From Cyanobium sp. CH-040 (lineage in GTDB: Bacteria; Cyanobacteriota; Cyanobacteriia; PCC-6307; Cyanobiaceae): 64,000 bases of DNA. Under the pieces are notes generated by a model, which saw only the letters and a list, made by a program, of their open reading frames with translations, was not told the origin of the DNA and did not search any database. Below are positions 1 through 64,000 of the stretch, one piece after another. The DNA lies in NCBI RefSeq assembly GCF_024346135.1, contig NZ_JAGQCJ010000003.1:62001-126000 (forward strand), given 5' to 3'. Position 1 is the first letter of the stretch. Each line of letters opens with the position of its first letter. The position numbers and the translations under genes were made by a program.

Positions 1-365
1 TGGTCGATCGAGATCGCCGGCGACAGCCCCTCGATCGCATCCACGTCGGGCTTGTCCACCTGGCCCAGAAACTGGCGCGCGTAGGCCGAGAGGCTCTCGA
101 CGTAGCGGCGCTGGCCCTCGGCGAAGATCGTGTCGAAGGCCAGCGAGCTCTTGCCGCTGCCGCTCACGCCGGTGAACACCACCAGGCGGTTGCGCGGGAT
201 CGTGAGATCGACGTTCTTGAGGTTGTGCTGGCGGGCGCCCCGCACCCGGATCACGTCCTCCAGGGAGCCGCCGTTGAGGGTGCGCAGCGCCGCCATCTCC
301 TGGGCCTGCGCATCGCCTGAAGTCCGCCGCCCCCGGGCAGGCGCTGAGCTCTTGGCAGGGGGCAT
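1..365 (-). CDS. uvrA: Excinuclease ABC subunit A, N-terminal part (cut by window edge)
   Basis: DNA-damage recognition ATPase of UvrABC nucleotide excision repair in the cytoplasm. Only the first ~120 codons are inside the window; the gene runs off the left edge. Visible are the UvrA opening [18 protein letters not shown], a Walker A loop [15 protein letters not shown], and the signature region [13 protein letters not shown] followed by [15 protein letters not shown]. Two in-frame ATG starts exist, at 365 and at 296. The family usually has a short divergent leader before DVIRVRGA, so either is possible; the longer one is listed. Family assignment is certain from these motifs. Confidence 0.95.
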
Positions 366-474
366 GGGGCGGCCTGCGGAACGGGCAAGTCTAGAAGCGG
401 TGGTCGGTGGGAGAGAGCCGAGCCTGGGCGATGACGTCGCCCTGGTTCCGACCTAGGCATGGTGCTGGCGATCG

Positions 475-1371
475 ATGCAGCTGACGATGGCTTCGGGGCT
501 GAAGATCCACCCGCTCGGCCGCAGCGACATCCCGCTGGTGACGGCCTGGGCCCGGGCGGAGAACTTCGCGCCGGGGGCGGGCGACGTGGCCATCTACCGG
601 CACACCGACCGCCAGGGACTGTGGGTGGGCCGCCTGGGCCAGGAGCCGGTGGGGTGCATCGCCGGCGTCCGCTACAACGCCGCCTACGGCTTCCTGGGCC
701 TGTTCCTGGTGAAGCCCGAGCACCGCGGCCGCGGCTACGGCCTACAGCTCTGGCGGCATGCCCTCGAGCACCTGGCCGACCTGGCCTGCATCGGCCTCGA
801 GGCGGCGCCGGAGCGGGTGGACGACTACGCGGGCTGGGGGTTCGAGCCGGCCACCACCACCACCCGCTGGCAGCTGATCAGCGATGGCCGTGCCGGCGGC
901 GACACCGCACCAGTGCTGCACGGGCCGGCCCGGCTGCTGCAGGGGGCGGCGGTGCCGGCACCGGCGGTGCAGGCCTACGACGCCCAGCGCGAACCGAGCC
1001 CCCGGCCCCATTTCCTGGCCGACTGGCTGACCCATCCAGCCGGAACGGTGCTGGCCCTGGTGGACGGGAGCGGGCAGTGCCGCGGCTTCGGCCGGATCCG
1101 TCCCTGTCTGCTGCGGGGCGGTGAGGGCTGGCGCATCGGCCCGCTGCTGGCGGACAGCCCCGGCCTGGCCAGGCAGCTGCTCACAGGGCTGATCCGGCGC
1201 CATCCAGGGGTGGTGCTGATCGATGCCCCGGCGGGCAATCCCCACGCCGCGACCCTGCTGGAGGACCTGGGCTTCCGGCCGCTCTCGCGCACCCTGCGCA
1301 TGTACCGCGGCAGCGCTCCGGCGGTGCCCCTTACCGACGTCTACGGGCTGGCCTGCCTGGAGCTGGGCTGA
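475..1371 (+). CDS. GNAT-family N-acetyltransferase, two-domain
   Basis: Probable acetyl-CoA-dependent N-acetyltransferase; substrate unknown. The 298-residue protein has an N-terminal GNAT fold. The acetyl-CoA pyrophosphate-binding loop is EHRGRGYGLQLWRHALEHL (an R/Q-x-x-G-x-G type motif) near residues 82-100, and the bifunctional look of the family is completed by a second, weaker GNAT-like half from about residue 165, ending in ATLLEDLGFRPLSRTLRMYRG. An alternative ATG lies four codons in, at 487. Divergent from uvrA. The family is clear from the motif; the substrate cannot be read from the sequence. Confidence 0.8.
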   Translation: MQLTMASGLKIHPLGRSDIPLVTAWARAENFAPGAGDVAIYRHTDRQGLWVGRLGQEPVGCIAGVRYNAAYGFLGLFLVKPEHRGRGYGLQLWRHALEHLADLACIGLEAAPERVDDYAGWGFEPATTTTRWQLISDGRAGGDTAPVLHGPARLLQGAAVPAPAVQAYDAQREPSPRPHFLADWLTHPAGTVLALVDGSGQCRGFGRIRPCLLRGGEGWRIGPLLADSPGLARQLLTGLIRRHPGVVLIDAPAGNPHAATLLEDLGFRPLSRTLRMYRGSAPAVPLTDVYGLACLELG

Positions 1372-1501
1372 GCCGGCGCGGCGTCTCTGCCGGGACGGGG
1401 GAGGTAGGAACACTCATTCGCCCGCGGCGGTGCCGTGGAACACGGTTTCGCCGGGACGACAGCCGCAGGATCGACGTTCCGGCCCCTCGCCCGATCCCGT
1501 C

Positions 1502-1936
1502 ATGACGCGCCGGCAGCCTTCCATCCCGGACGCGACCTCCCCGGACGCGACGTCCGAGCGCTCCAGCCATCCCGCCTACGGCTACCGCAACGCCAGGGAC
1601 GTGATGGTGGTGCTGCGCTGCAGCGGCCCGGAACAGTTCTTCCTGGAGCGGGTGGTGTTCCCCTTCGAACTGCTCACCTTCCATGCCCCGCCCGACGGCG
1701 AGGTCCGCATCCATGGCGCCACCGGCAGCGGCTGGGAACTGCTCGAGGAGGTGTGCCTGGAGGATCTGCAGCTGGAGCCGGTGCCGGTTGCCCGCCACCC
1801 CCTGGAGCAGGTGGGCATGCGTCACCTGCTCAACGATCTGCAGCAGCGCTACGCCTGCGATCCCAGCGAGGAGAACCGTGCCCGGCTGGTGCAGCAGGAA
1901 CAGCTCCTGCGCCGCTGGCTGCCGGGGCAGGCCTGA
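1502..1936 (+). CDS. DUF1830 family protein
   Basis: A 144-residue cyanobacterial protein of unknown function. After a disordered, Ser/Asp-rich N-terminus (about 24 residues) comes a segment resembling DUF1830: YGYRNARDVMVVLRC, then FFLERVVFPFELLTF and EVRIHG. The C-terminal third is helical and charged. The ATG at 1502 is chosen because the same frame upstream lies inside the preceding gene's tail and looks non-coding. The stop (1934-1936) abuts the convergent rhodanese gene with no spacer. The DUF1830 assignment is from memory of the family pattern. Confidence 0.72.
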   Translation: MTRRQPSIPDATSPDATSERSSHPAYGYRNARDVMVVLRCSGPEQFFLERVVFPFELLTFHAPPDGEVRIHGATGSGWELLEEVCLEDLQLEPVPVARHPLEQVGMRHLLNDLQQRYACDPSEENRARLVQQEQLLRRWLPGQA

Positions 1937-2560
1937 TCAGCGCTCCAGCACGGGCTCGTAGCCGCGGGGCAGCAGGTTCCAGTCGGCGCCGTACACGTGC
2001 ACCCGCCGGGTGGATCGGCCGCCGGCCTCGAAGGGCTGACCGGCATGGGCCCAGGCCAGAACGCTGCCAGCCAGGTTGCGGGCCGCGAAGCCCTGGTCGA
2101 TCAACTCCTGGGCGTAGAGACCGCTGCGCAGGCCAATGGTGCAGTAGGGCACGATCAGATGGTCGCGGTAGCGCTCCCGGTCGCGCTCGAAGGCCTGGCG
2201 GCTGATTGCCCCGGGCAGCATCGACACCGCCTGCTCATGGGCGTCGCGCACATCCACCAGCAGCCGCTGGCGTCCGGAGCCGGCGGGCCGCCCGGCGCTG
2301 AGCCAGTCAGCCACGCTGATGTCCGGCACGGCGGGGAACAGGCGCCGGCGGAAGGCGGCGTAGCGGCGCTCCACCTCAGCGGCCAGCTGCTGATCGGAGG
2401 CCTGCCGCGGCAGCCGGGGACCACAGCCCACCACCGCCACCAGGGCCAGGGCGATGGCGGCGGAGCGCAGCAGCGCCTTGGCGGCAGGGAGAAGGCGACG
2501 TTCTCCACCGGCCAGACAGGCGTTCGTGGGCCCCGTCACGTGAACAACCGGGGAGGTCAT
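1937..2560 (-). CDS. Rhodanese-like domain protein, probable lipoprotein
   Basis: A 207-residue protein with one rhodanese domain (about residues 75-180): RQRLLVDVRDAHEQAVSMLPGA is the first half and YCTIGLRSG is the active-site loop with the catalytic Cys, so sulfur transfer is plausible. A hydrophobic stretch ending VAVVGC fits a lipobox, suggesting export and lipid anchoring. The ATG at 2560 gives an unusually long n-region (about 30 residues), so a start further in is possible. Immediately convergent with the DUF1830 gene. Domain assignment is strong; the sulfur acceptor is unknown. Confidence 0.8.
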   Translation of the reverse strand: MTSPVVHVTGPTNACLAGGERRLLPAAKALLRSAAIALALVAVVGCGPRLPRQASDQQLAAEVERRYAAFRRRLFPAVPDISVADWLSAGRPAGSGRQRLLVDVRDAHEQAVSMLPGAISRQAFERDRERYRDHLIVPYCTIGLRSGLYAQELIDQGFAARNLAGSVLAWAHAGQPFEAGGRSTRRVHVYGADWNLLPRGYEPVLER

Positions 2561-2633
2561 GGCTCGTCAGTCACCAGCTGGTTCCATGCTTATGGCACAA
2601 GGCCTGTCGGCCTGCTTGTGGCACGCTTCGCCG

Positions 2634-3275
2634 ATGAGCGCGCATCCTGAGGCCGGACCGTCGGCTCCCGGGCGCTGGGACCAGCGCTACCGCGAGGGCG
2701 GCGACGGCTGGGAACTGGGCCAGCCCGCTCCGCCCCTGGCCGCATTCCTGCGCCACGATCCCCGCGCTCCCGAACCTGGAGGCCCGGTGCTGGTGCCCGG
2801 CTGCGGCCGCGGCCATGAGGCTGCCCTGCTGGCCGAGCTGGGCTTCTCCGTGCTGGGCCTGGATTTCAGCGGCGAGGCCCTGCGCGAAGCGCGCCGGCTG
2901 CACGGCCCCGACCGCCCCGGCCTGCGCTGGCTGCAGGCCGACCTGTTCGACCGGGCGGCACTGGAGGCCGCCGGACTGGGGCCCGGCAGCCTGGCGGGCG
3001 TGCTGGAGCACACCTGCTTCTGCGCCATCGATCCTCCGCTGCGCAGCGCCTACAGGGCCACGGTGGTGCACCTGCTGCGGCCGGGTGGCTGGCTGCTGGG
3101 TCTGTTCTGGTGCCACGGCCGGGCCAGCGGCCCCCCCTGGGGCAGTGATCCCCGGGAGCTCGCTCAGCTGTGGCGGCAGGCCGGATTGGAGGAGGAACTC
3201 TGGGAGCCGGCCCGAGGCTCCATCGCCGGGCGGGGTGACGAATGGCTGGGCCTCTGGCGTCAGCCGGCCTGCTGA
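2634..3275 (+). CDS. TPMT-family SAM-dependent methyltransferase
   Basis: A 213-residue class I methyltransferase of the thiopurine S-methyltransferase type. Seen: WDQRYREGGDGWELGQPAPPL at the N-terminus, typical of TPMT; SAM-binding motif I VLVPGCGRGHEAALLAELG; and FCAIDPPLRSAYRATVVHLLRPGGWLLGLFW around the post-motif strand. Bacterial relatives methylate sulfur, selenium or tellurium compounds or small halides, but the substrate here is unknown. The ATG at 2634 was preferred because TPMT proteins begin close to the WDxRY segment. It overlaps the convergent DUF3365 gene by 16 bp. Confidence 0.85.
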   Translation: MSAHPEAGPSAPGRWDQRYREGGDGWELGQPAPPLAAFLRHDPRAPEPGGPVLVPGCGRGHEAALLAELGFSVLGLDFSGEALREARRLHGPDRPGLRWLQADLFDRAALEAAGLGPGSLAGVLEHTCFCAIDPPLRSAYRATVVHLLRPGGWLLGLFWCHGRASGPPWGSDPRELAQLWRQAGLEEELWEPARGSIAGRGDEWLGLWRQPAC

Positions 3276-3916
3276 AGGGCCTCCTGCAGCTCGGGGATGA
3301 ACACGGCGTACATGCCGCGCAGGTCGCCGGGCTTGAAATCGAAGGCCCTGTCGTCGGCGTAGCGCTCCTTCACGAAGGCGGGCCGGCTCTCCCTGCTGCC
3401 GTGGCAGGCCAGACAGCTGGCCTGCACGTCGATGCGGCGGTAATAGTTCACGCCGGCGCCCTGATCGGCCGTGGCCGGTTCCCACAGCCCGGTGACCTCG
3501 GGATGGCGGCTGAACAGATCGATCACGCCGGTTTCCTGGGCACCGGCAGGGGCATGGTCGGGGTTGCGGTATCGGCTGGCCACCTGGCGCACGGTCCAGC
3601 CGTTCTCCCGGCCGATGGCCACGGCCCGCTGGCCCACGGGCCTGCACACCTGGCGCATGGTGTCCAGCGTGGGCTCCTCGCTGCTGCCCTCGAGGGTGGA
3701 GGCCAGGGAGATGCGCAGGCGGTCGAGCTGCTCCATCTGATCCACCGCGCGGGCCAGGGTGGCGGGATCCACCGGGGCTTCGCCGGCGGCGGCCCTGGCC
3801 GGCGCGGGCTGCCAGACCAGCAGCAGCACCCCCAGCAGGCCGCCCAGGAGCAGGGCGGCCAGGCGACGGGAGCGGGACGGGCGGGCGGGGTGGACGCAGG
3901 AGAGCGGAGCGGTCAT
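3260..3916 (-). CDS. DUF3365 / Tll0287-like c-type heme protein, exported
   Basis: A 218-residue protein with an N-terminal signal segment (about residues 16-43, ending APARAAAG) and one covalent heme motif CLACH (Cys168, Cys171, His172). A lone Cys91 in TMRQVCRPVGQ sits where the DUF3365 family has its conserved Cys. The crystal structure of Tll0287 (Thermosynechococcus) showed a PAS-like fold with Cys/His axial heme ligation, so Cys91 and His172 are the likely ligands (inference). Probably located in the thylakoid lumen or periplasm. It lies 135 bp downstream of psbA on the same strand and may be co-transcribed. The family is reported to accumulate in cells expressing the D1' isoform. The ATG at 3916 places the signal peptide correctly. 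Confidence 0.85.
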   Translation of the reverse strand: MTAPLSCVHPARPSRSRRLAALLLGGLLGVLLLVWQPAPARAAAGEAPVDPATLARAVDQMEQLDRLRISLASTLEGSSEEPTLDTMRQVCRPVGQRAVAIGRENGWTVRQVASRYRNPDHAPAGAQETGVIDLFSRHPEVTGLWEPATADQGAGVNYYRRIDVQASCLACHGSRESRPAFVKERYADDRAFDFKPGDLRGMYAVFIPELQEALQQAG

Positions 3917-4051
3917 GGCAGGGCCGGGGGGTGGAGCGGGGCGGGGCGCTTCCTCAGGCTGGGGTGGAAACCGGGATGGAAACGATCGGGAAGAAGGGCC
4001 CGGATTCCTCCAGGCCCCGAAAGGCACGGCTGGGCGGGGGTCAAAGTCCCG

Positions 4052-5131
4052 CTAACCGATCGCCGGAGCACGCAGGGCCATGGGCTCGGACGGCACCGCC
4101 GCCAGGTCGAGGGGGAAGTTGTGCACGTTGCGCTCGTGCATCGCCTCGATGCCCAGGCCGGCCCGGTTGAGCACATCGGCCCAGGTGTCCACCACGCGGC
4201 CCTGGTTGTCGAGGATCGAGTGGTTGAAGTTGAAGCCGTTGACGTTGAAGGAGAAGCTCACCACCGCCAGGGCGGCGAACCAGATGCCCACCACCGGCCA
4301 CGCGGCGAGGAAGAAGTGCAGGCTGCGGCTGTTGTTGAAGGAGGCGTACTGGAAGATCAGGCGACCGAAATAGCCGTGGGCGGCCACGATGTTGTAGGTC
4401 TCCTCCTCCTGGCCGAACTTGTAGCCGCGGTTCTGGCTCTCGGTTTCGGTGGTCTCCCGCACCAGCGAGCTGGTCACCAGTGAACCGTGCATGGCGGAGA
4501 ACAGGGCGCCGCCGAACACCCCGGCCACGCCGAGCATGTGAAAGGGGTGCATGAGCACGTTGTGCTCGGCCTGGAGCACGAGCATGAAGTTGAAGGTGCC
4601 GGAGATGCCCAGGGGCATGGGGTCGGAGAAGCTGCCCTGGCCGATGGCGTACACCAGCAGCACGGCGGTGGCGGCGGCGACCGGGGCGCTGTAGGCCACG
4701 GCGATCCAGGGACGCATGCCGAGGCGGTAGGAGAGCTCCCATTCCCGGCCCATGTAGGCATAGATGCCGATCAGGAAGTGGAAGACGATCAGCTGGTAGG
4801 GGCCTCCGTTGTAGAGCCATTCATCGAGGCTGCTGGCCTCCCAGATGGGATAGAAGTGCAGGCCGATGGCGTTGGAGCTGGGCACCACTGCCGCGGTGAT
4901 GATGTTGTTGCCGTAGAGCAGACTGCCGGTCACCGGTTCGCGGATGCCGTCGATGTCCACCGGCGGTGCGGCGATGAAGGCGATCACGAAGCAGATCGCG
5001 GCGGTGAGCAGGGTGGGGATCATCAGCACCCCGAACCAGCCGATGTAGAGGCGGTTTTCGGTGCTGGTGATCCAGTCCTTGAAGGACTCCCAGGGGTGGC
5101 TCCGCCTGGGAGCCAGGGACGTGGATGCCAT
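4052..5131 (-). CDS. psbA: Photosystem II D1 protein, low-oxygen D1'-type isoform
   Basis: The 359-residue D1 reaction-centre subunit aligns without gaps to canonical D1, so numbering is direct. Tyr161, Asp170, Glu189, His190, His198, His215, Ser264, His272, His332, Glu333, His337, Asp342 and Ala344 are all present. The redox-active Tyr, the Mn/Ca ligands, the iron and chlorophyll ligands and the C-terminal processing site are therefore intact, which argues against a rogue or chlorophyll-f-synthase D1. Ala80, Leu158 and Ala286 replace Gly, Phe and Thr, the triad known for the low-O2-induced D1' form. Glu130 is the high-light-type residue. Cys144Ala, Pro162Ala and Gly171Pro are further changes. 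The ATG at 5131 gives the standard length. Confidence 0.97.
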
Positions 5132-5189
5132 GGGGGATGAGAACGGATGGGGTGAAGGGAGGAGTGGAGCAGGAGTTCGACTCTGCTCA

Positions 5190-5223
5190 CATATAACGGT
5201 AGCATTGAACATCAATGGGTCAA
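5190..5223 (-). promoter_or_regulatory. Putative psbA promoter with palindromic operator
   Basis: On the minus strand a TTGACC hexamer (5223-5218) and a TTATAT hexamer (5196-5191) lie about 60 nt upstream of the psbA ATG. The 21-nt spacer is longer than the usual 17. A perfect 6-bp inverted repeat, CATTGA-N3-TCAATG (5203-5217), fills most of it and abuts the -35-like box. This resembles activator-dependent promoters with over-long spacers. Assignment rests on sequence appearance only. Confidence 0.4.
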
Positions 5224-5253
5224 GGCGCAGCCAGGATGGTCCCAGCCGCCGGG

Positions 5254-5748
5254 ATGGTCGCGATGGGTCGTTGGTCCCGCTCGGCCTGCCCACGGAGCCG
5301 CGCGCCGGCCGCTCCCGCCCTGCTGGCCCTGGCGCTGGCGACGGGGGTGGCGGTGGCGGCAGGGCTGGCACCGGCGCCGGTCCGGGCCGACCCCCGGGCG
5401 GCCATCGACGAGCAGACCGCCGCCTGTCTGGAGCAGGCCCTCGGCACGGCTGGGATGCTCGCCTGCCTGGCCGAGGGGGCCCTGGCCTGGGAGCGGGACC
5501 TGGAGCGCACGCTGTCGGCGCTGTCGCGCAGGCTGCCGCCAGAGGAGCGGGCGCTCCTGGAGACGTCGCAGCGGCACTGGCAGAGCTGGCGTGAGGCCCA
5601 GTTCCGCTGGCTTCAGGCGGCCTACGGGCTCCTGGACGGATCCCTCTACCGGGTGCTCCACGCCAGCGACCGGCTTGAGCTGGTGAGGGCCCGTGCCCGG
5701 GCGCTCGCCGACCTGCAGCGCCTGCTGGAGGAGGAGCGCACACAATGA
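5254..5748 (+). CDS. LprI-like (DUF1311) exported protein
   Basis: A small exported protein of about 164 residues. A signal segment ([17 protein letters not shown], ending near PVRADP) is followed by an LprI/DUF1311-like region: paired cysteines in [20 protein letters not shown], then [16 protein letters not shown] and [18 protein letters not shown], which matches the family's AQ-x-x-W-x-x-R-D pattern. LprI of Mycobacterium inhibits lysozyme, but function here is unknown. Several in-frame ATGs exist (5215, 5236, 5254, 5263). The first would overlap the psbA promoter palindrome, so 5254 is taken. No strong ribosome binding site decides the matter. Confidence 0.65.
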
Positions 5749-5808
5749 CGAGGCGGGCCGGTTTCGGCTGCGGGCTCGCGGGCCCCCCGCTGCCAGATTG
5801 AGGGCGGA

Positions 5809-6609
5809 GTGAACAGCGGTCTGATGCTCTCCCGCGGGAGCCATGTCGTCACCGGTCTGGCCGCAGCGTTCCTGGGCCTGGCGATGCCGATCGGCCTCGG
5901 GTTCGCCGCGCCCGGGCTCCTCGGCAGGGTCCAGGCCCAGCAGCAGGCGACGCCCTTGACTGCCCGAGCGGTGCAGTTCCGCGCCAGCGCCCCCCTGCCG
6001 GGAACGATCCCGTTCGAGAAGAAGCCCCTGGGCCATGACACCGGCTTCGAGATCGTCTACCTGGTGCAGGGCCGCGACCTCACCGGCGTGAAGGAGGGCT
6101 CGCTGCAGCTCACCTCCCTGCGGGGCAGGGATGGCAGCGATCTCAGCCTCACCCGCACGGGCAACTCGCCGGTGCAGCTCGGACCCTTCCCCGAAGCCAC
6201 CGACGACGGCCTCCATCTGCTCTTCTCGGTGCAGTCCGGAGAGGACCTGTTCGGCCGGGTGGACGAACGCTCCCTGCGCGGATCGGTGGTGGTGTTCACC
6301 GGTTCCCGGCGCGAGAGCGGCGAGCTCAGCCTCACACCCGCCAGTCCGCCGCAGGCGCTGGGACCGTTTCAGGTGCAGCCGGCCGCGGGCGCCGCGCCCG
6401 CGGCAATGGGCGTGACGGTGACGGGCCCCCTGCCGGCGCTGATCAACGCGCTGCAGATCCGCGACGGCCGCGCCGTGACGGCGGAGCAGACCAGCTGGGA
6501 CGGCACCCAGAAGACCTTCCATTTCCCGACCGGCGGCGGCGCCTCCCAGCGCATTCGCCTCAACTACTGGACCGATCTGCAGGAGCGCACCGTCACGTTC
6601 GGACCCTGA
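5809..6609 (+). CDS. Exported hypothetical protein
   Basis: A 266-residue protein I do not recognise. It has an N-terminal hydrophobic segment ([20 protein letters not shown]) with a likely signal cleavage near VQAQQQA, then a beta-rich, Gly/Ser/Thr-containing body with repeated short strands and no cysteines in the mature part, suggesting a periplasmic or lumenal globular protein. The GTG at 5809 has a purine-rich GAGGGCGGA just before it; an ATG at 5824 is the alternative. It is in the same direction as the LprI-like gene with 60 bp between. Coding is supported by the signal peptide and by uninterrupted GC-rich codon use. Confidence 0.65.
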
Positions 6610-6619
6610 GGGCTGCCCC

Positions 6620-7423
6620 TCAGTCCGCCGGCAGCACCTGGCGGTAGCCGTTGGCGCTGCACACCCGCAGCGGCGTGGCAAACAGGTCGCTCAGGGGGCC
6701 GTCCCGCAGCAGCTCCTCCACCGGCCCGTCACCGACCACCCGGCCCGCGCGCAGCAGCACGGCGCGGCGGATCTCCGGGATGATCGCCTCGATCTGGTGG
6801 GTCACCAGCAGCAGGGTGGTGCCCCCCCGCGCCAGCTCCCGCAGCAGACCCAGCAGCTGGTGCCGGGCCCGCAGATCGAGGCCGTTGGTGGGCTCATCGA
6901 GCACCAGCACCTCCGGTTGGTGCACCAGGGCCCGGGCCAGCAGCAGCCGGCGGCGCTGACCGTCGGAGAGCTGGCCGAAGGGCCGCCCGGCCAGCTCCGC
7001 CAACCCCAGCTGCTCCATCAGCTCCGCCACCCGCGCCGCCATGGCGGCCGTGGGCTGCTGGCTGCGGCCGATGCCCACCGAGCCGAAGAAGCCCGAGAGC
7101 ACCACATCGGCGGCCCTCACCTGGGGCCGGTAGTGGGCCTGCAGATCCGGCGACACCAGGCCGATGCGGCCGCGCAGCTCCCAGAGGTTCACCGAGGTGC
7201 TGCCGAAGATCCGCAGCCACGAGCCCGGCTTCACCACCGGATAGAGCTCGCGGCCGAGCAGCTTCACCAGCGAACTCTTGCCCGAGCCGTTGGGACCCAG
7301 GATCACGGTGTGCTCGCCCCGATGCAGGCGCAGGCAGAGGTCGGTGAACACCGGCCGGGGCCCGAGCCAGGCCTCCACGGCCTGCAGCTCGAGGTAGGGA
7401 GTGGGGTCGGCGGACGTCGGCAT
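6620..7423 (-). CDS. ABC transporter ATP-binding protein (ModF/YlmA-like)
   Basis: A 267-residue stand-alone ABC ATPase. Walker A is GPNGSGKS (residues 43-50), the signature is LSDGQ (152-156), Walker B is VLVLDEP (172-178), and the switch His is in LLLVTHQ. The segment between Walker A and the signature (ELRGRIGLVSPDLQAHY) resembles ModF/YlmA-type ATPases, which often lack an adjacent permease. No permease or binding protein is next to it here, so the substrate is unknown. The ATG at 7423 starts the family-typical EL-Q-AVEAWLG strand soon after. Confidence 0.85.
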   Translation of the reverse strand: MPTSADPTPYLELQAVEAWLGPRPVFTDLCLRLHRGEHTVILGPNGSGKSSLVKLLGRELYPVVKPGSWLRIFGSTSVNLWELRGRIGLVSPDLQAHYRPQVRAADVVLSGFFGSVGIGRSQQPTAAMAARVAELMEQLGLAELAGRPFGQLSDGQRRRLLLARALVHQPEVLVLDEPTNGLDLRARHQLLGLLRELARGGTTLLLVTHQIEAIIPEIRRAVLLRAGRVVGDGPVEELLRDGPLSDLFATPLRVCSANGYRQVLPAD

Positions 7424-7475
7424 GGCAGGCACCGTAGGGAGGGAGAGGAGCCGCGCCGCTGCGGGAGCCGGGGTC

Positions 7476-8303
7476 TCACGGCCGCTGGAAACGCCGCAGT
7501 TCCCAGGCCTCCAGCCGCTGATCGGCGCCGAAGCGCAGGCTGATCTGGTGGAAGCGGTCGGCCTCGAGGCGGCAACCCACCTGCAGCACGAAGGCACCGG
7601 CCGGCAGCTCCTCGGGCACGGAACACACCAGGCCGTCGGCAAAGCCGGCAGTGCCGGCGTGCAGGGCGAAGTCGGCAGCGCGGAAGGCCCCACAGGGCTC
7701 CGCCGGCGGGGCTTCGGCGGGCGGGCGGTGGGGCTCGAGCCGCTCCATGCGCCCCGGCCAGCCCTCCTGCTCCGCCAGCAGGGCGCGCCAGTCCCTGACG
7801 GCTGGTCGCGCCGGGTCCCCGGGGCTCGTGAGGGTGCAGCGGAAGGCCACCGCCGCCACGGCGTCGAGCCTCCAGCACAGCCCCTCGCCGGTGTCCAGCG
7901 GGGCGTAGAGCAGCACCAGCATGGAGCGCGAGCGGCGGTGAAAGAGGTTCACCTCATGGCCGAAGCGCGGCTGGGCCGGATCCACCGCCAGGCTCGACTG
8001 GCCGCCGGCCCCGGGGAACTGCCAGCACAGGCCGCCGCGGTTGTAGGTGGCCCGGGAGAGCGGCAGCCGGCGCTGGCCGCCGGGGGCCAGCAGCAGTCCA
8101 CGGCCATCCCAGAGGCCGTTGTCGTCGTCGCTGAAGCTGATGGCGTAGCAGGTGTCATCGATCGTGCGGCTGGGCCGCTCCAGATCGAGCGGCGCGGCAC
8201 CGGCCGCACTGTCCTGCGGGCGCAGGTACCAGTGGCTGGTGCCGCACCAGCGGCCCTCGAAATTGCGGCGGTTGAGCGCCCACTGGCGGTCGTGACCCGT
8301 CAT
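7476..8303 (-). CDS. DUF3598-like cyanobacterial protein
   Basis: A 275-residue cytoplasmic protein without signal or membrane segments. The opening MTGHDRQWALNRRNFEGRWCG and the repeated Trp/Gly beta-strand pattern (WYLRP, YAISFSDDDNGLWDGRGLL) resemble the DUF3598 lipocalin-like proteins of cyanobacteria, which are distant relatives of CpcS/CpeS bilin lyases. That similarity is from memory and no bilin-lyase activity is claimed. It lies 52 bp upstream of the ABC ATPase on the same strand. The ATG at 8303 fits the family start. Confidence 0.6.
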   Translation of the reverse strand: MTGHDRQWALNRRNFEGRWCGTSHWYLRPQDSAAGAAPLDLERPSRTIDDTCYAISFSDDDNGLWDGRGLLLAPGGQRRLPLSRATYNRGGLCWQFPGAGGQSSLAVDPAQPRFGHEVNLFHRRSRSMLVLLYAPLDTGEGLCWRLDAVAAVAFRCTLTSPGDPARPAVRDWRALLAEQEGWPGRMERLEPHRPPAEAPPAEPCGAFRAADFALHAGTAGFADGLVCSVPEELPAGAFVLQVGCRLEADRFHQISLRFGADQRLEAWELRRFQRP

Positions 8304-8377
8304 GGCGGCAATGGGGGTGGACTCCCGGGCTGCTCCAGGCATGATCCCTCCGGAGAACCTGGCGCCAGAGAGGACGA

Positions 8378-8572
8378 ATGGGCACGGAGCTCTACCTGGC
8401 GCTGGTTATCCCGCTGGCGCTGCTGCTGCTAGCCACCTGGATGGTGGAGCGCAACCAGGGCCGCTGGCCGGTCTGGCTGGAGCGGCTCAGCCGGCGTCAG
8501 GCCCTGGTATGGAACACCGGCATCGGCCTGATCATCCTGCTGTCGCTGCTGCGGTTTCTCCTGGGGCGGTGA
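8378..8572 (+). CDS. Small two-helix membrane protein
   Basis: A 64-residue predicted inner or thylakoid membrane protein. Helix 1 is LYLALVIPLALLLLATWMV (residues 5-23), helix 2 is TGIGLIILLSLLRFLLG (47-63), and the loop between is basic (ERNQGRWPVWLERLSRRQ). Function is not known. It is divergent from the DUF3598-like gene and sits in a plausible 5' context. The two clean hydrophobic segments flanking a charged loop support real coding. Confidence 0.6.
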   Translation: MGTELYLALVIPLALLLLATWMVERNQGRWPVWLERLSRRQALVWNTGIGLIILLSLLRFLLGR

Positions 8573-8605
8573 CCCGCATCGCCGGGGCGCTTCGCTGGAC
8601 CCCGC

Positions 8606-9190
8606 TCAGCTGACGGTGTAACCCCGGCCCTCCATGCAGGCGGTCACGGCACGGTTGAAGGCCTGCCGCCGGTAGTGCTGCAACTGCTGCCGCTCAGCCT
8701 CGAGAATCTGCTGCTGGCGCTCCAGGTCGCGGGAGGCCTGCTGCTGGTCACGGCGCTGATCCACCTGCCGTCCGGCACCGACGATCGCACCACCGGCGGT
8801 GCCGGCCACAGCACCGCGGCCGGTGTTGCCCATGATCGCTCCCGCGGCCGTCCCCACCACGGCACCACGCGCCGTGGAGCGGACCAAGCCGGACGAAGCC
8901 TGGTTCCTGGCCCGGGGCTCCGCGGGGATCTGGGTCCGGCTGTCCGGCACCGGAGCGGTGGGATCGAAGCCGGTCTGGTCGATCGCCCACAGGCGGCAGT
9001 CCAGGGTGTCCCGCCGCTGCTGCTCGGCGCTCTGACCACCGGCCGGATAGATGAACAGATCCTGGGCAGAGGCGCGCAGCTGCAGACCGGCGCCCAGGAC
9101 GCCCCCAGCGAAAACCGCCACCCCGACCAGGGCGGCACGGCGGGCGGGGCCCGGGGCCGTCGGGAGCAGGCGCAAGGGCAGCTTCGGCAT
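8606..9190 (-). CDS. Glycine-zipper envelope protein
   Basis: A 194-residue exported or membrane-associated protein. It has an N-terminal hydrophobic segment (AALVGVAVFAGGVLGAGLQL), a short Cys-containing linker (DTLDCRLWAIDQTGFDP), and a central glycine-zipper region with repeated GxxxG spacing (ARGAVVGTAAGAIMGNTGRG, then AVAGTAGGAIVGAGRQ). A Gln/Arg-rich coiled coil (about 135-175) follows, and a terminal ACMEGRGYTV that is commonly seen in such proteins. Similar architectures occur in outer-membrane or stress-related lipoprotein-like proteins of unknown role. The ATG at 9190 follows one codon after an alternative GTG. Confidence 0.7.
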   Translation of the reverse strand: MPKLPLRLLPTAPGPARRAALVGVAVFAGGVLGAGLQLRASAQDLFIYPAGGQSAEQQRRDTLDCRLWAIDQTGFDPTAPVPDSRTQIPAEPRARNQASSGLVRSTARGAVVGTAAGAIMGNTGRGAVAGTAGGAIVGAGRQVDQRRDQQQASRDLERQQQILEAERQQLQHYRRQAFNRAVTACMEGRGYTVS

Positions 9191-9240
9191 CACAGGCCGG
9201 CTCCAGATCGAGGGGGATGGCCCTGAGCTTGCCAGAGCCC

Positions 9241-10200
9241 TCAGGCCACCAGCGAGGCGTCGTCGCGATGCGCCGACACCCGTTCCAGAGCCTCCCCGCA
9301 GAGCTGCTCACTCACCTGCCAGAGGCGCTGCCGCTGGGAGGGATCGCTGGCGGCGGGTGCCATGGGCGCCTGGGTGGGCCAGCCGCGCATGCCTCCGAAC
9401 CGATCGGGTGCGTAGTGCCCGCCGGGCTGGGCCTGGGGAGCGGTGGCGGCATGGAGCTGGGGCAGGGCGCCCATGGCCGCGCTCTGGAACAGCGGCGCCA
9501 TCAGCCGGTAGGCGAGGGGTTCGATCCAGGAGCCGCTGGCGGCCACCGAGGCGGGCTGCAGGTTGGTGCGGGCCACGCCGGGATGGGCCGCCAGGGAGCG
9601 CACGCCGGCGTCCTCGGCATCCAGCCGCCGCTGCAGCTCGGCGGCGAACATCACGTTGGCCAGCTTGCTCTGGCCATAGGCCTTCCAGCGGTCGTAGCGG
9701 CGCTCACCCTGGAGGTCGTCGTAGTCGATGCGCCCGAAGTACTGGGCACCGGAGGTCACGGTGACCACGCGGGCATCGCTCTGGCCGCGCAGCAGCGGCA
9801 GCAGGGCGCGCGTGAGGGCGAAGTGGCCGAGGTGGTTGATGCCGAACTGCAGCTCGAAACCGTCGCGGGTGAGGGCCCGGGGCAGCCCCATCACGCCGGC
9901 GTTGTTGATCAGCAGGTCGAGACGGCCATAGCGGTCGGCCAGCTGCCGGGCGGCGCGGACCACCGAGGCCAGGTCGGCCAGATCGAGATCGAGCAGATCG
10001 AGCGCTCCCCCGTTGGCGGCGGCGGGCAGCAGCTCCTGGCGTGCCCGCTCGGCTCTGGCGCGGGAGCGGCAGCCGAGGATCACCGTGGCGCCCCGGGCCA
10101 CCAGGGCCCGGGCGGTCTCCAGACCCAGGCCGCTGCTGGCACCGGTGATCAGGGCCAGGCGGCCCGACTGGTCGGGGATGTCGGCGGCGGTCCAGGGCAT
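9241..10200 (-). CDS. Short-chain dehydrogenase/reductase (retinol dehydrogenase-like)
   Basis: A 319-residue NAD(P)-dependent oxidoreductase. Visible are the Rossmann motif TGASSGLG (19-26), NNAG (99-102), catalytic Ser150 in TVTSGA, and the YxxxK pair Tyr175/Lys179 in YGQSK. Length and the RSRARAERARQEL segment after the second strand place it with the protochlorophyllide-reductase/retinol-dehydrogenase-like SDRs. It is not a Por itself, because the Por-specific cysteines are not evident. The substrate is unknown. The ATG at 10200 is 10-12 residues before the first beta strand, as is usual. Confidence 0.88.
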   Translation of the reverse strand: MPWTAADIPDQSGRLALITGASSGLGLETARALVARGATVILGCRSRARAERARQELLPAAANGGALDLLDLDLADLASVVRAARQLADRYGRLDLLINNAGVMGLPRALTRDGFELQFGINHLGHFALTRALLPLLRGQSDARVVTVTSGAQYFGRIDYDDLQGERRYDRWKAYGQSKLANVMFAAELQRRLDAEDAGVRSLAAHPGVARTNLQPASVAASGSWIEPLAYRLMAPLFQSAAMGALPQLHAATAPQAQPGGHYAPDRFGGMRGWPTQAPMAPAASDPSQRQRLWQVSEQLCGEALERVSAHRDDASLVA

Positions 10201-10279
10201 GACGACCGAGGCGGGATCCGGATGGACCTCAAATGTAACGGTGTATGAAGGGCCTTGCTTGCGCCGGGTTGATTGCGTT

Positions 10280-10287
10280 GGAGGGAG
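10280..10287 (+). promoter_or_regulatory. Strong ribosome binding site deciding the deacetylase start
   Basis: A GGAGGGAG stretch ends 5 nt before the ATG at 10293 and complements the 16S anti-Shine-Dalgarno sequence. It favours that ATG over the in-frame ATG at 10245, which has no such element. Confidence 0.65.
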
Positions 10288-10292
10288 CGTCC

Positions 10293-11069
10293 ATGCGCCG
10301 GCTGATCCGCAACCTGTGCTGGGGGCTGGCGCTGCTGCTGAGCCCGGCACTGTGCTGGCTGGTGCGCCGGTTGCTGGCAGCGCTGGCACCACGGGTGGTG
10401 ATTCGCGGGCGGGGCCGGGGCCTGGACGGGCGGAAGCTGGTGGCCCTCACCCTCGATGACGGCCCCAGCGGTGCCGGCAGCCTGGAGCTGCTCGCACTGC
10501 TGCGCGGGCTGGACGTGCCGGCCACCCTGTTTCTGATCGGAGGACACCTGAGCCGGGGCGGCGAGGGTTTCGTGGCCCAGGCGCTGGCGGAGGGCCACCA
10601 GATCGGCAACCACATGGCCGACGACAGCACCTCGGCACGCCTGCCCCCCGAGGCCTTCCTGGATCAGCTGCGCCGCACCGCCGCTGCCCTCCGCCGGGCG
10701 GCCGCTCCCCGGACCCTGACGCTGCGCTGGTTCCGGCCGGGGCGTGGCTGGTTTCACGGCGCCATGCTCAAGACCCTCCACGCCGAGGGCTACCGCCTGG
10801 TGCTGGGGTCGGTGTTCCCGTTCGACACCAGCCACCCGCCCCTGTGGTTCCTGCGGCGCTTTCTGCTGGCCAACGTGCACCCGGGGGCGATCCTGGTGCT
10901 CCATGACCGGCCCGACACGATCGCAGCCACCCTGGCCACCCTGCGCACGGTGGTGCCGGAGCTGCGCAGGCGCGGTTACCGCTTCGTCACTCTCGACGAC
11001 CTGATCGATGAACGGATGGATGCCGATCGGTTGGGGCCGGATCAGGTCAGATGCCCTCAGACGGTCTGA
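10293..11069 (+). CDS. Polysaccharide deacetylase (NodB-like, carbohydrate esterase 4)
   Basis: A 258-residue membrane-anchored deacetylase, probably acting on peptidoglycan or extracellular polysaccharide outside the membrane. The N-terminal hydrophobic anchor is WGLALLLSPALCWLV (about residues 10-24). CE4 motifs: TLDDGPS (53-59, catalytic and metal Asp pair), a metal-binding His in EGHQIGNHMADDS, RWFRPGRGW (motif 3) and ILVLHDR (motif 5). The start at 10293 is chosen for its strong ribosome binding site. The gene overlaps convergent recN by 13 bp. Confidence 0.87.
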   Translation: MRRLIRNLCWGLALLLSPALCWLVRRLLAALAPRVVIRGRGRGLDGRKLVALTLDDGPSGAGSLELLALLRGLDVPATLFLIGGHLSRGGEGFVAQALAEGHQIGNHMADDSTSARLPPEAFLDQLRRTAAALRRAAAPRTLTLRWFRPGRGWFHGAMLKTLHAEGYRLVLGSVFPFDTSHPPLWFLRRFLLANVHPGAILVLHDRPDTIAATLATLRTVVPELRRRGYRFVTLDDLIDERMDADRLGPDQVRCPQTV

Positions 11070-12745
11070 CGCTCCAGCAGGCTGGCGGCGTAGGTGTGCA
11101 CCGCGGCCGCGTCGCCGCCGGCCAGCTCCGCCAGTTCCGCCTGGCGGGCCCGGGTGTCCCGCAGGTGGGACACCCGGGTGTGGGTGATGCCGCCCTCCAC
11201 CGCCTTGCTCACCTTGAAGTGGTGGTCAGCCGCCGCGGCCACCAGGGGCTGGTGGGTGACGCAGAACACCTGGCGCCGGCGGGCCAGGCGCTGCAGCAGC
11301 GCCGCCATGGCGCCGCTCACCCGGCCGCTGACGCCGGCATCGATCTCGTCGAAGAGCAGGGTGACATCGGGATCGGCGGCGGCCAGGCAGGTTTTCAAGG
11401 CCAGCAGAAAGCGGCTCATCTCGCCGCCGGAGGCCACCTCCGCCAGCGGCGCCAGGGGCTGGCCGGGGTTGGCGGAGAACAGGAAGCGCACGACGTCGGC
11501 CCCCTGCTCGCCAGGCTCACAGGGTTCGATGGCCACCGCGAAGCGCACGTGGGCCAGGGCCATGGGCCGCAGCGCCTCCATCAGCTGCTCCTGCAGCGCC
11601 GCCGCCGCGGTGGTCCGGGCGGCACTGAGGGCGGCCTGGGCCTGATCACGGCGGCCGCGGGCGCCGGCCTCCTCGCTGGCCAGCTGCTCCAGCTCGGCGG
11701 CGGCACCCCCCGGGGCAAGCTGCTCCCGCAGCCGGTCGCGCAGGGCGATCAACTCGGCCAGCTCCAGGCCGTGGCGGCGCTCCAGGGCGCGCAGGTCGGC
11801 GATCCGCTGCTGGAGCTGATCGAGGCTCTCGGGATCACTCTCCAGCCCGCCGCCGTAGCGGTCGAACGCACGGGTCAGATCCTGCAGCTCGGCCAGCACG
11901 CCGGCGAGCCGCTCTCGCAGGGGCTCCAGCGAGCCATCCAGACCGCTCATCAGCTGCAGCTCCTGGTCACAGGCGGCCAGGTGGTCGAGCACCGACGGGG
12001 CGGCCTCGGCCCCCTCCTGCAAGCGGCCCAGCAGGGTCATCACGCCTTCCTGCAGGCGCACGCCGTGGGAGAGCCGGTCCTGCTCCTGCTGCAGGTGCAG
12101 CCGCTCCAGCGGATCGTCGAGCGCGGCCGTCTCCAGATCGGCCAGCAGCTGCTCCTGCCGCTGCCGCTCGTGCTCCAGCTCCTGCCAGCGGGCCGTGGCC
12201 CGGTCGAGGGCGTCACGGGCCCGGACCCAGGCGCGCCAGGCCTCCACCGCCGGCGCCAGACGGCACTGCACGCTCTCGCCACCGAAGCGGTCGAGCCAGC
12301 GGCGCTGCTCGCCCGGGCGGGCCAGCTGATGGGTCTGCCCCTGCATGGTGAGATCGAGCAGCAGGGGACGCAGCTCCTGGATCTGGCCCCGGTTCACGGC
12401 CACCCCGTTGAGGCGGTGGCGGCTGCTGAGGCGGCCATCGCCAAGCCGCCACTCGCGGCTGAGCAGCAGTTCGTCGTCGTCGCTCTCCAGTTCCTGCTGC
12501 GCCAGCCAGGCCCGCAGCGGTGGGCTGAGGGCGAAACCGGCCTCGATGCGGGCCTGGCTGCAGCCCTGGCGCAGCAGGCGCGCGCCGCCGCCGGCCTGGG
12601 CCCCGCCGAGCAGCACGTCGAGGGCATCGAGCAGGATCGACTTGCCGGCACCGGTCTCGCCGGTGAGCACCGTTAGGCCCCCCTGAAAATCGAGCTCCAG
12701 CCGCTCGATCAGGGCGATGTTCTCCAGGCGCAGTCCGGTGAGCAC
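11057..12745 (-). CDS. recN: DNA repair protein RecN
   Basis: A 562-residue SMC-like ATPase acting in recombinational repair of double-strand breaks. Seen: N-terminal MLTGLRLENIALIERLELDF with Walker A GETGAGKS (29-36), a central Gln/Arg/Glu-rich coiled-coil region, the ABC signature EVASGGEMSRFLLAL, Walker B VTLLFDEIDAGVSG, and the C-terminal VFCVTHQPLVAAAADHHF. Full family length. Translation appears to start at a GTG. It shares a convergent 13-bp overlap with the polysaccharide deacetylase. Confidence 0.96.
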   Translation of the reverse strand: MLTGLRLENIALIERLELDFQGGLTVLTGETGAGKSILLDALDVLLGGAQAGGGARLLRQGCSQARIEAGFALSPPLRAWLAQQELESDDDELLLSREWRLGDGRLSSRHRLNGVAVNRGQIQELRPLLLDLTMQGQTHQLARPGEQRRWLDRFGGESVQCRLAPAVEAWRAWVRARDALDRATARWQELEHERQRQEQLLADLETAALDDPLERLHLQQEQDRLSHGVRLQEGVMTLLGRLQEGAEAAPSVLDHLAACDQELQLMSGLDGSLEPLRERLAGVLAELQDLTRAFDRYGGGLESDPESLDQLQQRIADLRALERRHGLELAELIALRDRLREQLAPGGAAAELEQLASEEAGARGRRDQAQAALSAARTTAAAALQEQLMEALRPMALAHVRFAVAIEPCEPGEQGADVVRFLFSANPGQPLAPLAEVASGGEMSRFLLALKTCLAAADPDVTLLFDEIDAGVSGRVSGAMAALLQRLARRRQVFCVTHQPLVAAAADHHFKVSKAVEGGITHTRVSHLRDTRARQAELAELAGGDAAAVHTYAASLLERQTV

Positions 12746-12904
12746 GGCCGCCGCGGGATAGAACAGGTGTTCGCAGCGACCGTAGCGGCAGTTTCCGTCG
12801 TTTAGAAGGGGGATCTCCAGGGGAGATCAGGCGCGGCCTCCCGCCTGAGCCCACACCCCGCCGCCACCCAGGCCCCGTCCCACTCCCCTGCGACCCCGAA
12901 CGCC

Positions 12905-15001
12905 ATGGTGAGCAGCCCTCCCGCCTCCACCTCCGACCGCGCCTCCAGCAGCGGCCCCGCCGGGCAGCCGCCGGAGGACCTGGACCGCGTGACCGTGGCC
13001 GAGGAGGTCACCGCCCTGGAAGCGGCCGCGGCCGCCATGCGCGCGGCGGTGCAACCGGCGGCAGCCACAGCGGCAGCCACGGAGGCACTCCCCACAACGG
13101 CGGCGCCGGCCGCTGGCGAGCTGGCCGACTTCATCGAGGCCTCCGGGCTGCTCCACTACGACCCGGCGGCGATCACCCGCATCTATGCGGGCCACCCGGA
13201 ACGGCTGCTGCGGCGCCTGTGGCAGACCCTGGTGCCGATCAGCCTCTACCTGCTGGGGGTGGGCTTCGACTGGCTGACCAAACGGCTGCGCAACCCCAGG
13301 CTGGCCCGCGCCCGCGCCAGGGAGGCCGCCGACCTCGTGGCCTCCCTGGGGCCGGCCTTCATCAAGGCCGGCCAGGCCCTCTCCACCCGGCCGGACATCG
13401 TGCCGCCGGTGCTGCTGGAGGAACTGGCCCAGCTGCAGGATCAGCTGCCGGGTTTCGATCCCGTGCTGGCCATGGCCTGCATCGAGGAGGACCTCGGCGC
13501 GCCGGTGGAGGCGGTCTTCACCGAACTGGAACGCGAGCCGATCTCGGCCGCGTCCCTGGGTCAGGTGCACCGCGGCGTGCTGCACAGCGGTGAGCGGGTG
13601 GCGGTGAAGGTGCAGCGGCCAGGGCTGCGCGAGCAGATCACCCTCGATCTCTACATCGTGCGCAACCTCGCCGCCTGGCTGAACCGCAACGTGCGCCTGA
13701 TCCGCAGCGACCTGGTGGCCCTGATCGACGAACTCGGCACCCGGGTGTTCGAGGAGATGGACTACCTCAACGAGGCCGCCAACGCCGAGCGCTTCGCCCG
13801 GCTGCATGCCCACAACCCCCGCATCGCCGTGCCCCGCATCCACCGCGAGGCCACCAGCCGGCGGGTGCTGACGATGGAGTGGATCGATGGGGTCAAGCTC
13901 ACCAACCTGGAGGCGGTGCGGGCCCAGGGCATCGACCCCGACGAGCTGGTGCAGGTGGGCGTGAACTGCAGCCTGGAGCAGCTGCTGGAGCATGGGTTCT
14001 TCCACGCCGACCCCCACCCCGGCAACCTCCTGTCCCTGGCGGACGGCCGGCTGGCCTATCTGGATTTCGGGATGATGAGCGAGGTGAGCCGGGAGGCGCG
14101 CACCGGTCTGATCCAGGCGGTGGTGCACCTGGTGAACCGCAACTTCGGCAAGCTCAGCAAGGATTTCGTGCAGCTCGGGTTCCTGGCCGAGGACGTGAAC
14201 CTCGAGCCGATCGTGCCGGCGTTCGAACAGGTGTTCGGCCAGGCGCTGGAGATGGGGGTCAGCCGCATGGACTTCAAGGCCGTCACCGACGACCTGAGCG
14301 GCGTGATGTACCGCTTCCCGTTCCAGGTGCCGCCCTACTACGCCCTGATCATCCGCTCCCTGGTGACCCTGGAGGGCATTGCCCTGAGCGTGGATCCCAA
14401 CTTCAAGATCCTCGGCGCCGCCTATCCCTACTTCGCCCGCCGGCTGATGGAAGACCCCGATCCCAGCCTGCGCCGCAGCCTGAAGGAGATGCTCTTCGAC
14501 GGCGAGGTGTTCCGCTGGCAGCGGCTCGACAACCTCATCGCCAGCGCCGCCCAGGGATCCCAGCTGGATCTCGACGGCCTGCTCGATCAGGTGCTGGATT
14601 TCCTCTTCTCGGCCAACGGCGGCCTGTTGCGCCACCAGCTGGTGGAGGCCGTGATCAGCCGGGTGGATGCCCTGGCCTGGCAGACCACCCTGCGCCTGGG
14701 CAAGCGCCTGCCGGAACGGCTGCAGCCCCCCGGGCTGCGCCGGCGCCAGCCCCAGGACGCCGCCGAGGTGCTGATGAGCCTCGAACCGATCCGGCAGCTG
14801 GCGGCGATCCTGCGGGCCCTGCCCGGATTCGAACCCCGGCTGCTGGTGAAGCGCCTGCCCCGGCTGCTGGGGGAACGGGAGCTGCGCCGGATGGGCCTGG
14901 ACGTGGCGCGCGGCCTGGCCGAGCGCGGTGTGGTGCGGCTGCTGCGCGACGTGCTCGTGGATCCCTCCCTGCGCCCCGCTCCGGTGGTGGCCAGCGCCTG
15001 A
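12905..15001 (+). CDS. ABC1/AarF (UbiB) family atypical kinase
   Basis: A 698-residue ABC1K protein. The family affects prenylquinone metabolism in cyanobacteria and chloroplasts; direct substrates are unsettled. Residues 1-70 are low-complexity Ala/Ser-rich, so the true start may lie later. The core shows the invariant KxGQ motif as KAGQ (154-157), the Ala-rich loop ISAASLGQVHRG, the ATP-site Lys in VAVKVQRPGL, EMDYLNEAANAERF, HADPHPGN and YLDFGM. The long C-terminal extension (after about residue 450) is typical of cyanobacterial members. The small DUF1400 gene follows 20 bp downstream. Confidence 0.93.
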   Translation: MVSSPPASTSDRASSSGPAGQPPEDLDRVTVAEEVTALEAAAAAMRAAVQPAAATAAATEALPTTAAPAAGELADFIEASGLLHYDPAAITRIYAGHPERLLRRLWQTLVPISLYLLGVGFDWLTKRLRNPRLARARAREAADLVASLGPAFIKAGQALSTRPDIVPPVLLEELAQLQDQLPGFDPVLAMACIEEDLGAPVEAVFTELEREPISAASLGQVHRGVLHSGERVAVKVQRPGLREQITLDLYIVRNLAAWLNRNVRLIRSDLVALIDELGTRVFEEMDYLNEAANAERFARLHAHNPRIAVPRIHREATSRRVLTMEWIDGVKLTNLEAVRAQGIDPDELVQVGVNCSLEQLLEHGFFHADPHPGNLLSLADGRLAYLDFGMMSEVSREARTGLIQAVVHLVNRNFGKLSKDFVQLGFLAEDVNLEPIVPAFEQVFGQALEMGVSRMDFKAVTDDLSGVMYRFPFQVPPYYALIIRSLVTLEGIALSVDPNFKILGAAYPYFARRLMEDPDPSLRRSLKEMLFDGEVFRWQRLDNLIASAAQGSQLDLDGLLDQVLDFLFSANGGLLRHQLVEAVISRVDALAWQTTLRLGKRLPERLQPPGLRRRQPQDAAEVLMSLEPIRQLAAILRALPGFEPRLLVKRLPRLLGERELRRMGLDVARGLAERGVVRLLRDVLVDPSLRPAPVVASA

Positions 15002-15021
15002 AATCTCCCTAGGGTTGCGCC

Positions 15022-15600
15022 ATGACCTCACTCCGCTGTCGCCAGCGCCTGCTGGCCTGTCTTCTCGGCCTGGGCCTGACCCTCACCGGGCCGGCCGCCC
15101 AGGCCGCCGAGAACCTCGTGTTCGTGAGCGGCGCCTTCCGCCGCTCCATCCCCGTGCGCGACCTGGCTCTGCTGGCGGAGACCGGGGAGGCCCGGGGGCT
15201 GCTCTCTGATGTGCTGCGCTTCAGCAATCAGAGCCCGGAGGACGTGTCGGCGCTGCTGAACCAGTCGCTCAGCCTGCCGGTGACCCTGGTGAGCCGCCTG
15301 CTCAACACCCGCATCGGCGAGGCCCTGCTGGAGCGGATGGCGCAGATCTTCCACCCCCTCAAGGCTCCAGGCGCCGGAGTTCCGGCCCTGCGCTCGGCGA
15401 TCGTGATGGGGCTGGCGAACGGCAATGGCGAGCTCTCGGCCGTCTCCTTCCTCAAGGCCTATCCCACTCAGGAACTGGAGGTGAACATCCCCAACCTGCT
15501 GGCCCTGGTGCAACGGGCGAGTTCGGTGACCGAGCTGGTGCGCTTCTTCTCCGAATCCCCCCTCGACGGCCTGCGCGGGACCACCGGAGCCGAGAACTAG
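15022..15600 (+). CDS. DUF1400 domain protein, exported
   Basis: A 192-residue exported protein: signal peptide LLACLLGLGLTLTGPAAQA with likely cleavage before AENLVF. The mature part matches the DUF1400 pattern: AENLVFVSGAFRRSIPVRDL, ALLAETGEARGLLSD, PEDVSALLNQSL and the C-terminal KAYPTQELEVNIPNLL. In many cyanobacteria DUF1400 forms the N-terminal part of an alpha/beta hydrolase; here it stands alone with no hydrolase domain following. Function unknown. The family match is from memory of the pattern. Confidence 0.75.
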   Translation: MTSLRCRQRLLACLLGLGLTLTGPAAQAAENLVFVSGAFRRSIPVRDLALLAETGEARGLLSDVLRFSNQSPEDVSALLNQSLSLPVTLVSRLLNTRIGEALLERMAQIFHPLKAPGAGVPALRSAIVMGLANGNGELSAVSFLKAYPTQELEVNIPNLLALVQRASSVTELVRFFSESPLDGLRGTTGAEN

Positions 15601-15685
15601 ATTCAGGCCAGCCGTCCACCCCTCCTTGCCCCTGCTCCCATCCCTGCGGCGTCTGGGCTTGGGGCCCGGCAACGCCCAGGCCACC

Positions 15686-16744
15686 ATGCAGGACTGGCCC
15701 GGACTGATCGAGGCCTACCGCCGCTGGCTGCCGGTGAGCGAGCGCACACCGGTGATCACCCTGCGGGAGGGTGCCACCCCGCTGATTCCGGCACCGGCGA
15801 TCGCCGAGCGGGTGGGCAATCGGGTGAAGGTGTTCCTCAAGTACGACGGCCTGAACCCCACCGGCTCCTTCAAGGACCGGGGCATGACCATGGCCATCTC
15901 CAAGGCCCGGGAGGCGGGCTCGGAGGCGGTGATCTGCGCCAGCACCGGCAACACCTCGGCCGCCGCGGCGGCCTACGCCCGGCGCGGCGGCATGCGCGCC
16001 TTCGTGCTCATCCCCGACGGCTACGTGGCCCAGGGGAAGCTGGCCCAGGCCCTGCTCTACGGCGCCGAGGTGATCGCCATCCAGGGCAACTTCGACCGGG
16101 CCCTGGCCATCGTGCAGGAGGTGGCCGAGCAGTATCCGGTCACCCTGGTGAACTCGGTGAACCCCTACCGGCTGCAGGGCCAGAAGACCGCGGCCTTCGA
16201 GGTGGTCGATGCCCTCGGTGAAGCCCCCGACTGGCTGTGCATCCCCGTGGGCAACGCCGGCAACATCAGCGCCTACTGGATGGGCTTCAACGAGTACCGC
16301 GACGCCGGTCACTGCCGCAGCGTGCCGCGCATGATGGGCTTCCAGGCCGCCGGTTCGGCACCGCTGGTGCTGGGCCACACGGTGGAGCAGCCCGACACGA
16401 TCGCCACCGCCATCCGCATCGGCAACCCCGTCAACCGGGACAAGGCCCTGGCAGTGCGCAGCGAGAGCGGCGGTGACTTCACGGCCGTCACCGACGCCGA
16501 GATCATCGAGGCCTACAAGCTGCTCGGCAGCCAGGAGGGGGTGTTCTGCGAGCCGGCCAGCGCCGCCTCGGTGGCCGGCCTGCTCAAGCGCCGGGAGGAG
16601 GTGCCGGCGGGGGCCACGGTGGTGTGCGTGCTCACCGGGAACGGCCTCAAGGACCCCGCCACCGCCATCGAGCACAACGAAGCCCGCTTCCACACCGGCC
16701 TGGAGGCCGACACCGCCAAGGTCGCCGAAGTGATGGGGTTCTGA
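15686..16744 (+). CDS. thrC: Threonine synthase
   Basis: A 352-residue PLP enzyme converting O-phosphohomoserine to threonine. PLP-binding Lys63 lies in NPTGSFKDRGMTMA, the phosphate-binding loop is PVGNAGNISAYW, and STGNTSAAAAAYA forms the substrate loop. An upstream TTG would give 20 more residues, but the ATG at 15686 (MQDWPGLIEAYRRWLPVSE) matches the usual beginning of cyanobacterial ThrC. A hairpin with a T-run follows the stop. In related picocyanobacteria thrC lies on the other side of the origin from dnaN, as here. Confidence 0.95.
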   Translation: MQDWPGLIEAYRRWLPVSERTPVITLREGATPLIPAPAIAERVGNRVKVFLKYDGLNPTGSFKDRGMTMAISKAREAGSEAVICASTGNTSAAAAAYARRGGMRAFVLIPDGYVAQGKLAQALLYGAEVIAIQGNFDRALAIVQEVAEQYPVTLVNSVNPYRLQGQKTAAFEVVDALGEAPDWLCIPVGNAGNISAYWMGFNEYRDAGHCRSVPRMMGFQAAGSAPLVLGHTVEQPDTIATAIRIGNPVNRDKALAVRSESGGDFTAVTDAEIIEAYKLLGSQEGVFCEPASAASVAGLLKRREEVPAGATVVCVLTGNGLKDPATAIEHNEARFHTGLEADTAKVAEVMGF

Positions 16745-16777
16745 ACCCACCGGATCGGCGGAACGCTTCACCACCAC

Positions 16778-16805
16778 GCCCCTGGCCCAGCGCCGGGGGC
16801 TTTTT
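16778..16805 (+). terminator. Rho-independent terminator of thrC
   Basis: A 9-bp GC-rich stem (left arm 16778-16786, right arm 16792-16800, one G-T pair) with a 5-nt loop, followed directly by five T residues. It begins 33 nt after the thrC stop. It is the clearest intrinsic terminator in the window and isolates the origin region from thrC transcription. Confidence 0.8.
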
Positions 16806-16941
16806 CATGGGCCGCCGGGGACGCGTCCGCAGGACCTGCCGGCATGGACCGGTGCACAAAGTGACTGCGGAGAAGGGGACCAAAACAGCAGGCGATCGCG
16901 GGGAGAGCGGGGAGCGAGCGGGACCTCGCGGAGGCCCGGAC

Positions 16942-16971
16942 TTTTCCACCGGGGCGGGAAACGGTGGAAAA
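16942..16971. repeat. Inverted pair of DnaA-box-like 9-mers
   Basis: TTTTCCACC at 16942-16950 on the plus strand and the identical 9-mer on the minus strand at 16963-16971, separated by 12 bp. Each differs from the TTTTCCACA consensus only at the last base. The symmetric arrangement is unlikely by chance in such GC-rich DNA. Confidence 0.65.
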
Positions 16972-17053
16972 CGGGCCGTTCTCCCCATTTCCTCGCCTCC
17001 ATTCCGCAGCCCTGACGCCTGGCAGCAGGGCATCCCTGGGGCGATCTGCCCGG

Positions 17054-17071
17054 TTTTCCCCGATTCCCACA
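17054..17071 (+). repeat. Tandem weaker DnaA-box-like motifs
   Basis: Two adjacent 9-mers, TTTTCCCCG (17054-17062) and ATTCCCACA (17063-17071), each match TTTTCCACA at seven of nine positions. They lie directly beside the AT-richer segment. Weak individually; counted because of clustering. Confidence 0.4.
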
Positions 17072-17172
17072 GCCTCTACTGCTGCTGGCTCAATGGTTTG
17101 GTTGTTCTCTTCATCTGATCCATAGACGGGTGGCAGGCGGGCGGATCACCGGCGTTGCGGATTCCGCCGCCC

Positions 17173-17181
17173 TGTGGAAGC
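17173..17181 (-). repeat. DnaA-box-like motif near dnaN start
   Basis: Minus-strand GCTTCCACA, seven of nine matches to TTTTCCACA, 51 bp before the dnaN ATG. It could serve the origin or DnaA autoregulation of dnaN transcription. Confidence 0.4.
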
Positions 17182-17231
17182 GTGGTGGCCCATCCGCGCA
17201 CCGGTGCCCTTCCGGCCTCACCGCCCCCGCC

Positions 17232-18380
17232 ATGAAGCTGGTCTGCTCCCAGTCGGAACTCAGCGCCAGCCTTCAGCTGGTGAGCCGGGCCGTGGCCGCC
17301 CGCCCCACCCACCCGGTGCTGGCCAATGTGCTGCTCACCGCTGACGCCGGCACCGGCCGGCTCAGCCTCACTGGCTTCGACCTCAGCCTCGGCATCCAGA
17401 CCAGCCTCAGCGCCGAGGTGGAAGCCAGCGGCGCCATCACCCTGCCGGCCCGTCTGTTCGGGGAGATCGTCTCGCGCCTTGCCGCGGACAGCCCCATCGG
17501 TCTGCACTGCCCCGAGGGCGGCGAGCAGGTGGAGCTCACCAGCCTCTCCGGCTCCTACCAGATGCGGGGCCTGCCCGCCGAGGACTTCCCCGATCTGCCC
17601 CTAGTGCAGACCGGTCAGCCCATCCGCCTTGAGGTCGAGGCCCTGGTCAAGGGACTGCGGGGCACCCTGTTCGCCAGCAGCGGCGACGAGGCCAAGCAGC
17701 TGCTCACCGGGGTGCACCTGCGCCTGGAGGACGACGCCCTGGAATGCGCGGCCACCGATGGACACCGGCTGGCGGTGCTGCGTCTGGTGCAGGGAGGGGA
17801 GACGCCCCCCGCCGCCGCCGATGGGGAGCCCTTCGCCGTCACCGTGCCCGCGCGCTCCCTGCGGGAACTGGAGCGGCTGCTCTCCGGCCGCCAGTCCAGC
17901 GAGCCCCTGAGCCTCTTCTGCGAGCGGGGCCAGGTGGTGTTCCTCTGGGCTGACCAGGTGCTCACCAGCCGCAGTCTCGACGGCACCTATCCCAGCTACC
18001 GCCAGCTCATCCCCGAGAGCTTCAGCCGCAGCATCAGCGTCGATCGCCGCGCCCTGGTGGCGGCCCTGGAGCGGGTGGCGGTGCTCGCCGACCAGCACAA
18101 CAACGTGGTCAAGCTCAGCACCATGGCCGGCAGCGGCCAGCTGCAGGTGCAGGCCGATGCCCAGGACGTGGGCCGGGGTTCGGAGGCCGTGGCCGCCGGG
18201 ATCGAGGGAGAACCGATCCAGATCGCCTTCAATGTGCGCTACCTGCTCGACGGACTCAAGGTGATGGCCGCCGATCAGGTGGTGCTGCAGTGCAACGCCC
18301 CCACCACCCCCGCCGTGCTGCGTCCGCTGGATGAGTCCGACTTCACCTATCTGGTGATGCCGGTTCAGATCCGCGTCTGA
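17232..18380 (+). CDS. dnaN: DNA polymerase III beta subunit (sliding clamp)
   Basis: A 382-residue clamp that tethers the replicative polymerase to DNA. It starts MKLVCSQSELSASLQLVSRA, continues with the three-domain clamp pattern (GFDLSLGIQTSLSAEV in domain 1, ATDGHRLAVLRL in domain 2), and ends with the family-specific YLVMPVQIRV. The ATG at 17232 gives the standard length. It is preceded by the candidate origin and followed after 5 bp by the PRC-barrel gene, so they probably form an operon. Confidence 0.97.
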   Translation: MKLVCSQSELSASLQLVSRAVAARPTHPVLANVLLTADAGTGRLSLTGFDLSLGIQTSLSAEVEASGAITLPARLFGEIVSRLAADSPIGLHCPEGGEQVELTSLSGSYQMRGLPAEDFPDLPLVQTGQPIRLEVEALVKGLRGTLFASSGDEAKQLLTGVHLRLEDDALECAATDGHRLAVLRLVQGGETPPAAADGEPFAVTVPARSLRELERLLSGRQSSEPLSLFCERGQVVFLWADQVLTSRSLDGTYPSYRQLIPESFSRSISVDRRALVAALERVAVLADQHNNVVKLSTMAGSGQLQVQADAQDVGRGSEAVAAGIEGEPIQIAFNVRYLLDGLKVMAADQVVLQCNAPTTPAVLRPLDESDFTYLVMPVQIRV

Positions 18381-18385
18381 ACGCC

Positions 18386-19210
18386 TTGGCCCTTCCCGAG
18401 CAGCTGCTGCTCAGCGATCTGCTGAAGCGCCGCGTGCGCGACCAGGAGGGTCTTGAGCGGGGCACCGGCGTGGCGGTGTGGATGCATCCGCCGGTCCATC
18501 GGGTGCTGGGCTGGGCCAGCCGCCCCTCGATGTTCGGCACTCGCCGGCTGGTGTGGCGTCTCAACCAGCTCGCGGGCCTGCTGGAGCTGGAGGCCCTCGT
18601 GAAGGGCGAGCCGGCCGACACCGATCAGGCCACGCTCGAGCGCCTGCCCACCCTGATCGATGCCGCCCTGCTCGATCGCGACCGCCAGCCGATCGGCACC
18701 GTGGCCGATGCCGCCATCGACCTGCGCAGCGGCGCCATCCGCCACTACCTGGTGAGCCGCAGCGATCCGCGCCTGCCCGGCAGCAGCCGCTGGCGGCTCA
18801 GCCCCGACCGCATCGTCGATCAGCAGCCGGGGCTGGTGTCCACGGCGCTCTCGGGCCTCGACGATCTGCCCCTGGCCCGCGCCAGCGTGCGCCAGGACCT
18901 GCTGCGGCGCTCAAGGCGCTGGCGGGAGCAGGTGCAGCAGGCCGGTGAACGCCTGGAGTCGCGCGTGGAGGGCTGGCTGGAGGAGCCGCCCTGGGACGAC
19001 TCCGATGGCGTCGAGGAGGAGCCGGTGGACTGGCGGCAGTCGGACGACGCGCCCCCCGGGCCGGAACCCTGGGACGAGGAGGACTGGGACTGGGAAACCG
19101 CCGAACCGCCTCCGGACCATCCCCGCAGATCCCGCCGTCCCCGCCAGGATCCACTGCCCCGCGGCGGCTCGTACGACGGTGACGACGACGACGGCGACCC
19201 CTGGATCTGA
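18386..19210 (+). CDS. PRC-barrel-like protein next to dnaN
   Basis: A 274-residue protein conserved next to dnaN in picocyanobacteria (synteny from memory). Two PRC-barrel-like segments are visible: [15 protein letters not shown]...[16 protein letters not shown] (about 7-43) and [20 protein letters not shown] (about 93-112). The C-terminal 80 residues are extremely acidic, Trp- and Pro-rich ([21 protein letters not shown]) and probably disordered. The start appears to be a TTG 5 bp after the dnaN stop, which suggests translational coupling. Function unknown. Confidence 0.75.
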
Positions 19211-19224
19211 GCGCCTCGCTGCCG

Positions 19225-21660
19225 GTGGCCGTAACACGCTCCGCCACACTGGATCCAACCGACCCGCAGGCCGTGGTGGCTGCTCCCGACTACTCCGTCG
19301 CCGAGGCGCTCAGGAAAGAGAACCTCAGCCAGGCCGACTACGACGAGATCTGCCGCCGCCTGGGCCGCGCCCCCAACCGCGCCGAGCTGGGCATGTTCGG
19401 GGTGATGTGGTCGGAGCATTGCTGCTACCGCAACTCGCGGCCGCTGCTGCAGGGCTTCCCCACCACCGGCCCGCGAATCCTGGTGGGCCCCGGGGAGAAC
19501 GCCGGCGTGGTGGACCTGGGCGAGGGCCAGCGCCTGGCTTTCAAGATCGAGAGCCACAACCACCCCTCGGCGGTGGAGCCGTTCCAGGGGGCAGCCACGG
19601 GCGTGGGCGGCATCCTGCGCGACATCTTCACCATGGGCGCCCGGCCGATCGCCCTGCTCAATGCCCTTCGCTTTGGTCCCCTGGAGGACGAGCGCAACGT
19701 GGGTCTGATGGAGGGCGTGGTGGCCGGCATCGCCCACTACGGCAACTGCGTGGGCGTGCCCACCGTGGGCGGTGAGGTGGCGTTCGACGCCAGCTACTCC
19801 GGCAACCCGCTGGTGAACGCCATGGCCCTGGGGCTGATGGAAACCGAGCAGATCGTCTGCTCCGGCGCCGAGGGCGTGGGCTATCCGGTGGTGTACGTGG
19901 GCAGCACCACCGGCCGCGATGGCATGGGCGGCGCCAGCTTTGCCAGCGCTGAGCTCACCGAGGCCTCCCTCGACGACCGCCCCGCTGTGCAGGTGGGCGA
20001 TCCCTTCCTGGAGAAGGGCCTGATCGAGGCCTGTCTGGAGGCGTTCCAGAGCGGCGATGTGGTGGCCGCTCAGGACATGGGCGCCGCCGGCCTCACCTGC
20101 AGCTGCTCGGAGATGGCCGCCAAAGGCGGGCTGGGCATCGAGCTGGATCTCGATCGCGTGCCCGCCCGTGAGGCCGGCATGACCCCCTACGAGTTTCTGC
20201 TCAGCGAATCCCAGGAGCGGATGCTGTTCGTGGTCAAGCCCGGCCGCGAGCAGGCGCTGATGGAGCGCTTCACCCGCTGGGGCCTGCAGGCCGCCGTGGT
20301 GGGCCGCGTGCTCGAAGACAACATCGTGCGCGTGCTCCAGAAGGGTGAGGTCGCCGCTGAGGTGCCCGCCAGCGCCCTGGCCGACGACACGCCGATCAAT
20401 CACCACGAGTTGCTGAGCGAACCCCCGGCCGAGATCCAGGCCCACTGGCGCTGGAGCGAAGACCAGTTGCCGGCGGCGAGCGCGGCGGGGATCACCCCGG
20501 CGGGCGGCACAGCCACCTCATGGAACGACGCCCTGCTGGCCCTGCTTGACGACCCCACCATCGCCTCCAAGCGCTGGGTGTACCGCCAGTACGACCATCA
20601 GGTGCAGGCCAACACCGTGGTGCCCCCCGGCGGCGCCGATGCGGCCGTGGTGCGCCTGCGCCCTCAGCAGGGCGAGGGCGCCATGGCCCCGGCCACCCGC
20701 GGGGTGGCGGCGGTGGTCGACTGCCCCAACCGCTGGGTGGCCCTCGACCCCGAGCGCGGCGGCATGGCGGCGGTGGCCGAGGCGGCCCGCAACCTCAGCT
20801 GCGTGGGTGCCGAGCCCCTGGCCGTCACCGACAACCTCAACTTCCCCTCCCCCGAAACCCCCACCGGCTACTGGCAGCTGGCCCAGGCCTGCCGCGGCCT
20901 CTCGGCCGCCTGCTCGGCCCTCGACACCCCGGTCACGGGCGGCAACGTCTCCCTCTACAACGAGACCCGCCTCCCCGACGGCACCATGCAGCCGATCCAC
21001 CCCACGCCGGTGGTGGGCATGGTGGGCCTGGTGCACGATCTGGCCCAGGTGCGCGGCCAGGCCTGGCGGGAGGCCGGCGATGCCATCTGGCTGCTGGGGG
21101 TGCCGCTGAGCGAGACCGCTGATGCACGCGTCACGCTGGCCGGCAGCAGCTACCTCGAGCGCATCCACGGTGCCCTCACCGGCCGGCCCCCGGAGATCGA
21201 TCTTGTCCTGGAGAAGACGGTGCAGGCCTTTCTGCGCCAGGCCATCGCCGCCGGGCTGGTGGCTTCCGCCCACGACCTCAGCGACGGCGGCCTGGCGGTG
21301 GCCCTCGCCGAGGCCTGCATCGCCTCCCCCGCCCAGGCGTCCCTCGGCGCCGATCTCGCCCTGCCAGCGGCGGCCCGGGGGCGGCTCGATCGGCTGCTGT
21401 TCGCCGAGGGAGGCGCACGCATCCTGGTGAGCGTGCCGGCGGAGCGGCACCAGGCCTGGCGCGCCGCCCTGGAGTCCAGCGCATCCGCTGGCGCGGCGCC
21501 GGTGCCCGCGGAGTGCCTGGGCAGCGTTCTGGAGCAGCCGCGCCTGCGCCTGCGCCAGGGCGACCAGACCCTGATCGATCTGCCGGTGGCCGACCTGCGC
21601 CGCAGTTTCGAGCAGGCCATCCCCCGACGCCTCGGCCCGGATCTGCCTCCCACCGCCTGA
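19225..21660 (+). CDS. purL: Phosphoribosylformylglycinamidine synthase subunit PurL
   Basis: An 811-residue ATP-dependent enzyme of de novo purine synthesis (FGAR to FGAM), of the small PurL type that works with separate PurQ and PurS. Seen: [20 protein letters not shown] with the catalytic His region, [20 protein letters not shown], and the second AIRS-like half with [19 protein letters not shown] and [21 protein letters not shown] start at 19225 fits the N-terminus. Followed by purF on the same strand, making a purine pair. Confidence 0.96.
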
Positions 21661-21723
21661 TCCCTGCCCGCGGCGGCAGCTCCCGGCGCAGCAGGTGGGC
21701 AGCACCCAGTTGTCGAGGTGCTG

Positions 21724-23303
21724 ATGCAGAATGCAACTTCGGCGTGCATCGTGAGGCCTGTGCTGGTGGTTCCCCCCGAGCGCTCCGTCCAGCCGCCCCA
21801 GCACACCGCCCAGCTCGAGCCCTCCCTCACCTCCGAGCGGCCCGACAAGCCGGAGGAGGCCTGCGGCGTCTACGCCGTCATGGCGGACCAGCAGCCCGTG
21901 GCCAACCTGGCCTACTTCGGGCTCTACGCCCTGCAGCACCGCGGCCAGGAGTCGGCCGGCATCGCCGTCTTCGGCGAGGACCGGCAGGTGCGCCTGCACA
22001 AGGACATGGGCCTGGTGAGCCAGGTGTTCGACCAGGACGTGCTCGAGCGTCTGCCCGGCTTCCTCGCCATCGGCCACAACCGCTATTCCACCACCGGCAG
22101 CAGCAAGGTGTGCAACGCCCAGCCGGTGCTGCTCAACACGCGCCTGGGCCCGTTCGCCCTGGCCCACAACGGCAATCTGGTGAACGCGGCCGAACTCCGG
22201 CACGACCTGGCGGATCTCGCCAGCGAACTCACCTCCACCACCGACTCCGAGCTGATCGCCTTTGCCGTCCAGCAGGCGGTGGATGGAGGCCTCGACTGGG
22301 ATGGGGCGATTCGCCAGGCCGCCGGCCGCTGCCGCGGCGCCTTCAGCCTGGTGATCGGCACGCCGGATGGTCTGTTTGCCCTGCGCGACGGTCACGGCAT
22401 CCGGCCGCTGGTGTTCGGCCACCTGGGCGAGACCCACCAGGCCCAGTGGGTGGTGAGCAGTGAGACCTGCGGGCTCGACATCATCGGCGCCGGCTTCGAC
22501 GACGACGTCCAGCCCGGTGAGATCATCCATTTCCGCCAGGGCGATCCCACCCCCCTGCGCAGCCGCTGGATCGAGGAGCCGGCCAAGCTGTGCGTCTTCG
22601 AGATGATCTACTTCGCCCGCCCCGACAGCCGTTTCTTCGGCGAGTCGCTCTACAGCTACCGGGTGCGGATCGGCGAGGTGCTGGCCCGGGAGACCCCCGT
22701 GGACGCCGACATCGTCATCGGTGTGCCCGACTCCGGCATCCCGGCGGCGATCGGCTACTCCCAGGTGAGCGGCATCCCCTTCGGCGACGGGCTGATCAAG
22801 AACCGCTACGTGGGCCGCACCTTCATCCAGCCCACCCAGGCGATGCGCGAGGCGGGCATCCGCGTGAAGCTCAACCCCCTGCCCGACGTGCTGGCCGGCA
22901 AGCGGGTGGTGGTGATCGACGACTCGATCGTGCGCGGCACCACCAGCCGCAAGCTGGTGGCCGCCCTGCGCGATGCCGGCGCCACCGAGGTGCACATGCG
23001 CATCAGTTCGCCGCCCGTCACCCACCCCTGCTTCTACGGCATCGACACCGACACCCAGGACCAGCTGATCGCCGCCCGGCTCACCCTGGAGGAGATCGCC
23101 GCCCACCTGGGCGTCGACTCCCTGGCCTATCTCAGCAAGGAGGGCATGGTGGAGGCCGCCCAGGCCCATTCCGGCCACTTCTGCACCGCCTGCTTCGACG
23201 GTGCCTATCCGATCGAGATGGACGAATCGGTGCGCTCCAGCAAGCTGATGCTGGAGCCCGCCGGACTGGCCGCCCGCCGCAGGCTGGTGGCCGCCGCCGC
23301 GCC

Positions 23304-23307
<4 letters not shown>
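21724..23307 (+). CDS. purF: Amidophosphoribosyltransferase
   Basis: The first committed enzyme of purine synthesis, about 527 residues. The Ntn glutaminase domain begins at Cys47 (EEACGVYAV), preceded by a propeptide that is normally removed, and carries [12 protein letters not shown] and [11 protein letters not shown]. The PRPP-binding loop is [18 protein letters not shown]. Cysteines in THPCFYGID and [11 protein letters not shown] fit the Fe-S-cluster-containing class typified by Bacillus PurF. The start is uncertain (GTG 21718, ATG 21724 or later) because the propeptide is variable. The stop shares a CTAG palindrome with the convergent gyrA/parC gene. Confidence 0.95.
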
Positions 23308-25829
<2,522 letters not shown>

Positions 25830-25926
25830 CCGGTGCTGCGGTCTGAGGGCGCAATGTGGCGCTCAGCCTACCGATGCCCTCCGGTCCGGACAGGGGCCGT
25901 CCCGGCCTGAGCCTGGGTGGATGGGT

Positions 25927-26808
25927 TCAGAAGCTGGCGTTGGCCTGGGCCCGGTCCACATCGGCGCGCAGCTCGGGAATCTCCAGCAGGCGCCGGGTGG
26001 TGCTGCGCAGCCTCGGACCCCACAGCTGCTCCTTCTGATAGCTCTCGAGCACGTAGTTCGGTTCGGAGTCCAGGGCCCGGGCGGCCCGCTCCAGCGCCTC
26101 CTGCCGGCCTTGCGGGCCCCGCTCGAACAGGGCTGAGGCCAGGGCCAGATTGGGTTCCGCCGCCTCGGGACGGATCTGCAGCACCCGGCGCCAGCGCTCG
26201 ATCGCCCGGTCCGCCTTGCCCTGCTCGAACAGCACCAGCGCCTGGTTGTTGATCGCTTCCCAGAAGTCGCGCCGCAGCTCGGCGGCCCGCTCGAAGGCGG
26301 TGTAGGCCTCGGTGGGCTGGTCCAGCAGGATGTGGGCGTTGCCCACGTCGAAGAAGGCGCTGGCATTGCGGGGATCGCGCCGCAGGCCCTGGCGCAGCAG
26401 TTGCAGGGCTTCAGCGGGCCGACCGTCACGCAGGGCCAGGGATCCCTGGGCGAACCAGATGCCGGCGTTCTCGGGATCGAGTTCCCGGGCGCGATCCAGC
26501 GACAGCACCGCCGCGGCGGTCTGCTCGCTGCGCAGCTGGGCCTCGGCCAGCAGCACCCAGCCGCGGGGGTCGGCCGGCAGCATCTGCACGGTGAGCGCCG
26601 CCAGTCGCGCCGCATCCTCCGCCTGACCCAGCTGCAGCAGCCGGGCCGCCGCCTGGGCGATGCCCAGCGCCGCACCTTCCAGTTCCTGGCGCTGGGGGAC
26701 GTACACGTAGGGCACCAGGGCCCGTGCCGGTTGAATGCCGCCAAGGCCCATCCCGAGCGCCAGCAGCGGGAGGATGCGCAGCAGGGTGCGCCGCCAGTGC
26801 GACGGCAT
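25927..26808 (-). CDS. Tetratricopeptide-repeat protein, exported
   Basis: A 293-residue protein with a signal segment (LLRILPLLALGMGLGG, cleavage near PARALV) and about six TPR-like repeats, for example GWVLLAEAQLRSEQTAAAVL, IWFAQGSLALRDGRPAEALQ and AFFDVGNAHILLDQPTEAY. It likely acts as a scaffold in the periplasm or thylakoid lumen. In picocyanobacteria a TPR gene sits between gyrA/parC and queG (synteny from memory). The ATG at 26808 is preferred over an in-frame TTG at 26814. Partner unknown. Confidence 0.85.
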   Translation of the reverse strand: MPSHWRRTLLRILPLLALGMGLGGIQPARALVPYVYVPQRQELEGAALGIAQAAARLLQLGQAEDAARLAALTVQMLPADPRGWVLLAEAQLRSEQTAAAVLSLDRARELDPENAGIWFAQGSLALRDGRPAEALQLLRQGLRRDPRNASAFFDVGNAHILLDQPTEAYTAFERAAELRRDFWEAINNQALVLFEQGKADRAIERWRRVLQIRPEAAEPNLALASALFERGPQGRQEALERAARALDSEPNYVLESYQKEQLWGPRLRSTTRRLLEIPELRADVDRAQANASF

Positions 26809-26832
26809 CGGCAACAGGCAATTCCACTCAGC

Positions 26833-27792
26833 CTAGGGATCGGCTTGAGGTTGTCCCGCCAGCGCCGCACGGATGTTGCGCCGCCACATCCACGGGCGGA
26901 TGCGTCGCAGGGCCGAGGCCCGCATCCGGCTGTCCCATTCGGCGTCGCTCCAGCCGAGGGCTTCTCCGGCCTGCAGATTCAGCCACCAGGGCCGTGGCTG
27001 CAGATCCGCCTCCAGGCTGCTCTCCAGGGGCTGGTGGTTCCAGGGGCAGGCCTCCTGGCAGAGGTCGCAGCCGGCGACCCAGCCGTGCAGGGCGGCGCCG
27101 ATGGGTTCGGGCAGCTGCGGATCCCGGTTCTCGATCGTGTGGTAGGCGATGCAGCGGCGGCTGTCCACCACGAAGGGTTCGCGGATGGCGCCGGTGGGGC
27201 AGGCGGGGATGCAGCGGCTGCAGCTGCCGCAGAGGGACTGGGCCGGCGCATCCGGCGGCAGTTCCAGGGTGGTGAGCAGATGTCCCAGCAGCAGCCAGGA
27301 TCCCCGCCGCCGGTGGATCAGGTTGCCGTGCTTGCCGATCCAGCCCAGCCCGGCCTCCTCGGCCCAGGCCTTGTCCATCAGTGGGGCGCTGTCCACGCAG
27401 GCGCGCCAGCGCACCCCCTCCACCTCCTGCTCCAGCCAGCGGCCCAGCTGCCGCAGACGCCCCTCGATCACCCGGTGGTAATCGCGGCCCCAGCCGTAAC
27501 GCGCCACCTTCAGGGCGCCCGGGGCCCTGGCCGCGGCCACGTGATGGTTCAGTCCCACCGCCAGCAGGCTGCGCACCCCGGGCAGCAGGCTCTCCACTGC
27601 CCGCCGGCGCGGATCGGCCATCCAGCCCATCCCGGCCTGATGCCCTGCCCGCAGCCAGCGCTCCAGGGCGGCCGTGCGCAGCTGCATCCGTTCACCTCCG
27701 GGGACGGCGGCGATCCCCACCGGATCGAAGCCCAGGGCCCGGGCCCGTTCCCGCAGCTGAGCCGCCAGCGCCGTGGCAGAGCCGGCCGTCAC
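26833..27792 (-). CDS. queG: Epoxyqueuosine reductase
   Basis: A 319-residue enzyme of the last step of queuosine tRNA modification, cobalamin- and Fe-S-dependent. Two ferredoxin-like 4Fe-4S motifs are present: CGSCSRCIPACPTGAI and, later, CDLCQEACPWN. The QueG-specific ENRDPQLPEPIG and VDSAPLMDKAWAEEAGLGWIGKH segments are also there. The GTG at 27792 gives an N-terminus of usual length (LRERARALGFDPVGIAAV follows); an ATG at 27849 would extend into the divergent HpsJ-like gene. Ends 24 bp before the TPR gene, so probably the same transcript. Confidence 0.94.
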   Translation of the reverse strand: MTAGSATALAAQLRERARALGFDPVGIAAVPGGERMQLRTAALERWLRAGHQAGMGWMADPRRRAVESLLPGVRSLLAVGLNHHVAAARAPGALKVARYGWGRDYHRVIEGRLRQLGRWLEQEVEGVRWRACVDSAPLMDKAWAEEAGLGWIGKHGNLIHRRRGSWLLLGHLLTTLELPPDAPAQSLCGSCSRCIPACPTGAIREPFVVDSRRCIAYHTIENRDPQLPEPIGAALHGWVAGCDLCQEACPWNHQPLESSLEADLQPRPWWLNLQAGEALGWSDAEWDSRMRASALRRIRPWMWRRNIRAALAGQPQADP

Positions 27793-27827
27793 CCGTACAC
27801 TTGCGCAACTTCTCCAGTCTGTAGCGC

Positions 27828-28502
27828 TTGACTCCGAGTACCGCCTCATCGGGCCGCATCGCCCAGCTCCTGCGTTGGCTGGGTCTCACCCTCGTGGTGC
27901 TGATGGGGCTTCAGCTCACCCCGTTGCTGGTGAACTGGAACTGGGATCTGGAACCCTTCCGCCAGGTGTTCCTGGACCGGCTCGTGGGCGAGGGTCCCAT
28001 GGCCCTGGTGGGTCTGCTGCTGATGCTGGTGGCCCAGCGGCTCGAGGGCCCCTCCTCCCGTACCCCCCTGCGCTGGCTGGCGGGTGTGCTCGCCGCCCTG
28101 CTGGCGATCGCGATGGTGGTGGCCGTGCCGCTGTCCCTGAACAGCGAGGCCGCCCTGGCCCAGGAAGCGCAGCAGCAGGAGGCCGCGATCGCCCAGCAGG
28201 CGATGCAGCTGGAGATGCAGAAGCAGCAGGTGGAGGATCCGGCCTTCGTGGACCAGCTGATCGCCGAGGCCGAGAAGGAGGGCCGCATTCCTCCCCAGGC
28301 CACCGACGCGGAGAAGAAGAAGCGGGCCCGCGAGTTCATCGACAGCCAGATCAGGCCTCAGCTGGAGCAGGCCGAGAAGCAGGTGGCCCAGGCCCGCTTC
28401 GCCCGCAATCTGGGGTTGCAGCAGCGCCGTTTCGGCGTCACCGGCCGTGCCGTCGCCCTTGCGGTCGCCTTCGTGCTGGTGGCCGTTGTGGCCCTGGTGT
28501 GA
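27828..28502 (+). CDS. HpsJ-like membrane protein
   Basis: A 224-residue membrane protein with a helix near the N-terminus (LGLTLVVLMGLQLTPLL), a second after a short loop (MALVGLLLMLVAQRL), a third (LAGVLAALLAIAMVVAVPLSL), then a long Gln/Glu-rich coiled coil (about 105-190) and a C-terminal helix (ALAVAFVLVAVVALV). This layout is that of HpsJ-type proteins linked to polysaccharide secretion in filamentous cyanobacteria. The name is tentative and the role in a unicell unknown. The start is probably the TTG at 27828. Divergent from queG. Confidence 0.65.
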   Translation: MTPSTASSGRIAQLLRWLGLTLVVLMGLQLTPLLVNWNWDLEPFRQVFLDRLVGEGPMALVGLLLMLVAQRLEGPSSRTPLRWLAGVLAALLAIAMVVAVPLSLNSEAALAQEAQQQEAAIAQQAMQLEMQKQQVEDPAFVDQLIAEAEKEGRIPPQATDAEKKKRAREFIDSQIRPQLEQAEKQVAQARFARNLGLQQRRFGVTGRAVALAVAFVLVAVVALV

Positions 28503-28628
28503 GCAGCTGAGTGAGCGGCGTCGGCATCTCTCACCCAGCTGCCCCTCCCTCTGCCCGGCAGGACGGGCGGGCCCCACGCCTGGCTAAGTTGCCTGTCTCA
28601 GCAGACGGCCGGAACGCGGGGTTTTGCC

Positions 28629-29357
28629 TTGGTTCAATCCAGTCCCAGACCTGACCAGCCGCTGGCGGACCGGCTCCAGCAGGACCTCAAGAACGACCTG
28701 ATCGCCGGTCTGCTGGTGGTCATCCCCCTGGCCACCACCATCTGGCTGGCCACTACGGTCAGCCGCTTCGTGCTGGCGTTCCTCACCACGATTCCCAAGC
28801 AGTTCAATCCCTTCAACACCCTCAATCCGCTCCTCCAGGAGCTGATCAATCTGGGTGTGGGTCTGCTGGTGCCGCTGCTGGGGATCCTGCTGATCGGCCT
28901 GATGGCCCGCAACATCGTCGGGCGATGGTTGCTCGAATTCGGTGAGGGCACCCTGCTGCGCATTCCCCTGGCCGGGTCGGTCTACAAGACCCTCAAGCAG
29001 CTGCTGGAAACCTTCCTGCAGGGCAATGCCAGCCGCTTTCGCCGGGTCGTGCTGGTGGAGTACCCGCGCGAGGGCCTCTATGCCCTCGGTTTCGTCACCG
29101 GTCCCCTCGGCACCAGCCTGCAGAGCGGCTTCAGCGAACCGATGCTGAGCGTGTTCATTCCCACCGCACCGAATCCCACCACCGGCTGGTACACGGTGGT
29201 GCCGGAGCGTTCCGTGAAGGACCTCGACCTGACGGTGGAGGATGCCTTCCGCACCATCATCTCCGCGGGCATCGTCAGCCCCGACGAGCGCGAAGCCCCC
29301 TCCAACCGCAGTTTCTCCAGCCTTCTGGCCCAGCTCCGGGCCCCGCAGATGTCCTGA
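28629..29357 (+). CDS. DUF502 family membrane protein
   Basis: A 242-residue membrane protein of the DUF502 (COG2928) family, unknown function. Helices: LIAGLLVVIPLATTIWLATT and LGVGLLVPLLGILLIGLMA. Conserved DUF502 signatures follow: RIPLAGSVYKTLKQLLETF, VVLVEYPREGLYALGFVTG and SVFIPTAPNPTTGWYTVVP. Start is a TTG at 28629. Its stop TGA overlaps the nusB ATG (TGATG), indicating translational coupling. Plant and cyanobacterial homologues are also uncharacterised. Confidence 0.9.
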   Translation: MVQSSPRPDQPLADRLQQDLKNDLIAGLLVVIPLATTIWLATTVSRFVLAFLTTIPKQFNPFNTLNPLLQELINLGVGLLVPLLGILLIGLMARNIVGRWLLEFGEGTLLRIPLAGSVYKTLKQLLETFLQGNASRFRRVVLVEYPREGLYALGFVTGPLGTSLQSGFSEPMLSVFIPTAPNPTTGWYTVVPERSVKDLDLTVEDAFRTIISAGIVSPDEREAPSNRSFSSLLAQLRAPQMS

Positions 29358-30007
29358 TGCCCAGCCGCAGTCTCTCCCGTGAACTGGCCCTGCTGATGCT
29401 GGGTCAGACCAATGACCGCGGCTCCACGGGCGGCGACCGCGGCCCGGCTGCGCCTGAGCCCCCTTTCGAAGACCTGCTCCAGCAGGCGCTGCTCACCCTC
29501 ACCCAGCACGTGCGCGAAGCCCTGGACAGCTCCGCCGCCGATCTGCAGACCGCCCAGCAGCAGCTGCTCGACAGTGAGCTCCAGGAGCAGGGCGCCGACC
29601 AGCTGCCGCGGGTGCGCCAGCACCTCCAGCAGGGCCTGGCGGCCGCTGAGCAGGCGCTCAACCGCCTCTCCGCCAGTCTCGAGCTTCCCCGCCTGCTGCT
29701 GCTGGCCGACCAGGAGGAGGTGCGGCGCGGGGCCGTCGAGCGCACCCGGGCGGTGCTGCGCGACCGTGACGGCATCGACCGGCGGCTCGACGCCGTGATG
29801 GAGGGCTGGCGCCTGGGCCGGCTGCCCCGCATCGACCGTGACATCCTGCGCCTGGCGGTGGTGGACCTGGACGCGTTCGGCACCCCTGCCGCCGTGGCCT
29901 GCAGCGAGGCCGTGGAGCTGGCCAACCGCTACAGCGACGAACAGGGCCGGCGCATGATCAACGGCGTCCTGCGCCGGTTCACCACCGCTGCCGGGAGCCG
30001 AGCCTGA
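29357..30007 (+). CDS. nusB: Transcription antitermination factor NusB
   Basis: A 216-residue RNA-binding protein of the ribosomal antitermination complex (with NusE/S10). The N-terminal SLSRELALLMLGQ and the C-terminal NusB core RLPRIDRDILRLAVVDLDAF, ACSEAVELANRYSDEQGRR and INGVLRRF are diagnostic. The middle carries a Gln-rich insertion common in cyanobacterial NusB, making it longer than the ~140-residue E. coli protein. Start and stop are each coupled by TGATG to DUF502 upstream and ftsY downstream. Confidence 0.94.
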   Translation: MPSRSLSRELALLMLGQTNDRGSTGGDRGPAAPEPPFEDLLQQALLTLTQHVREALDSSAADLQTAQQQLLDSELQEQGADQLPRVRQHLQQGLAAAEQALNRLSASLELPRLLLLADQEEVRRGAVERTRAVLRDRDGIDRRLDAVMEGWRLGRLPRIDRDILRLAVVDLDAFGTPAAVACSEAVELANRYSDEQGRRMINGVLRRFTTAAGSRA

Positions 30008-31539
30008 TGGTCTTCGACTGGTTCAGACGCACCGTCCTCCCCCAGTCCGCTCCCGCCGAGCCGGCTGCAGCGCAGGAACCCGCAACCGCCCCCGAGCCGC
30101 CAGCACCGGAGCCGGCACCGGCGCCAGCAGTCGAGTCGCCACCACCCGAGGCGGCTCCTGCAGCGCCCGTGGCCGCTGCCGACAGCGCGGCCAGCCAGCC
30201 TTCCGAGGACGCCCTGGCCTGGGCCCGCCAGGCCTACGCCCGGCTCAAGGCCGAGCATCAGGCGCAGCAGCAGGCCGCGCCGCTGCAGCCCGAGCCCCAG
30301 CCCGAACCCGAGGCCGAGCCCGAACCGGCACCCCCCACCCCCACCGCCGGCCAGGAGGCTCCGGCGGCCACCCCACCCCCTGCGGCAGGCGCCTCCCTGC
30401 TGGAGCAGGCGGCCGCCCGCCGGGCCGAGCGCCAGCAGGCGCTCACCGCCCCGGCGGCCGCTGAACCCGCGCCCCCGGCCGATGCCGCGGTCCAGCCGGT
30501 GGACGCCGATGCGGCCGAGCCCCGGCTGGGCGACTTCGACGACGCCTTCACCTGGTCGGCGGAGGTGCTGGCCGCCCAGGGCCGGCGGGTCGATCAGGTG
30601 TCCCTGGAGGAGATCGACTGGCTGGGGAGGCTGCGGCAGGGGCTGGAGAAGACCCGCCGCGGTTTCGTCACCCAGCTGCTCGAGCGCCTCGGCGACGATC
30701 CCCTCACCCCCGAGCTGCTGGAGGACCTTGAGACGGCTCTGCTGCGGGCGGATGTGGGCGTCATCGCCACCGATCGGGTGCTCGATGCCCTGCGCCAGCG
30801 CCTCAACCAGGAGGTGGTGGACCCCGCCGAGGGCGTGCGTTTCCTCAAGGACCAGCTGCGCGCCATTCTCGACGGCCCGATCGAGGCCAGCGGCGTGCCC
30901 CTGCTCGCTCCCCGGCGCGACCGCCTCAACGTCTGGCTGATGGTGGGGGTGAACGGCGTGGGCAAGACCACCACCCTGGGCAAGCTCGCCAACCTGGCCG
31001 TGCGCAGCGGCTACAGCTGCCTGATCGCCGCCGCCGACACCTTCCGTGCCGCCGCCGTGCAGCAGGTGGAGGTCTGGGGGGAACGCAGCCACGTGCCGGT
31101 GATCGCCAACCCCACCGCCAATGCCGACCCGGCGGCGGTCGTCTACGACGCCATCGGTGCCGCCCAGGCCAAGGGCACGGAGCTGGTGCTCGTGGACACG
31201 GCCGGCCGCCTGCAGACCAAGCACAACCTGATGGAGGAGCTCGCCAAGGTGCGCCGCATCGTCGACAGGCTGGCCCCCGACGCGGCCGTGGAATCCCTGC
31301 TGGTGCTCGATGCCAGCCAGGGCCAGAACGGCCTGCGGCAGGCGATGGCCTTCGCCAGCGCCGCCGGCCTCACCGGGGTGGTGATCACCAAGCTCGACGG
31401 CAGCGCCCGCGGCGGGGTCGCCCTGGCGGTGGCCTCCGAGGCGGATCTGCCGATCCGCTTCATCGGCGCCGGCGAGGGCATCCGCGACCTGCGACCCTTC
31501 AACAGCTTCGAATTCGTTGAGGCCCTGCTGGCGGGCTGA
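30007..31539 (+). CDS. ftsY: Signal recognition particle receptor FtsY
   Basis: A 510-residue SRP receptor GTPase that targets membrane proteins to the Sec translocon. Residues about 10-180 form an Ala/Pro/Glu-rich acidic domain of low complexity. The NG domain follows: N helices (GLEKTRRGFVTQLLERLG), G1 GVNGVGKTTTLGKL, DTFRAAAVQQ, G3 DTAGRLQTKHNLMEEL, G4 TKLDGSARGG and the closing FIGAGEGIRDLRPF. Coupled to nusB by an overlapping TGATG. Full length. Confidence 0.97.
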   Translation: MVFDWFRRTVLPQSAPAEPAAAQEPATAPEPPAPEPAPAPAVESPPPEAAPAAPVAAADSAASQPSEDALAWARQAYARLKAEHQAQQQAAPLQPEPQPEPEAEPEPAPPTPTAGQEAPAATPPPAAGASLLEQAAARRAERQQALTAPAAAEPAPPADAAVQPVDADAAEPRLGDFDDAFTWSAEVLAAQGRRVDQVSLEEIDWLGRLRQGLEKTRRGFVTQLLERLGDDPLTPELLEDLETALLRADVGVIATDRVLDALRQRLNQEVVDPAEGVRFLKDQLRAILDGPIEASGVPLLAPRRDRLNVWLMVGVNGVGKTTTLGKLANLAVRSGYSCLIAAADTFRAAAVQQVEVWGERSHVPVIANPTANADPAAVVYDAIGAAQAKGTELVLVDTAGRLQTKHNLMEELAKVRRIVDRLAPDAAVESLLVLDASQGQNGLRQAMAFASAAGLTGVVITKLDGSARGGVALAVASEADLPIRFIGAGEGIRDLRPFNSFEFVEALLAG

Positions 31540-31547
31540 GGTCAAGC

Positions 31548-33011
31548 GTGCCCGTCACGGCTATCTTGCGACTCCCCCGCGGCAGCGCGGTGAGCCAGAC
31601 GCCGCCAGCTGTGCCCCAGGAACCGCCGCTCTCCCCCGGCGCCTCCCTGCGGCAGCTGCTCGACAGCCTCAGCCGCGAGCAGCGCCGCAACCAGGAGCTG
31701 CTGGCTTCGCTCGGTTTCGTGCTGCGCAGCTTCACCAACCTCAGCCGGCTGCTGGAGCTGGTGCCGCTGGTGGCGGCGCGACTGGTGGAGGCCGATGGCG
31801 CGCTGCTGGTGCCCTTCCGCGAGGACGGTCGCCTCTGGCGCGATCAGGTGCATGCCTCGCCGCTGCAGCGCGCCGCCGAGCTCGTGCGCCGGCTCACCGC
31901 TGTGCCCGACAGCGAGCTGCCGGGCGGCGACCGTGACGACGACGGCACCGGTGTGGAGCAGGCCGCCCGGCTGGATCAGCGCGTGTCGCGGCTGCTGGGC
32001 CGGGCAGAGGTGTTCGCCACCTCCGTGGTGGCCCGGGGGCGCCAGCGCGGGCGGCTGTATGTGTTCAGCGAGCGGGAGGACTTCTGCTGGAGCGAGGTGC
32101 ACCGGCGCCACGTGCAGCTGGTGGCCGATCTCACCGCCCTCGCCCTGGAGAACGAGGTGCTGCAGCAGGACATGCGCCGCCACGAGCGCGTGGACCGGCA
32201 GCTGAGCATCGGCGCCGAGATCCAGGCCCAGCTGGTGCCGGACCGCTGTCCGGTGATCGAGGGCGTGGACCTGGCGGCACGCTGCCGCCCGGCCTTCGAG
32301 GTGGGGGGCGATTACTACGACTTCATCCCCACCCGGCCCCGCCTGCAGGGGCGTCGCCGGGAGCGCGGCCGCTGGGCGGTGGCGGTGGGCGATGTGATGG
32401 GCAAGGGGGTGCCCGCGGGGCTGCTGATGACCCTGCTGCGGGGGATGCTGCGGGCCGGTGCCCTCAGCGGCCATGCCCCGGACCGCATCCTCCACGATCT
32501 CAACCAGCTGGCCCAGGAGGACCTCTCCCAGTCGCACCGGTTCGTGACGCTCTTCTACGCCGACTTCGATCCGCTCACCCGGCTGCTCCGCTACAGCAAC
32601 GCCGCCCACAATCCACCCCTGCTCTGGCGGCGGCGCCTCAACCGGGTTCAACGCCTGGATGCCCCTGGGCTGCTGATCGGCCTGCAGAGCGAGACCGATT
32701 ACGGCATGGAGTCGATCGTCCTCGAACCCGGGGACGTGGTGCTCTTCTACACCGATGGCGTCACCGAGGCCCGGGGATTCAGCGGTGAGCGCTACGAGGA
32801 GGACCGGCTGTGCCGCAGCCTCCAGGTGGCCAGCCGCTCCGGCAGCGGGGCCCAGGCCATCCTCGATCAGCTGTTCGCGCGCCTCGATCGCTTCGTGGGG
32901 CCGGAGCGGGAGCTGGAGGACGACGCCTCCATGCTGGTGTTCAAGGTGCAGGAGGAGGTGATGCTGCCCTCCCTGCCCCAGGGCGGGCCCGGCGGCCGAG
33001 TGGCAAGCTGA
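31548..33011 (+). CDS. GAF + PP2C (SpoIIE/RsbU-type) protein phosphatase
   Basis: A 487-residue Ser/Thr phosphatase of the RsbU/SpoIIE class, cytoplasmic. A GAF-like sensor domain occupies about residues 60-215 ([25 protein letters not shown]-type core). The phosphatase domain follows: [69 protein letters not shown] and [10 protein letters not shown], with the metal-binding Asp residues present. It probably dephosphorylates an anti-anti-sigma-type protein, but no such partner is adjacent. Start GTG 31548; an in-frame GTG at 31590 is possible. Confidence 0.9.
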
Positions 33012-33042
33012 GCCCCGGTCCGCTCTGTCGCTGCGCCCCTCC

Positions 33043-34455
33043 ATGGCCGTCGATTCCTCCGCATCCGCCTGGAGCAATCGCTTCGAGCAGGGCCTGCATC
33101 CGGCGATCGAGCGCTTCAACGCCTCGATCGGGTTCGACATCGCCCTGCTGCAGGAGGACCTGGACGGCTCGATCGCCCACGCCCGCATGCTGGGCGGCTG
33201 TGGCGTGATCAGTGCGGCCGAGGCCGAGCAGCTCATCGATGGCCTGGAGCAGGTGCGCGCCGAGGCGGCCGAGGGCCGCTTCAACCCCGGCCTGGAGGCC
33301 GAGGACGTGCACTTCGCCGTGGAGCGGCGGCTGATCGAACTGCTGGGCCCCCTGGGCAAGAAGCTGCACACCGGCCGCTCCCGCAACGACCAGGTGGGCA
33401 CCGACATCCGCCTGTGGCTGCGGCGCCGGATCGACGTCATCGATGGCGCCCTGCTGCGCTTCCAGCGGGCCCTGCTGGAGCAGGCCGAGCGCCATGCCGA
33501 CACCCTGATCCCCGGCTACACCCACCTGCAGCGGGCCCAGCCCCTCTGCCTGGCCCACCACCTGCTGGCCTACATCGAGATGGCCGAGCGCGACCGCCAG
33601 CGCCTGGCCGATGTGCGCCGACGGGTCAACATCTGCCCCCTGGGGGCGGCGGCCCTGGCCGGCACGCCGGTGCCGATCGATCGCCGCGCCACCGCTGCCG
33701 AGCTGGGCTTCGAGGCGATCTACGCCAACAGTCTCGATGCGGTCAGCGACCGCGACTTCGCCGTCGAGTTCATGGCGGCGGGCTCCCTGGTGCTGGCCCA
33801 CCTCAGCCGCCTCAGTGAGGAGGTGATTCTCTGGGCGAGTGAGGAGTTCGGCTTCGTCGCCCTCAGTGATCGCTGCGCCACCGGCAGCAGCCTGATGCCC
33901 CAGAAGAAGAACCCCGATGTGCCCGAACTGGTGCGGGGCAAGAGCGGCCGGGTGTTCGGCCACCTGATGGGCCTGCTGACGATGATCAAGGGCCTGCCGC
34001 TGGCCTACAACAAGGACTTTCAGGAAGACAAGGAAGCCCTGTTCGACGGGGTGAGCACGGTGCTGGATTGCCTGGAGGCGATGGCGATCCTGTTCGAGGA
34101 GGGGCTGGAGTTCCGGCCCCAGCGGCTGGAGGTGGCGGTGGGCTCCGACTTCGCCAACGCCACCGACGTGGCCGACTACCTGGTGACCCGGGGGGTGCCC
34201 TTCCGCGAGGCCTACCAGTTGGTGGGCGGCCTGGTGAAGACCTGCCTCAGCGAGGGAATCCTGCTCCGCCAGCTGCCCCTGGAGCGCTGGCAGCAGCTGC
34301 ATCCCGCCTTCGAGGCCGACATCTTCGCCGCCATCGAGCCGCGTCAGGTGGTGGCGGCCCGCCGCAGCGAGGGCGGCACCGGCTTCGAGCAGGTGCGGGC
34401 GCAGCTGACGGCGGTGCGGCAGCGGCTGGGTCCGGCGGCCGTGAGCCACGCCTGA
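33043..34455 (+). CDS. argH: Argininosuccinate lyase
   Basis: A 470-residue enzyme that cleaves argininosuccinate to arginine and fumarate. Characteristic segments: [35 protein letters not shown], the [15 protein letters not shown] loop, [17 protein letters not shown], and the fumarase-superfamily signature [20 protein letters not shown] with the catalytic Ser. ATG at 33043. It follows the phosphatase by 31 bp on the same strand. Confidence 0.97.
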
Positions 34456-34518
34456 ATCTGCCCCTAGGCTGGGCGATTGATGGGCCTGGGTTCCTTTCCC
34501 CCGCCTGACCCCCTGGAC

Positions 34519-35040
34519 GTGAGCATCTTTGTCGGCAATCTGCCCTTCCGCGCTGAGCAGGAGGATGTGGTGGAGCTCTTTTCTCCCTTCGGGGACGTGG
34601 TCAACTGTTCGCTGCCCCTTGAGCGGGACACCGGCCGCAAGCGTGGCTTCGCCTTCGTGGAGATGGCCGATCCGGAGATGGAAGCCCGTGCCATCGAGGC
34701 GCTTCAGGGTGCTGAGCTGATGGGCCGTCCGCTGCGCATCAACCGGGCCGAACCCCGTGGCAGCGCCCCTCGCCGCTCCCCCGGTGGTTACGGCGGCGGT
34801 GGTGGCGGTTACGGCGGTGGCGGTGGCTATGACAGCGTCCCCGGTGGCGGCGGTCATGGTGCCGGTGGCCCCCGCGGCTCGGGCGCCCGGGGTTGGGAAG
34901 ACCGCAGCTATGGCGGCAGCGCTCCCGAAGCCGGTTTCGAGGCCGGCCGCACCCGCCGCCGCCGCAGCGGCGGTGCCGGCGGTGGCTTCGACGGTGGTTT
35001 CCGGGACAGCGAGGGCGGCTACCCCGGCGCCGAGGACTGA
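34519..35040 (+). CDS. RNA-binding protein, single RRM with Gly-rich tail
   Basis: A 173-residue cyanobacterial Rbp-type protein. The RRM has RNP2 IFVGNL at the very start and RNP1 RGFAFVEM, with EDVVELFSPFGDVVNC between. The C-terminal half is Gly/Tyr/Arg-rich (PGGYGGGGGGYGGGGGYD, then Arg patches), typical of cold-responsive or mRNA-localising RNA-binding proteins. The GTG at 34519 yields MSIFVGNLPF, the usual family N-terminus; an ATG at 34480 would add 13 residues. It overlaps convergent dusA by 22 bp. Confidence 0.9.
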   Translation: MSIFVGNLPFRAEQEDVVELFSPFGDVVNCSLPLERDTGRKRGFAFVEMADPEMEARAIEALQGAELMGRPLRINRAEPRGSAPRRSPGGYGGGGGGYGGGGGYDSVPGGGGHGAGGPRGSGARGWEDRSYGGSAPEAGFEAGRTRRRRSGGAGGGFDGGFRDSEGGYPGAED

Positions 35041-36074
35041 GCGTCCTCCAGCTGGCGGGCGGCACCCTCCAGCACCTCGGGCCCGGCCTGGCGTGACCCG
35101 GCGGCCGCGGTGAGCTGCTGGCGCCAAGGCCGCGCACCGGGCACGCCCTGCACCAGCTTCACCAGATGGCGGGCGATCGGCCACAGCCGCTCCCCGCGGC
35201 TGCACCAGCGCTCGGCATAGGGGATCAGGCCCCGCACCACCGTCGCGGGGGTGGCCGGCTCGCCGCCGCCGGGATCCCTGTGGATGCGCTGATCCACCCC
35301 GGCCCAGCGCATGGGGTGGTCGTAGGCCGCCCGTCCCACCATCGCCCCATCCACCTGACGCAGATGGTGGAGGCAGTCCTCCACGGTCTGGAGGCCGCCG
35401 TTGATCTCGATCGTCAGCTGCGGCCGGTCGCCCTTCAGGCGGTGCACCCAGTCGTGGCGCAGCGGCGGGATGGTGCGGTTCTGCTTCGGGTCCAGGCCCT
35501 GCAGCCAGGCCTTGCGCGCATGCACGCTGAAGCGCTGCGCTCCGGCGGCCGCCACGGCGTCCACGAAGGCCAGGAGCTCGGCGTAGGAGTCGCGGTCGTC
35601 GATGCCGATGCGGTGCTTGACGGTCACCGGCAGGCGCGTCGCGCTGGCCATGGCCTCCACGCAGCGGGCCACCTGCTGTGGATCGGCCATCAGGCAGGCG
35701 CCGAACCGCCCCTGCTGCACCTTCTCGCTGGGACAGCCCACATTGAGGTTGATCTCGTCGTAGCCCCAGTCCGCCGCCAGCCGGGCGGCTTCGGCCAGCA
35801 GCGCTGGATCGTCCCCGCCCAGCTGCAGGGCAAGGGGCTGCTCGCAGGGGTCGAAGCCCAGCAGCCGCTCCAGCCGGCCGCCGGGACGCTCCGCCCCCGG
35901 CTCCAGGCGGGCATGGTGGAGGGCCCGGGCCACCACCATCTCCGTGTAGAGCAGGCTGTGGCGGGTGATCTGCCGCATCAGCACCCGGAAGTGCCGATCG
36001 GTGCAGTCCATCATCGGCGCCACACTGAAGCGGTAGCTGGTCACCTGCCGGCTGTGGCCGATCGTTTGCTCCAT
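35019..36074 (-). CDS. dusA: tRNA-dihydrouridine synthase DusA
   Basis: A 351-residue FMN enzyme that reduces uridines in the tRNA D-loop. Seen: RFSVAPMMDCTDRHFRVLMRQ at the N-terminus, YTEMVVARAL, the catalytic Cys in INLNVGCPSEKVQQGRFGA, HRIGIDD and SVHARKAWLQGLDPKQNR, which is typical of DusA rather than DusB/C. The ATG at 36074 is preferred; an in-frame ATG at 36095 would overlap the divergent flavoprotein start. Convergent overlap with the RRM gene. Confidence 0.95.
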   Translation of the reverse strand: MEQTIGHSRQVTSYRFSVAPMMDCTDRHFRVLMRQITRHSLLYTEMVVARALHHARLEPGAERPGGRLERLLGFDPCEQPLALQLGGDDPALLAEAARLAADWGYDEINLNVGCPSEKVQQGRFGACLMADPQQVARCVEAMASATRLPVTVKHRIGIDDRDSYAELLAFVDAVAAAGAQRFSVHARKAWLQGLDPKQNRTIPPLRHDWVHRLKGDRPQLTIEINGGLQTVEDCLHHLRQVDGAMVGRAAYDHPMRWAGVDQRIHRDPGGGEPATPATVVRGLIPYAERWCSRGERLWPIARHLVKLVQGVPGARPWRQQLTAAAGSRQAGPEVLEGAARQLEDAQSSAPG

Positions 36075-36093
36075 CGCCCCATGCTGCCCAGCC

Positions 36094-37416
36094 ATGGTTC
36101 CTGAACGGTTGTCCGTGCTGGTGGCCGGTGGTGGCCCGGCCGGTTTCATGGCCGCCATCAGCGCCGCGGAGGCCGGCGTGGGCGGGGTGCACCTGCTCGA
36201 GGCCACGCCGGAACCCCTGCACAAGGTGCGCATCAGCGGCGGCGGCCGCTGCAATGTCACCCACGCCTGCTGGGACCCCCGCGAACTGGTGGCCCACTAT
36301 CCCCGCGGCAGCCGCGCCCTGCGAGGTCCCTTCTCCCGCTTCGCGGCGGGGGATGCGCTGGCCTGGTTCCACGAGCACGGCCTGGAGCTGGTGGAGGAAG
36401 CCGACGGCCGCCTGTTCCCCCGCTCCAACCGCTCCAGCTCGGTGGTGGACACGCTGCGCCGGGCAGCCGCCACGGCCGGGGTGACGCTGCACACGGGTCT
36501 GGCCCTGCAGAGCGCGGTCCTGGCTGCGGACGGTTTTGCCCTGCAGCTGCGGGGCCAGCAGCTGAGCGGCCAGTCAGGTGCGGTCAGCGCTCGTCGACTG
36601 GTGCTGGCCACCGGCAGCCACCCCAGCGGGCGCCGCGTGGCGGCATCCCTGGGCCACAGCCTGGTGCCGCCGGTGCCGTCGTTGTTCACCCTGGCCCTGG
36701 CCGGTGAGCCCCTGCTGGCCCTGGCCGGAGTGGCGATGGATCCGGTGGGCCTCACTCTGGAGCTGCCCGATGGCGGAATCCAGCGCCAGCGGGGGCCGGT
36801 GCTGATCACCCATTGGGGCCTGAGCGGTCCGGCCACCCTGCGGCTCACCGCCTTCGCCGCCCGCCAGCTGCATGGGTGCCGTTACCGCGCCCGGCTGCGG
36901 GTCGACTGGAGTGGCGGTCGCAGCCAGGCCGATCTCGAGGAACTCTTCCAGCAGGCCCGCAGCGCCCAGCCCCGCCGCCAGCTGGGCAACGCCCGGCCCT
37001 GGCCGGACCTCAGCCGCCGTCTCTGGCAGCATCTGGTCGCCGGGGCGGGCGTGGAGCCGGAGCGGCGCTGGGCCGAACTCACGCGGCAGCAGCAGGGCGG
37101 GTTGATCGCCGCCCTGCGCGACTCCCGCTACACGGTCAGCGGCCGCGGTCCCTTCGGCGAGGAGTTCGTCACCGCCGGTGGTGTTTCGCTCGGGGAGGTG
37201 AACCTGGCGACGATGGAGAGCCGCATCTGCAGCGGCCTGTATCTCGTGGGGGAACTGCTGGATGTGGATGGCATCACCGGAGGCTTCAACTTCCAGCACT
37301 GCTGGACCTCCGGCTGGATCGCCGGTCAGGCGATCAGCGAATCTGCCGGAGGACCGACAATCAGCGGATCTGGTCGAAGATCGAGAACATCGGCAGATAC
37401 ATCGCAACCAGGATGA
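36094..37416 (+). CDS. HI0933-family FAD-dependent oxidoreductase
   Basis: A 440-residue flavoprotein of the HI0933/BaiN type. The FAD dinucleotide-binding motif is VLVAGGGPAGFMAAISAAEA (about 8-27), then KVRISGGGRCNVTHA, the family signature, LVLATGSHPSGRRVA and the C-terminal GLYLVGELLDVDGITGGFNFQHCW. Reaction unknown; relatives include NAD(P)H-dependent bile-acid reductases. A short Ser/Arg-rich tail of about 30 residues overlaps pilC by 56 bp and may be an extension beyond the conserved core. Divergent from dusA. Confidence 0.9.
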   Translation: MVPERLSVLVAGGGPAGFMAAISAAEAGVGGVHLLEATPEPLHKVRISGGGRCNVTHACWDPRELVAHYPRGSRALRGPFSRFAAGDALAWFHEHGLELVEEADGRLFPRSNRSSSVVDTLRRAAATAGVTLHTGLALQSAVLAADGFALQLRGQQLSGQSGAVSARRLVLATGSHPSGRRVAASLGHSLVPPVPSLFTLALAGEPLLALAGVAMDPVGLTLELPDGGIQRQRGPVLITHWGLSGPATLRLTAFAARQLHGCRYRARLRVDWSGGRSQADLEELFQQARSAQPRRQLGNARPWPDLSRRLWQHLVAGAGVEPERRWAELTRQQQGGLIAALRDSRYTVSGRGPFGEEFVTAGGVSLGEVNLATMESRICSGLYLVGELLDVDGITGGFNFQHCWTSGWIAGQAISESAGGPTISGSGRRSRTSADTSQPG

Positions 37417-38620
37417 CGCCGACGATGCCCCCCACAAAAATGATCATCATGGGTTCAAGCAGCGAGGTCAGGGCCTTGGTGGCATTCTCCACCTCATCTT
37501 CGTAGAAGTCGGCCACCTTGGAAAGCATGGTGTCCATTTCACCGGTCTCCTCACGGATGGCGAGCATGCTGAGCGCCAGCTCCGGAAAGGCCTTGGTGCG
37601 CCCCAGGGCCACGCTCAGGGGGATGCCCTGCATCACATCATCACGGCTGTTGGCAATGGTGTCGGCAATGATCGAGTTGCCGGTGATCTCCCGCACCACA
37701 TCGAGCGAGAGCAGGATCGGCACGCCTGCCCGGGTGAGGGAGCTGAAGGTGCGGCAGAACCGGGCCGTGGCCGTCTTCTGGATCAGATCGCCGAACAGAG
37801 GCAGCTTCAGCATCAGGGCGTCGATGCGCCGCCTGCCGTAGTGGGTTCGGTAGAACCGTACCAGGATGAAGATCGCCAGCGCGATGCCGGCGGCCACGAA
37901 GATCGCGGCACTGGATCGCAGGAGATTGCTGATGTTGACGAAGAACAGGGTGAAGGCCGGCAGTTCCGCACCGAGCTGGGAGTAGAGATCGGCGAAAATG
38001 GGAATGATGAACAGCATCATCCCGAAGAACACGGCAATCGCAATCACCAGCACCGCGATCGGGTAGGCCAGGGCCCCCTTCACCTTGTTCTGCAGCTTGG
38101 CGTTCTGCTCCAGCAGCTGGCCCAGGCGCCGCAGCGCCTCGTCCAGCACCCCGCCGGCCTCGCCGGCCTCCACCATGGCGATCGTGAGGCGATCGAACAC
38201 GTGCGGCCAGGCCCGCATCGCCGAGCCGAGGCTGTTGCCCTGGTTCAGTTCAAGGCTCACCGATTCCAGCGCCCGCTTGAACACCGGCAGCTTCTGCTGG
38301 GAGGCCATCAGGTCGATGCTGCGGATGATGGGCACACCCGTGCTCACCAGCGCGCCCATCTTGCTGGCGAACACGGCCCGATGCCGGATGCCTGGCCGCC
38401 GCTCGAACAGGCTCTGCAGGCCGGAGAAGCGCATCTTGCGCTTGAGTTCTTCCTGGGCCCGCTGGCTGCTGGCGGAGCTGCGCGGCTTGACCTTGATGTC
38501 GTTAACCAGGATGCCGCGCTGGCGCAGGCGGCGCTTGGCCTGCAGCAGATCGCCGGCGTCCACGTCGATGGCCTGCGTCTTGCCGCGGCTGTTGGTGTAG
38601 CTGGCGGTGAAGGTGGGCAT
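37361..38620 (-). CDS. pilC: Type IV pilus inner-membrane platform protein PilC
   Basis: A 419-residue polytopic membrane protein of the GspF/PilC family that couples the PilB and PilT motors to pilin assembly. It opens TFTASYTNSRGKTQAIDVDA. Two GspF domains each carry the family pattern (FASKMGALVSTGVPIIRSID and FCRTFSSLTRAGVPILLSLD), with hydrophobic segments AYPIAVLVIAIAVFFGMMLF and AAIFVAAGIALAIFIL and a terminal helix MMIIFVGGIVGVILVAMYLP. Third gene of pilB-pilT-pilC, 43 bp after pilT. Confidence 0.96.
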   Translation of the reverse strand: MPTFTASYTNSRGKTQAIDVDAGDLLQAKRRLRQRGILVNDIKVKPRSSASSQRAQEELKRKMRFSGLQSLFERRPGIRHRAVFASKMGALVSTGVPIIRSIDLMASQQKLPVFKRALESVSLELNQGNSLGSAMRAWPHVFDRLTIAMVEAGEAGGVLDEALRRLGQLLEQNAKLQNKVKGALAYPIAVLVIAIAVFFGMMLFIIPIFADLYSQLGAELPAFTLFFVNISNLLRSSAAIFVAAGIALAIFILVRFYRTHYGRRRIDALMLKLPLFGDLIQKTATARFCRTFSSLTRAGVPILLSLDVVREITGNSIIADTIANSRDDVMQGIPLSVALGRTKAFPELALSMLAIREETGEMDTMLSKVADFYEDEVENATKALTSLLEPMMIIFVGGIVGVILVAMYLPMFSIFDQIR

Positions 38621-38663
38621 GGTCGGGGAAGGGCGGAGAGCGACGCAGATGGATCAGCCGGGA

Positions 38664-39743
38664 TCAGCCCAGCTGGTTGATCAGCCGCTTGAGTTCCTCC
38701 GGTTTGGTGGTCTTGGCGAGGGCCTCGTCCATGGTCACCTGGTTGGCGACCACCAGATCGGCCAGCGCCTTCTCAAGGGTCTGCATCGCCATCTGTCCGC
38801 CCGTCTGGATCTGGGAATAGAGCTGGGCGGTCTTGCCCTCGCGGATCAGGTTGGCGATGGCCGGGGTGTTGATCATGATCTCCTGGGCCATCACCCGGCC
38901 CAGCTGGCCGGGAGCCGGATTGTGGCGCACGCAGAGGGTCTGGGCGAACACCGCGGCCAGGCTGGTGCTGAGCTGCACGCGGATCTGGGTCTGCTGCCCC
39001 GCCGGGAACACGTCCACCATGCGGTCCACCGTCTGGGCGGCGGAGCTGGTGTGCAGGGTGCCGAAGACCAGGTGGCCGGTTTCGGCGGCGGTGATCGCCA
39101 GCTGGATCGTCTCCAGGTCGCGCAGTTCCCCCACCAGGATCACGTCGGGATCCTCGCGCAGAGCCGCCCGCAGGGCATTGGCGAAGCTGCGGGTGTCGTC
39201 ATGCACCTGCCGCTGGTGCACGACGCTTCGCTCCGAGCGGTAGGTGAACTCGATCGGATCCTCGATCGTGATGATGTGCTCGGCGCGGGTCTTGTTGATG
39301 TGATCGAGGATGGCCGCCAGGGTGGTGGTCTTGCCCGAGCCGGTGGGACCGGTCACCAGCACCAGCCCCTTGGGCAGCCGGCTGACTTCCTCCACGACCG
39401 GCGGCAGACCGAGGGCCTGCATGCTGGGGATCTCACTGCCCAGGGCCCGCAGGCTGGCCGCGTAGGTGCCGCGCTGCCGGAACACGTTCACCCGGAAGCG
39501 GGCCACCCCCCGCAGGCCGTAGGAACAGTCCAGCTCCCACTCCTGCTCCAGCTGCTTGCGCTGGGAGTTGTTGAGCATGGAGAAGATCAGCTTGTTGCAG
39601 GCGTCGCTGTCGAGCCGCTCGTCCTGGATCGGCCGCAACTGGCCGTTGAAGCGCCCGTAGGGAGGCAGACCGGCGCTGATGTGCAGGTCGCTGCCGCCGT
39701 CGGCAACCAGCTGACTCATCAGATCCTCGATCATCACGGCCAT
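38664..39743 (-). CDS. pilT: Type IV pilus retraction ATPase PilT
   Basis: A 359-residue hexameric ATPase that retracts pili for twitching motility and DNA uptake. Seen: DLMSQLVADGGSDLHISAGL, Walker A GPTGSGKTTT, the Asp box IITIEDPIEFTY, Walker B DVILVGELRDLET and the His box GHLVFGTLHTSSA. The C-terminal AIRNLIRE-type motif appears as AIANLIREGK. The ATG at 39743 gives standard length. It sits 22 bp after pilB. Confidence 0.97.
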   Translation of the reverse strand: MAVMIEDLMSQLVADGGSDLHISAGLPPYGRFNGQLRPIQDERLDSDACNKLIFSMLNNSQRKQLEQEWELDCSYGLRGVARFRVNVFRQRGTYAASLRALGSEIPSMQALGLPPVVEEVSRLPKGLVLVTGPTGSGKTTTLAAILDHINKTRAEHIITIEDPIEFTYRSERSVVHQRQVHDDTRSFANALRAALREDPDVILVGELRDLETIQLAITAAETGHLVFGTLHTSSAAQTVDRMVDVFPAGQQTQIRVQLSTSLAAVFAQTLCVRHNPAPGQLGRVMAQEIMINTPAIANLIREGKTAQLYSQIQTGGQMAMQTLEKALADLVVANQVTMDEALAKTTKPEELKRLINQLG

Positions 39744-39765
39744 GGGAAATCTCCGGAAGGGGTGA

Positions 39766-41550
39766 TCAGAGCTGCGTGCTCGTGAGGCAGTAGGGACATT
39801 CAAGCCACTCCTCCCGCAGGCCGGCGCCGCAGCTCCTGCAGGTGAGGGCATGGAGAGCCCGGGCCCGCCGTTCGCTCTCCAGGCTGGAGTCGGTGAGCAG
39901 GATCCGTTCCACCTCGGCCAGGGTGGTGCGGCCTTCCCGCACCAGCTGCAGCCCGTAGCCCAGGAGGGTCTTCATGCCCGTTTCCAGCGCCATTCTGCGG
40001 ATCACGTCCGTGCTCTGACGCTTGGCGATGGCGGCGGAGAGCTCATCGTTGCTGCGCAGGATCTCGAACACACCGACCCGGCCCTTGTACCCCGTGCCGT
40101 TGCAGACCGGACAGCACCCCTCCGCGCCCACATGGGTGGTGTTCGCCCGGTAGAAGGTGACGTCGGATTCCTGGCTGGCCATCAGCCCGAAGCGGCTCAG
40201 CTCCTCGGGGCTGGGGTGGTAGGCGACGCGGCAGGCCTCGCACACCTTCCGCACAAGCCGCTGGGAGATCACCCCCAGCAGCGAGGCGCTCACCAGGAAC
40301 GGCTCCACCCCCATCTCGTCCAGCCGGGCGATGGCGCTGGCGGCGTCATTGCAGTGCAGGGTGGTCATGACCAGGTGACCGGTGAGGGCCGCCTCCATGG
40401 CCGTCTTGGCGGTCTCCAGGTCGCGGGTCTCGCCCACCAGCAGCACATCCGGGTCCTGGCGCATGAACGCCCGCAGCGCCTTGGCGAAGTCGAGACCCTT
40501 CTCCCGGTTCACCTGGGTCTGGGTGATGCCGGGCAGGGTGTATTCGATCGGGTCCTCGACGGTGGTGATGTTGATGCCGGGATCGTTGCGTTCCGCCAGC
40601 AGGGCATAGAGGGTGGTCGATTTGCCCGAGCCGGTGGGCCCGGTCACCAGCACCATGCCGTAGGGCTTCGAGCCCAGCTCGCGCAGGGCCTGCCGGGCAT
40701 GGGAATCGGTGATCAGCTTGTCCAGGCCCAGTTCGGTGGCACCGCTGTCCAGCAGCCGCATCACCACCTTCTCGCCGTTGCGGCTGGGCAGGGTGCTCAC
40801 CCGGAAGTCCATGCGCCGGCCGCGGAAGCGGCGCCGGATGCGGCCGTCCTGGGGCATGCGCCGCTCGGCGATGTCCAGGTCGGCCATGATCTTGATGCGG
40901 GATGTGACCGCCGGGGTGAGGTTCCTGGGCAGATCCTCGAAGCGTTTCTGCAGCACGCCATCCAGCCGGAAGCGCACTTCAAGGGAATGCTCCTGCGGCT
41001 CGATGTGGATGTCACTGGCCTCGACCGTGAGTGCTTCCAGCAGCAGCCGGTTCACCAGATTGATGATCGGCGAGGCGTTGGCGTCGGCAGCGGTCTTCTG
41101 CAGGCTTTCCTCAAGATCCTCCAGATCGGAGATCTCCTCGAGATCCTCGCCATCGCTGCGCAGACCGAGCTCGTCGGTGAGCGAGTGCAGCGGCACGGTC
41201 TCGGCGGGAATGTCGAGGGTGCGGCCCAGGGCCTCCTGGATGTCGGGGGTGAGGGCGAGCCGGAAGCGGGGCAGGTAGCCCTTGCGGCTGAGCTCGGCCG
41301 AGAGCGTCTCGCGCTGCTCCTCGCTCCAGTGACTCGGCACCGCCACCGGCAGCTGTCCGGCTTCGGGTTCCCCGGCGGGGCAGGCCCCCAGCTGCAGCCA
41401 GCGTTCCAGCTGCAGAACGGTGTTGCTGAGCAGTTCAGGGTGCAGCTGCTCGGCGCTGAGCACCGGTTCACCGCGCAGCAGTTCGATCTCCAGCCGCTGC
41501 TGCACGGCGTTGACGGCTTCCGGGACGGGCCGTGTCGGAGTCAGGGTCAT
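39766..41550 (-). CDS. pilB: Type IV pilus extension ATPase PilB
   Basis: A 594-residue GspE/PilB ATPase driving pilus polymerisation. An N-terminal MshEN-like region (about 60-190) precedes the core: Walker A GPTGSGKSTT, ITTVEDPIEYTLPG, Walker B DVLLVGETRDLETAKTAM and GHLVMTTLHCNDA. A tetracysteine zinc site is present (CEAC and CCPVC). Unusually, the extreme C-terminus adds a second zinc-ribbon-like CRSCG-x10-CPYC. First gene of the leftward pilBTC operon, divergent from grpE with 86 bp between starts. Confidence 0.96.
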   Translation of the reverse strand: MTLTPTRPVPEAVNAVQQRLEIELLRGEPVLSAEQLHPELLSNTVLQLERWLQLGACPAGEPEAGQLPVAVPSHWSEEQRETLSAELSRKGYLPRFRLALTPDIQEALGRTLDIPAETVPLHSLTDELGLRSDGEDLEEISDLEDLEESLQKTAADANASPIINLVNRLLLEALTVEASDIHIEPQEHSLEVRFRLDGVLQKRFEDLPRNLTPAVTSRIKIMADLDIAERRMPQDGRIRRRFRGRRMDFRVSTLPSRNGEKVVMRLLDSGATELGLDKLITDSHARQALRELGSKPYGMVLVTGPTGSGKSTTLYALLAERNDPGINITTVEDPIEYTLPGITQTQVNREKGLDFAKALRAFMRQDPDVLLVGETRDLETAKTAMEAALTGHLVMTTLHCNDAASAIARLDEMGVEPFLVSASLLGVISQRLVRKVCEACRVAYHPSPEELSRFGLMASQESDVTFYRANTTHVGAEGCCPVCNGTGYKGRVGVFEILRSNDELSAAIAKRQSTDVIRRMALETGMKTLLGYGLQLVREGRTTLAEVERILLTDSSLESERRARALHALTCRSCGAGLREEWLECPYCLTSTQL

Positions 41551-41636
41551 GCGGCGAAGGTGCGGGCTTCCCCCGCTTGTGGGGGGCGACCCTGGAGTTC
41601 CAACATGTCTAGAACCAAAGCCTGCGCTTGTCAGCC

Positions 41637-42383
41637 ATGAGTGGAGAATCTGGGGTGGGGCCCGAGTCCGGCGCCGGAGCTGATCTGCAGCACCCACTTC
41701 CGGAGGATGCATCCGGGGCTTCTGCTGCCCCGGAGCCTTCCCAGCCCGGCCATCCTCCCGAGACGGAAGCCACCCAGGGCCATGCCGGCGCTGCCGGCGG
41801 AGAGGCCCAGGCCGGGGGCGACCTCGATCCCGGCCAGCGCGCCGCCCGGCTGGAGGCCGAGCTGGCAGCCCTGAAGGCGGACTACGACAACCTCAACAGT
41901 CAGTACATGCGGCTGGCGGCTGATTTCGACAACTTCCGCAAGCGTCAGAGCCGCGACCACGAGGACCTGCGCCTGAAGATCACCTGCAGCACGCTCAGCG
42001 AGATCCTGCCCGTGGTGGACAACTTCGAGCGGGCCCGGCAGCAGCTCAATCCCCAGCACGAGGAGGCCCAGAACCTCCACCGCAGCTACCAGGGCCTCTA
42101 CAAGCAGCTGGTCGAGGTGTTCAAGCAGCTGGGGGTGTCGCCGATGCGGGTGGAGGGCGAACCCTTCGATCCCACCCTGCATGAGGCGGTGCTGCGGGAG
42201 GAGAGCCAGGAGCATCCCGAGGATGTGGTCATCGCCGAGCTGCAGCGCGGCTACCAGCTCTCGGGCCGGGTGCTGCGCCATGCCCTGGTGAAGGTGTCCA
42301 TGGGCCCGGGGCCCGAGTCCGCACCGGCTGCCGCCGATGTCCCGGCCGATGCCGAGCTCCGGGCCGCGTCCTCCGACGCCTGA
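41637..42383 (+). CDS. grpE: Nucleotide exchange factor GrpE
   Basis: A 248-residue cochaperone that releases ADP from DnaK. The acidic, disordered N-terminus (about 65 residues) is followed by the coiled coil [20 protein letters not shown] and the core [33 protein letters not shown], and [14 protein letters not shown]. Start ATG 41637. Only 3 bp separate its stop from dnaJ, so they are co-expressed. Confidence 0.97.
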
Positions 42384-42386
42384 CCC

Positions 42387-43511
42387 ATGGCCGATTACTA
42401 CGACCTGCTGGGGGTCAGCCGTGACGCCGATGCCGACACCCTCAAGCGGGCCTACCGGCGCCTGGCGCGCCAGTACCACCCGGACATCAACAAGGATCCC
42501 GGTGCCGAGGACCGTTTCAAGGAGATCGGCCGCGCCTACGAGGTGCTCAGCGATCCCCAGACCCGGGCCCGCTACGACCAGTTCGGGGAAGCCGGCCTGG
42601 GGGGGGCCGCGGGCATGCCCGACATGGGTGACATGGGCGGCTTCGCCGACCTGTTCGAGACGTTCTTCAGCGGCTTCGGCGGCGCACCAGGTGGCGCTCC
42701 CCGCCGCCGCGGCCCGCGCCAGGGCGACGACCTGCGCCTGGATCTGACGATCACGTTTCAGGAGGCCGTCTCAGGCATCGAGAAGGAGGTGCAGATCCGC
42801 CACCTGGAAACCTGCTCCACCTGCAAGGGCAGTGGCGCCAAGGCCGGCAGCGGCCCCACCGGCTGCCCCACCTGCGGGGGTGCCGGCCAGGTGCGCCGCG
42901 CCACCCGCACCCCCTTCGGCAGCTTCACCCAGGTGGCCCCCTGCCCCACCTGCGAGGGCAGCGGCGAGGTGATCGCCGATCCCTGCGGCGCCTGCGGCGG
43001 CCAGGGCTTGCAGCAGGTGCGCAAGAAGCTGCGCATCAACATCCCCGCCGGCGTCGATTCCGGCACCCGGCTGCGGGTGGCCAGCGAGGGCAACGCCGGC
43101 CAGCGAGGAGGCCCGGCCGGCGATCTGTACGTGTTCCTCAGCGTGCAGCCCCACCCCCACCTGCGCCGGGATGGCATCAACGTCCAGTCGGAGGTGACCC
43201 TCAACTACCTGCAGGCGATCCTCGGCGACACGATCGAGGTGGAGACCGTGGACGGGCACGAGCAGCTGACGATTCCAGCGGGCACCCAGCCGGGGGCCGT
43301 GCTGAGCCTGCAGGGCAAGGGAATCCCCAGGCTCGGCAATCCGGTGGCCCGGGGCAATCACCAGTTCACGGTGAAGGTGCAGCTGCCCACCCGGATCACG
43401 GACCATGAGCGCGAGCTGCTGGAGGAGCTGGCCGGCCACCACACCCGCAAGGGAGACAAGCATCCCCACAAGAGCGGCCTGTTCGGCGGTCTCTTCGGCC
43501 ACCGCGACTGA
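42387..43511 (+). CDS. dnaJ: Chaperone DnaJ (type I Hsp40)
   Basis: A 374-residue J protein stimulating DnaK. The J domain ([20 protein letters not shown]) carries the HPD motif in QYHPDIN. A Gly-rich linker ([14 protein letters not shown]) follows. The zinc domain has four CxxCxGxG-type repeats, starting [24 protein letters not shown] and CGACGGQG, then the beta-sandwich substrate domain ([16 protein letters not shown]). Complete. Confidence 0.97.
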
Positions 43512-43537
43512 TCCGCCCCGGCTTCTGCCCGGCTGCC

Positions 43538-43807
43538 ATGGCATCGACTCCCCCCACCCCCGCCACCTGCCTGGATCTGCGCGGCACCCCCTGTCCGCTC
43601 AATTTCATCCGCTCCCGGCTGGCCCTCGAAGCCCTCGGCCCGGGTGAGTGGCTGCAGCTGGATCTCGACGCCGGCGAACCGGAGCAGACGGTGAGCGAAG
43701 GCCTGCGCCAGGCCGGCCATCGCGTGCAGAGGATGCCGGACCCCCCGGCCCGGGAAGGTGCTGATCCTGCCGGGGTGCGCCTGCTCGTCAGGCGCCATGA
43801 CGGCTGA
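43538..43807 (+). CDS. TusA-like sulfur-carrier protein
   Basis: An 89-residue SirA/TusA-family protein. The motif CLDLRGTPCPLNFIRSRLAL holds the reactive Cys19; the usual CPxP is CPLN here, so the second Pro is missing. Persulfide transfer to tRNA thiolation or another acceptor is the family role; the acceptor here is unknown. It lies between dnaJ and rsgA, as in picocyanobacteria (from memory), and overlaps the rsgA start by 11 bp. Confidence 0.88.
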   Translation: MASTPPTPATCLDLRGTPCPLNFIRSRLALEALGPGEWLQLDLDAGEPEQTVSEGLRQAGHRVQRMPDPPAREGADPAGVRLLVRRHDG

Positions 43808-44876
43808 TCCCGCCTGCCAGCCTCCCCCCCGGAGCGGTCTGGTGGTGGCCCTGCAGGCCAACTACTGCTGGGTCGAGCTGGAGCGTCCCGGTCCCGGAGA
43901 CCGCGGCCGACTGCTCTGCACCCGCCGCACCCGCCTGGCCAAGGGCGGTCAGACGATCTGTGTGGGGGATCGCGTGCGGCTGGCCGGCATCGACTGGGCC
44001 GCCGGCCGGGGCGCCGTGGCGGAGGTGGAGGAGCGCGAGTGTCTGCTGCCGAGACCCGCGGTCGCGAATGTGTCGCAGGTGGTGGTGGTGGTGGCCCTGG
44101 CGGAACCCGAGCCCGACCCGCTCCAGCTCACCCGCTTCCTGATCACCGCCGAGGCCACCGGCCGGCCTGTGGAACTGGTGCTCTCCAAGGCCGATCTGCT
44201 GCCGCCTGGGGAGGTGGAGGCCTGGTGCGTGCGGCTGCGGGGCTGGGGCTACGGGGCGGTGGCGGTGTCCGGGCACACCGGCCAGGGGCTGGAGCCGCTG
44301 CGCCGTCTGCTCTCCCGTCCCGGCATCTCGGTGCTCTGCGGACCGTCCGGGGTGGGCAAGAGCAGTCTGCTCAACCGCCTCGATCCCCGTCTGGCCCTGC
44401 GCATCGGCGCCGTGTCGGGGCGGCTGCAGCGGGGGCGGCACACCACCCGCCACGTGGAGCTGTTCGCCCTCGCCCCCGGGGCCCTGGTGGCGGACACGCC
44501 CGGGTTCAACCGTCCCGAGCTGCCGGAGGATCCGCTGGCGCTGGCGCCCCTGTTCCCTGAACTGCGCCGGCGCCTGAGCCAGGGCCGCTGCCGCTTCGCC
44601 GACTGCCTGCACCAGGGGGAACCGGGTTGTGCCGCGTCTGACCCCTGGGAGCGTCAGTCGCTCTACAACCAGTGCCTGGACCAGATCCAGGCCCGCCTGG
44701 AACGGCAGCCGCCCGGCACCGGCCGCAGCCAGCAGCCGGGCATCCGGCGGCGGGGGGATCGCCTCGAGCCCCGCATCGACCCGCGTCTGCGGCAACCCTC
44801 CCGGCGCCGCACCCGTCAGCGGACGGGGCTGGAGACCCGTCGCGACCACGGGGACGACGACGCCTCTTCCCCCTAG
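43797..44876 (+). CDS. rsgA: Ribosome small-subunit assembly GTPase RsgA
   Basis: A 359-residue circularly permuted GTPase that matures the 30S subunit. An OB-fold N-terminus (VVALQANYCWVELE) precedes G4 LSKADL, G1 GPSGVGKSSLLNRL and G3 DTPGFN, in the permuted order G4-G1-G3. The C-terminal zinc motif is CRFADCLHQGEPGCA. A basic tail (RRRTRQRTGLETRRD) follows. The ATG at 43797 overlaps the TusA-like gene. Its TAG stop lies inside a strong hairpin. Confidence 0.95.
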   Translation: MTADPACQPPPRSGLVVALQANYCWVELERPGPGDRGRLLCTRRTRLAKGGQTICVGDRVRLAGIDWAAGRGAVAEVEERECLLPRPAVANVSQVVVVVALAEPEPDPLQLTRFLITAEATGRPVELVLSKADLLPPGEVEAWCVRLRGWGYGAVAVSGHTGQGLEPLRRLLSRPGISVLCGPSGVGKSSLLNRLDPRLALRIGAVSGRLQRGRHTTRHVELFALAPGALVADTPGFNRPELPEDPLALAPLFPELRRRLSQGRCRFADCLHQGEPGCAASDPWERQSLYNQCLDQIQARLERQPPGTGRSQQPGIRRRGDRLEPRIDPRLRQPSRRRTRQRTGLETRRDHGDDDASSP

Positions 44877-44898
44877 GCCGGCATGGCCGGCCTAGGGG
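44870..44898. terminator. Perfect 13-bp hairpin between rsgA and ybaB ends
   Basis: Perfect inverted repeat, arms 44870-44882 and 44886-44898, with a 3-nt loop. The left arm contains the rsgA stop codon. It lies between two converging genes and so could terminate both, but neither side has a T-run, so termination would have to be factor-dependent or hairpin-only. Confidence 0.55.
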
Positions 44899-44900
44899 CT

Positions 44901-45236
44901 TCAGGCGCCGGGCAGGTTCAGGTTGAGCCCGCCGGTGAGTTCCTCCATGCGGCCCTTCATGGTGCCGGTGGAGAGGTCATAGGCCGCCTGCAGGGCCTCC
45001 AGCACAGCCGCTTCGCAGACCCCCGCACCCTCGGCCACAAGCTCGGGGGCCAGCTGCACCTTCAGGGGCTGCTGGTTGCCCGACAGCCAGACGCTGGCAC
45101 GCCCGTCGGCGCTGCGACCCTCCAGCTCCATGGCATCCAGCTCCTCCTGCAGTTTCTGGGCGTTCTGCTGCAGTTCCTGGGCCTTCTTGAAGGCTTCGGT
45201 GAGCTGACCGAAGTTGGGAAGTCCGAAGCCGGCCAT
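44901..45236 (-). CDS. YbaB/EbfC family nucleoid-associated protein
   Basis: A 111-residue small DNA-binding dimer. N-terminal [20 protein letters not shown] with a coiled coil ([20 protein letters not shown]), then the beta core [20 protein letters not shown] and C-terminal [20 protein letters not shown], all typical of the family. The family binds DNA with little sequence preference. It is in the same direction as murB and murC, 44 bp downstream of murB. Confidence 0.92.
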
Positions 45237-45280
45237 GGCTGGGGGAGCGTTTGCGGCAGGCTAAGCGCTGGCCGGACGGC

Positions 45281-46198
45281 TCAGAACCCCAGGCGCTTCA
45301 CCTCGGGGTGGAGTCTCAAGCCGTGGGCGATCTCCACCCGCCGCTGCACCTCGGTGATCAGGGCGTCGATGTCGTGGGCACTGGCGTCGCCGGTGTTGAC
45401 GATGAAGTTGGCATGCACGGGCGAGACCTGGGCGCCGCCGATGCTCAGCCCCTTGAGCCCCAGCTCCTCGATCAGCCGGCCGGCCTTGCGGGGCTCGGGG
45501 TTGCGGAACACGCTGCCGCAGCTTGGCTGCTGGTAGGGCTGGGTGCTGGTGCGGCTGTGCAGGTTGGCGCTGGTGCGCGCGCTGACCGCGGCCGGGTCGT
45601 GGCCGGCCGAGAGACGAAACCGCGCCGAGAGCACCACCAGGGACTCCTGCTGCAGCCGGCTCTGCCGATAGCCGAAGTCGAGCTCGCTGGCCATGAGCGT
45701 GAACGGTGCTCCGGGCCGGGCCGGATCCATCACCACCAGCGACTCCAGCCATTCCGCGGTGCAGCCTCCCTGGGCGCCGGCATTCATCACAGCCGCGCCA
45801 CCCACGGTGCCGGGGATGCCCACGGCCCACTCCAGGCCGCTGAGACCGGCGCGGGCCGCCTTGCGGGCCAGGGTGGGGATGGGCTCGCCGGCCTCCGCCT
45901 CCACCCAGCCCTCCAGAGGATCGAGCCGGCTGCCCTGCAGGCGGCGCAGGCAGAGGCAGAGCCCCTCTAGGCCGGCGTCGGCGATCAGCAGGTTGGAGCC
46001 GGCACCGATGCAGTGCAGGGGCACACCGGCCTGGTGGCTCCAGCCCAGCAGTGTGTCCAGCTCCTCGGCGCCGGCCGGTTCGGCGAACCACTGCGCCGGT
46101 CCGCCCACTTTCCAGGTGGTGTACTCCCGCAGACCGACCGCCGGTCTCAGGCCCGTCGCTTCACGCAGGCTCAGTGGTGGGCTGATGGACGGCGCCAT
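45281..46198 (-). CDS. murB: UDP-N-acetylenolpyruvoylglucosamine reductase
   Basis: A 305-residue FAD enzyme forming UDP-N-acetylmuramate. Seen: [15 protein letters not shown], the FAD-binding [18 protein letters not shown], the [21 protein letters not shown] loop, and the C-terminal [20 protein letters not shown] with the catalytic Ser, then [11 protein letters not shown]-type ([15 protein letters not shown]). Length and absence of the loop specific to type I suggest the shorter type II form. Seven bp downstream of murC on the same strand. Confidence 0.96.
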
Positions 46199-46205
46199 GC
46201 CTGCC

Positions 46206-47702
46206 CTAGGCCACGAGTTCGTGCAGATCGCTGGGCAGCTGGCTGAGCCGGTCCCAGAGACTGTTCACATCACCGGCGCCCATGGCCAGCACCAGATCGC
46301 CGGCGGCGCTGCAGCGGCTGATGTTCCGAGCCAGTTCCTCCATGCTGCCGGCCACGGTCACCGGCAGGGATGGCGCCAGGCGCTGCACCGCTTCGGCCAG
46401 CGACTGGCTGCTCACCCCCTCGATCGGCTCCTCACCGGCGGCGTAGAGGGGGGCGAGCTGCACGGCGTCGGCCCGTGTGAGGGCCGCGGCGAACTCCTCG
46501 AGGAACTGGGCCGTGCGGCTGTAGCGGTGGGGCTGGAACACGGCCAGCAGCCTTCGCGGAGCCTGGGGCAGGGGGCTGCGCCCGCTGCTCACCATCAGCC
46601 GCGCCGTGTCCAGGGTGGTGGCCACCTCGCTGGGGTGATGGGCGTAGTCGTCCACCACCAGGCGACCATTCCAGACCCCGCGGAAATCGAAGCGCCGTCC
46701 CGGAGGACGGAGGTTGGCGACGGCCTCGGCCAGTTCGCCGAACTCCACCCCTTCCAGCCGGCAGGCGGCCAGGGCAGCGGCGGCATTGCTGAGGTTGTGG
46801 CGGCCGGGCAGGGGCAGCTCCAGATGGCCCAGGAGCGTGCCCTGTTCATGGAAGGCGAGCAGGGTGCCGTCGCCCCGCTCCTCGATGGCGATGGCGGCGA
46901 AGTCCACCCCTTCGCAGGTTTCGGTGGACCACCAGTGGTCCGCCTCGAAGTGCTCGCGCAGGATCGGACAGTCGCGGTTGGCCAGCAGCCGGCGGCTGCC
47001 GCGGGCGAAGCGCTGCATGGTGCCGATCAGGGCGTCGAGATCGCTGTAGTGATCGGTGTGGTCGAGCTCCAGGTTGGTGAGCACACCGAGCTCCGGCCGG
47101 AATTTCACCAGCGAGCCGTCGGATTCATCGGCCTCGGCCACCAGCAACCGGCCCGTGCCATGGCGTCCGTTGCTGCCGAAGGCCGGCACCACGCCACCGA
47201 TCACCGCGGTGGGGTCGCGGTCGGTGCAGGCCAGCAGGGTGGCCACCAGGGTGCTGGTGGTGGTCTTGCCGTGGGTGCCGGCCACGGCGATCGACGGCTG
47301 GGCGTTGATCAGGGCCGCCAGGATGTCGGAGCGGTGCCAGATCGGCAGCCCCACCCGGCGGGCCTCCATCAGCTCCGGATTGCTGTCCGGCACGGCCGAG
47401 CTGATCACCACCTGGGGGGTGTGGGAGGTGCCGCTGCGGATCGCCGCCACCGTTGCCGCGCTCTGCTGCAGGAACACGCGCACACCCAGGCGGCGCAGCC
47501 TGTCCAGAACCGGCCCGTCGCGGTGATCGGAGCCGCTCACCGGATGGCCCCGCTCCGCCAGGATTCCCGCCAGAGCCGACATGCCGATCCCGCCGACACC
47601 GATGAAGTGGAGGGGCTGGTGGCGGCTGAGCGAGGGGATCAAGAGTGGGCTCCGGTCCGGTGGTCTGGACTCCGATGACGCCAGAACCGAGGACGCCACC
47701 AC
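46206..47702 (-). CDS. murC: UDP-N-acetylmuramate--L-alanine ligase
   Basis: A 498-residue ligase adding the first amino acid of the peptidoglycan stem peptide. N-terminal [24 protein letters not shown] loop [22 protein letters not shown]-type segment ([14 protein letters not shown]), [15 protein letters not shown] and C-terminal [21 protein letters not shown] are all diagnostic. The start is a GTG at 47702 (or the adjacent GTG). Transcribed with murB. Confidence 0.96.
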
Positions 47703-47854
47703 GGTGGATCCCAGCTGGGGGGCGGCCGCCGCAGCAGGAACTTAGGGCTTCCCCCTGCCGTGTGCCATGACGACTTGCTACGCCTCGCCGCTCTCCGGGC
47801 CAGCCTGCGCGGAGGAGCAGGCCCGCCGGTGGGGGTTGGAGAGGCCTATTTCTG

Positions 47855-47860
47855 TATGAT
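47855..47860 (+). promoter_or_regulatory. Possible gap2 -10 element
   Basis: A TATGAT hexamer 49 bp before the gap2 ATG, in the 206-bp divergent region between murC and gap2. No -35 at normal spacing was found, so confidence is low. Confidence 0.35.
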
Positions 47861-47908
47861 CTGCACCCAAATCTCCCTGCTGCCGGCGGTTGCCGCCGCT
47901 CCCCTGCC

Positions 47909-48931
47909 ATGACTCTGAAAGTTGCGATCAATGGATTCGGCCGGATCGGACGCAACTTCATGCGCTGCTGGCTGAGCCGGGGCGCCAACACCGGCATCGA
48001 GGTGGTGGGGCTGAACGACACCTCCGATCCCAGGACCAATTCCCACCTGCTCCAGTACGACTCGATGCTGGGCCGCATCCGTGATGCGCAGGTGTCCTAC
48101 ACCGACGATGCCATCGTCGTGAATGGCAAGCACATCAAATGCTTCTCCGATCGCAATCCTCTCAACCTTCCTTGGAAGGAATGGGGCGTTGATCTGGTGA
48201 TCGAGAGCACTGGTGTGTTCGTGGACCAGGCCGGTGCCGGCAAGCATCTCGAAGCCGGAGCCTCCAAGGTGCTGATCACGGCCCCGGGCAAGGGCGACGG
48301 TGTCGGCACCTTCGTGGTGGGCGTGAACGATCACGAGTACCGCCACGAGGACTGGTCGATCATCTCCAACGCCAGCTGCACCACGAACTGCATGGCGCCC
48401 CTGGTCAAGGTTCTCGACCAGACCTTCGGGATCGTCAAGGGCACGATGACCACCACCCACAGCTACACCGGTGATCAGCGCATCCTCGATGCCTCCCACC
48501 GCGACCTGCGCCGAGCCCGCGCCGCCGCCATCAACATCGTGCCCACCAGCACCGGCGCCGCCAAGGCCGTGGCGCTCGTCTATCCGGCCGTGAAGGGCAA
48601 GCTCAACGGCATCGCCCTGCGCGTTCCCACCCCCAACGTCTCGGTGGTGGACATGGTGCTGGAGGTGAGCCGGGGCACCAGCGCCGAGGAGGTGAACGCC
48701 GCCCTCAAGGCCGCCGCCGAGGGGCCGATGAAGGGCATCATCAAGTATTCCGATCTGCCGCTCGTCTCCAGCGATCACGCCGGCACCGACGAGAGCACCA
48801 TCGTCGATTCCGATCTCACCCTGGTGATGGGCGAGAACATGGTGAAGGTGGTGTCCTGGTACGACAACGAGTGGGGCTACAGCCAGCGCGTCGTCGATCT
48901 CGCCGAGGTGGTGGCTCGCAACTGGAAGTGA
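47909..48931 (+). CDS. gap2: Glyceraldehyde-3-phosphate dehydrogenase, type 2 (Calvin cycle)
   Basis: A 340-residue NADP/NAD-dependent GAPDH. N-terminal [20 protein letters not shown] binds the cofactor, and catalytic Cys157 is in [13 protein letters not shown]. Conserved [20 protein letters not shown] and [19 protein letters not shown] follow. The sequence pattern is that of the photosynthetic GapB/Gap2 class (such as [14 protein letters not shown] and the [20 protein letters not shown] segment). The last 55 bp overlap the end of thiL on the opposite strand. Confidence 0.96.
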
Positions 48932-49944
48932 GTGAAGCCTGCGGCGCTGGCTGGAAAGGCTTCCGCATCTCCCAGCCAGCCGATCGCGCGGCCCTCCTGT
49001 GAGCGTTCAGCCAGCTCGCCGATGATCTGAGCTCCGGGAAGCCGGGCCACCAGGGCTTCTGCCCAGGCCGCTTCCAGGGCCAGGATCAGCTCGAAGTCCT
49101 CTCCTCCTCCCAGGCACCAGTCGAGTGCCTCAGGCAGCGCCGCCATGCCCGGATCGAGCGGCAGCCGCCGCCGGTCCAGCAGGGCCCTGCAGCCGCTGGA
49201 CCGGGCGATCGCCTCGGCAGCGGCCGCCAGGCCATCGCTGCTGTCGGTGCCGCCCACCCGCCACAGGCTGTTCCGGGGCCGGCTGGCGTGCAGTGCCGCC
49301 ACCGCATCGAGGCGAGGACGAGGGCGTTGGTGGGCTGCGATCGCCCGCTCCAGCAGCGACGGTTCGAGACCCCTGGCCAGGCCTTCGGGAAGCGCTCCCA
49401 GCAGCACTGCCAGGCCGAGGCGGCTGAGGCCATGGGGGCCGGTGCTCACCAGCCGGTCGCCGGGCTTGCCGTCGCCGCGGCGGATCGGAGCCGGGTCGCC
49501 GCCGGTCGTGCGCGCCAGGCCACCCAGGGCGGTGACCGCCAGCAGCCGCAGCGTGCCACTGCTGCAGTCTCCGCCGAGCAGCTGCCCGCCATGGGAATCG
49601 AGGCAGGCCCGCAGCCCGGTGTAGACCGCCTCCACCCACGACCAGGGCGTGCTGCCCGGGGCCACCAGGCCCACGGTGAGGCCGCAGACGCTGCTGCAGC
49701 CCATCGCCGCCAGGTCGGACAGGTTGGCGGCCGCCGCCCGCCAGCCCACGTCGAAGCCGCTGGTGCTGGCGTCACTGAAGTGCACCTGCTCCACCAGCAC
49801 ATCGGTGTTCACCACCAGTGGGCCGGGCAGATCCACCAGGGCGGCGTCATCGCTGAACTGTCCGGGCGGCGCGAAGGCGGCCAGCCGTTCGATCAGCTCC
49901 CACTCGCCCAGGTCGGCGAGGCTGGGCCCCTCAGCCGGTGTCAT
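48877..49944 (-). CDS. thiL: Thiamine-monophosphate kinase
   Basis: A 355-residue kinase forming thiamine diphosphate. Seen: [35 protein letters not shown], the [19 protein letters not shown] segment, [10 protein letters not shown]-type ([19 protein letters not shown]) and [19 protein letters not shown] with the C-terminal [10 protein letters not shown]. Its C-terminal 18 codons (after the conserved core) lie antisense inside gap2. The cyclophilin gene lies 25 bp downstream of the thiL start region on the same strand, so both may share a transcript. Confidence 0.95.
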
Positions 49945-49969
49945 CAGCCGGGGTGATCTCCATGGTCAT

Positions 49970-51130
49970 TCAGCCGTGGGGCTTGAGATTGTCGGCTCCG
50001 TCGATCACCGTCGCCTTGACGATGGCGTCATCGACACCGAGCTCTCCGAGCACGTCGAATCCATCCACCACGTAGCCGAAGGCGGCGTAGCGGCCATCCA
50101 CCAGATTCAGGCCCGCCGGTGTCAGTTCCGGCTCGTAGAGAAAGAAGAAGAACTGCGACGAACCGTCATCGAGCCGCTCGTCGGAGTGGGCCCAGCCCAG
50201 GGTGCCGAAGGTGGCGAAGGGCAGCATGGGGGTGGCCTTGTAACGCCCCAGATCCTCGAACGTCTGGTTGTAGAAGGGCGCCGCCTCTCCGGGCACCCGG
50301 ATCTCCAGGGGCACCGTGCGTTCCTGGCCGGTCCGGGGATCCACGTAACCCTGGTCGGGTCCCTTGGGGTCGCCCGTCTGGAGCACGTAGAAATCCTCGG
50401 CCCGGACGAAGGGAAGGCCGTCGTAGAAGCCCCTCTGCACCAGGTCCACGAACGCTCCGGCAGTCAGCGGGGCGTTGTAGCCGTCCGCCACGGCGGTGAG
50501 GTCGCCCTTGGTGGTGGAGATCCGCACGGTGGCGCGGCCCAGCAGGCGGGGCAGGCCGTCAAACTCGGCCGGAATGGCGAAGGGGAAGTCGCCCACCAGC
50601 AGGGCCTCGGCTTCGCCGAGGCTGGCGAGGGCGCTGCGGCGGGCGTCCAGGAACCCGTCCCGCTGCTGGCTGCCGGCGGCGGCGGCCATCTCCTGCAGCT
50701 GGCTTTCCAGGTTGTCCAGCAGGCCTGCGGCCCGTTCCTGGTCGGCCGGCTGGAAGTCAGCGAGGATGCCGTTGCGGGTGCTGCTCAGCAGCGACTGGCT
50801 GCGCCGCACCGTGTTGGCCAGGGCCGTCCAGCGCTTGGCCCGCAGGTCGTCGCTGGTGTCCTCGAGGCGGTGCTGCAGATCCTGCAGCCGCGGAGCGTCC
50901 ACCGGCAGGGCGTTGCGCAGGATCGCGGCCGGGTCCTTCACGGCGTTGCCCTCGGGGAGCGCCGCGCTGGCGGCGGGGGCCAGCAGCAGCAGGCTGAGCA
51001 GCAGCGCCAGGGCCCCCCGGCAGATCCGCACCACGGACCCGGCGGGCCAGAACACCTTGGGCCAGAGCACCTGTGGGAAGGGCGCCAGGCGGGATGGAGC
51101 GAGGCGGAATGGGCCCTGGGCCATGGCCAT
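49970..51130 (-). CDS. TLP40-like peptidyl-prolyl cis-trans isomerase, exported
   Basis: A 386-residue cyclophilin-type isomerase with a signal segment ([18 protein letters not shown]) and a helical N-terminal region (about 80-200, paired amphipathic helices). The cyclophilin domain follows ([60 protein letters not shown]). This matches TLP40-like lumenal cyclophilins, which in plants regulate a thylakoid phosphatase. Likely thylakoid lumen or periplasm. The ATG at 51130 is preferred for the signal peptide; the upstream 28 codons are not needed. Confidence 0.9.
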
Positions 51131-51237
51131 GGATCCTCTCTGGCCGGACTTTGGCACAGCTCCCTGGAGCCCGCCCCGCATCTTCACGATGGCTTGCTGT
51201 AGCCAGCCGTACAATCCGCCCGGTCCGCATCGCCGGG

Positions 51238-51798
51238 ATGATCTCCAGCAACGACTTCCGCACCGGTACCTCGATCGAGCTGGATGGGCAGGTCTGGCGA
51301 GTCGTTGAATTCCTGCATGTGAAGCCGGGCAAGGGCTCGGCCTTCGTGCGCACCAAGCTGAAGGCGGTGCAGAGTGGCAACACGGTGGAGAAGACCTTCC
51401 GTGCCGGCGAGATGGTGCCCCAGGCGCTGCTGGAGAAGAGCACCCTCCAGCACACCTACATGGAAGGCGACGAGTACGTGTTCATGGACATGGGCACCTA
51501 CGAGGAAACCCGCCTCAGCGCCGCCCAGATCGGTGACGGCCGCAAGTACCTCAAGGAGGGCATGGAGGTGAACGTGCTCGCCTGGAACGGCAAGCCCCTG
51601 GAGGTGGAGCTGCCCAACTCGGTGGTGCTGGAGATCACCCAGACCGATCCCGGCGTCAAGGGCGACACCGCCACCGGCGGCACCAAGCCGGCGATCGTGG
51701 AGACCGGCGCCCAGGTGATGGTGCCGCTGTTCCTGTCCATCGGCGACAGGATCAAGATCGACACCCGCACCGACACCTACCTGGGGCGGGAGAACTGA
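51238..51798 (+). CDS. efp: Elongation factor P
   Basis: A 186-residue translation factor that relieves ribosome stalling at polyproline. [20 protein letters not shown] is the KOW-like domain I. The loop tip is Lys32 in [15 protein letters not shown], the position modified by lysylation or otherwise in other bacteria. Domains II and III end in [13 protein letters not shown]. Complete, divergent from the cyclophilin, and 5 bp before accB. Confidence 0.97.
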
Positions 51799-51803
51799 TC
51801 GCC

Positions 51804-52295
51804 ATGCAGCTCGACCACGATCAGCTTCAGGCGCTCCTGGCTCTGCTGGCAGAGAGCGATATTCAGGAGTTCAAGCTCGAGGGGGACGATTTCCGCCTCG
51901 AAGTGCGCCGCAACCTCCCCTCCCCGGCCCCCCTGGTGCCCCTGCCGCACCATCCGGCGGCCGTCTCTCCGCTGCCGCCCGCGCAGGTGCCCGCCGCGGT
52001 GCTGCAGGAGGTGCCTTCCGCTCCCCCACCGGCTGCCGCCGCCAGCCGCGGCGACCTGGTGGAGATCACCGCGCCGATGGTGGCGACCTTCTACCGCGCC
52101 CCTGCGCCAGGGGAGCCGGCCTTCGTGGAGCTGGGCAGCCGCATCCGGGAGGGTCAGACGGTGTGCATCCTCGAGGCGATGAAGCTGATGAACGAGCTCG
52201 AGGCCGAGGTGAGCGGCGAAGTGGTGGAGATCCTGGTGGAGAACGGCACGCCGGTGGAGTTCGGCCAGGTGCTGATGCGCGTCAAGCCCGGCTGA
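51804..52295 (+). CDS. accB: Biotin carboxyl carrier protein of acetyl-CoA carboxylase
   Basis: A 163-residue BCCP. N-terminal helical region (LQALLALLAESDIQEFKLEG), a Pro/Ala-rich mobile linker (about 39-80), and the biotinyl domain with Lys127 in CILEAMKLMNELEAEV, ending VEFGQVLMRVKPG. Carries carboxyl groups between biotin carboxylase and carboxyltransferase in fatty acid synthesis. Co-transcribed with efp. Overlaps the convergent pdxA stop by 14 bp. Confidence 0.97.
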   Translation: MQLDHDQLQALLALLAESDIQEFKLEGDDFRLEVRRNLPSPAPLVPLPHHPAAVSPLPPAQVPAAVLQEVPSAPPPAAAASRGDLVEITAPMVATFYRAPAPGEPAFVELGSRIREGQTVCILEAMKLMNELEAEVSGEVVEILVENGTPVEFGQVLMRVKPG

Positions 52296-53310
52296 GCTCC
52301 CAGGCCGTCTCGATCGCGGCCGTCATGCTCTGGGAGCGGGCGATGCCCCGTCCGGCGATGTCGAAGCCGGTGCCGTGGTCGGGTGAGGTGCGCAGGAACG
52401 GCAGGCCCAGGGTGGTGTTCACGGCGGCGTCGAAGGCCAGCAGTTTCACCGGGATCAGGCCCTGGTCGTGGTACAGGGCCAGGTAGCCATCGGGTCCGCT
52501 GCCCTGCCCGCGCCAGGCGGCGGCCGCATCCAGCCAGCAGCTGTCCGGTGGGCGGGGGCCCTCCACGCGCACGCCGGGGTGGTCGGCCCGCCAGGCCTCC
52601 AGGCAGCCCTCGAGCCAGTCGCGCTCCTCCACGCCCAGTCCGCCGGCCTCGCCCGCGTGCGGGTTGAGCGCCGCCACCACCAGGCGGGGCTCGGGGTTGA
52701 AGCGCCGGCAGAAGGCGAGCAGCAGCTCGAGCTTGCCCCGCACCAGCGCGGCGTTCAGCTGGCCGGGCACCGCGGCCAGGGGGATGTGGGTGGTGGCCAG
52801 CAGCGTGTTCAGGCGCCAGGCGCCGCGGGGGGCGCGGGCGGTGAACAGCATCGCCGCCTCCCGGGCGCCGCTCAGTTCGGCCAGCCGTTCCGTCTGGCCC
52901 GGGTAGTGATGGCCGGCCGCGTGCCAGCTGGCCTTGGCGATGGGAGCCGTGACCAGGGCCCGGCAACGGCCCGCCTGCACGAGGCCGGCGGCCGCCTCCA
53001 GCCAGGCGAAGCTGGCGGCTCCGGCGGCGGGGCCGCTGTGTCCGGGCGTCACCGCTCGATCGAGGGGCAGATCGACAATCTCCAGCTCGGCGGGATCCCT
53101 CAGGGGTGCATCGCTGTGGCGCCGCAGGTGGGCATGGTGGGCCTCCAGCCAGCGGCGGCAGCCCACCAGCACCGGCTCCAGCCCTTCGGGCAGGGGTCCT
53201 GCCAGGGCCTTGAGCACCACTTCGGCGCCGATGCCCGCGGGGTCCCCCAGGGCGATGGCCAGGCGCCCGCGGATCGAGTTGGATGGATCGCTGGTGCCGC
53301 TGCTGCCCAT
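52282..53310 (-). CDS. pdxA: 4-hydroxythreonine-4-phosphate dehydrogenase
   Basis: A 342-residue NAD-dependent, metal-binding enzyme of the DXP-dependent pyridoxal phosphate pathway. Seen: RLAIALGDPAGIGAEVVLKA, CRALVTAPIAKASWHAAGHH with the metal-ligand His region, ATTHIPLAAVP, ALNPHAGEAGGLGVEE and YHDQGLIPVKLLAFD with SPDHGTGFDIAG. The ATG at 53310 is used. On the opposite strand the next small gene begins with an ATG sharing two bases with this start codon. Confidence 0.95.
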   Translation of the reverse strand: MGSSGTSDPSNSIRGRLAIALGDPAGIGAEVVLKALAGPLPEGLEPVLVGCRRWLEAHHAHLRRHSDAPLRDPAELEIVDLPLDRAVTPGHSGPAAGAASFAWLEAAAGLVQAGRCRALVTAPIAKASWHAAGHHYPGQTERLAELSGAREAAMLFTARAPRGAWRLNTLLATTHIPLAAVPGQLNAALVRGKLELLLAFCRRFNPEPRLVVAALNPHAGEAGGLGVEERDWLEGCLEAWRADHPGVRVEGPRPPDSCWLDAAAAWRGQGSGPDGYLALYHDQGLIPVKLLAFDAAVNTTLGLPFLRTSPDHGTGFDIAGRGIARSQSMTAAIETAWELSRA

Positions 53311-53542
53311 GCTGCGCTGGTTGTTGCTGTTGGGGTTGCTGTGGGGTCTGGGCACCGGGATCAGCCGGGGATGGATCGAGCTGCGCTGGGGCCGGATGCT
53401 TCAGGATCTGGGGCTGCCCTTCGTGGCCGATCCTGATCCCTGCGACTGCCCCCCGGCGGGTGAGCCGCCTCCGAGCAGGCCATCGGCCGGGGCCTCCTCC
53501 TCCGCCAGGCAGGCCGGCAGCCCCTCCCGGAAGCTGGGATAG
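53309..53542 (+). CDS. Small membrane protein divergent from pdxA
   Basis: A 77-residue protein. The N-terminal hydrophobic segment MLRWLLLLGLLWGLGTGI is followed by RGWIELRWGRMLQDLGLPFV, a pattern I recall in small picocyanobacterial proteins at this locus. The Pro/Ser-rich tail (from about 45) runs 142 bp antisense into the epimerase gene and may be longer than in relatives. Its ATG overlaps the pdxA ATG on the other strand (CATG). Function unknown; coding status is moderately supported. Confidence 0.5.
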   Translation: MLRWLLLLGLLWGLGTGISRGWIELRWGRMLQDLGLPFVADPDPCDCPPAGEPPPSRPSAGASSSARQAGSPSRKLG

Positions 53543-54390
53543 CGCAGCCGGTAACCCAGCTCCCTGCAGAGCAGCCGGTTGCTGGCCCGCCTGTTCTCGG
53601 CCCAGAAGCTGCGGGCCATCGGACTCAGCTCGGCTTCGATGTCGGCGTAGCGCTCCGCATCCGGCAGCTTCAAGCCCAGCAGATGGCAGGCGAAGCCGAG
53701 CAGTTCGCTGGAGGGGCAGGGGCGGTCGTCGGTGATGTTGAGCACCGCCGGTCGCCGCCCGGCCGGCAGCGACAGGCAGTGCAGCAGGGCGCCGACGATG
53801 TCGTCGACATGGACGCGGGAGAACACCTGGCCCGGCTTGTGGATCAGCCGGCTGCGGCCGCCGCGCAGCCCCGCGAAGGGACTGCGGCCCGGCCCGTAGA
53901 TCGCCGGCAGACGCAGCACCTGCACCGGCAGGCCGCTCTCCCGCCAGGCCTGTTCGGCCTCCAGCCGGGCCTGGCTGCGTCCGGGCCCGGGGCGGGGCGG
54001 GGCGGACTCCTCCACCCAGGCTCCTCCGGTGTCGCCATAGACGCCCGTGGTGGAGAGATACCCCAGCCACTGCAGGGGCAGCTCCCGCAGCAGCGGCCCC
54101 AGGCAGCGCAGGGTCGGATCCCCCGGTCCGCCGTCCGGGGGGGCGGTGACCAGCACATGGGTCACGCCCGCCAGGGCGCTGGCCGGGGGGAGCGCGGCTG
54201 CGCCGCTGTCAAAGAGCAGCCACTTGAGCTCGGCCGGCGGGGCCCCGCCCGCCTCGGGCGGCCGCGGCTGCCGGCTGGTGAGCAGCACCGGCATGGCCTG
54301 GCGCAGAGCCGCGCGGGCGAAGCGGCGGCCCGTGTACCCGCCGCCCACCACCAGCAGGCGCCCCGCGCCCTTGACATCCTGGCCTGGCAT
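53401..54390 (-). CDS. NAD(P)-dependent epimerase/dehydratase-like protein (extended SDR)
   Basis: A 329-residue Rossmann-fold protein. The nucleotide motif is LLVVGGGYTGRRFARAALRQ, with GLGYLST-type GYLSTTGVYGDTGG and VLRLPAIYGPGRSP downstream, as in YeeZ-type SDRs. The Tyr of the usual YxxxK is not in the classical spacing; after the GVYGDTGG region comes SQARLEAEQAW, in which a Lys is absent. That suggests an atypical or non-catalytic family (YeeZ members lack part of the active site). Substrate unknown. The C-terminal 30 residues are Gly/Ser-rich. Confidence 0.8.
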   Translation of the reverse strand: MPGQDVKGAGRLLVVGGGYTGRRFARAALRQAMPVLLTSRQPRPPEAGGAPPAELKWLLFDSGAAALPPASALAGVTHVLVTAPPDGGPGDPTLRCLGPLLRELPLQWLGYLSTTGVYGDTGGAWVEESAPPRPGPGRSQARLEAEQAWRESGLPVQVLRLPAIYGPGRSPFAGLRGGRSRLIHKPGQVFSRVHVDDIVGALLHCLSLPAGRRPAVLNITDDRPCPSSELLGFACHLLGLKLPDAERYADIEAELSPMARSFWAENRRASNRLLCRELGYRLRYPSFREGLPACLAEEEAPADGLLGGGSPAGGQSQGSGSATKGSPRS

Positions 54391-54420
54391 CAGTACACCT
54401 GTACCAGTTGCATTCCCACG

Positions 54421-54768
54421 ATGCCCCGCCGTCTCTCCTCGCCGGCGCTCGCCACCTCCGTGCTCTCCCTGCGTCCGCCGCAGCCCCGCCCGGCGCAGGT
54501 CCGGCTGGGCTGCAAGGCCGGCTCCGCGTCCCTGTCCGTCTGCCACGGCCGTGCGGCCGTCCTCCCCGCTGCCAAGGTCCTGCACCACCGTTCACCCCAG
54601 CCTGCCGCAGGGGCGGATCCGGCGGCGGCCGCCGCCCCAGGACTGATCACCGCCCTCGCGGTGGGCACGCTGGTGCTGCTGGCTGCTCTGCTGGCTCCGG
54701 AGCAACCCCAGGATCAGGCCGCCATCTGCCAGCGCCACAACGGCTCGGTGGCCTGCCGGGTCTGGTGA
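54421..54768 (+). CDS. Conserved small membrane protein, C-terminal CQRHN-VW motif
   Basis: A 115-residue protein with a poorly conserved N-terminal half, one membrane helix (GLITALAVGTLVLLAALLAP, about 75-94) and a short tail ending AAICQRHNGSVACRVW. The paired cysteines and terminal CRVW are what I recall from picocyanobacterial hypotheticals at this locus. The N-terminal half is Arg/Pro/Ser-rich and the start is uncertain (ATG 54421 or later). It overlaps the convergent HNH gene by 55 bp. Confidence 0.6.
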   Translation: MPRRLSSPALATSVLSLRPPQPRPAQVRLGCKAGSASLSVCHGRAAVLPAAKVLHHRSPQPAAGADPAAAAAPGLITALAVGTLVLLAALLAPEQPQDQAAICQRHNGSVACRVW

Positions 54769-55151
54769 GGATCCGCCCACTGCAGCAGCCGCAGCGCCAG
54801 TTGCAGATCTCCCTCCAGCCAGGCCCGGATCGCCATGGCGCGGCGCGGGTCGTAGAAGCTCTGGCGCCGGTACCAGACGAACACGTCGCCGTCCCCCTTG
54901 TGGCCGTTGCAGGCCAGACAGGCGGGAACGCAGTTCTCGGTGACGCTCGATCCACCCCGGCTCTGGGGATGCACGTGGTCGATCGACTCGGATCGCTGGC
55001 CGCAGTAAACGCAGGTCTGGCCCGTGAGTTCGTGCAGGGAGCGGCGCCAGCGGCGGTGTTTGAGCTTGGGACAGAGATCCTCGAGTGAGACGGCGTTGAG
55101 CGCCTGGCCCTGCACCCCGGCGCGGTGCGAACCCCAATCCCTGGCCTGCAT
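54714..55151 (-). CDS. HNH endonuclease
   Basis: A 145-residue protein with a compact HNH domain: CVYCG and CLACN zinc pairs, the catalytic core SIDHVHPQSRGGSSVTENCV (first His pair) and the Asn in CNGHKGDGD. N-terminal LKHRRWRRSLHELTGQ is basic. The C-terminal helices (RRAMAIRAWLEGDLQLALRL) may contact a partner. Starts only 31 bp from the divergent SNF2 helicase. Family role is DNA nicking or cleavage; the target is unknown. Confidence 0.88.
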   Translation of the reverse strand: MQARDWGSHRAGVQGQALNAVSLEDLCPKLKHRRWRRSLHELTGQTCVYCGQRSESIDHVHPQSRGGSSVTENCVPACLACNGHKGDGDVFVWYRRQSFYDPRRAMAIRAWLEGDLQLALRLLQWADPHQTRQATEPLWRWQMAA

Positions 55152-55182
55152 GCGCGTGGCTCGGTTGGCACAGTTATGCCGC

Positions 55183-56814
55183 ATGGGAAGCGGTGGCACT
55201 GTGTCCGGGGCTGCAGTCAGGCCTCTCCGTTGCCGCCTGCGGCTCGGGGCCAGTGGGCGCATCGAGGTGATCAGCCCCTTCGATGCCGTCACCCAGGCCC
55301 AGCTGCGCGGCATCCGGCCCCGGGGCCAGTGGAATGGACGGCAGCGCTGCTGGGAGTTTCCCCTCGAAGCCGCCGAGGCGCTGCGCCGCACCCTGGCCGA
55401 CCGCTTTCCGGTGGAGCCGGAACTGGCCCAGTGGCTGGGCTGGCTCCAGCAGCCCCTGCCGCCCCTGCCGCCCCACCGCCAGCTGGTGGCGGCGGCGGCC
55501 CTGGCCGAGCCGCTGGCGGATGGCCGCTGCCTGTTCGCCCACCAGCGCGCCGCGGCGCGCTGGTTGCTGGCCCGGCGTGGTGCCCTGCTGGCCGATGCCA
55601 TGGGCCTGGGCAAGACCCTCTCCGCCCTGGCGGCCGCCAGGGCGATGGTGCGCCTGGCGGACTGCCGCGTGGTGGTGCTGGCGCCGGTGGGGCTCCATGA
55701 CCACTGGCGCAGCGAGGCCCTGGCCCTGGGGCTGCGGCTGGAGATCCACAGCTGGGCGCGCTTGCCGGAGTCGCTGCCGCCGGCCGGCACCGTGCTGATC
55801 GCCGATGAGGCCCATTACGCCCAGAACCTGCAAACGGCCCGCTCCAGGGGACTGCTGCGCCTGGCCCGGCATCCGCGGCTCCGGGCCGTCTGGCTGCTCA
55901 CCGGCACGCCGATGAAGAACGGTCGTCCGGCCCAGCTCTATCCGTTGCTGGCCGCCTTCGACCACCCCCTGACCCGCGACCAGCGTGCCTTCGAGGAGCT
56001 GTTCTGCCAGGGCCACTGGTGCGAGCGCCGGGGCCGCCGCATCTGGCAGGCCAACGGCGCCAGCAACCTCGGCGAGCTGCAGCGCCTCACCCGTCCGCTG
56101 CTGCTGCACCGCCGCAAGCAGGACTGCCTGGATCTGCCCCCCAAGCACCGGCTGCTCCAGCCGGTGGAGCTCGATGCCGGGCAGGCGCGCGGGTTCGAGC
56201 ATCAGCTCCAGCGCCGGGTGGCCGATTACCGGCGCCGCGCCGAGCGGGGGGAGGTGCGCCGGGATGCCGAGGTGCTGGCCGTGCTCACCGCCCTGCGCCG
56301 CATCGGCTCCGACTACAAGCTGCCGGCGGCGCGGTCGCTGGTGCGCCGTCTGCTGGAGCAGCGCCAGGCCGTGGTGGTGTTCACCGCCTTCGTCTCCACC
56401 GCGCGCCTGCTGCAGGCCGATCTCGGCGGCGGCGCCCTGCTCACCGGGGCGGTGCCCGTGTCCGAGCGCCAGCGGCTGGTGGAGCGGTTCCAGGCCGGTG
56501 CCACGCCGCTGCTGATCGCCACCTACGGCACCGGTGGCCTCGGCTTCACCCTGCACCGGGCCCGCCATGTGCTGCTGATCGAGCGGCCCTGGACGCCGGG
56601 CGATGCCGAGCAGGCGGAGGACCGCTGCCACCGCATCGGCATGGGCGGCAGCCTCACCAGCCACTGGCTGCAGCTCGGTGTGGCCGATCAGCTGGTGGAT
56701 GGTCTGATCGCCAGCAAGGCCGAGCGCATCGCCCTCACCCTGCAGCGTGGCGAAGCCCAGCTGCGCCGCCGCCGGCTCACGGCGATGGTACGGGAGGTGC
56801 TGCGGGAGTGGTGA
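55183..56814 (+). CDS. SNF2-family DNA helicase/translocase, SMARCAL1-like
   Basis: A 543-residue SNF2 ATPase. The N-terminal ~80 residues (IEVISPFDAVTQAQLRGIRP, then QRCWEFPLEAAEAL) resemble the HARP-type module of SMARCAL1. ATPase motifs: I DAMGLGKT (138-145), II DEAH in VLIADEAHYAQN, III LTGTPMKNG, V YGTGGLGFTLHRA and VI QAEDRCHRIGMGG. The short spacing between lobes (no long insertions) fits the SMARCAL1/ZRANB3 branch, whose members anneal or remodel stalled forks. Divergent from the HNH nuclease, which supports joint action (inference). Confidence 0.88.
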   Translation: MGSGGTVSGAAVRPLRCRLRLGASGRIEVISPFDAVTQAQLRGIRPRGQWNGRQRCWEFPLEAAEALRRTLADRFPVEPELAQWLGWLQQPLPPLPPHRQLVAAAALAEPLADGRCLFAHQRAAARWLLARRGALLADAMGLGKTLSALAAARAMVRLADCRVVVLAPVGLHDHWRSEALALGLRLEIHSWARLPESLPPAGTVLIADEAHYAQNLQTARSRGLLRLARHPRLRAVWLLTGTPMKNGRPAQLYPLLAAFDHPLTRDQRAFEELFCQGHWCERRGRRIWQANGASNLGELQRLTRPLLLHRRKQDCLDLPPKHRLLQPVELDAGQARGFEHQLQRRVADYRRRAERGEVRRDAEVLAVLTALRRIGSDYKLPAARSLVRRLLEQRQAVVVFTAFVSTARLLQADLGGGALLTGAVPVSERQRLVERFQAGATPLLIATYGTGGLGFTLHRARHVLLIERPWTPGDAEQAEDRCHRIGMGGSLTSHWLQLGVADQLVDGLIASKAERIALTLQRGEAQLRRRRLTAMVREVLREW

Positions 56815-57198
56815 CCGGCATGCCCGCGCAGAGCTTGCGGCGCACCTCCAGGTCGCTGCGCAGCTGCGCGTCCAGCCGCTCGGCGGGCAACCGGTCGGCC
56901 AGGCGCAGGGCCTCGCCCAGATCCGCACAGGCGGCCGCGTCCTCTCCGGCCAGGCTGTGGAGGAGATAGCGGTCGTTGCGTGGCCCGGGATCGTCGGGAT
57001 AGGCCGCCACCACCTCGTCGCAGAGGCTGATCTGCTCCTGGAGCCGATCCAGCGTCACGTTGCGCAGGCAGTCGTCCCTGCGCACCCCCTCCTCCTGGGG
57101 CAGGGGCTCCTCGCTGCAGCCGACCAGTGCCAGGCTGATCAGCAGCAGGGGCCCGATCAACCGGGCCGGCCAGGGCTCAGTAGCCGTAGCGCTCGCCA
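56777..57198 (-). CDS. Small lipoprotein, helical
   Basis: A 140-residue predicted lipoprotein. The hydrophobic segment LIGPLLLISLALVGC ends in a lipobox with Cys at LVGC, followed by the Ser/Glu-rich start of the mature chain. The rest is helical with one conserved-looking DDCLRNVTLDRLQEQISLCD repeat-like region and three further cysteines (ACADLGEALRLADRL, LCAGMP). I do not recognise the family. GTG 57198 gives a positive n-region and overlaps the upstream gene by 22 bp; TTG 57160 is an alternative. Its 3' end runs 38 bp into the SNF2 gene. Confidence 0.55.
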
Positions 57199-57599
57199 CG
57201 GCTCTTGGGGGTGCCGGCGGTCTGCGGAGCGGTTTCCGCCTCATCCCGGCGGAACAGGTCACCCAGGTGCATGCCGCAGTTGGGGAAGGCTTCAGGACTC
57301 TGCACCACCGCCTCGGTGATCATCACGGCCGCGTGCTGGGGGGAGGTGCGAAACAGGCCGCCGCCCTGGCGTTTGATCACCTCATAGGCCGCATCCCAGC
57401 TCACCTGGTGGCTGTTGCCGCTGCCGCGCATGAAGCAGTAGATCTGCGCGCCCCGGCCTCCCGGCGTGGACATCACCACCGGCACCACGCCGCCGTCCTG
57501 GGCGGCAGCGGCCAGGGGTGCCCAGGTGCCGGCAATCAGCGCCAGGCGCAGTCCCCACTGCGGCAGCCTGCCGGGCAGGGAACACCTCGGATCGGCCAT
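57177..57599 (-). CDS. Picocyanobacterial exported hypothetical (DUF6554-like)
   Basis: A 140-residue protein with a signal segment (LRLALIAGTWAPLAAAAQ). The mature part contains IYCFMRGSGNSHQVSWDAAY, VIKRQGGGLFRTSPQHAAVM and NCGMHLGDLF, with two cysteines that could pair. I recall this pattern from Synechococcus hypotheticals of the DUF6554 kind, but the label is tentative. Same strand as, and overlapping, the lipoprotein gene. Function unknown. Confidence 0.65.
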   Translation of the reverse strand: MADPRCSLPGRLPQWGLRLALIAGTWAPLAAAAQDGGVVPVVMSTPGGRGAQIYCFMRGSGNSHQVSWDAAYEVIKRQGGGLFRTSPQHAAVMITEAVVQSPEAFPNCGMHLGDLFRRDEAETAPQTAGTPKSRGERYGY

Positions 57600-57709
57600 G
57601 GTTCCTCGCGCACAAGCGTTCGTCACGGTATCGATCCGCTCCGGCAGCGTCGAGATGGGCCGCGGGCTGAAGTGGCCGGACCCCAGGGGTCGGCGCGCTG
57701 GATCCGCGC

Positions 57710-58225
57710 TCAGCCGGGGGGGTGGGCGCCTGGCAGCACCAGCCGCAGCACCAGGGGCAGCACGATCAGCACGGTGATCAGGCGCACGGCATGCAGCACC
57801 GCCACGGCTGCCCCAACCCCGAATTCGGCGCCGGCCAGGCTCATGCCACTGATCGCCCCGGGAGCCGAGCCCAGCAGGGCGACCACCGGCTCGGTGCCCA
57901 GCAGCCGGCTGCAGATCAGGGCCACCGCCAGGCCGGCCAGGATGAGTGTGCCCGTGATCAGCAGGGCGGGCCGCCAGAGCTGACGCAGCTCCACCAGCGC
58001 CGCCGCCGTGATGCTGGTGCCGATGACCGTGCCGATGCCGATCTCCAGCACCGTGCGGGTGCCCAGGGGCCACTGGGCAGGTTCCAGGCGTCCCGTGGCG
58101 CTCACGAGCCCGGCAGCCAGCAGCGCGCCCGCCAGGGGCGCTGCCGGCAGGCCGGTGCGCAGAGCCAGCACACCCCCGGCCGTTCCCGCCAGGGCGAACA
58201 GCAGCAGGGTCCAGGGGGCAGCCAT
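57710..58225 (-). CDS. AbrB-family membrane protein (pfam05145-like), single repeat
   Basis: A 171-residue polytopic membrane protein. Hydrophobic helices alternate with short loops: LLLFALAGTAGGVLALRTGL, PLAGALLAAGLVSATG, then LGTRTVLEIGIGTVIGTSIT, and the conserved SAPGAISGMSLAGAEFGVG. The usual AbrB-type membrane protein has two such repeats (about 340 residues); here only one copy is present, so it may act as a dimer. It is not the DNA-binding AbrB (cyAbrB). Function unknown. ATG at 58225. Confidence 0.75.
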   Translation of the reverse strand: MAAPWTLLLFALAGTAGGVLALRTGLPAAPLAGALLAAGLVSATGRLEPAQWPLGTRTVLEIGIGTVIGTSITAAALVELRQLWRPALLITGTLILAGLAVALICSRLLGTEPVVALLGSAPGAISGMSLAGAEFGVGAAVAVLHAVRLITVLIVLPLVLRLVLPGAHPPG

Positions 58226-58309
58226 CCGGCCATCATCGCCAGCGGCGTGCGCCCATGGCTTGGCCAGCCTGCGCGGATGTGCTGTCATCGGCGTCACGGC
58301 AACGACTCG

Positions 58310-58681
58310 ATGACCTCCGCCTCCGTTTCCTTTCGCATCACCCGCAGCACCGAGGACCTGGCGCAGACCACCCACGCCCTCTCCCTGCGGCTGGTGAAGC
58401 TCGAGCAGCGGCTCGAGGCGCTCGAACTGCAGATCCAGCATGCGCTGGAACGACGCGACCAACGCGATCCCCTGGAGCTGAACAGCCTCGAGAATGTGGA
58501 ACGGCTGCTTCATGACTGCCGCTCCCTGCTGGGCCTGGATGCCGAAACAGCAGAGGCAACAGCCGTGGTTCCAGTCTCCGGTTCAGCCCCGGATTCATCA
58601 TTTCCAGATACAGACGACGAGTTCGAATCAGACCCTGCAGATCTGCTGGCCATGGAGGGTCCAGGAGAGCTTGCGGCCTGA
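58310..58681 (+). CDS. Coiled-coil hypothetical protein
   Basis: A 123-residue cytoplasmic protein I do not recognise. Residues 13-55 form a coiled coil (LAQTTHALSLRLVKLEQRLE, then LEALELQIQHAL). A conserved-looking LENVERLLHDCRSLLGLD follows, then an acidic disordered tail (DTDDEFESDPADLLAMEG). The ATG at 58310 is divergent from the AbrB-like gene with 84 bp between. Coding is supported by coiled-coil periodicity and GC pattern; function is unknown. Confidence 0.55.
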   Translation: MTSASVSFRITRSTEDLAQTTHALSLRLVKLEQRLEALELQIQHALERRDQRDPLELNSLENVERLLHDCRSLLGLDAETAEATAVVPVSGSAPDSSFPDTDDEFESDPADLLAMEGPGELAA

Positions 58682-58751
58682 TCGTCTGCGGGGTCTGCCT
58701 CGGCCTCGCTTCAGACGGTTGCCGGTGTCAAAATGGGAAGAAAGTGAGCTC

Positions 58752-59090
58752 ATGGCTTTCCCCGGCCCCGCGCACCCCAATCCCGCGCAGACCATCCCCG
58801 GCGCGTCCCCTGCAGCAGCTCCCGCCGGCGCTGCGACACCCACCGCTCCCCCCACCTCCGTTGTCCCAGCCGTTGCCAATGGCCTGCGCCGGGGTGCCCA
58901 TCACCACACCGCTGCTGGTGCGGCAACAAGACCATTCCCTCAGGTGCCCAGCAGCGACGGGGAGCATCAGCTGGAAAAGCTCCAGTTCGCTCTGGCGGTG
59001 GCTCTCACCCGCGGCGATCGCGAGCGGGAACGGTTCCTGCGTGAGCAGATTGCTGCCCTCGGGGGCCACGGTGAGGAACCGGGTACCTGA
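58752..59090 (+). CDS. Pro/Ala-rich hypothetical protein with C-terminal helix
   Basis: A 112-residue protein: residues 1-70 are Pro/Ala/Thr-rich and likely disordered (PAHPNPAQTIPGASPAAAPA), and the C-terminal ~45 form charged helices (EHQLEKLQFALAVALTRGDR, ERFLREQIAALGG). The helical end looks like those in other small Synechococcus proteins, but I cannot name a family. The start at 58752 follows a purine-rich AAGAAAGTGAG. Moderate support. Confidence 0.45.
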   Translation: MAFPGPAHPNPAQTIPGASPAAAPAGAATPTAPPTSVVPAVANGLRRGAHHHTAAGAATRPFPQVPSSDGEHQLEKLQFALAVALTRGDRERERFLREQIAALGGHGEEPGT

Positions 59091-59470
59091 GCATCCGGCT
59101 CGAGACCCGATCCCATCCCTGCGGATCCTGAGCTCGGGCCGGTCGGCGACGTCCTCCAAGATGCATCCCGGCTGCTGAGTGAGAAGGGTGTACTGCTGAT
59201 AGAATTCCTCTGCTGCCAGGATGTTGAGGCAATATCAACCCATCCAGCGCAACGATGCAGCATCATGCGAGGCGCCATCAAGCATGGCTTCAGGGCCACT
59301 GATTGGTTGTGTCTTCACTTGTGTTGTGATCCCGGGTCACCAGCACGGCCAGATCGCCGGCAGGTTGGCAGCATGCCCACCACCGCTCCACCTCCGCTGT
59401 GCTTCGTGCCTCTGCTGTGCACCACACGGCTGAGCCTGGACAGTCCTGAAGGTCATTCCTTAACTGTTTC
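59091..59470. other. 380-bp gap with no convincing gene
   Basis: No reading frame here shows protein-like composition; the longest small frames are Cys/Pro/Arg-rich shadows. The segment is less GC-rich than its neighbours. I saw no tRNA, terminator hairpin with T-run or repeat. It could hold regulatory DNA for the gene at 59471 or a small RNA, but nothing in the sequence shows it. Confidence 0.5.
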
Positions 59471-59713
59471 ATGACGGCAACCCTGCCCGCCAAAACCCCG
59501 CTTCCTGTTGGCCGATCCGCGGCCAGCGCCGACGTGGACCCCAAGGACGAGTTGCGCAACCGCATCACCAGGCTGGACCAGGAGGCTCGCCTGGCCGCTG
59601 ACGCAGGCGCGATCGAGACATCGGCCCGGGTCATCCTGCAGATACTCGACTGCGAGCGGCGTCTCGCCGCCATCGGCCCCCAGGTGCTGCAGGTGATCAA
59701 GCCGCGGTCCTGA
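59471..59713 (+). CDS. Small helical hypothetical protein
   Basis: An 80-residue protein. After a Pro/Thr-rich start comes a charged helical core, DPKDELRNRITRLDQEARLA, then TSARVILQILDCERRLA. It probably forms a helical hairpin. I recognise no family; the composition (balanced charges, few Pro in the core) supports real coding. It stands alone between non-coding stretches, with tRNA-Gly following on the other strand. Confidence 0.5.
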   Translation: MTATLPAKTPLPVGRSAASADVDPKDELRNRITRLDQEARLAADAGAIETSARVILQILDCERRLAAIGPQVLQVIKPRS

Positions 59714-59859
59714 GCCCTCGGCCATCCAGGTGGCTGCAGCGTGGGCAAGCAACGTGCCTGAACAGAAGGGCTCAGCAGGAGTGCCCGGTGCTCTTCCGGC
59801 ACTGCGGCAGGCCCATCGCCAGGTCACCTGCAAGGATGAACAATGGACTACTACTGAAA

Positions 59860-59930
59860 GCGGGTGACCGGACTCGAACCGGCGACGTTCAGCTTGGGAA
59901 GCTGACATTCTACCACTGAATTACACCCGC
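59860..59930 (-). tRNA. tRNA-Gly, anticodon CCC
   Basis: A 71-nt cloverleaf on the minus strand. The acceptor stem pairs GCGGGTG with CACCCGC, the D loop contains the usual AGTGGTA, the anticodon stem TCAGC/GCTGA frames the loop TTCCCAA, giving anticodon CCC (reads GGG), and the T arm is CGGTTCGAGTCCG-like. CCA is not encoded. Gly identity follows from the anticodon. Confidence 0.95.
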
Positions 59931-59936
59931 ATCAGA

Positions 59937-59964
59937 TAAGGAACTGCCGTCCGGCAGTTCCTTA
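59937..59964. terminator. Perfect 13-bp hairpin between aminotransferase and tRNA-Gly
   Basis: Inverted repeat with arms 59937-59949 and 59952-59964 and a 2-bp centre, so in RNA an 11-bp stem with a 6-nt loop. It lies 11 bp after the aminotransferase stop and 6 bp before the tRNA, both on the minus strand. No T-run follows, so it may be a weak terminator, an RNA-processing signal or both. Confidence 0.55.
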
Positions 59965-59974
59965 TGGCAGAAGC

Positions 59975-61126
59975 CTAGCCCGCCAGGGCAGCGGCGCAGG
60001 CGGCGACCCCCGCGCCGGGGGTGCCCTTGTGCAGCCCCAGGCCCTCCAGGGTGGCCTCGATGGCCGCCACGGCCGTGAGCACGTCACGGTCGCAGACGAA
60101 GCCCAGGTGGCCGATGCGGAACACCTTGCCCTTGAGATGATCCTGGCCCCCGGCCAGCAGGATCTGGAAACGGTCCTTCACCTGCTTGCGCAGGGTCTCG
60201 GCGTCGATGCCCTCGGGAGCCACGGCCGTGATCGCCGGGCTGCCGTGGCCCGCGGCGGCATACAGGGGCAGGCCCATGGCGGTCATGCCGGCCTGGGCGG
60301 CGGCGCGGTGGCGGGCATGGCGGGCGAAGATCGCCTCAAGCCCCTCGGCCTGCATCATCTCCAGCGCCGCCTCCAGGGCGAAGTAGAGGTTCACGGCCGG
60401 GGTGAAGGGGTTGCTGTCGGCCTGGGCTGATTTCCTGTATTTGCCCAGATCCAGATAGAACTTGGGCAGGTCGGAGCGTTCGTAGGCGGCCCAGGCCCGC
60501 TCGCTCATGGCCACGAAGGCCAGCCCCGGCGGCATCATGTAGCCCTTCTGGGAGCCGGAGCCGATCACGTCGAGGCCCCAGGCATCCATCGGCACGTTGC
60601 AGGCGCCGAGGCTGGTGACGCAGTCGGCGATCGTGAGGGCCGTGCCGTGGGCCCGCACGTGGCCGGCGATGGCCTCCAGGTCGTTGATCACCCCTGTGGA
60701 GGTTTCCGAGTGGGTGAGGATCACCGCCTTGATCGCCTTGGCCGTGTCGGCCTCGAGGGCGGTGCGGAAGGCCTCCGGATCGAGGGGCTGGCCCCACTCG
60801 GCCTGGATCACCTGCACGTCCAGGCCGTAGGCCCGGGCCACCTTCACCCAGCGCTCGCCGAACTTGCCGTTGTCACCGCAGAGCACCCGGTCCCCCCTGC
60901 TCAGCACGTTGATGATCCCGGCCTCCATGGCGGCGGTGCCGCTGCCGGTGATCGCCAGCACGTCGCTTCTGGTCTGGTGCAGCCACTTGAGCTGCTCGGT
61001 GGTGCGCCTGACGATCTTCTGAAAGTCGGCGCTGCGGTGGCCGATCGGGTGGCGGCCCATCGCCTGCAGGACGGTTTCCGGCACCGGCGTGGGGCCGGGG
61101 ATCATCAGGGTGAGCTTGTCCTGCAT
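59975..61126 (-). CDS. Class V aminotransferase (serine/alanine-glyoxylate type)
   Basis: A 383-residue PLP enzyme. N-terminal MIPGPTPVPETVLQAMGRHP and the ITGSGTAAMEAGIINVLSRG loop are typical. The PLP Lys is in IGSGSQKGYMMPPGLAFVAM. The substrate could be serine/alanine plus glyoxylate (photorespiration); the family also contains proteins once called soluble hydrogenase subunits in cyanobacteria. Adjacent and divergent to cbiD, as in Prochlorococcus (from memory). ATG at 61126 is clear. Confidence 0.92.
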   Translation of the reverse strand: MQDKLTLMIPGPTPVPETVLQAMGRHPIGHRSADFQKIVRRTTEQLKWLHQTRSDVLAITGSGTAAMEAGIINVLSRGDRVLCGDNGKFGERWVKVARAYGLDVQVIQAEWGQPLDPEAFRTALEADTAKAIKAVILTHSETSTGVINDLEAIAGHVRAHGTALTIADCVTSLGACNVPMDAWGLDVIGSGSQKGYMMPPGLAFVAMSERAWAAYERSDLPKFYLDLGKYRKSAQADSNPFTPAVNLYFALEAALEMMQAEGLEAIFARHARHRAAAQAGMTAMGLPLYAAAGHGSPAITAVAPEGIDAETLRKQVKDRFQILLAGGQDHLKGKVFRIGHLGFVCDRDVLTAVAAIEATLEGLGLHKGTPGAGVAACAAALAG

Positions 61127-61240
61127 GGTGGAGGGGACGGGGGCGATGCGGGTGGATGGGGACGCGGCCCGGCGGCGGCGCAATCGACCACCATAAAAAA
61201 CAGCCCAGGCTCCCCCCTTCGGTGTCTCAACGAACCATCC

Positions 61241-62380
61241 ATGGCTGAGGCCGGCTTCACCCTGCCGGTGTGGACCGCCGCCGCGGCGCGGGCGGCGCTG
61301 CAGGGTCTGCTCGGGGAGCGGCTGGATCCGCAGCAGCCGCTGCGGCTGGATGGGGAGGGCGAGCTCCAGCCGATTCCGATCGAGGCGGCGGCTCCCCTGG
61401 CCGACGGCAGTGCCCTGGCCATGGCCCGCTGTGATCCCGGCGAAGGCGTGCTGGATCTCACCCGCGGCCTGCTGGTGTGGGTGCAGGCGCGCTGGCTGAG
61501 CGGCGTGGGCCCCTGGCTGGAGCTGCGGGCCGGGGAAGGCGTGGGTGTGATTCAGGCCAGTGGCGAGGCCTGCCTGTCGACCTATGCCCGCCAGCTGCTG
61601 GAGTGGAATCTGCGCCCCCTGGTGCCGGCTGGGCGCCGTCTGGGCCTGGAGGTGTTCATCCCCGAGGGCCGACGGCTGGCCGAGCGCACCAGCAATGCCG
61701 CCTTCGGGGTGGTGGAGGGGCTCGCCCTGATCGGCACCCAGGCCCGGGTGCAGCGCAGTGCGGCCCCCGAGCAGCTGGAGGTGGCCCTGGCGGAGCTGCG
61801 TCGCCGCGCCGCCTGTGCCGATTTCGCTGGTGATCTGGTGCTGGTGATCGGCGAGAACGGCCTCGATCTGGCGCCCCGGCTGGGTCTGCCCCCCCAGCTT
61901 CTGCTCAAGGCCGGCAACTGGCTGGGGCCCCTGCTGGTGGCGGCGGCAGCGGCCGGCGTCCAGCGGCTGCTGCTGTTCGGCGTCCAGGGCAAGCTGATCA
62001 AGCTGGCCGGCGGCATCTTCCACACCCACCACCATCTCGCCGACGGCCGGGCCGAGGTGCTCACCGCCCTGGCAGCCCTGGAGGGCCTGGCGGGCGCCGA
62101 TCTGGAGCGTCTGCACGGCGCCGCCAGCGTGGAGACGGGGCTCGCCGATCTCGATGAGCGCCAGCCGGCCCTGGCGGAGCGGCTGCGCACCCGCATCGCC
62201 GCCGCCATCGAGCAGCGCAGCCGCGCCTACCTGCTCAGCCACGGCCAGCCGGAAGCGATCGCGGTGGGGGCGGTGCTGTTCGACCGCAGCCGCAGGGTCC
62301 GGGCCTGCGGTCCCGCAGGCTCCCGGCTGCTCACGGAGCTCGGCAGCCCGGCCCGGGAGGCGCCGGGGGGCGCCCCCTAG
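61241..62380 (+). CDS. cbiD: Cobalt-precorrin-5B C1-methyltransferase
   Basis: A 379-residue enzyme of the anaerobic (early cobalt insertion) corrin pathway. Seen: [20 protein letters not shown] with [20 protein letters not shown]-type core, [20 protein letters not shown], and [20 protein letters not shown] followed by the HTHHH-like [19 protein letters not shown]. The N-terminus is divergent from enteric CbiD. The start at 61241 is 114 bp from the divergent aminotransferase. guaA follows 26 bp on. Its presence means the organism makes a corrinoid. Confidence 0.92.
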
Positions 62381-62406
62381 GCTTCAGCCCCGGCCCGCCC
62401 ATCGCC

Positions 62407-63996
62407 ATGTCCGTGATCGACGCCGCCTCCCAGTCGTCCCGCCATCCGGCGATCGTGATCCTGGACTTCGGCTCCCAGTACTCCGAGCTGATCGCCCGGC
62501 GGGTGCGGGAAACGGAGGTGTTCTCGCTGGTGATCAGCTACACCACCAGTGCCGAGGAGCTCAGGGCCCTCAACCCCCGGGGCATCATTCTCAGCGGCGG
62601 CCCCAGCTCGGTGTATGAGCCTGGCGCGCCCGTCTGCGATCCGGGCATCTGGGATCTGGGCATTCCCGTGCTGGGCGTCTGCTACGGCATGCAGCTGATG
62701 GTGCAGCAGCTGGGCGGGGCGGTGGTGGCCGCCGGCAAGGCGGAATACGGAAAGGCGCCCCTGCATGTGGACGATCCCACGGATCTGCTCACCAACGTCG
62801 AGGACGGCTCGACGATGTGGATGAGCCATGGCGACTCGGTGGAGCGGCTGCCGGAGGGATTCGTGCGCCTCGCCCACACCGAGAACACCCCGGAAGCGGC
62901 GGTGGCCCACCACCAGCGCCGGCTCTACGGCGTGCAGTTCCATCCCGAGGTGGTGCACTCCACCTGCGGCATGGCGATGCTGCGCAACTTCGTTTATCAC
63001 ATCTGCGGCTGCGAGGCCGACTGGACCACGGCGGCCTTCATCGATGAGGCCATCGAGGAGGTGCGCCGCCAGGTGGGTGAGCGGCGTGTGCTGCTGGCCC
63101 TGTCCGGCGGCGTGGATTCCTCCACCCTGGCCTTTCTGCTGCACCGGGCGATCGGTGATCAGCTCACCTGCATGTTCATCGACCAGGGCTTCATGCGCAA
63201 AGGTGAGCCCGAATTTCTCACGGAGTTCTTCGACCGGAAGTTCCACATCCGGGTCGAATACATCAACGCCCGTGAGCGCTTCATCAGCAAGCTGGCCGGG
63301 GTCACCGATCCGGAGGAGAAGCGCAAGCTGATCGGCACCGAGTTCATCCGGGTGTTCGAGGAGGAGAGCAAGCGCCTCGGCCCCTTCGACTACCTGGCCC
63401 AGGGCACCCTCTATCCCGATGTGATCGAGAGCGCCGGCACCAACGTGGACCCCAAGACCGGCGAGCGGGTGGCGGTGAAGATCAAGAGCCACCACAACGT
63501 GGGCGGCCTGCCCAAGGATCTGCAGTTCAAGCTGGTGGAACCCCTGCGCAAGCTGTTCAAGGACGAGGTGCGCAAGGTGGGCCGCAGCCTGGGGCTGCCG
63601 GAGGAGATCGTGGGCCGCCACCCCTTCCCGGGCCCCGGCCTGGCGATCCGCATCCTCGGCGAGGTCACCGACGAGAAGCTCAACATCCTCCGCGATGCCG
63701 ACCTGATCGTGCGCGAGGAGATCCGCGATGCCGGCCTCTACAACGAGATCTGGCAGGCCTTCGCCGTGCTGCTGCCGGTGCGCAGCGTGGGGGTGATGGG
63801 CGACAAGCGCACCTATGCCTTCCCGGTGGTGCTGCGCTGCGTGTCCTCTGAGGACGGCATGACCGCCGACTGGTCGCGCCTGCCCTACGACCTGCTGGAG
63901 ACCATCTCCAACCGCATCGTCAACGAGGTGCAGGGGGTGAACCGGGTGGTGCTCGACATCACCAGCAAGCCCCCCGGCACCATCGAGTGGGAATGA
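62407..63996 (+). CDS. guaA: GMP synthase (glutamine-hydrolysing)
   Basis: A 529-residue enzyme converting XMP to GMP. The class I glutaminase domain has Cys92 in [10 protein letters not shown] with the triad His and Glu in [12 protein letters not shown]. The ATP pyrophosphatase domain has the P-loop [16 protein letters not shown]. The C-terminal dimerisation domain has [18 protein letters not shown] and ends [18 protein letters not shown]. Complete; only a few bases of the window remain. Confidence 0.97.
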
Positions 63997-64000
63997 GCCC

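Follow-up and report, generated by a model that had tools for sequence, protein, structure and literature searches.

The recognition of single-stranded origin DNA by DnaA is said to have been resolved only recently, and in one model species. In Bacillus subtilis, the bases of the DnaA-trios are captured by five residues of DnaA (N187, I190, I193, R202 and E228), and C was reported in 2023 to replace the trio A better than G or T, both in vitro and in vivo (PMC10721633). Among cyanobacteria, an origin near dnaN, DnaA binding and the essentiality of dnaA have been reported for Synechococcus elongatus (PMC7198777), whose BUS has been reconstituted in vitro and is unwound by its cognate DnaA (PMC8287927). 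The latter work defines a BUS by a box with at most two mismatches to the species-type motif and a second box with at most four (PMC8287927). In the S. elongatus-type origins of our collection (L183 and L184), TTTTCCACA TTTTCCACA GCCC is followed by CTA CTA CTA (or CTA TTA CTA) and then by an AT tract. In addition, DoriC 10 notes for GC-rich cyanobacteria, Cyanobium gracile being an example, that A/T positions of TTTTCCACA tend to be replaced by G/C (PMC6323995).

The thrC-dnaN gap and its DnaA boxes

The window, meaning the whole 64,000-nucleotide stretch that was analysed (G000:C21:62001-126000), is about 71% GC and comes from a genome of 2.9 Mb in 27 contigs, whose closest named relative by DnaN is the Cyanobium MAG L010 (95% identity). 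A 487-bp intergenic gap (16745-17231) runs from the end of a thrC-like gene (15626-16744, plus strand) to the start of dnaN (17232-18380, plus strand), which it adjoins. The dnaN frame carries all three Pfam beta-subunit domains of the DNA polymerase III beta clamp and has homologues in 148 of the 150 genomes of the order; the left frame matches Pfam PALP, a PLP-dependent enzyme (2.7e-77), a match that would fit a threonine synthase without fixing that name. The thrC terminator named in the original prediction is borne out by pattern: an intrinsic terminator-like hairpin with a T tail (16778-16805, plus strand), whose stem at 16778-16800 has nine pairs, eight of them G-C. The same prediction held that picocyanobacterial genomes are numbered from this junction, which is true of part of the group: in 21 of the 150 order genomes dnaN starts at contig base 174. 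A structured RNA leader was considered and rejected, as an Rfam scan of 16000-18400 gave no match at the gathering threshold.

Seven sites within two mismatches of TTTTCCACA lie in the gap on both strands together, compared with a mean of 0.86 in 1000 dinucleotide shuffles, none of which reaches seven. Sliding 487-bp stretches across the whole window (n = 1271, step 50) hold a mean of 0.37 and never more than 7 such sites, and every one of the best six by box count overlaps the gap, so that the boxes form a cluster beyond chance. All five 9-mers that had been named before (an inverted pair, a tandem pair and one near dnaN) are present where they were placed, and their claimed closeness to the cyanobacterial DnaA box extends to all seven sites, each of which differs from TTTTCCACA by one or two mismatches. 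An exact TTTTCCACA is absent among the seven, which counts against the oriC reading. Hereafter, box position 7 refers to the base that is A in TTTTCCACA and C in TTTTCCCCA.

The inverted pair consists of two copies of TTTTCCACC with one mismatch each, the left arm at 16942-16950 on the plus strand and the right arm at 16963-16971 on the minus strand (GGTGGAAAA on the plus strand). The aligned position of the left arm is kept in relatives, with the consensus GTTTTCCCCAG. Two weaker box-like sites with two mismatches each, both unnamed in the original prediction, were found at 16866-16874 (TTCTCCGCA, minus strand) and 16979-16987 (TTCTCCCCA, plus strand). Genome-wide, TTTTCCACC occurs eight times in 2.9 Mb and the reversed pattern six times, so the 9-mer by itself is not special; two of the eight copies are the pair of the gap, 21 bp apart. 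Likewise, TTWTCCACA with one mismatch shows no enrichment over the whole window (5 vs. 3.3 expected). A profile from which this genome and its nearest relative were left out gives the pair as a module (16941-16972) 41.7 bits, against 4.4 bits for the pair's own opposite strand and -1.8 for the best place elsewhere in about 328,000 positions. Folded as a hairpin, it reaches -13.1 kcal/mol (z -2.5; 3 of 200 shuffles do at least as well), and a cruciform reading was rejected because any inverted box pair would fold in this way.

A further block on the left (16857-16890) looked conserved and was tried as well. Its profile is unspecific, however, scoring 16.9 bits here and 19.6 bits at L204:1577. 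This second place is unrelated on reading and still outscores the block, for which we therefore make no claim; the minus strand around it (G000:C21:21400-21800, or L204:1400-1800) presumably resembles the end of an IS3-type transposase.

The tandem pair opens a longer arrangement. BUS box 1 (TTTTCCCCG, 17054-17062) and BUS box 2 (ATTCCCACA, 17063-17071), both on the plus strand, abut each other and align, respectively, to the first and the second box of L183, the S. elongatus-type origin. A GC-rich spacer GCCT comes after them (17072-17075, plus strand), its counterpart being GCCC in L183 as well as in 39 of the 79 gaps compared, and then four DnaA-trios on the minus strand (17076-17087), 3'-GAT GAC GAC GAC-5', read as CTA CTG CTG CTG on the plus strand. 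The AT-richest 40 bp of the gap (57.5% A+T) follow at 17089-17131 and are a probable duplex unwinding element; only 0.05% of the 40-mers in this 71% GC window are equally AT-rich. Measured against the BUS rules of PMC8287927, both boxes have two mismatches to TTTTCCACA, the spacing to the trios is 4 bp from box 2 and 13 bp from box 1 where up to 16 bp is allowed, and there are four NAN trios where at least three are asked for. Box 1 has three mismatches to the E. coli motif TTATCCACA. A cross-validated profile gives the module (17053-17088) 41.4 bits and the next place 4.3. Judged by its letters, the tandem pair with its next 16 bp reads as a BUS (box, box, GCCT, four trios), followed by the AT tract.

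Closer to dnaN stands a conserved element GTTGCG-N13-TGTGGAAGCGTGG (17154-17185, plus strand; 45.8 bits, against -4.8 at the next place), which encloses the box-like site GCTTCCACA (17173-17181, minus strand, two mismatches). The pattern GTTGCG-N13-TGTGRAASCGTGG occurs a single time in each of 19 genomes out of 61 in the family, with none for the reversed control, and all 15 of these 19 genomes in which the position of dnaN was compared have it immediately upstream of that gene. The second half of the element has two main versions in the alignment, TGTGGAAGCGTGG and TGTGAAACCGTGG. The element is perhaps a dnaN promoter plus a DnaA box, and our guess would be an unusual promoter with TTGCGC, a 17-bp spacing and an extended -10.

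Conservation, strand composition and other readings of the gap

Our comparison started from 93 loci, namely 80 dnaN loci kept out of 200 relatives and 13 obtained by a genus search; they include the window itself (L090), and several others represent the same species twice. In 87 of the 93, the window's own among these, the end of a thrC homologue lies upstream of dnaN. Three loci with no usable thrC end (L040, L088, L102) and three on the minus strand (L094, L096, L101) were left out, which gave 87; together with the window these made 88 gaps, 81 of them distinct, and dropping L059 and L077 left 79, the window's included. The gap measures 363-618 bp in relatives with two exceptions, the same L059 and L077 (1797 and 1422 bp), where there is either an insertion or a misplaced thrC end.

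Three blocks stand out in the alignment of the 79 gaps: the box pair around 16941-16972, the tandem pair with CCCCTACGACTACGG and a stretch rich in T behind it, and, close to dnaN, CGTTGCGC together with TGTGGAAGCGTGG. Their profiles, which leave out the window and its closest relative, score 41-46 bits in place and at most 4.3 bits elsewhere in about 328,000 positions, the opposite strand of the box pair (4.4) excepted. With L183 as template, the box-box-trio module was found in all 79 distinct gaps at 21-30 of 33 bases (26 in the window), compared with 13-21 in 1580 shuffled gaps, a single one of which reaches 21. In 8 of 13 congeners, a relaxed version of the tandem-box pattern gives a single match, always just upstream of dnaN, and the reversed control gives none; the other 5 of the 13 have no match at three mismatches. 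Further out, the module is recognisable upstream of dnaN in 20 of 20 additional picocyanobacteria of the family and in 13 of 20 distant cyanobacteria. The remaining seven (L185, L186, L189, L192, L195, L196 and L202) have no module within 500 bp upstream of dnaN, their best scores of 15-18 of 33 being at chance level. Adjacency to dnaN alone is thus no proof of an origin; by sequence these seven appear to be real exceptions to the origin-at-dnaN rule, and they may have their origin elsewhere or have lost DnaA dependence.

For strand composition, 20 stretches per genome were sampled in three congeners with single-contig assemblies (G005, G007 and G011), covering 13-15% of each chromosome. TA skew puts the best origin at dnaN itself in G005, and 0.023 (G007) and 0.033 (G011) of the chromosome away from it in the other two. 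GC skew, the check proposed along with the original prediction, was run on the same sample: 27%, 2% and 35% of positions outscore dnaN in G007, G011 and G005, and the best origins lie 0.12-0.17 of the chromosome from dnaN with a small amplitude. GC skew is weak in the genus and neither confirms nor refutes an origin at dnaN. The plus-strand share of coding sequences right and left of dnaN (0.521/0.520, 0.493/0.488 and 0.419/0.474) shows no origin-like switch in G007 and G011 and the opposite of the expectation in G005, which speaks against the oriC reading. In 164 kb of the window's own contig, TA skew has a positive sign to the left (+0.015) as well as to the right (+0.039) of dnaN, so the skew of this genome gives no support. 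As a separate observation, dnaA sits 0.53-0.59 of the chromosome from dnaN/oriC in G007, G011 and G005 and about 0.61 in G034, also a single-contig genome, and is in all four closer to the far side than to the origin.

Taken together, the proposal of an origin upstream of dnaN is upheld by the homology of the module, by the synteny and conservation of the gap and by TA skew in the three congeners. We consider the gap 16745-17231 to be, very probably, the DnaA-dependent chromosomal origin (oriC), and it is the predicted trios and unwinding tract, which had escaped the original prediction, that make the case.

This origin has to be weighed against two other readings of the gap. The boxes could serve a DnaA-regulated promoter or leader of dnaN, repressing or timing its transcription without any origin being present, for which the conserved 17154-17185 element, 47-78 bp upstream of dnaN, with its fixed spacing and a box-like site inside, would speak; circadian dnaN expression in S. 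elongatus also appears in the title of a reference in PMC4674748. Trios and an AT tract some 100-155 bp upstream of dnaN suit unwinding and not repression, however, TA skew turns at or near dnaN in three congeners, the homologous S. elongatus region is the reported origin, and a simple scan of 16700-17300 finds no sigma-70-like promoter. We regard a promoter or leader alone as the least probable of all the readings considered. It would also be conceivable that the gap is a vestigial origin whose sequence persists and that replication starts independently of DnaA at many sites, as reported for Synechocystis 6803 and Nostoc 7120. Against such decay stand an intact DnaA, a module kept in 79 of 79 gaps, trio middles that change in a strongly restricted way (26 T-G against 1 T-C, see below) and an origin-like switch of TA skew; V-shaped GC skew is moreover reported for most species of clades C-G in PMC7198777, the main text of which contains neither the word Cyanobium nor Prochlorococcus. 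The same source describes several losses of DnaA dependence in cyanobacteria (PMC7198777), and the weak GC skew and coding-strand bias and the absence of an exact box would fit a further one. We rate a vestigial origin as very unlikely and keep the functional oriC as our reading.

Drift of trios, boxes and DnaA in the lineage

Across the 79 gaps, the middle base of trio 1 (minus strand) is A in all 79. That of trio 2 is C in 50, A in 26, T in 2 and G in 1; that of trio 3 is A in 40, C in 36 and T in 3; and that of trio 4 is C in 63, A in 12, and T and G in 2 each. All four middles are A or C in 69 of 79 gaps. The first three are all A in only 7 of 79 (6 of 78 without the window), and at least one C occurs among them in 66 of the 78 gaps of relatives, where G or T is rare. 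The window keeps four A-middled trios, hence C-middled trios are a property of its relatives and not of the window. In the recognisable distant origins, the first three middles are all A in 13 of 13. A genome set that only partly overlaps the 79 gaps was sorted by the DnaA residue discussed below. Here the first three middles are uniformly A in all 13 low-GC Thr genomes, in 1 of the 32 genomes with Ser and in none of the 17 marine-type Thr genomes; within the first four, bases that are neither A nor C turn up in 0, 3 and 1 of these, respectively.

Parsimony on the DnaN tree gives 26 T-G, 1 T-C, 2 A-T, 3 A-G and 2 C-G changes (plus strand) at the middles of trios 2-4, counts that depend on tree error and on each other and on trios assigned from an ungapped template. 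The ratio of T-G to T-C is 77:140 in neighbouring T-rich columns and 137:283 at fourfold sites of dnaN, and the trio bias departs from these two controls with binomial values of about 3e-11 and 4e-12 when changes are treated as independent. T-C exceeds T-G in both controls, so ordinary mutation would give more T-C than T-G in the trios as well. Adenine and cytosine both bear a primary amine. The bias of the trios towards C is what the amine rule of PMC10721633, by which bases carrying an amine function at this position, predicts.

The boxes drift too. Among TTTCCNC cores, A occupies position 7 in 45 of 156 cores from Ser genomes, compared with 39 of 69 cores from GC-rich Thr genomes (Fisher p 1e-4, relatedness ignored). 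Counts of this position made with a fixed template are approximate for box 1 and box 2, as they fall out of register when the boxes lie 10 bp apart. The 69 cores of these GC-rich, marine-type Thr genomes have 39 A, 28 C and 2 G at this position. GC content is 67% in the Ser genomes and 59% in the marine-type Thr genomes. We make no claim that Ser causes the drift of the boxes, confounded as it is with GC and with a single clade, and entertain this as a hypothesis.

The DnaA of this genome is intact (470 aa, on contig C27), with N-terminal, ATPase and helix-turn-helix domains, and it keeps all of the B. subtilis base-capture residues N187, I190, I193, R202 and E228 in an alignment to 8btg. A search of 38 genomes gave 30 DnaA loci, hence 31 proteins with the window's own; an E. 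coli row added for reference was removed before columns were compared. Between 11 Cyanobium-like and 20 other proteins, only two columns are fixed and different (11/11 vs. 20/20): column 396 has Lys in place of Arg and column 431 has Ser in place of Thr (counting from the second codon), and these correspond to B. subtilis positions 380 and 415 in the 8btg alignment. Both changes are carried by the DnaA of the window itself, and with looser filters columns 305 and 437 are near-diagnostic as well. By comparison with the E. coli row, column 431 is probably E. coli T435, and the Lys change is presumably adjacent to the residue equivalent to R399. Base-specific contacts of E. coli DnaA have been described for residues 399, 423, 432-435 and 438-439 (PMC5043019), a T435M mutant is reported to be defective in box binding (PMC5742627), and the basic loop and recognition helix, where both of our changes are found, are DNA-contact elements of DnaA (PMC11511705).

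A signature was obtained from 149 of the 150 order genomes, and Ser appears only in the genus codes g1, g8, g9, g11, g14-g17, g24 and g25. Its codon is TCN in some genomes and AGC in others, in neighbouring groups. In a thrC tree of 41 of the 42 rows offered (G102 gave none), the Ser genomes form one group (100/100) with the TCN genomes as a clade inside it (100/97); the AGC genomes do not come out as one resolved clade, and the AU test does not reject a single clade for them (p 0.43). Since TCN and AGC differ by more than one base, Ser must either have originated twice from Thr or have been reached by way of another residue.

How far these changes belong together can be put in two ways. It is possible, at somewhat less than an even chance in our estimate, that in GC-rich picocyanobacteria the trios have become mostly 3'-G-(A/C)-Y-5', with C as a second capture base as DnaA reads the amine rather than adenine as such, and that Ser, gained at the recognition-helix residue that contacts the bases and reached through two or more codon routes (TCN and AGC), loosened the preference at box position 7 or shifted it from A to C. 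To the alternative, in which GC-biased mutation produced the drift of boxes and trios and the change of Thr to Ser as side effects unconnected with each other and without co-adaptation, we would give an even chance. The shift of position 7 to C is already seen in marine-type genomes that keep Thr (59% GC); the Ser genomes are also the GC-richest (67%), by which GC and Ser are confounded; C-middled trios occur in Thr genomes too and are thus independent of Ser; and the box drift of Cyanobium gracile is tied to GC richness by DoriC 10 (PMC6323995). Biased mutation would, on the other hand, have to account for trio middles that gain C and hardly G (26:1 against 77:140 and 137:283 in the controls), for the sole two fixed and different DnaA columns both falling in DNA-contact elements, and for neighbouring groups that encode the Ser differently, by TCN and by AGC.

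The drift of the boxes is already in print. The trio and Ser changes are apparently unreported: among the matches listed by full-text searches of the main text of openly available papers, there was no report of natural C-middled trios or of a Thr to Ser change in DnaA.

Proposed mechanism and comparison with known origins

From the biochemistry of DnaA, domain IV would bind the inverted pair (16942 and 16963) and the tandem boxes (17054 and 17063), and a DnaA-ATP oligomer would grow rightwards from the tandem boxes onto the minus-strand trios 3'-GAT GAC GAC GAC-5', whose 3'-GA-5' bases domain III would capture. The adjoining AT-richer tract (17089-17131) would then be opened and the helicase loaded there. 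GC-rich relatives look retuned at three points of this scheme, with A to C at box position 7, A to C at the trio middle and the Ser and Lys changes in DnaA, and it is our hypothesis that the changes in DnaA compensate for those in the DNA.

The gap is read here as an oriC of a known kind, and it is the drift of initiator and origin in the lineage that makes a recent mechanistic model testable. The 66 of 78 natural origins with C for A in the first three trios amount to an evolutionary test of the amine-capture rule, and a search rule that accepts only NAN may miss or misplace C-middled trios. The lineage also offers a change in the DNA that is paired with one in the protein, at a position where one of the most conserved proteins of bacteria contacts DNA.

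Among described systems, the S. elongatus-type origin (L183) likewise adjoins dnaN and has several boxes and the order box-box-GCCC-CTACTACTACT followed by an AT tract. It holds seven exact copies of TTTTCCACA, whereas the window holds none; the window further differs in its trios (CTA CTG CTG CTG), in a tract that is less AT-rich and in Ser for Thr in the recognition helix. The oriC predictions of DoriC for Cyanobium gracile PCC 6307 and others lie, like the window's, beside dnaN with degenerate boxes (PMC6323995), and the DoriC 10 text describes neither a trio change nor a change of a DnaA residue (PMC6323995). With the B. subtilis BUS (DnaA-boxes 6/7 and trios; 8btg), the window shares tandem co-oriented boxes, a short spacer, trios and the residues of the capture pocket; the trios of its GC-rich relatives are, in contrast, often C-middled, and an engineered C worked in B. 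subtilis (PMC10721633).
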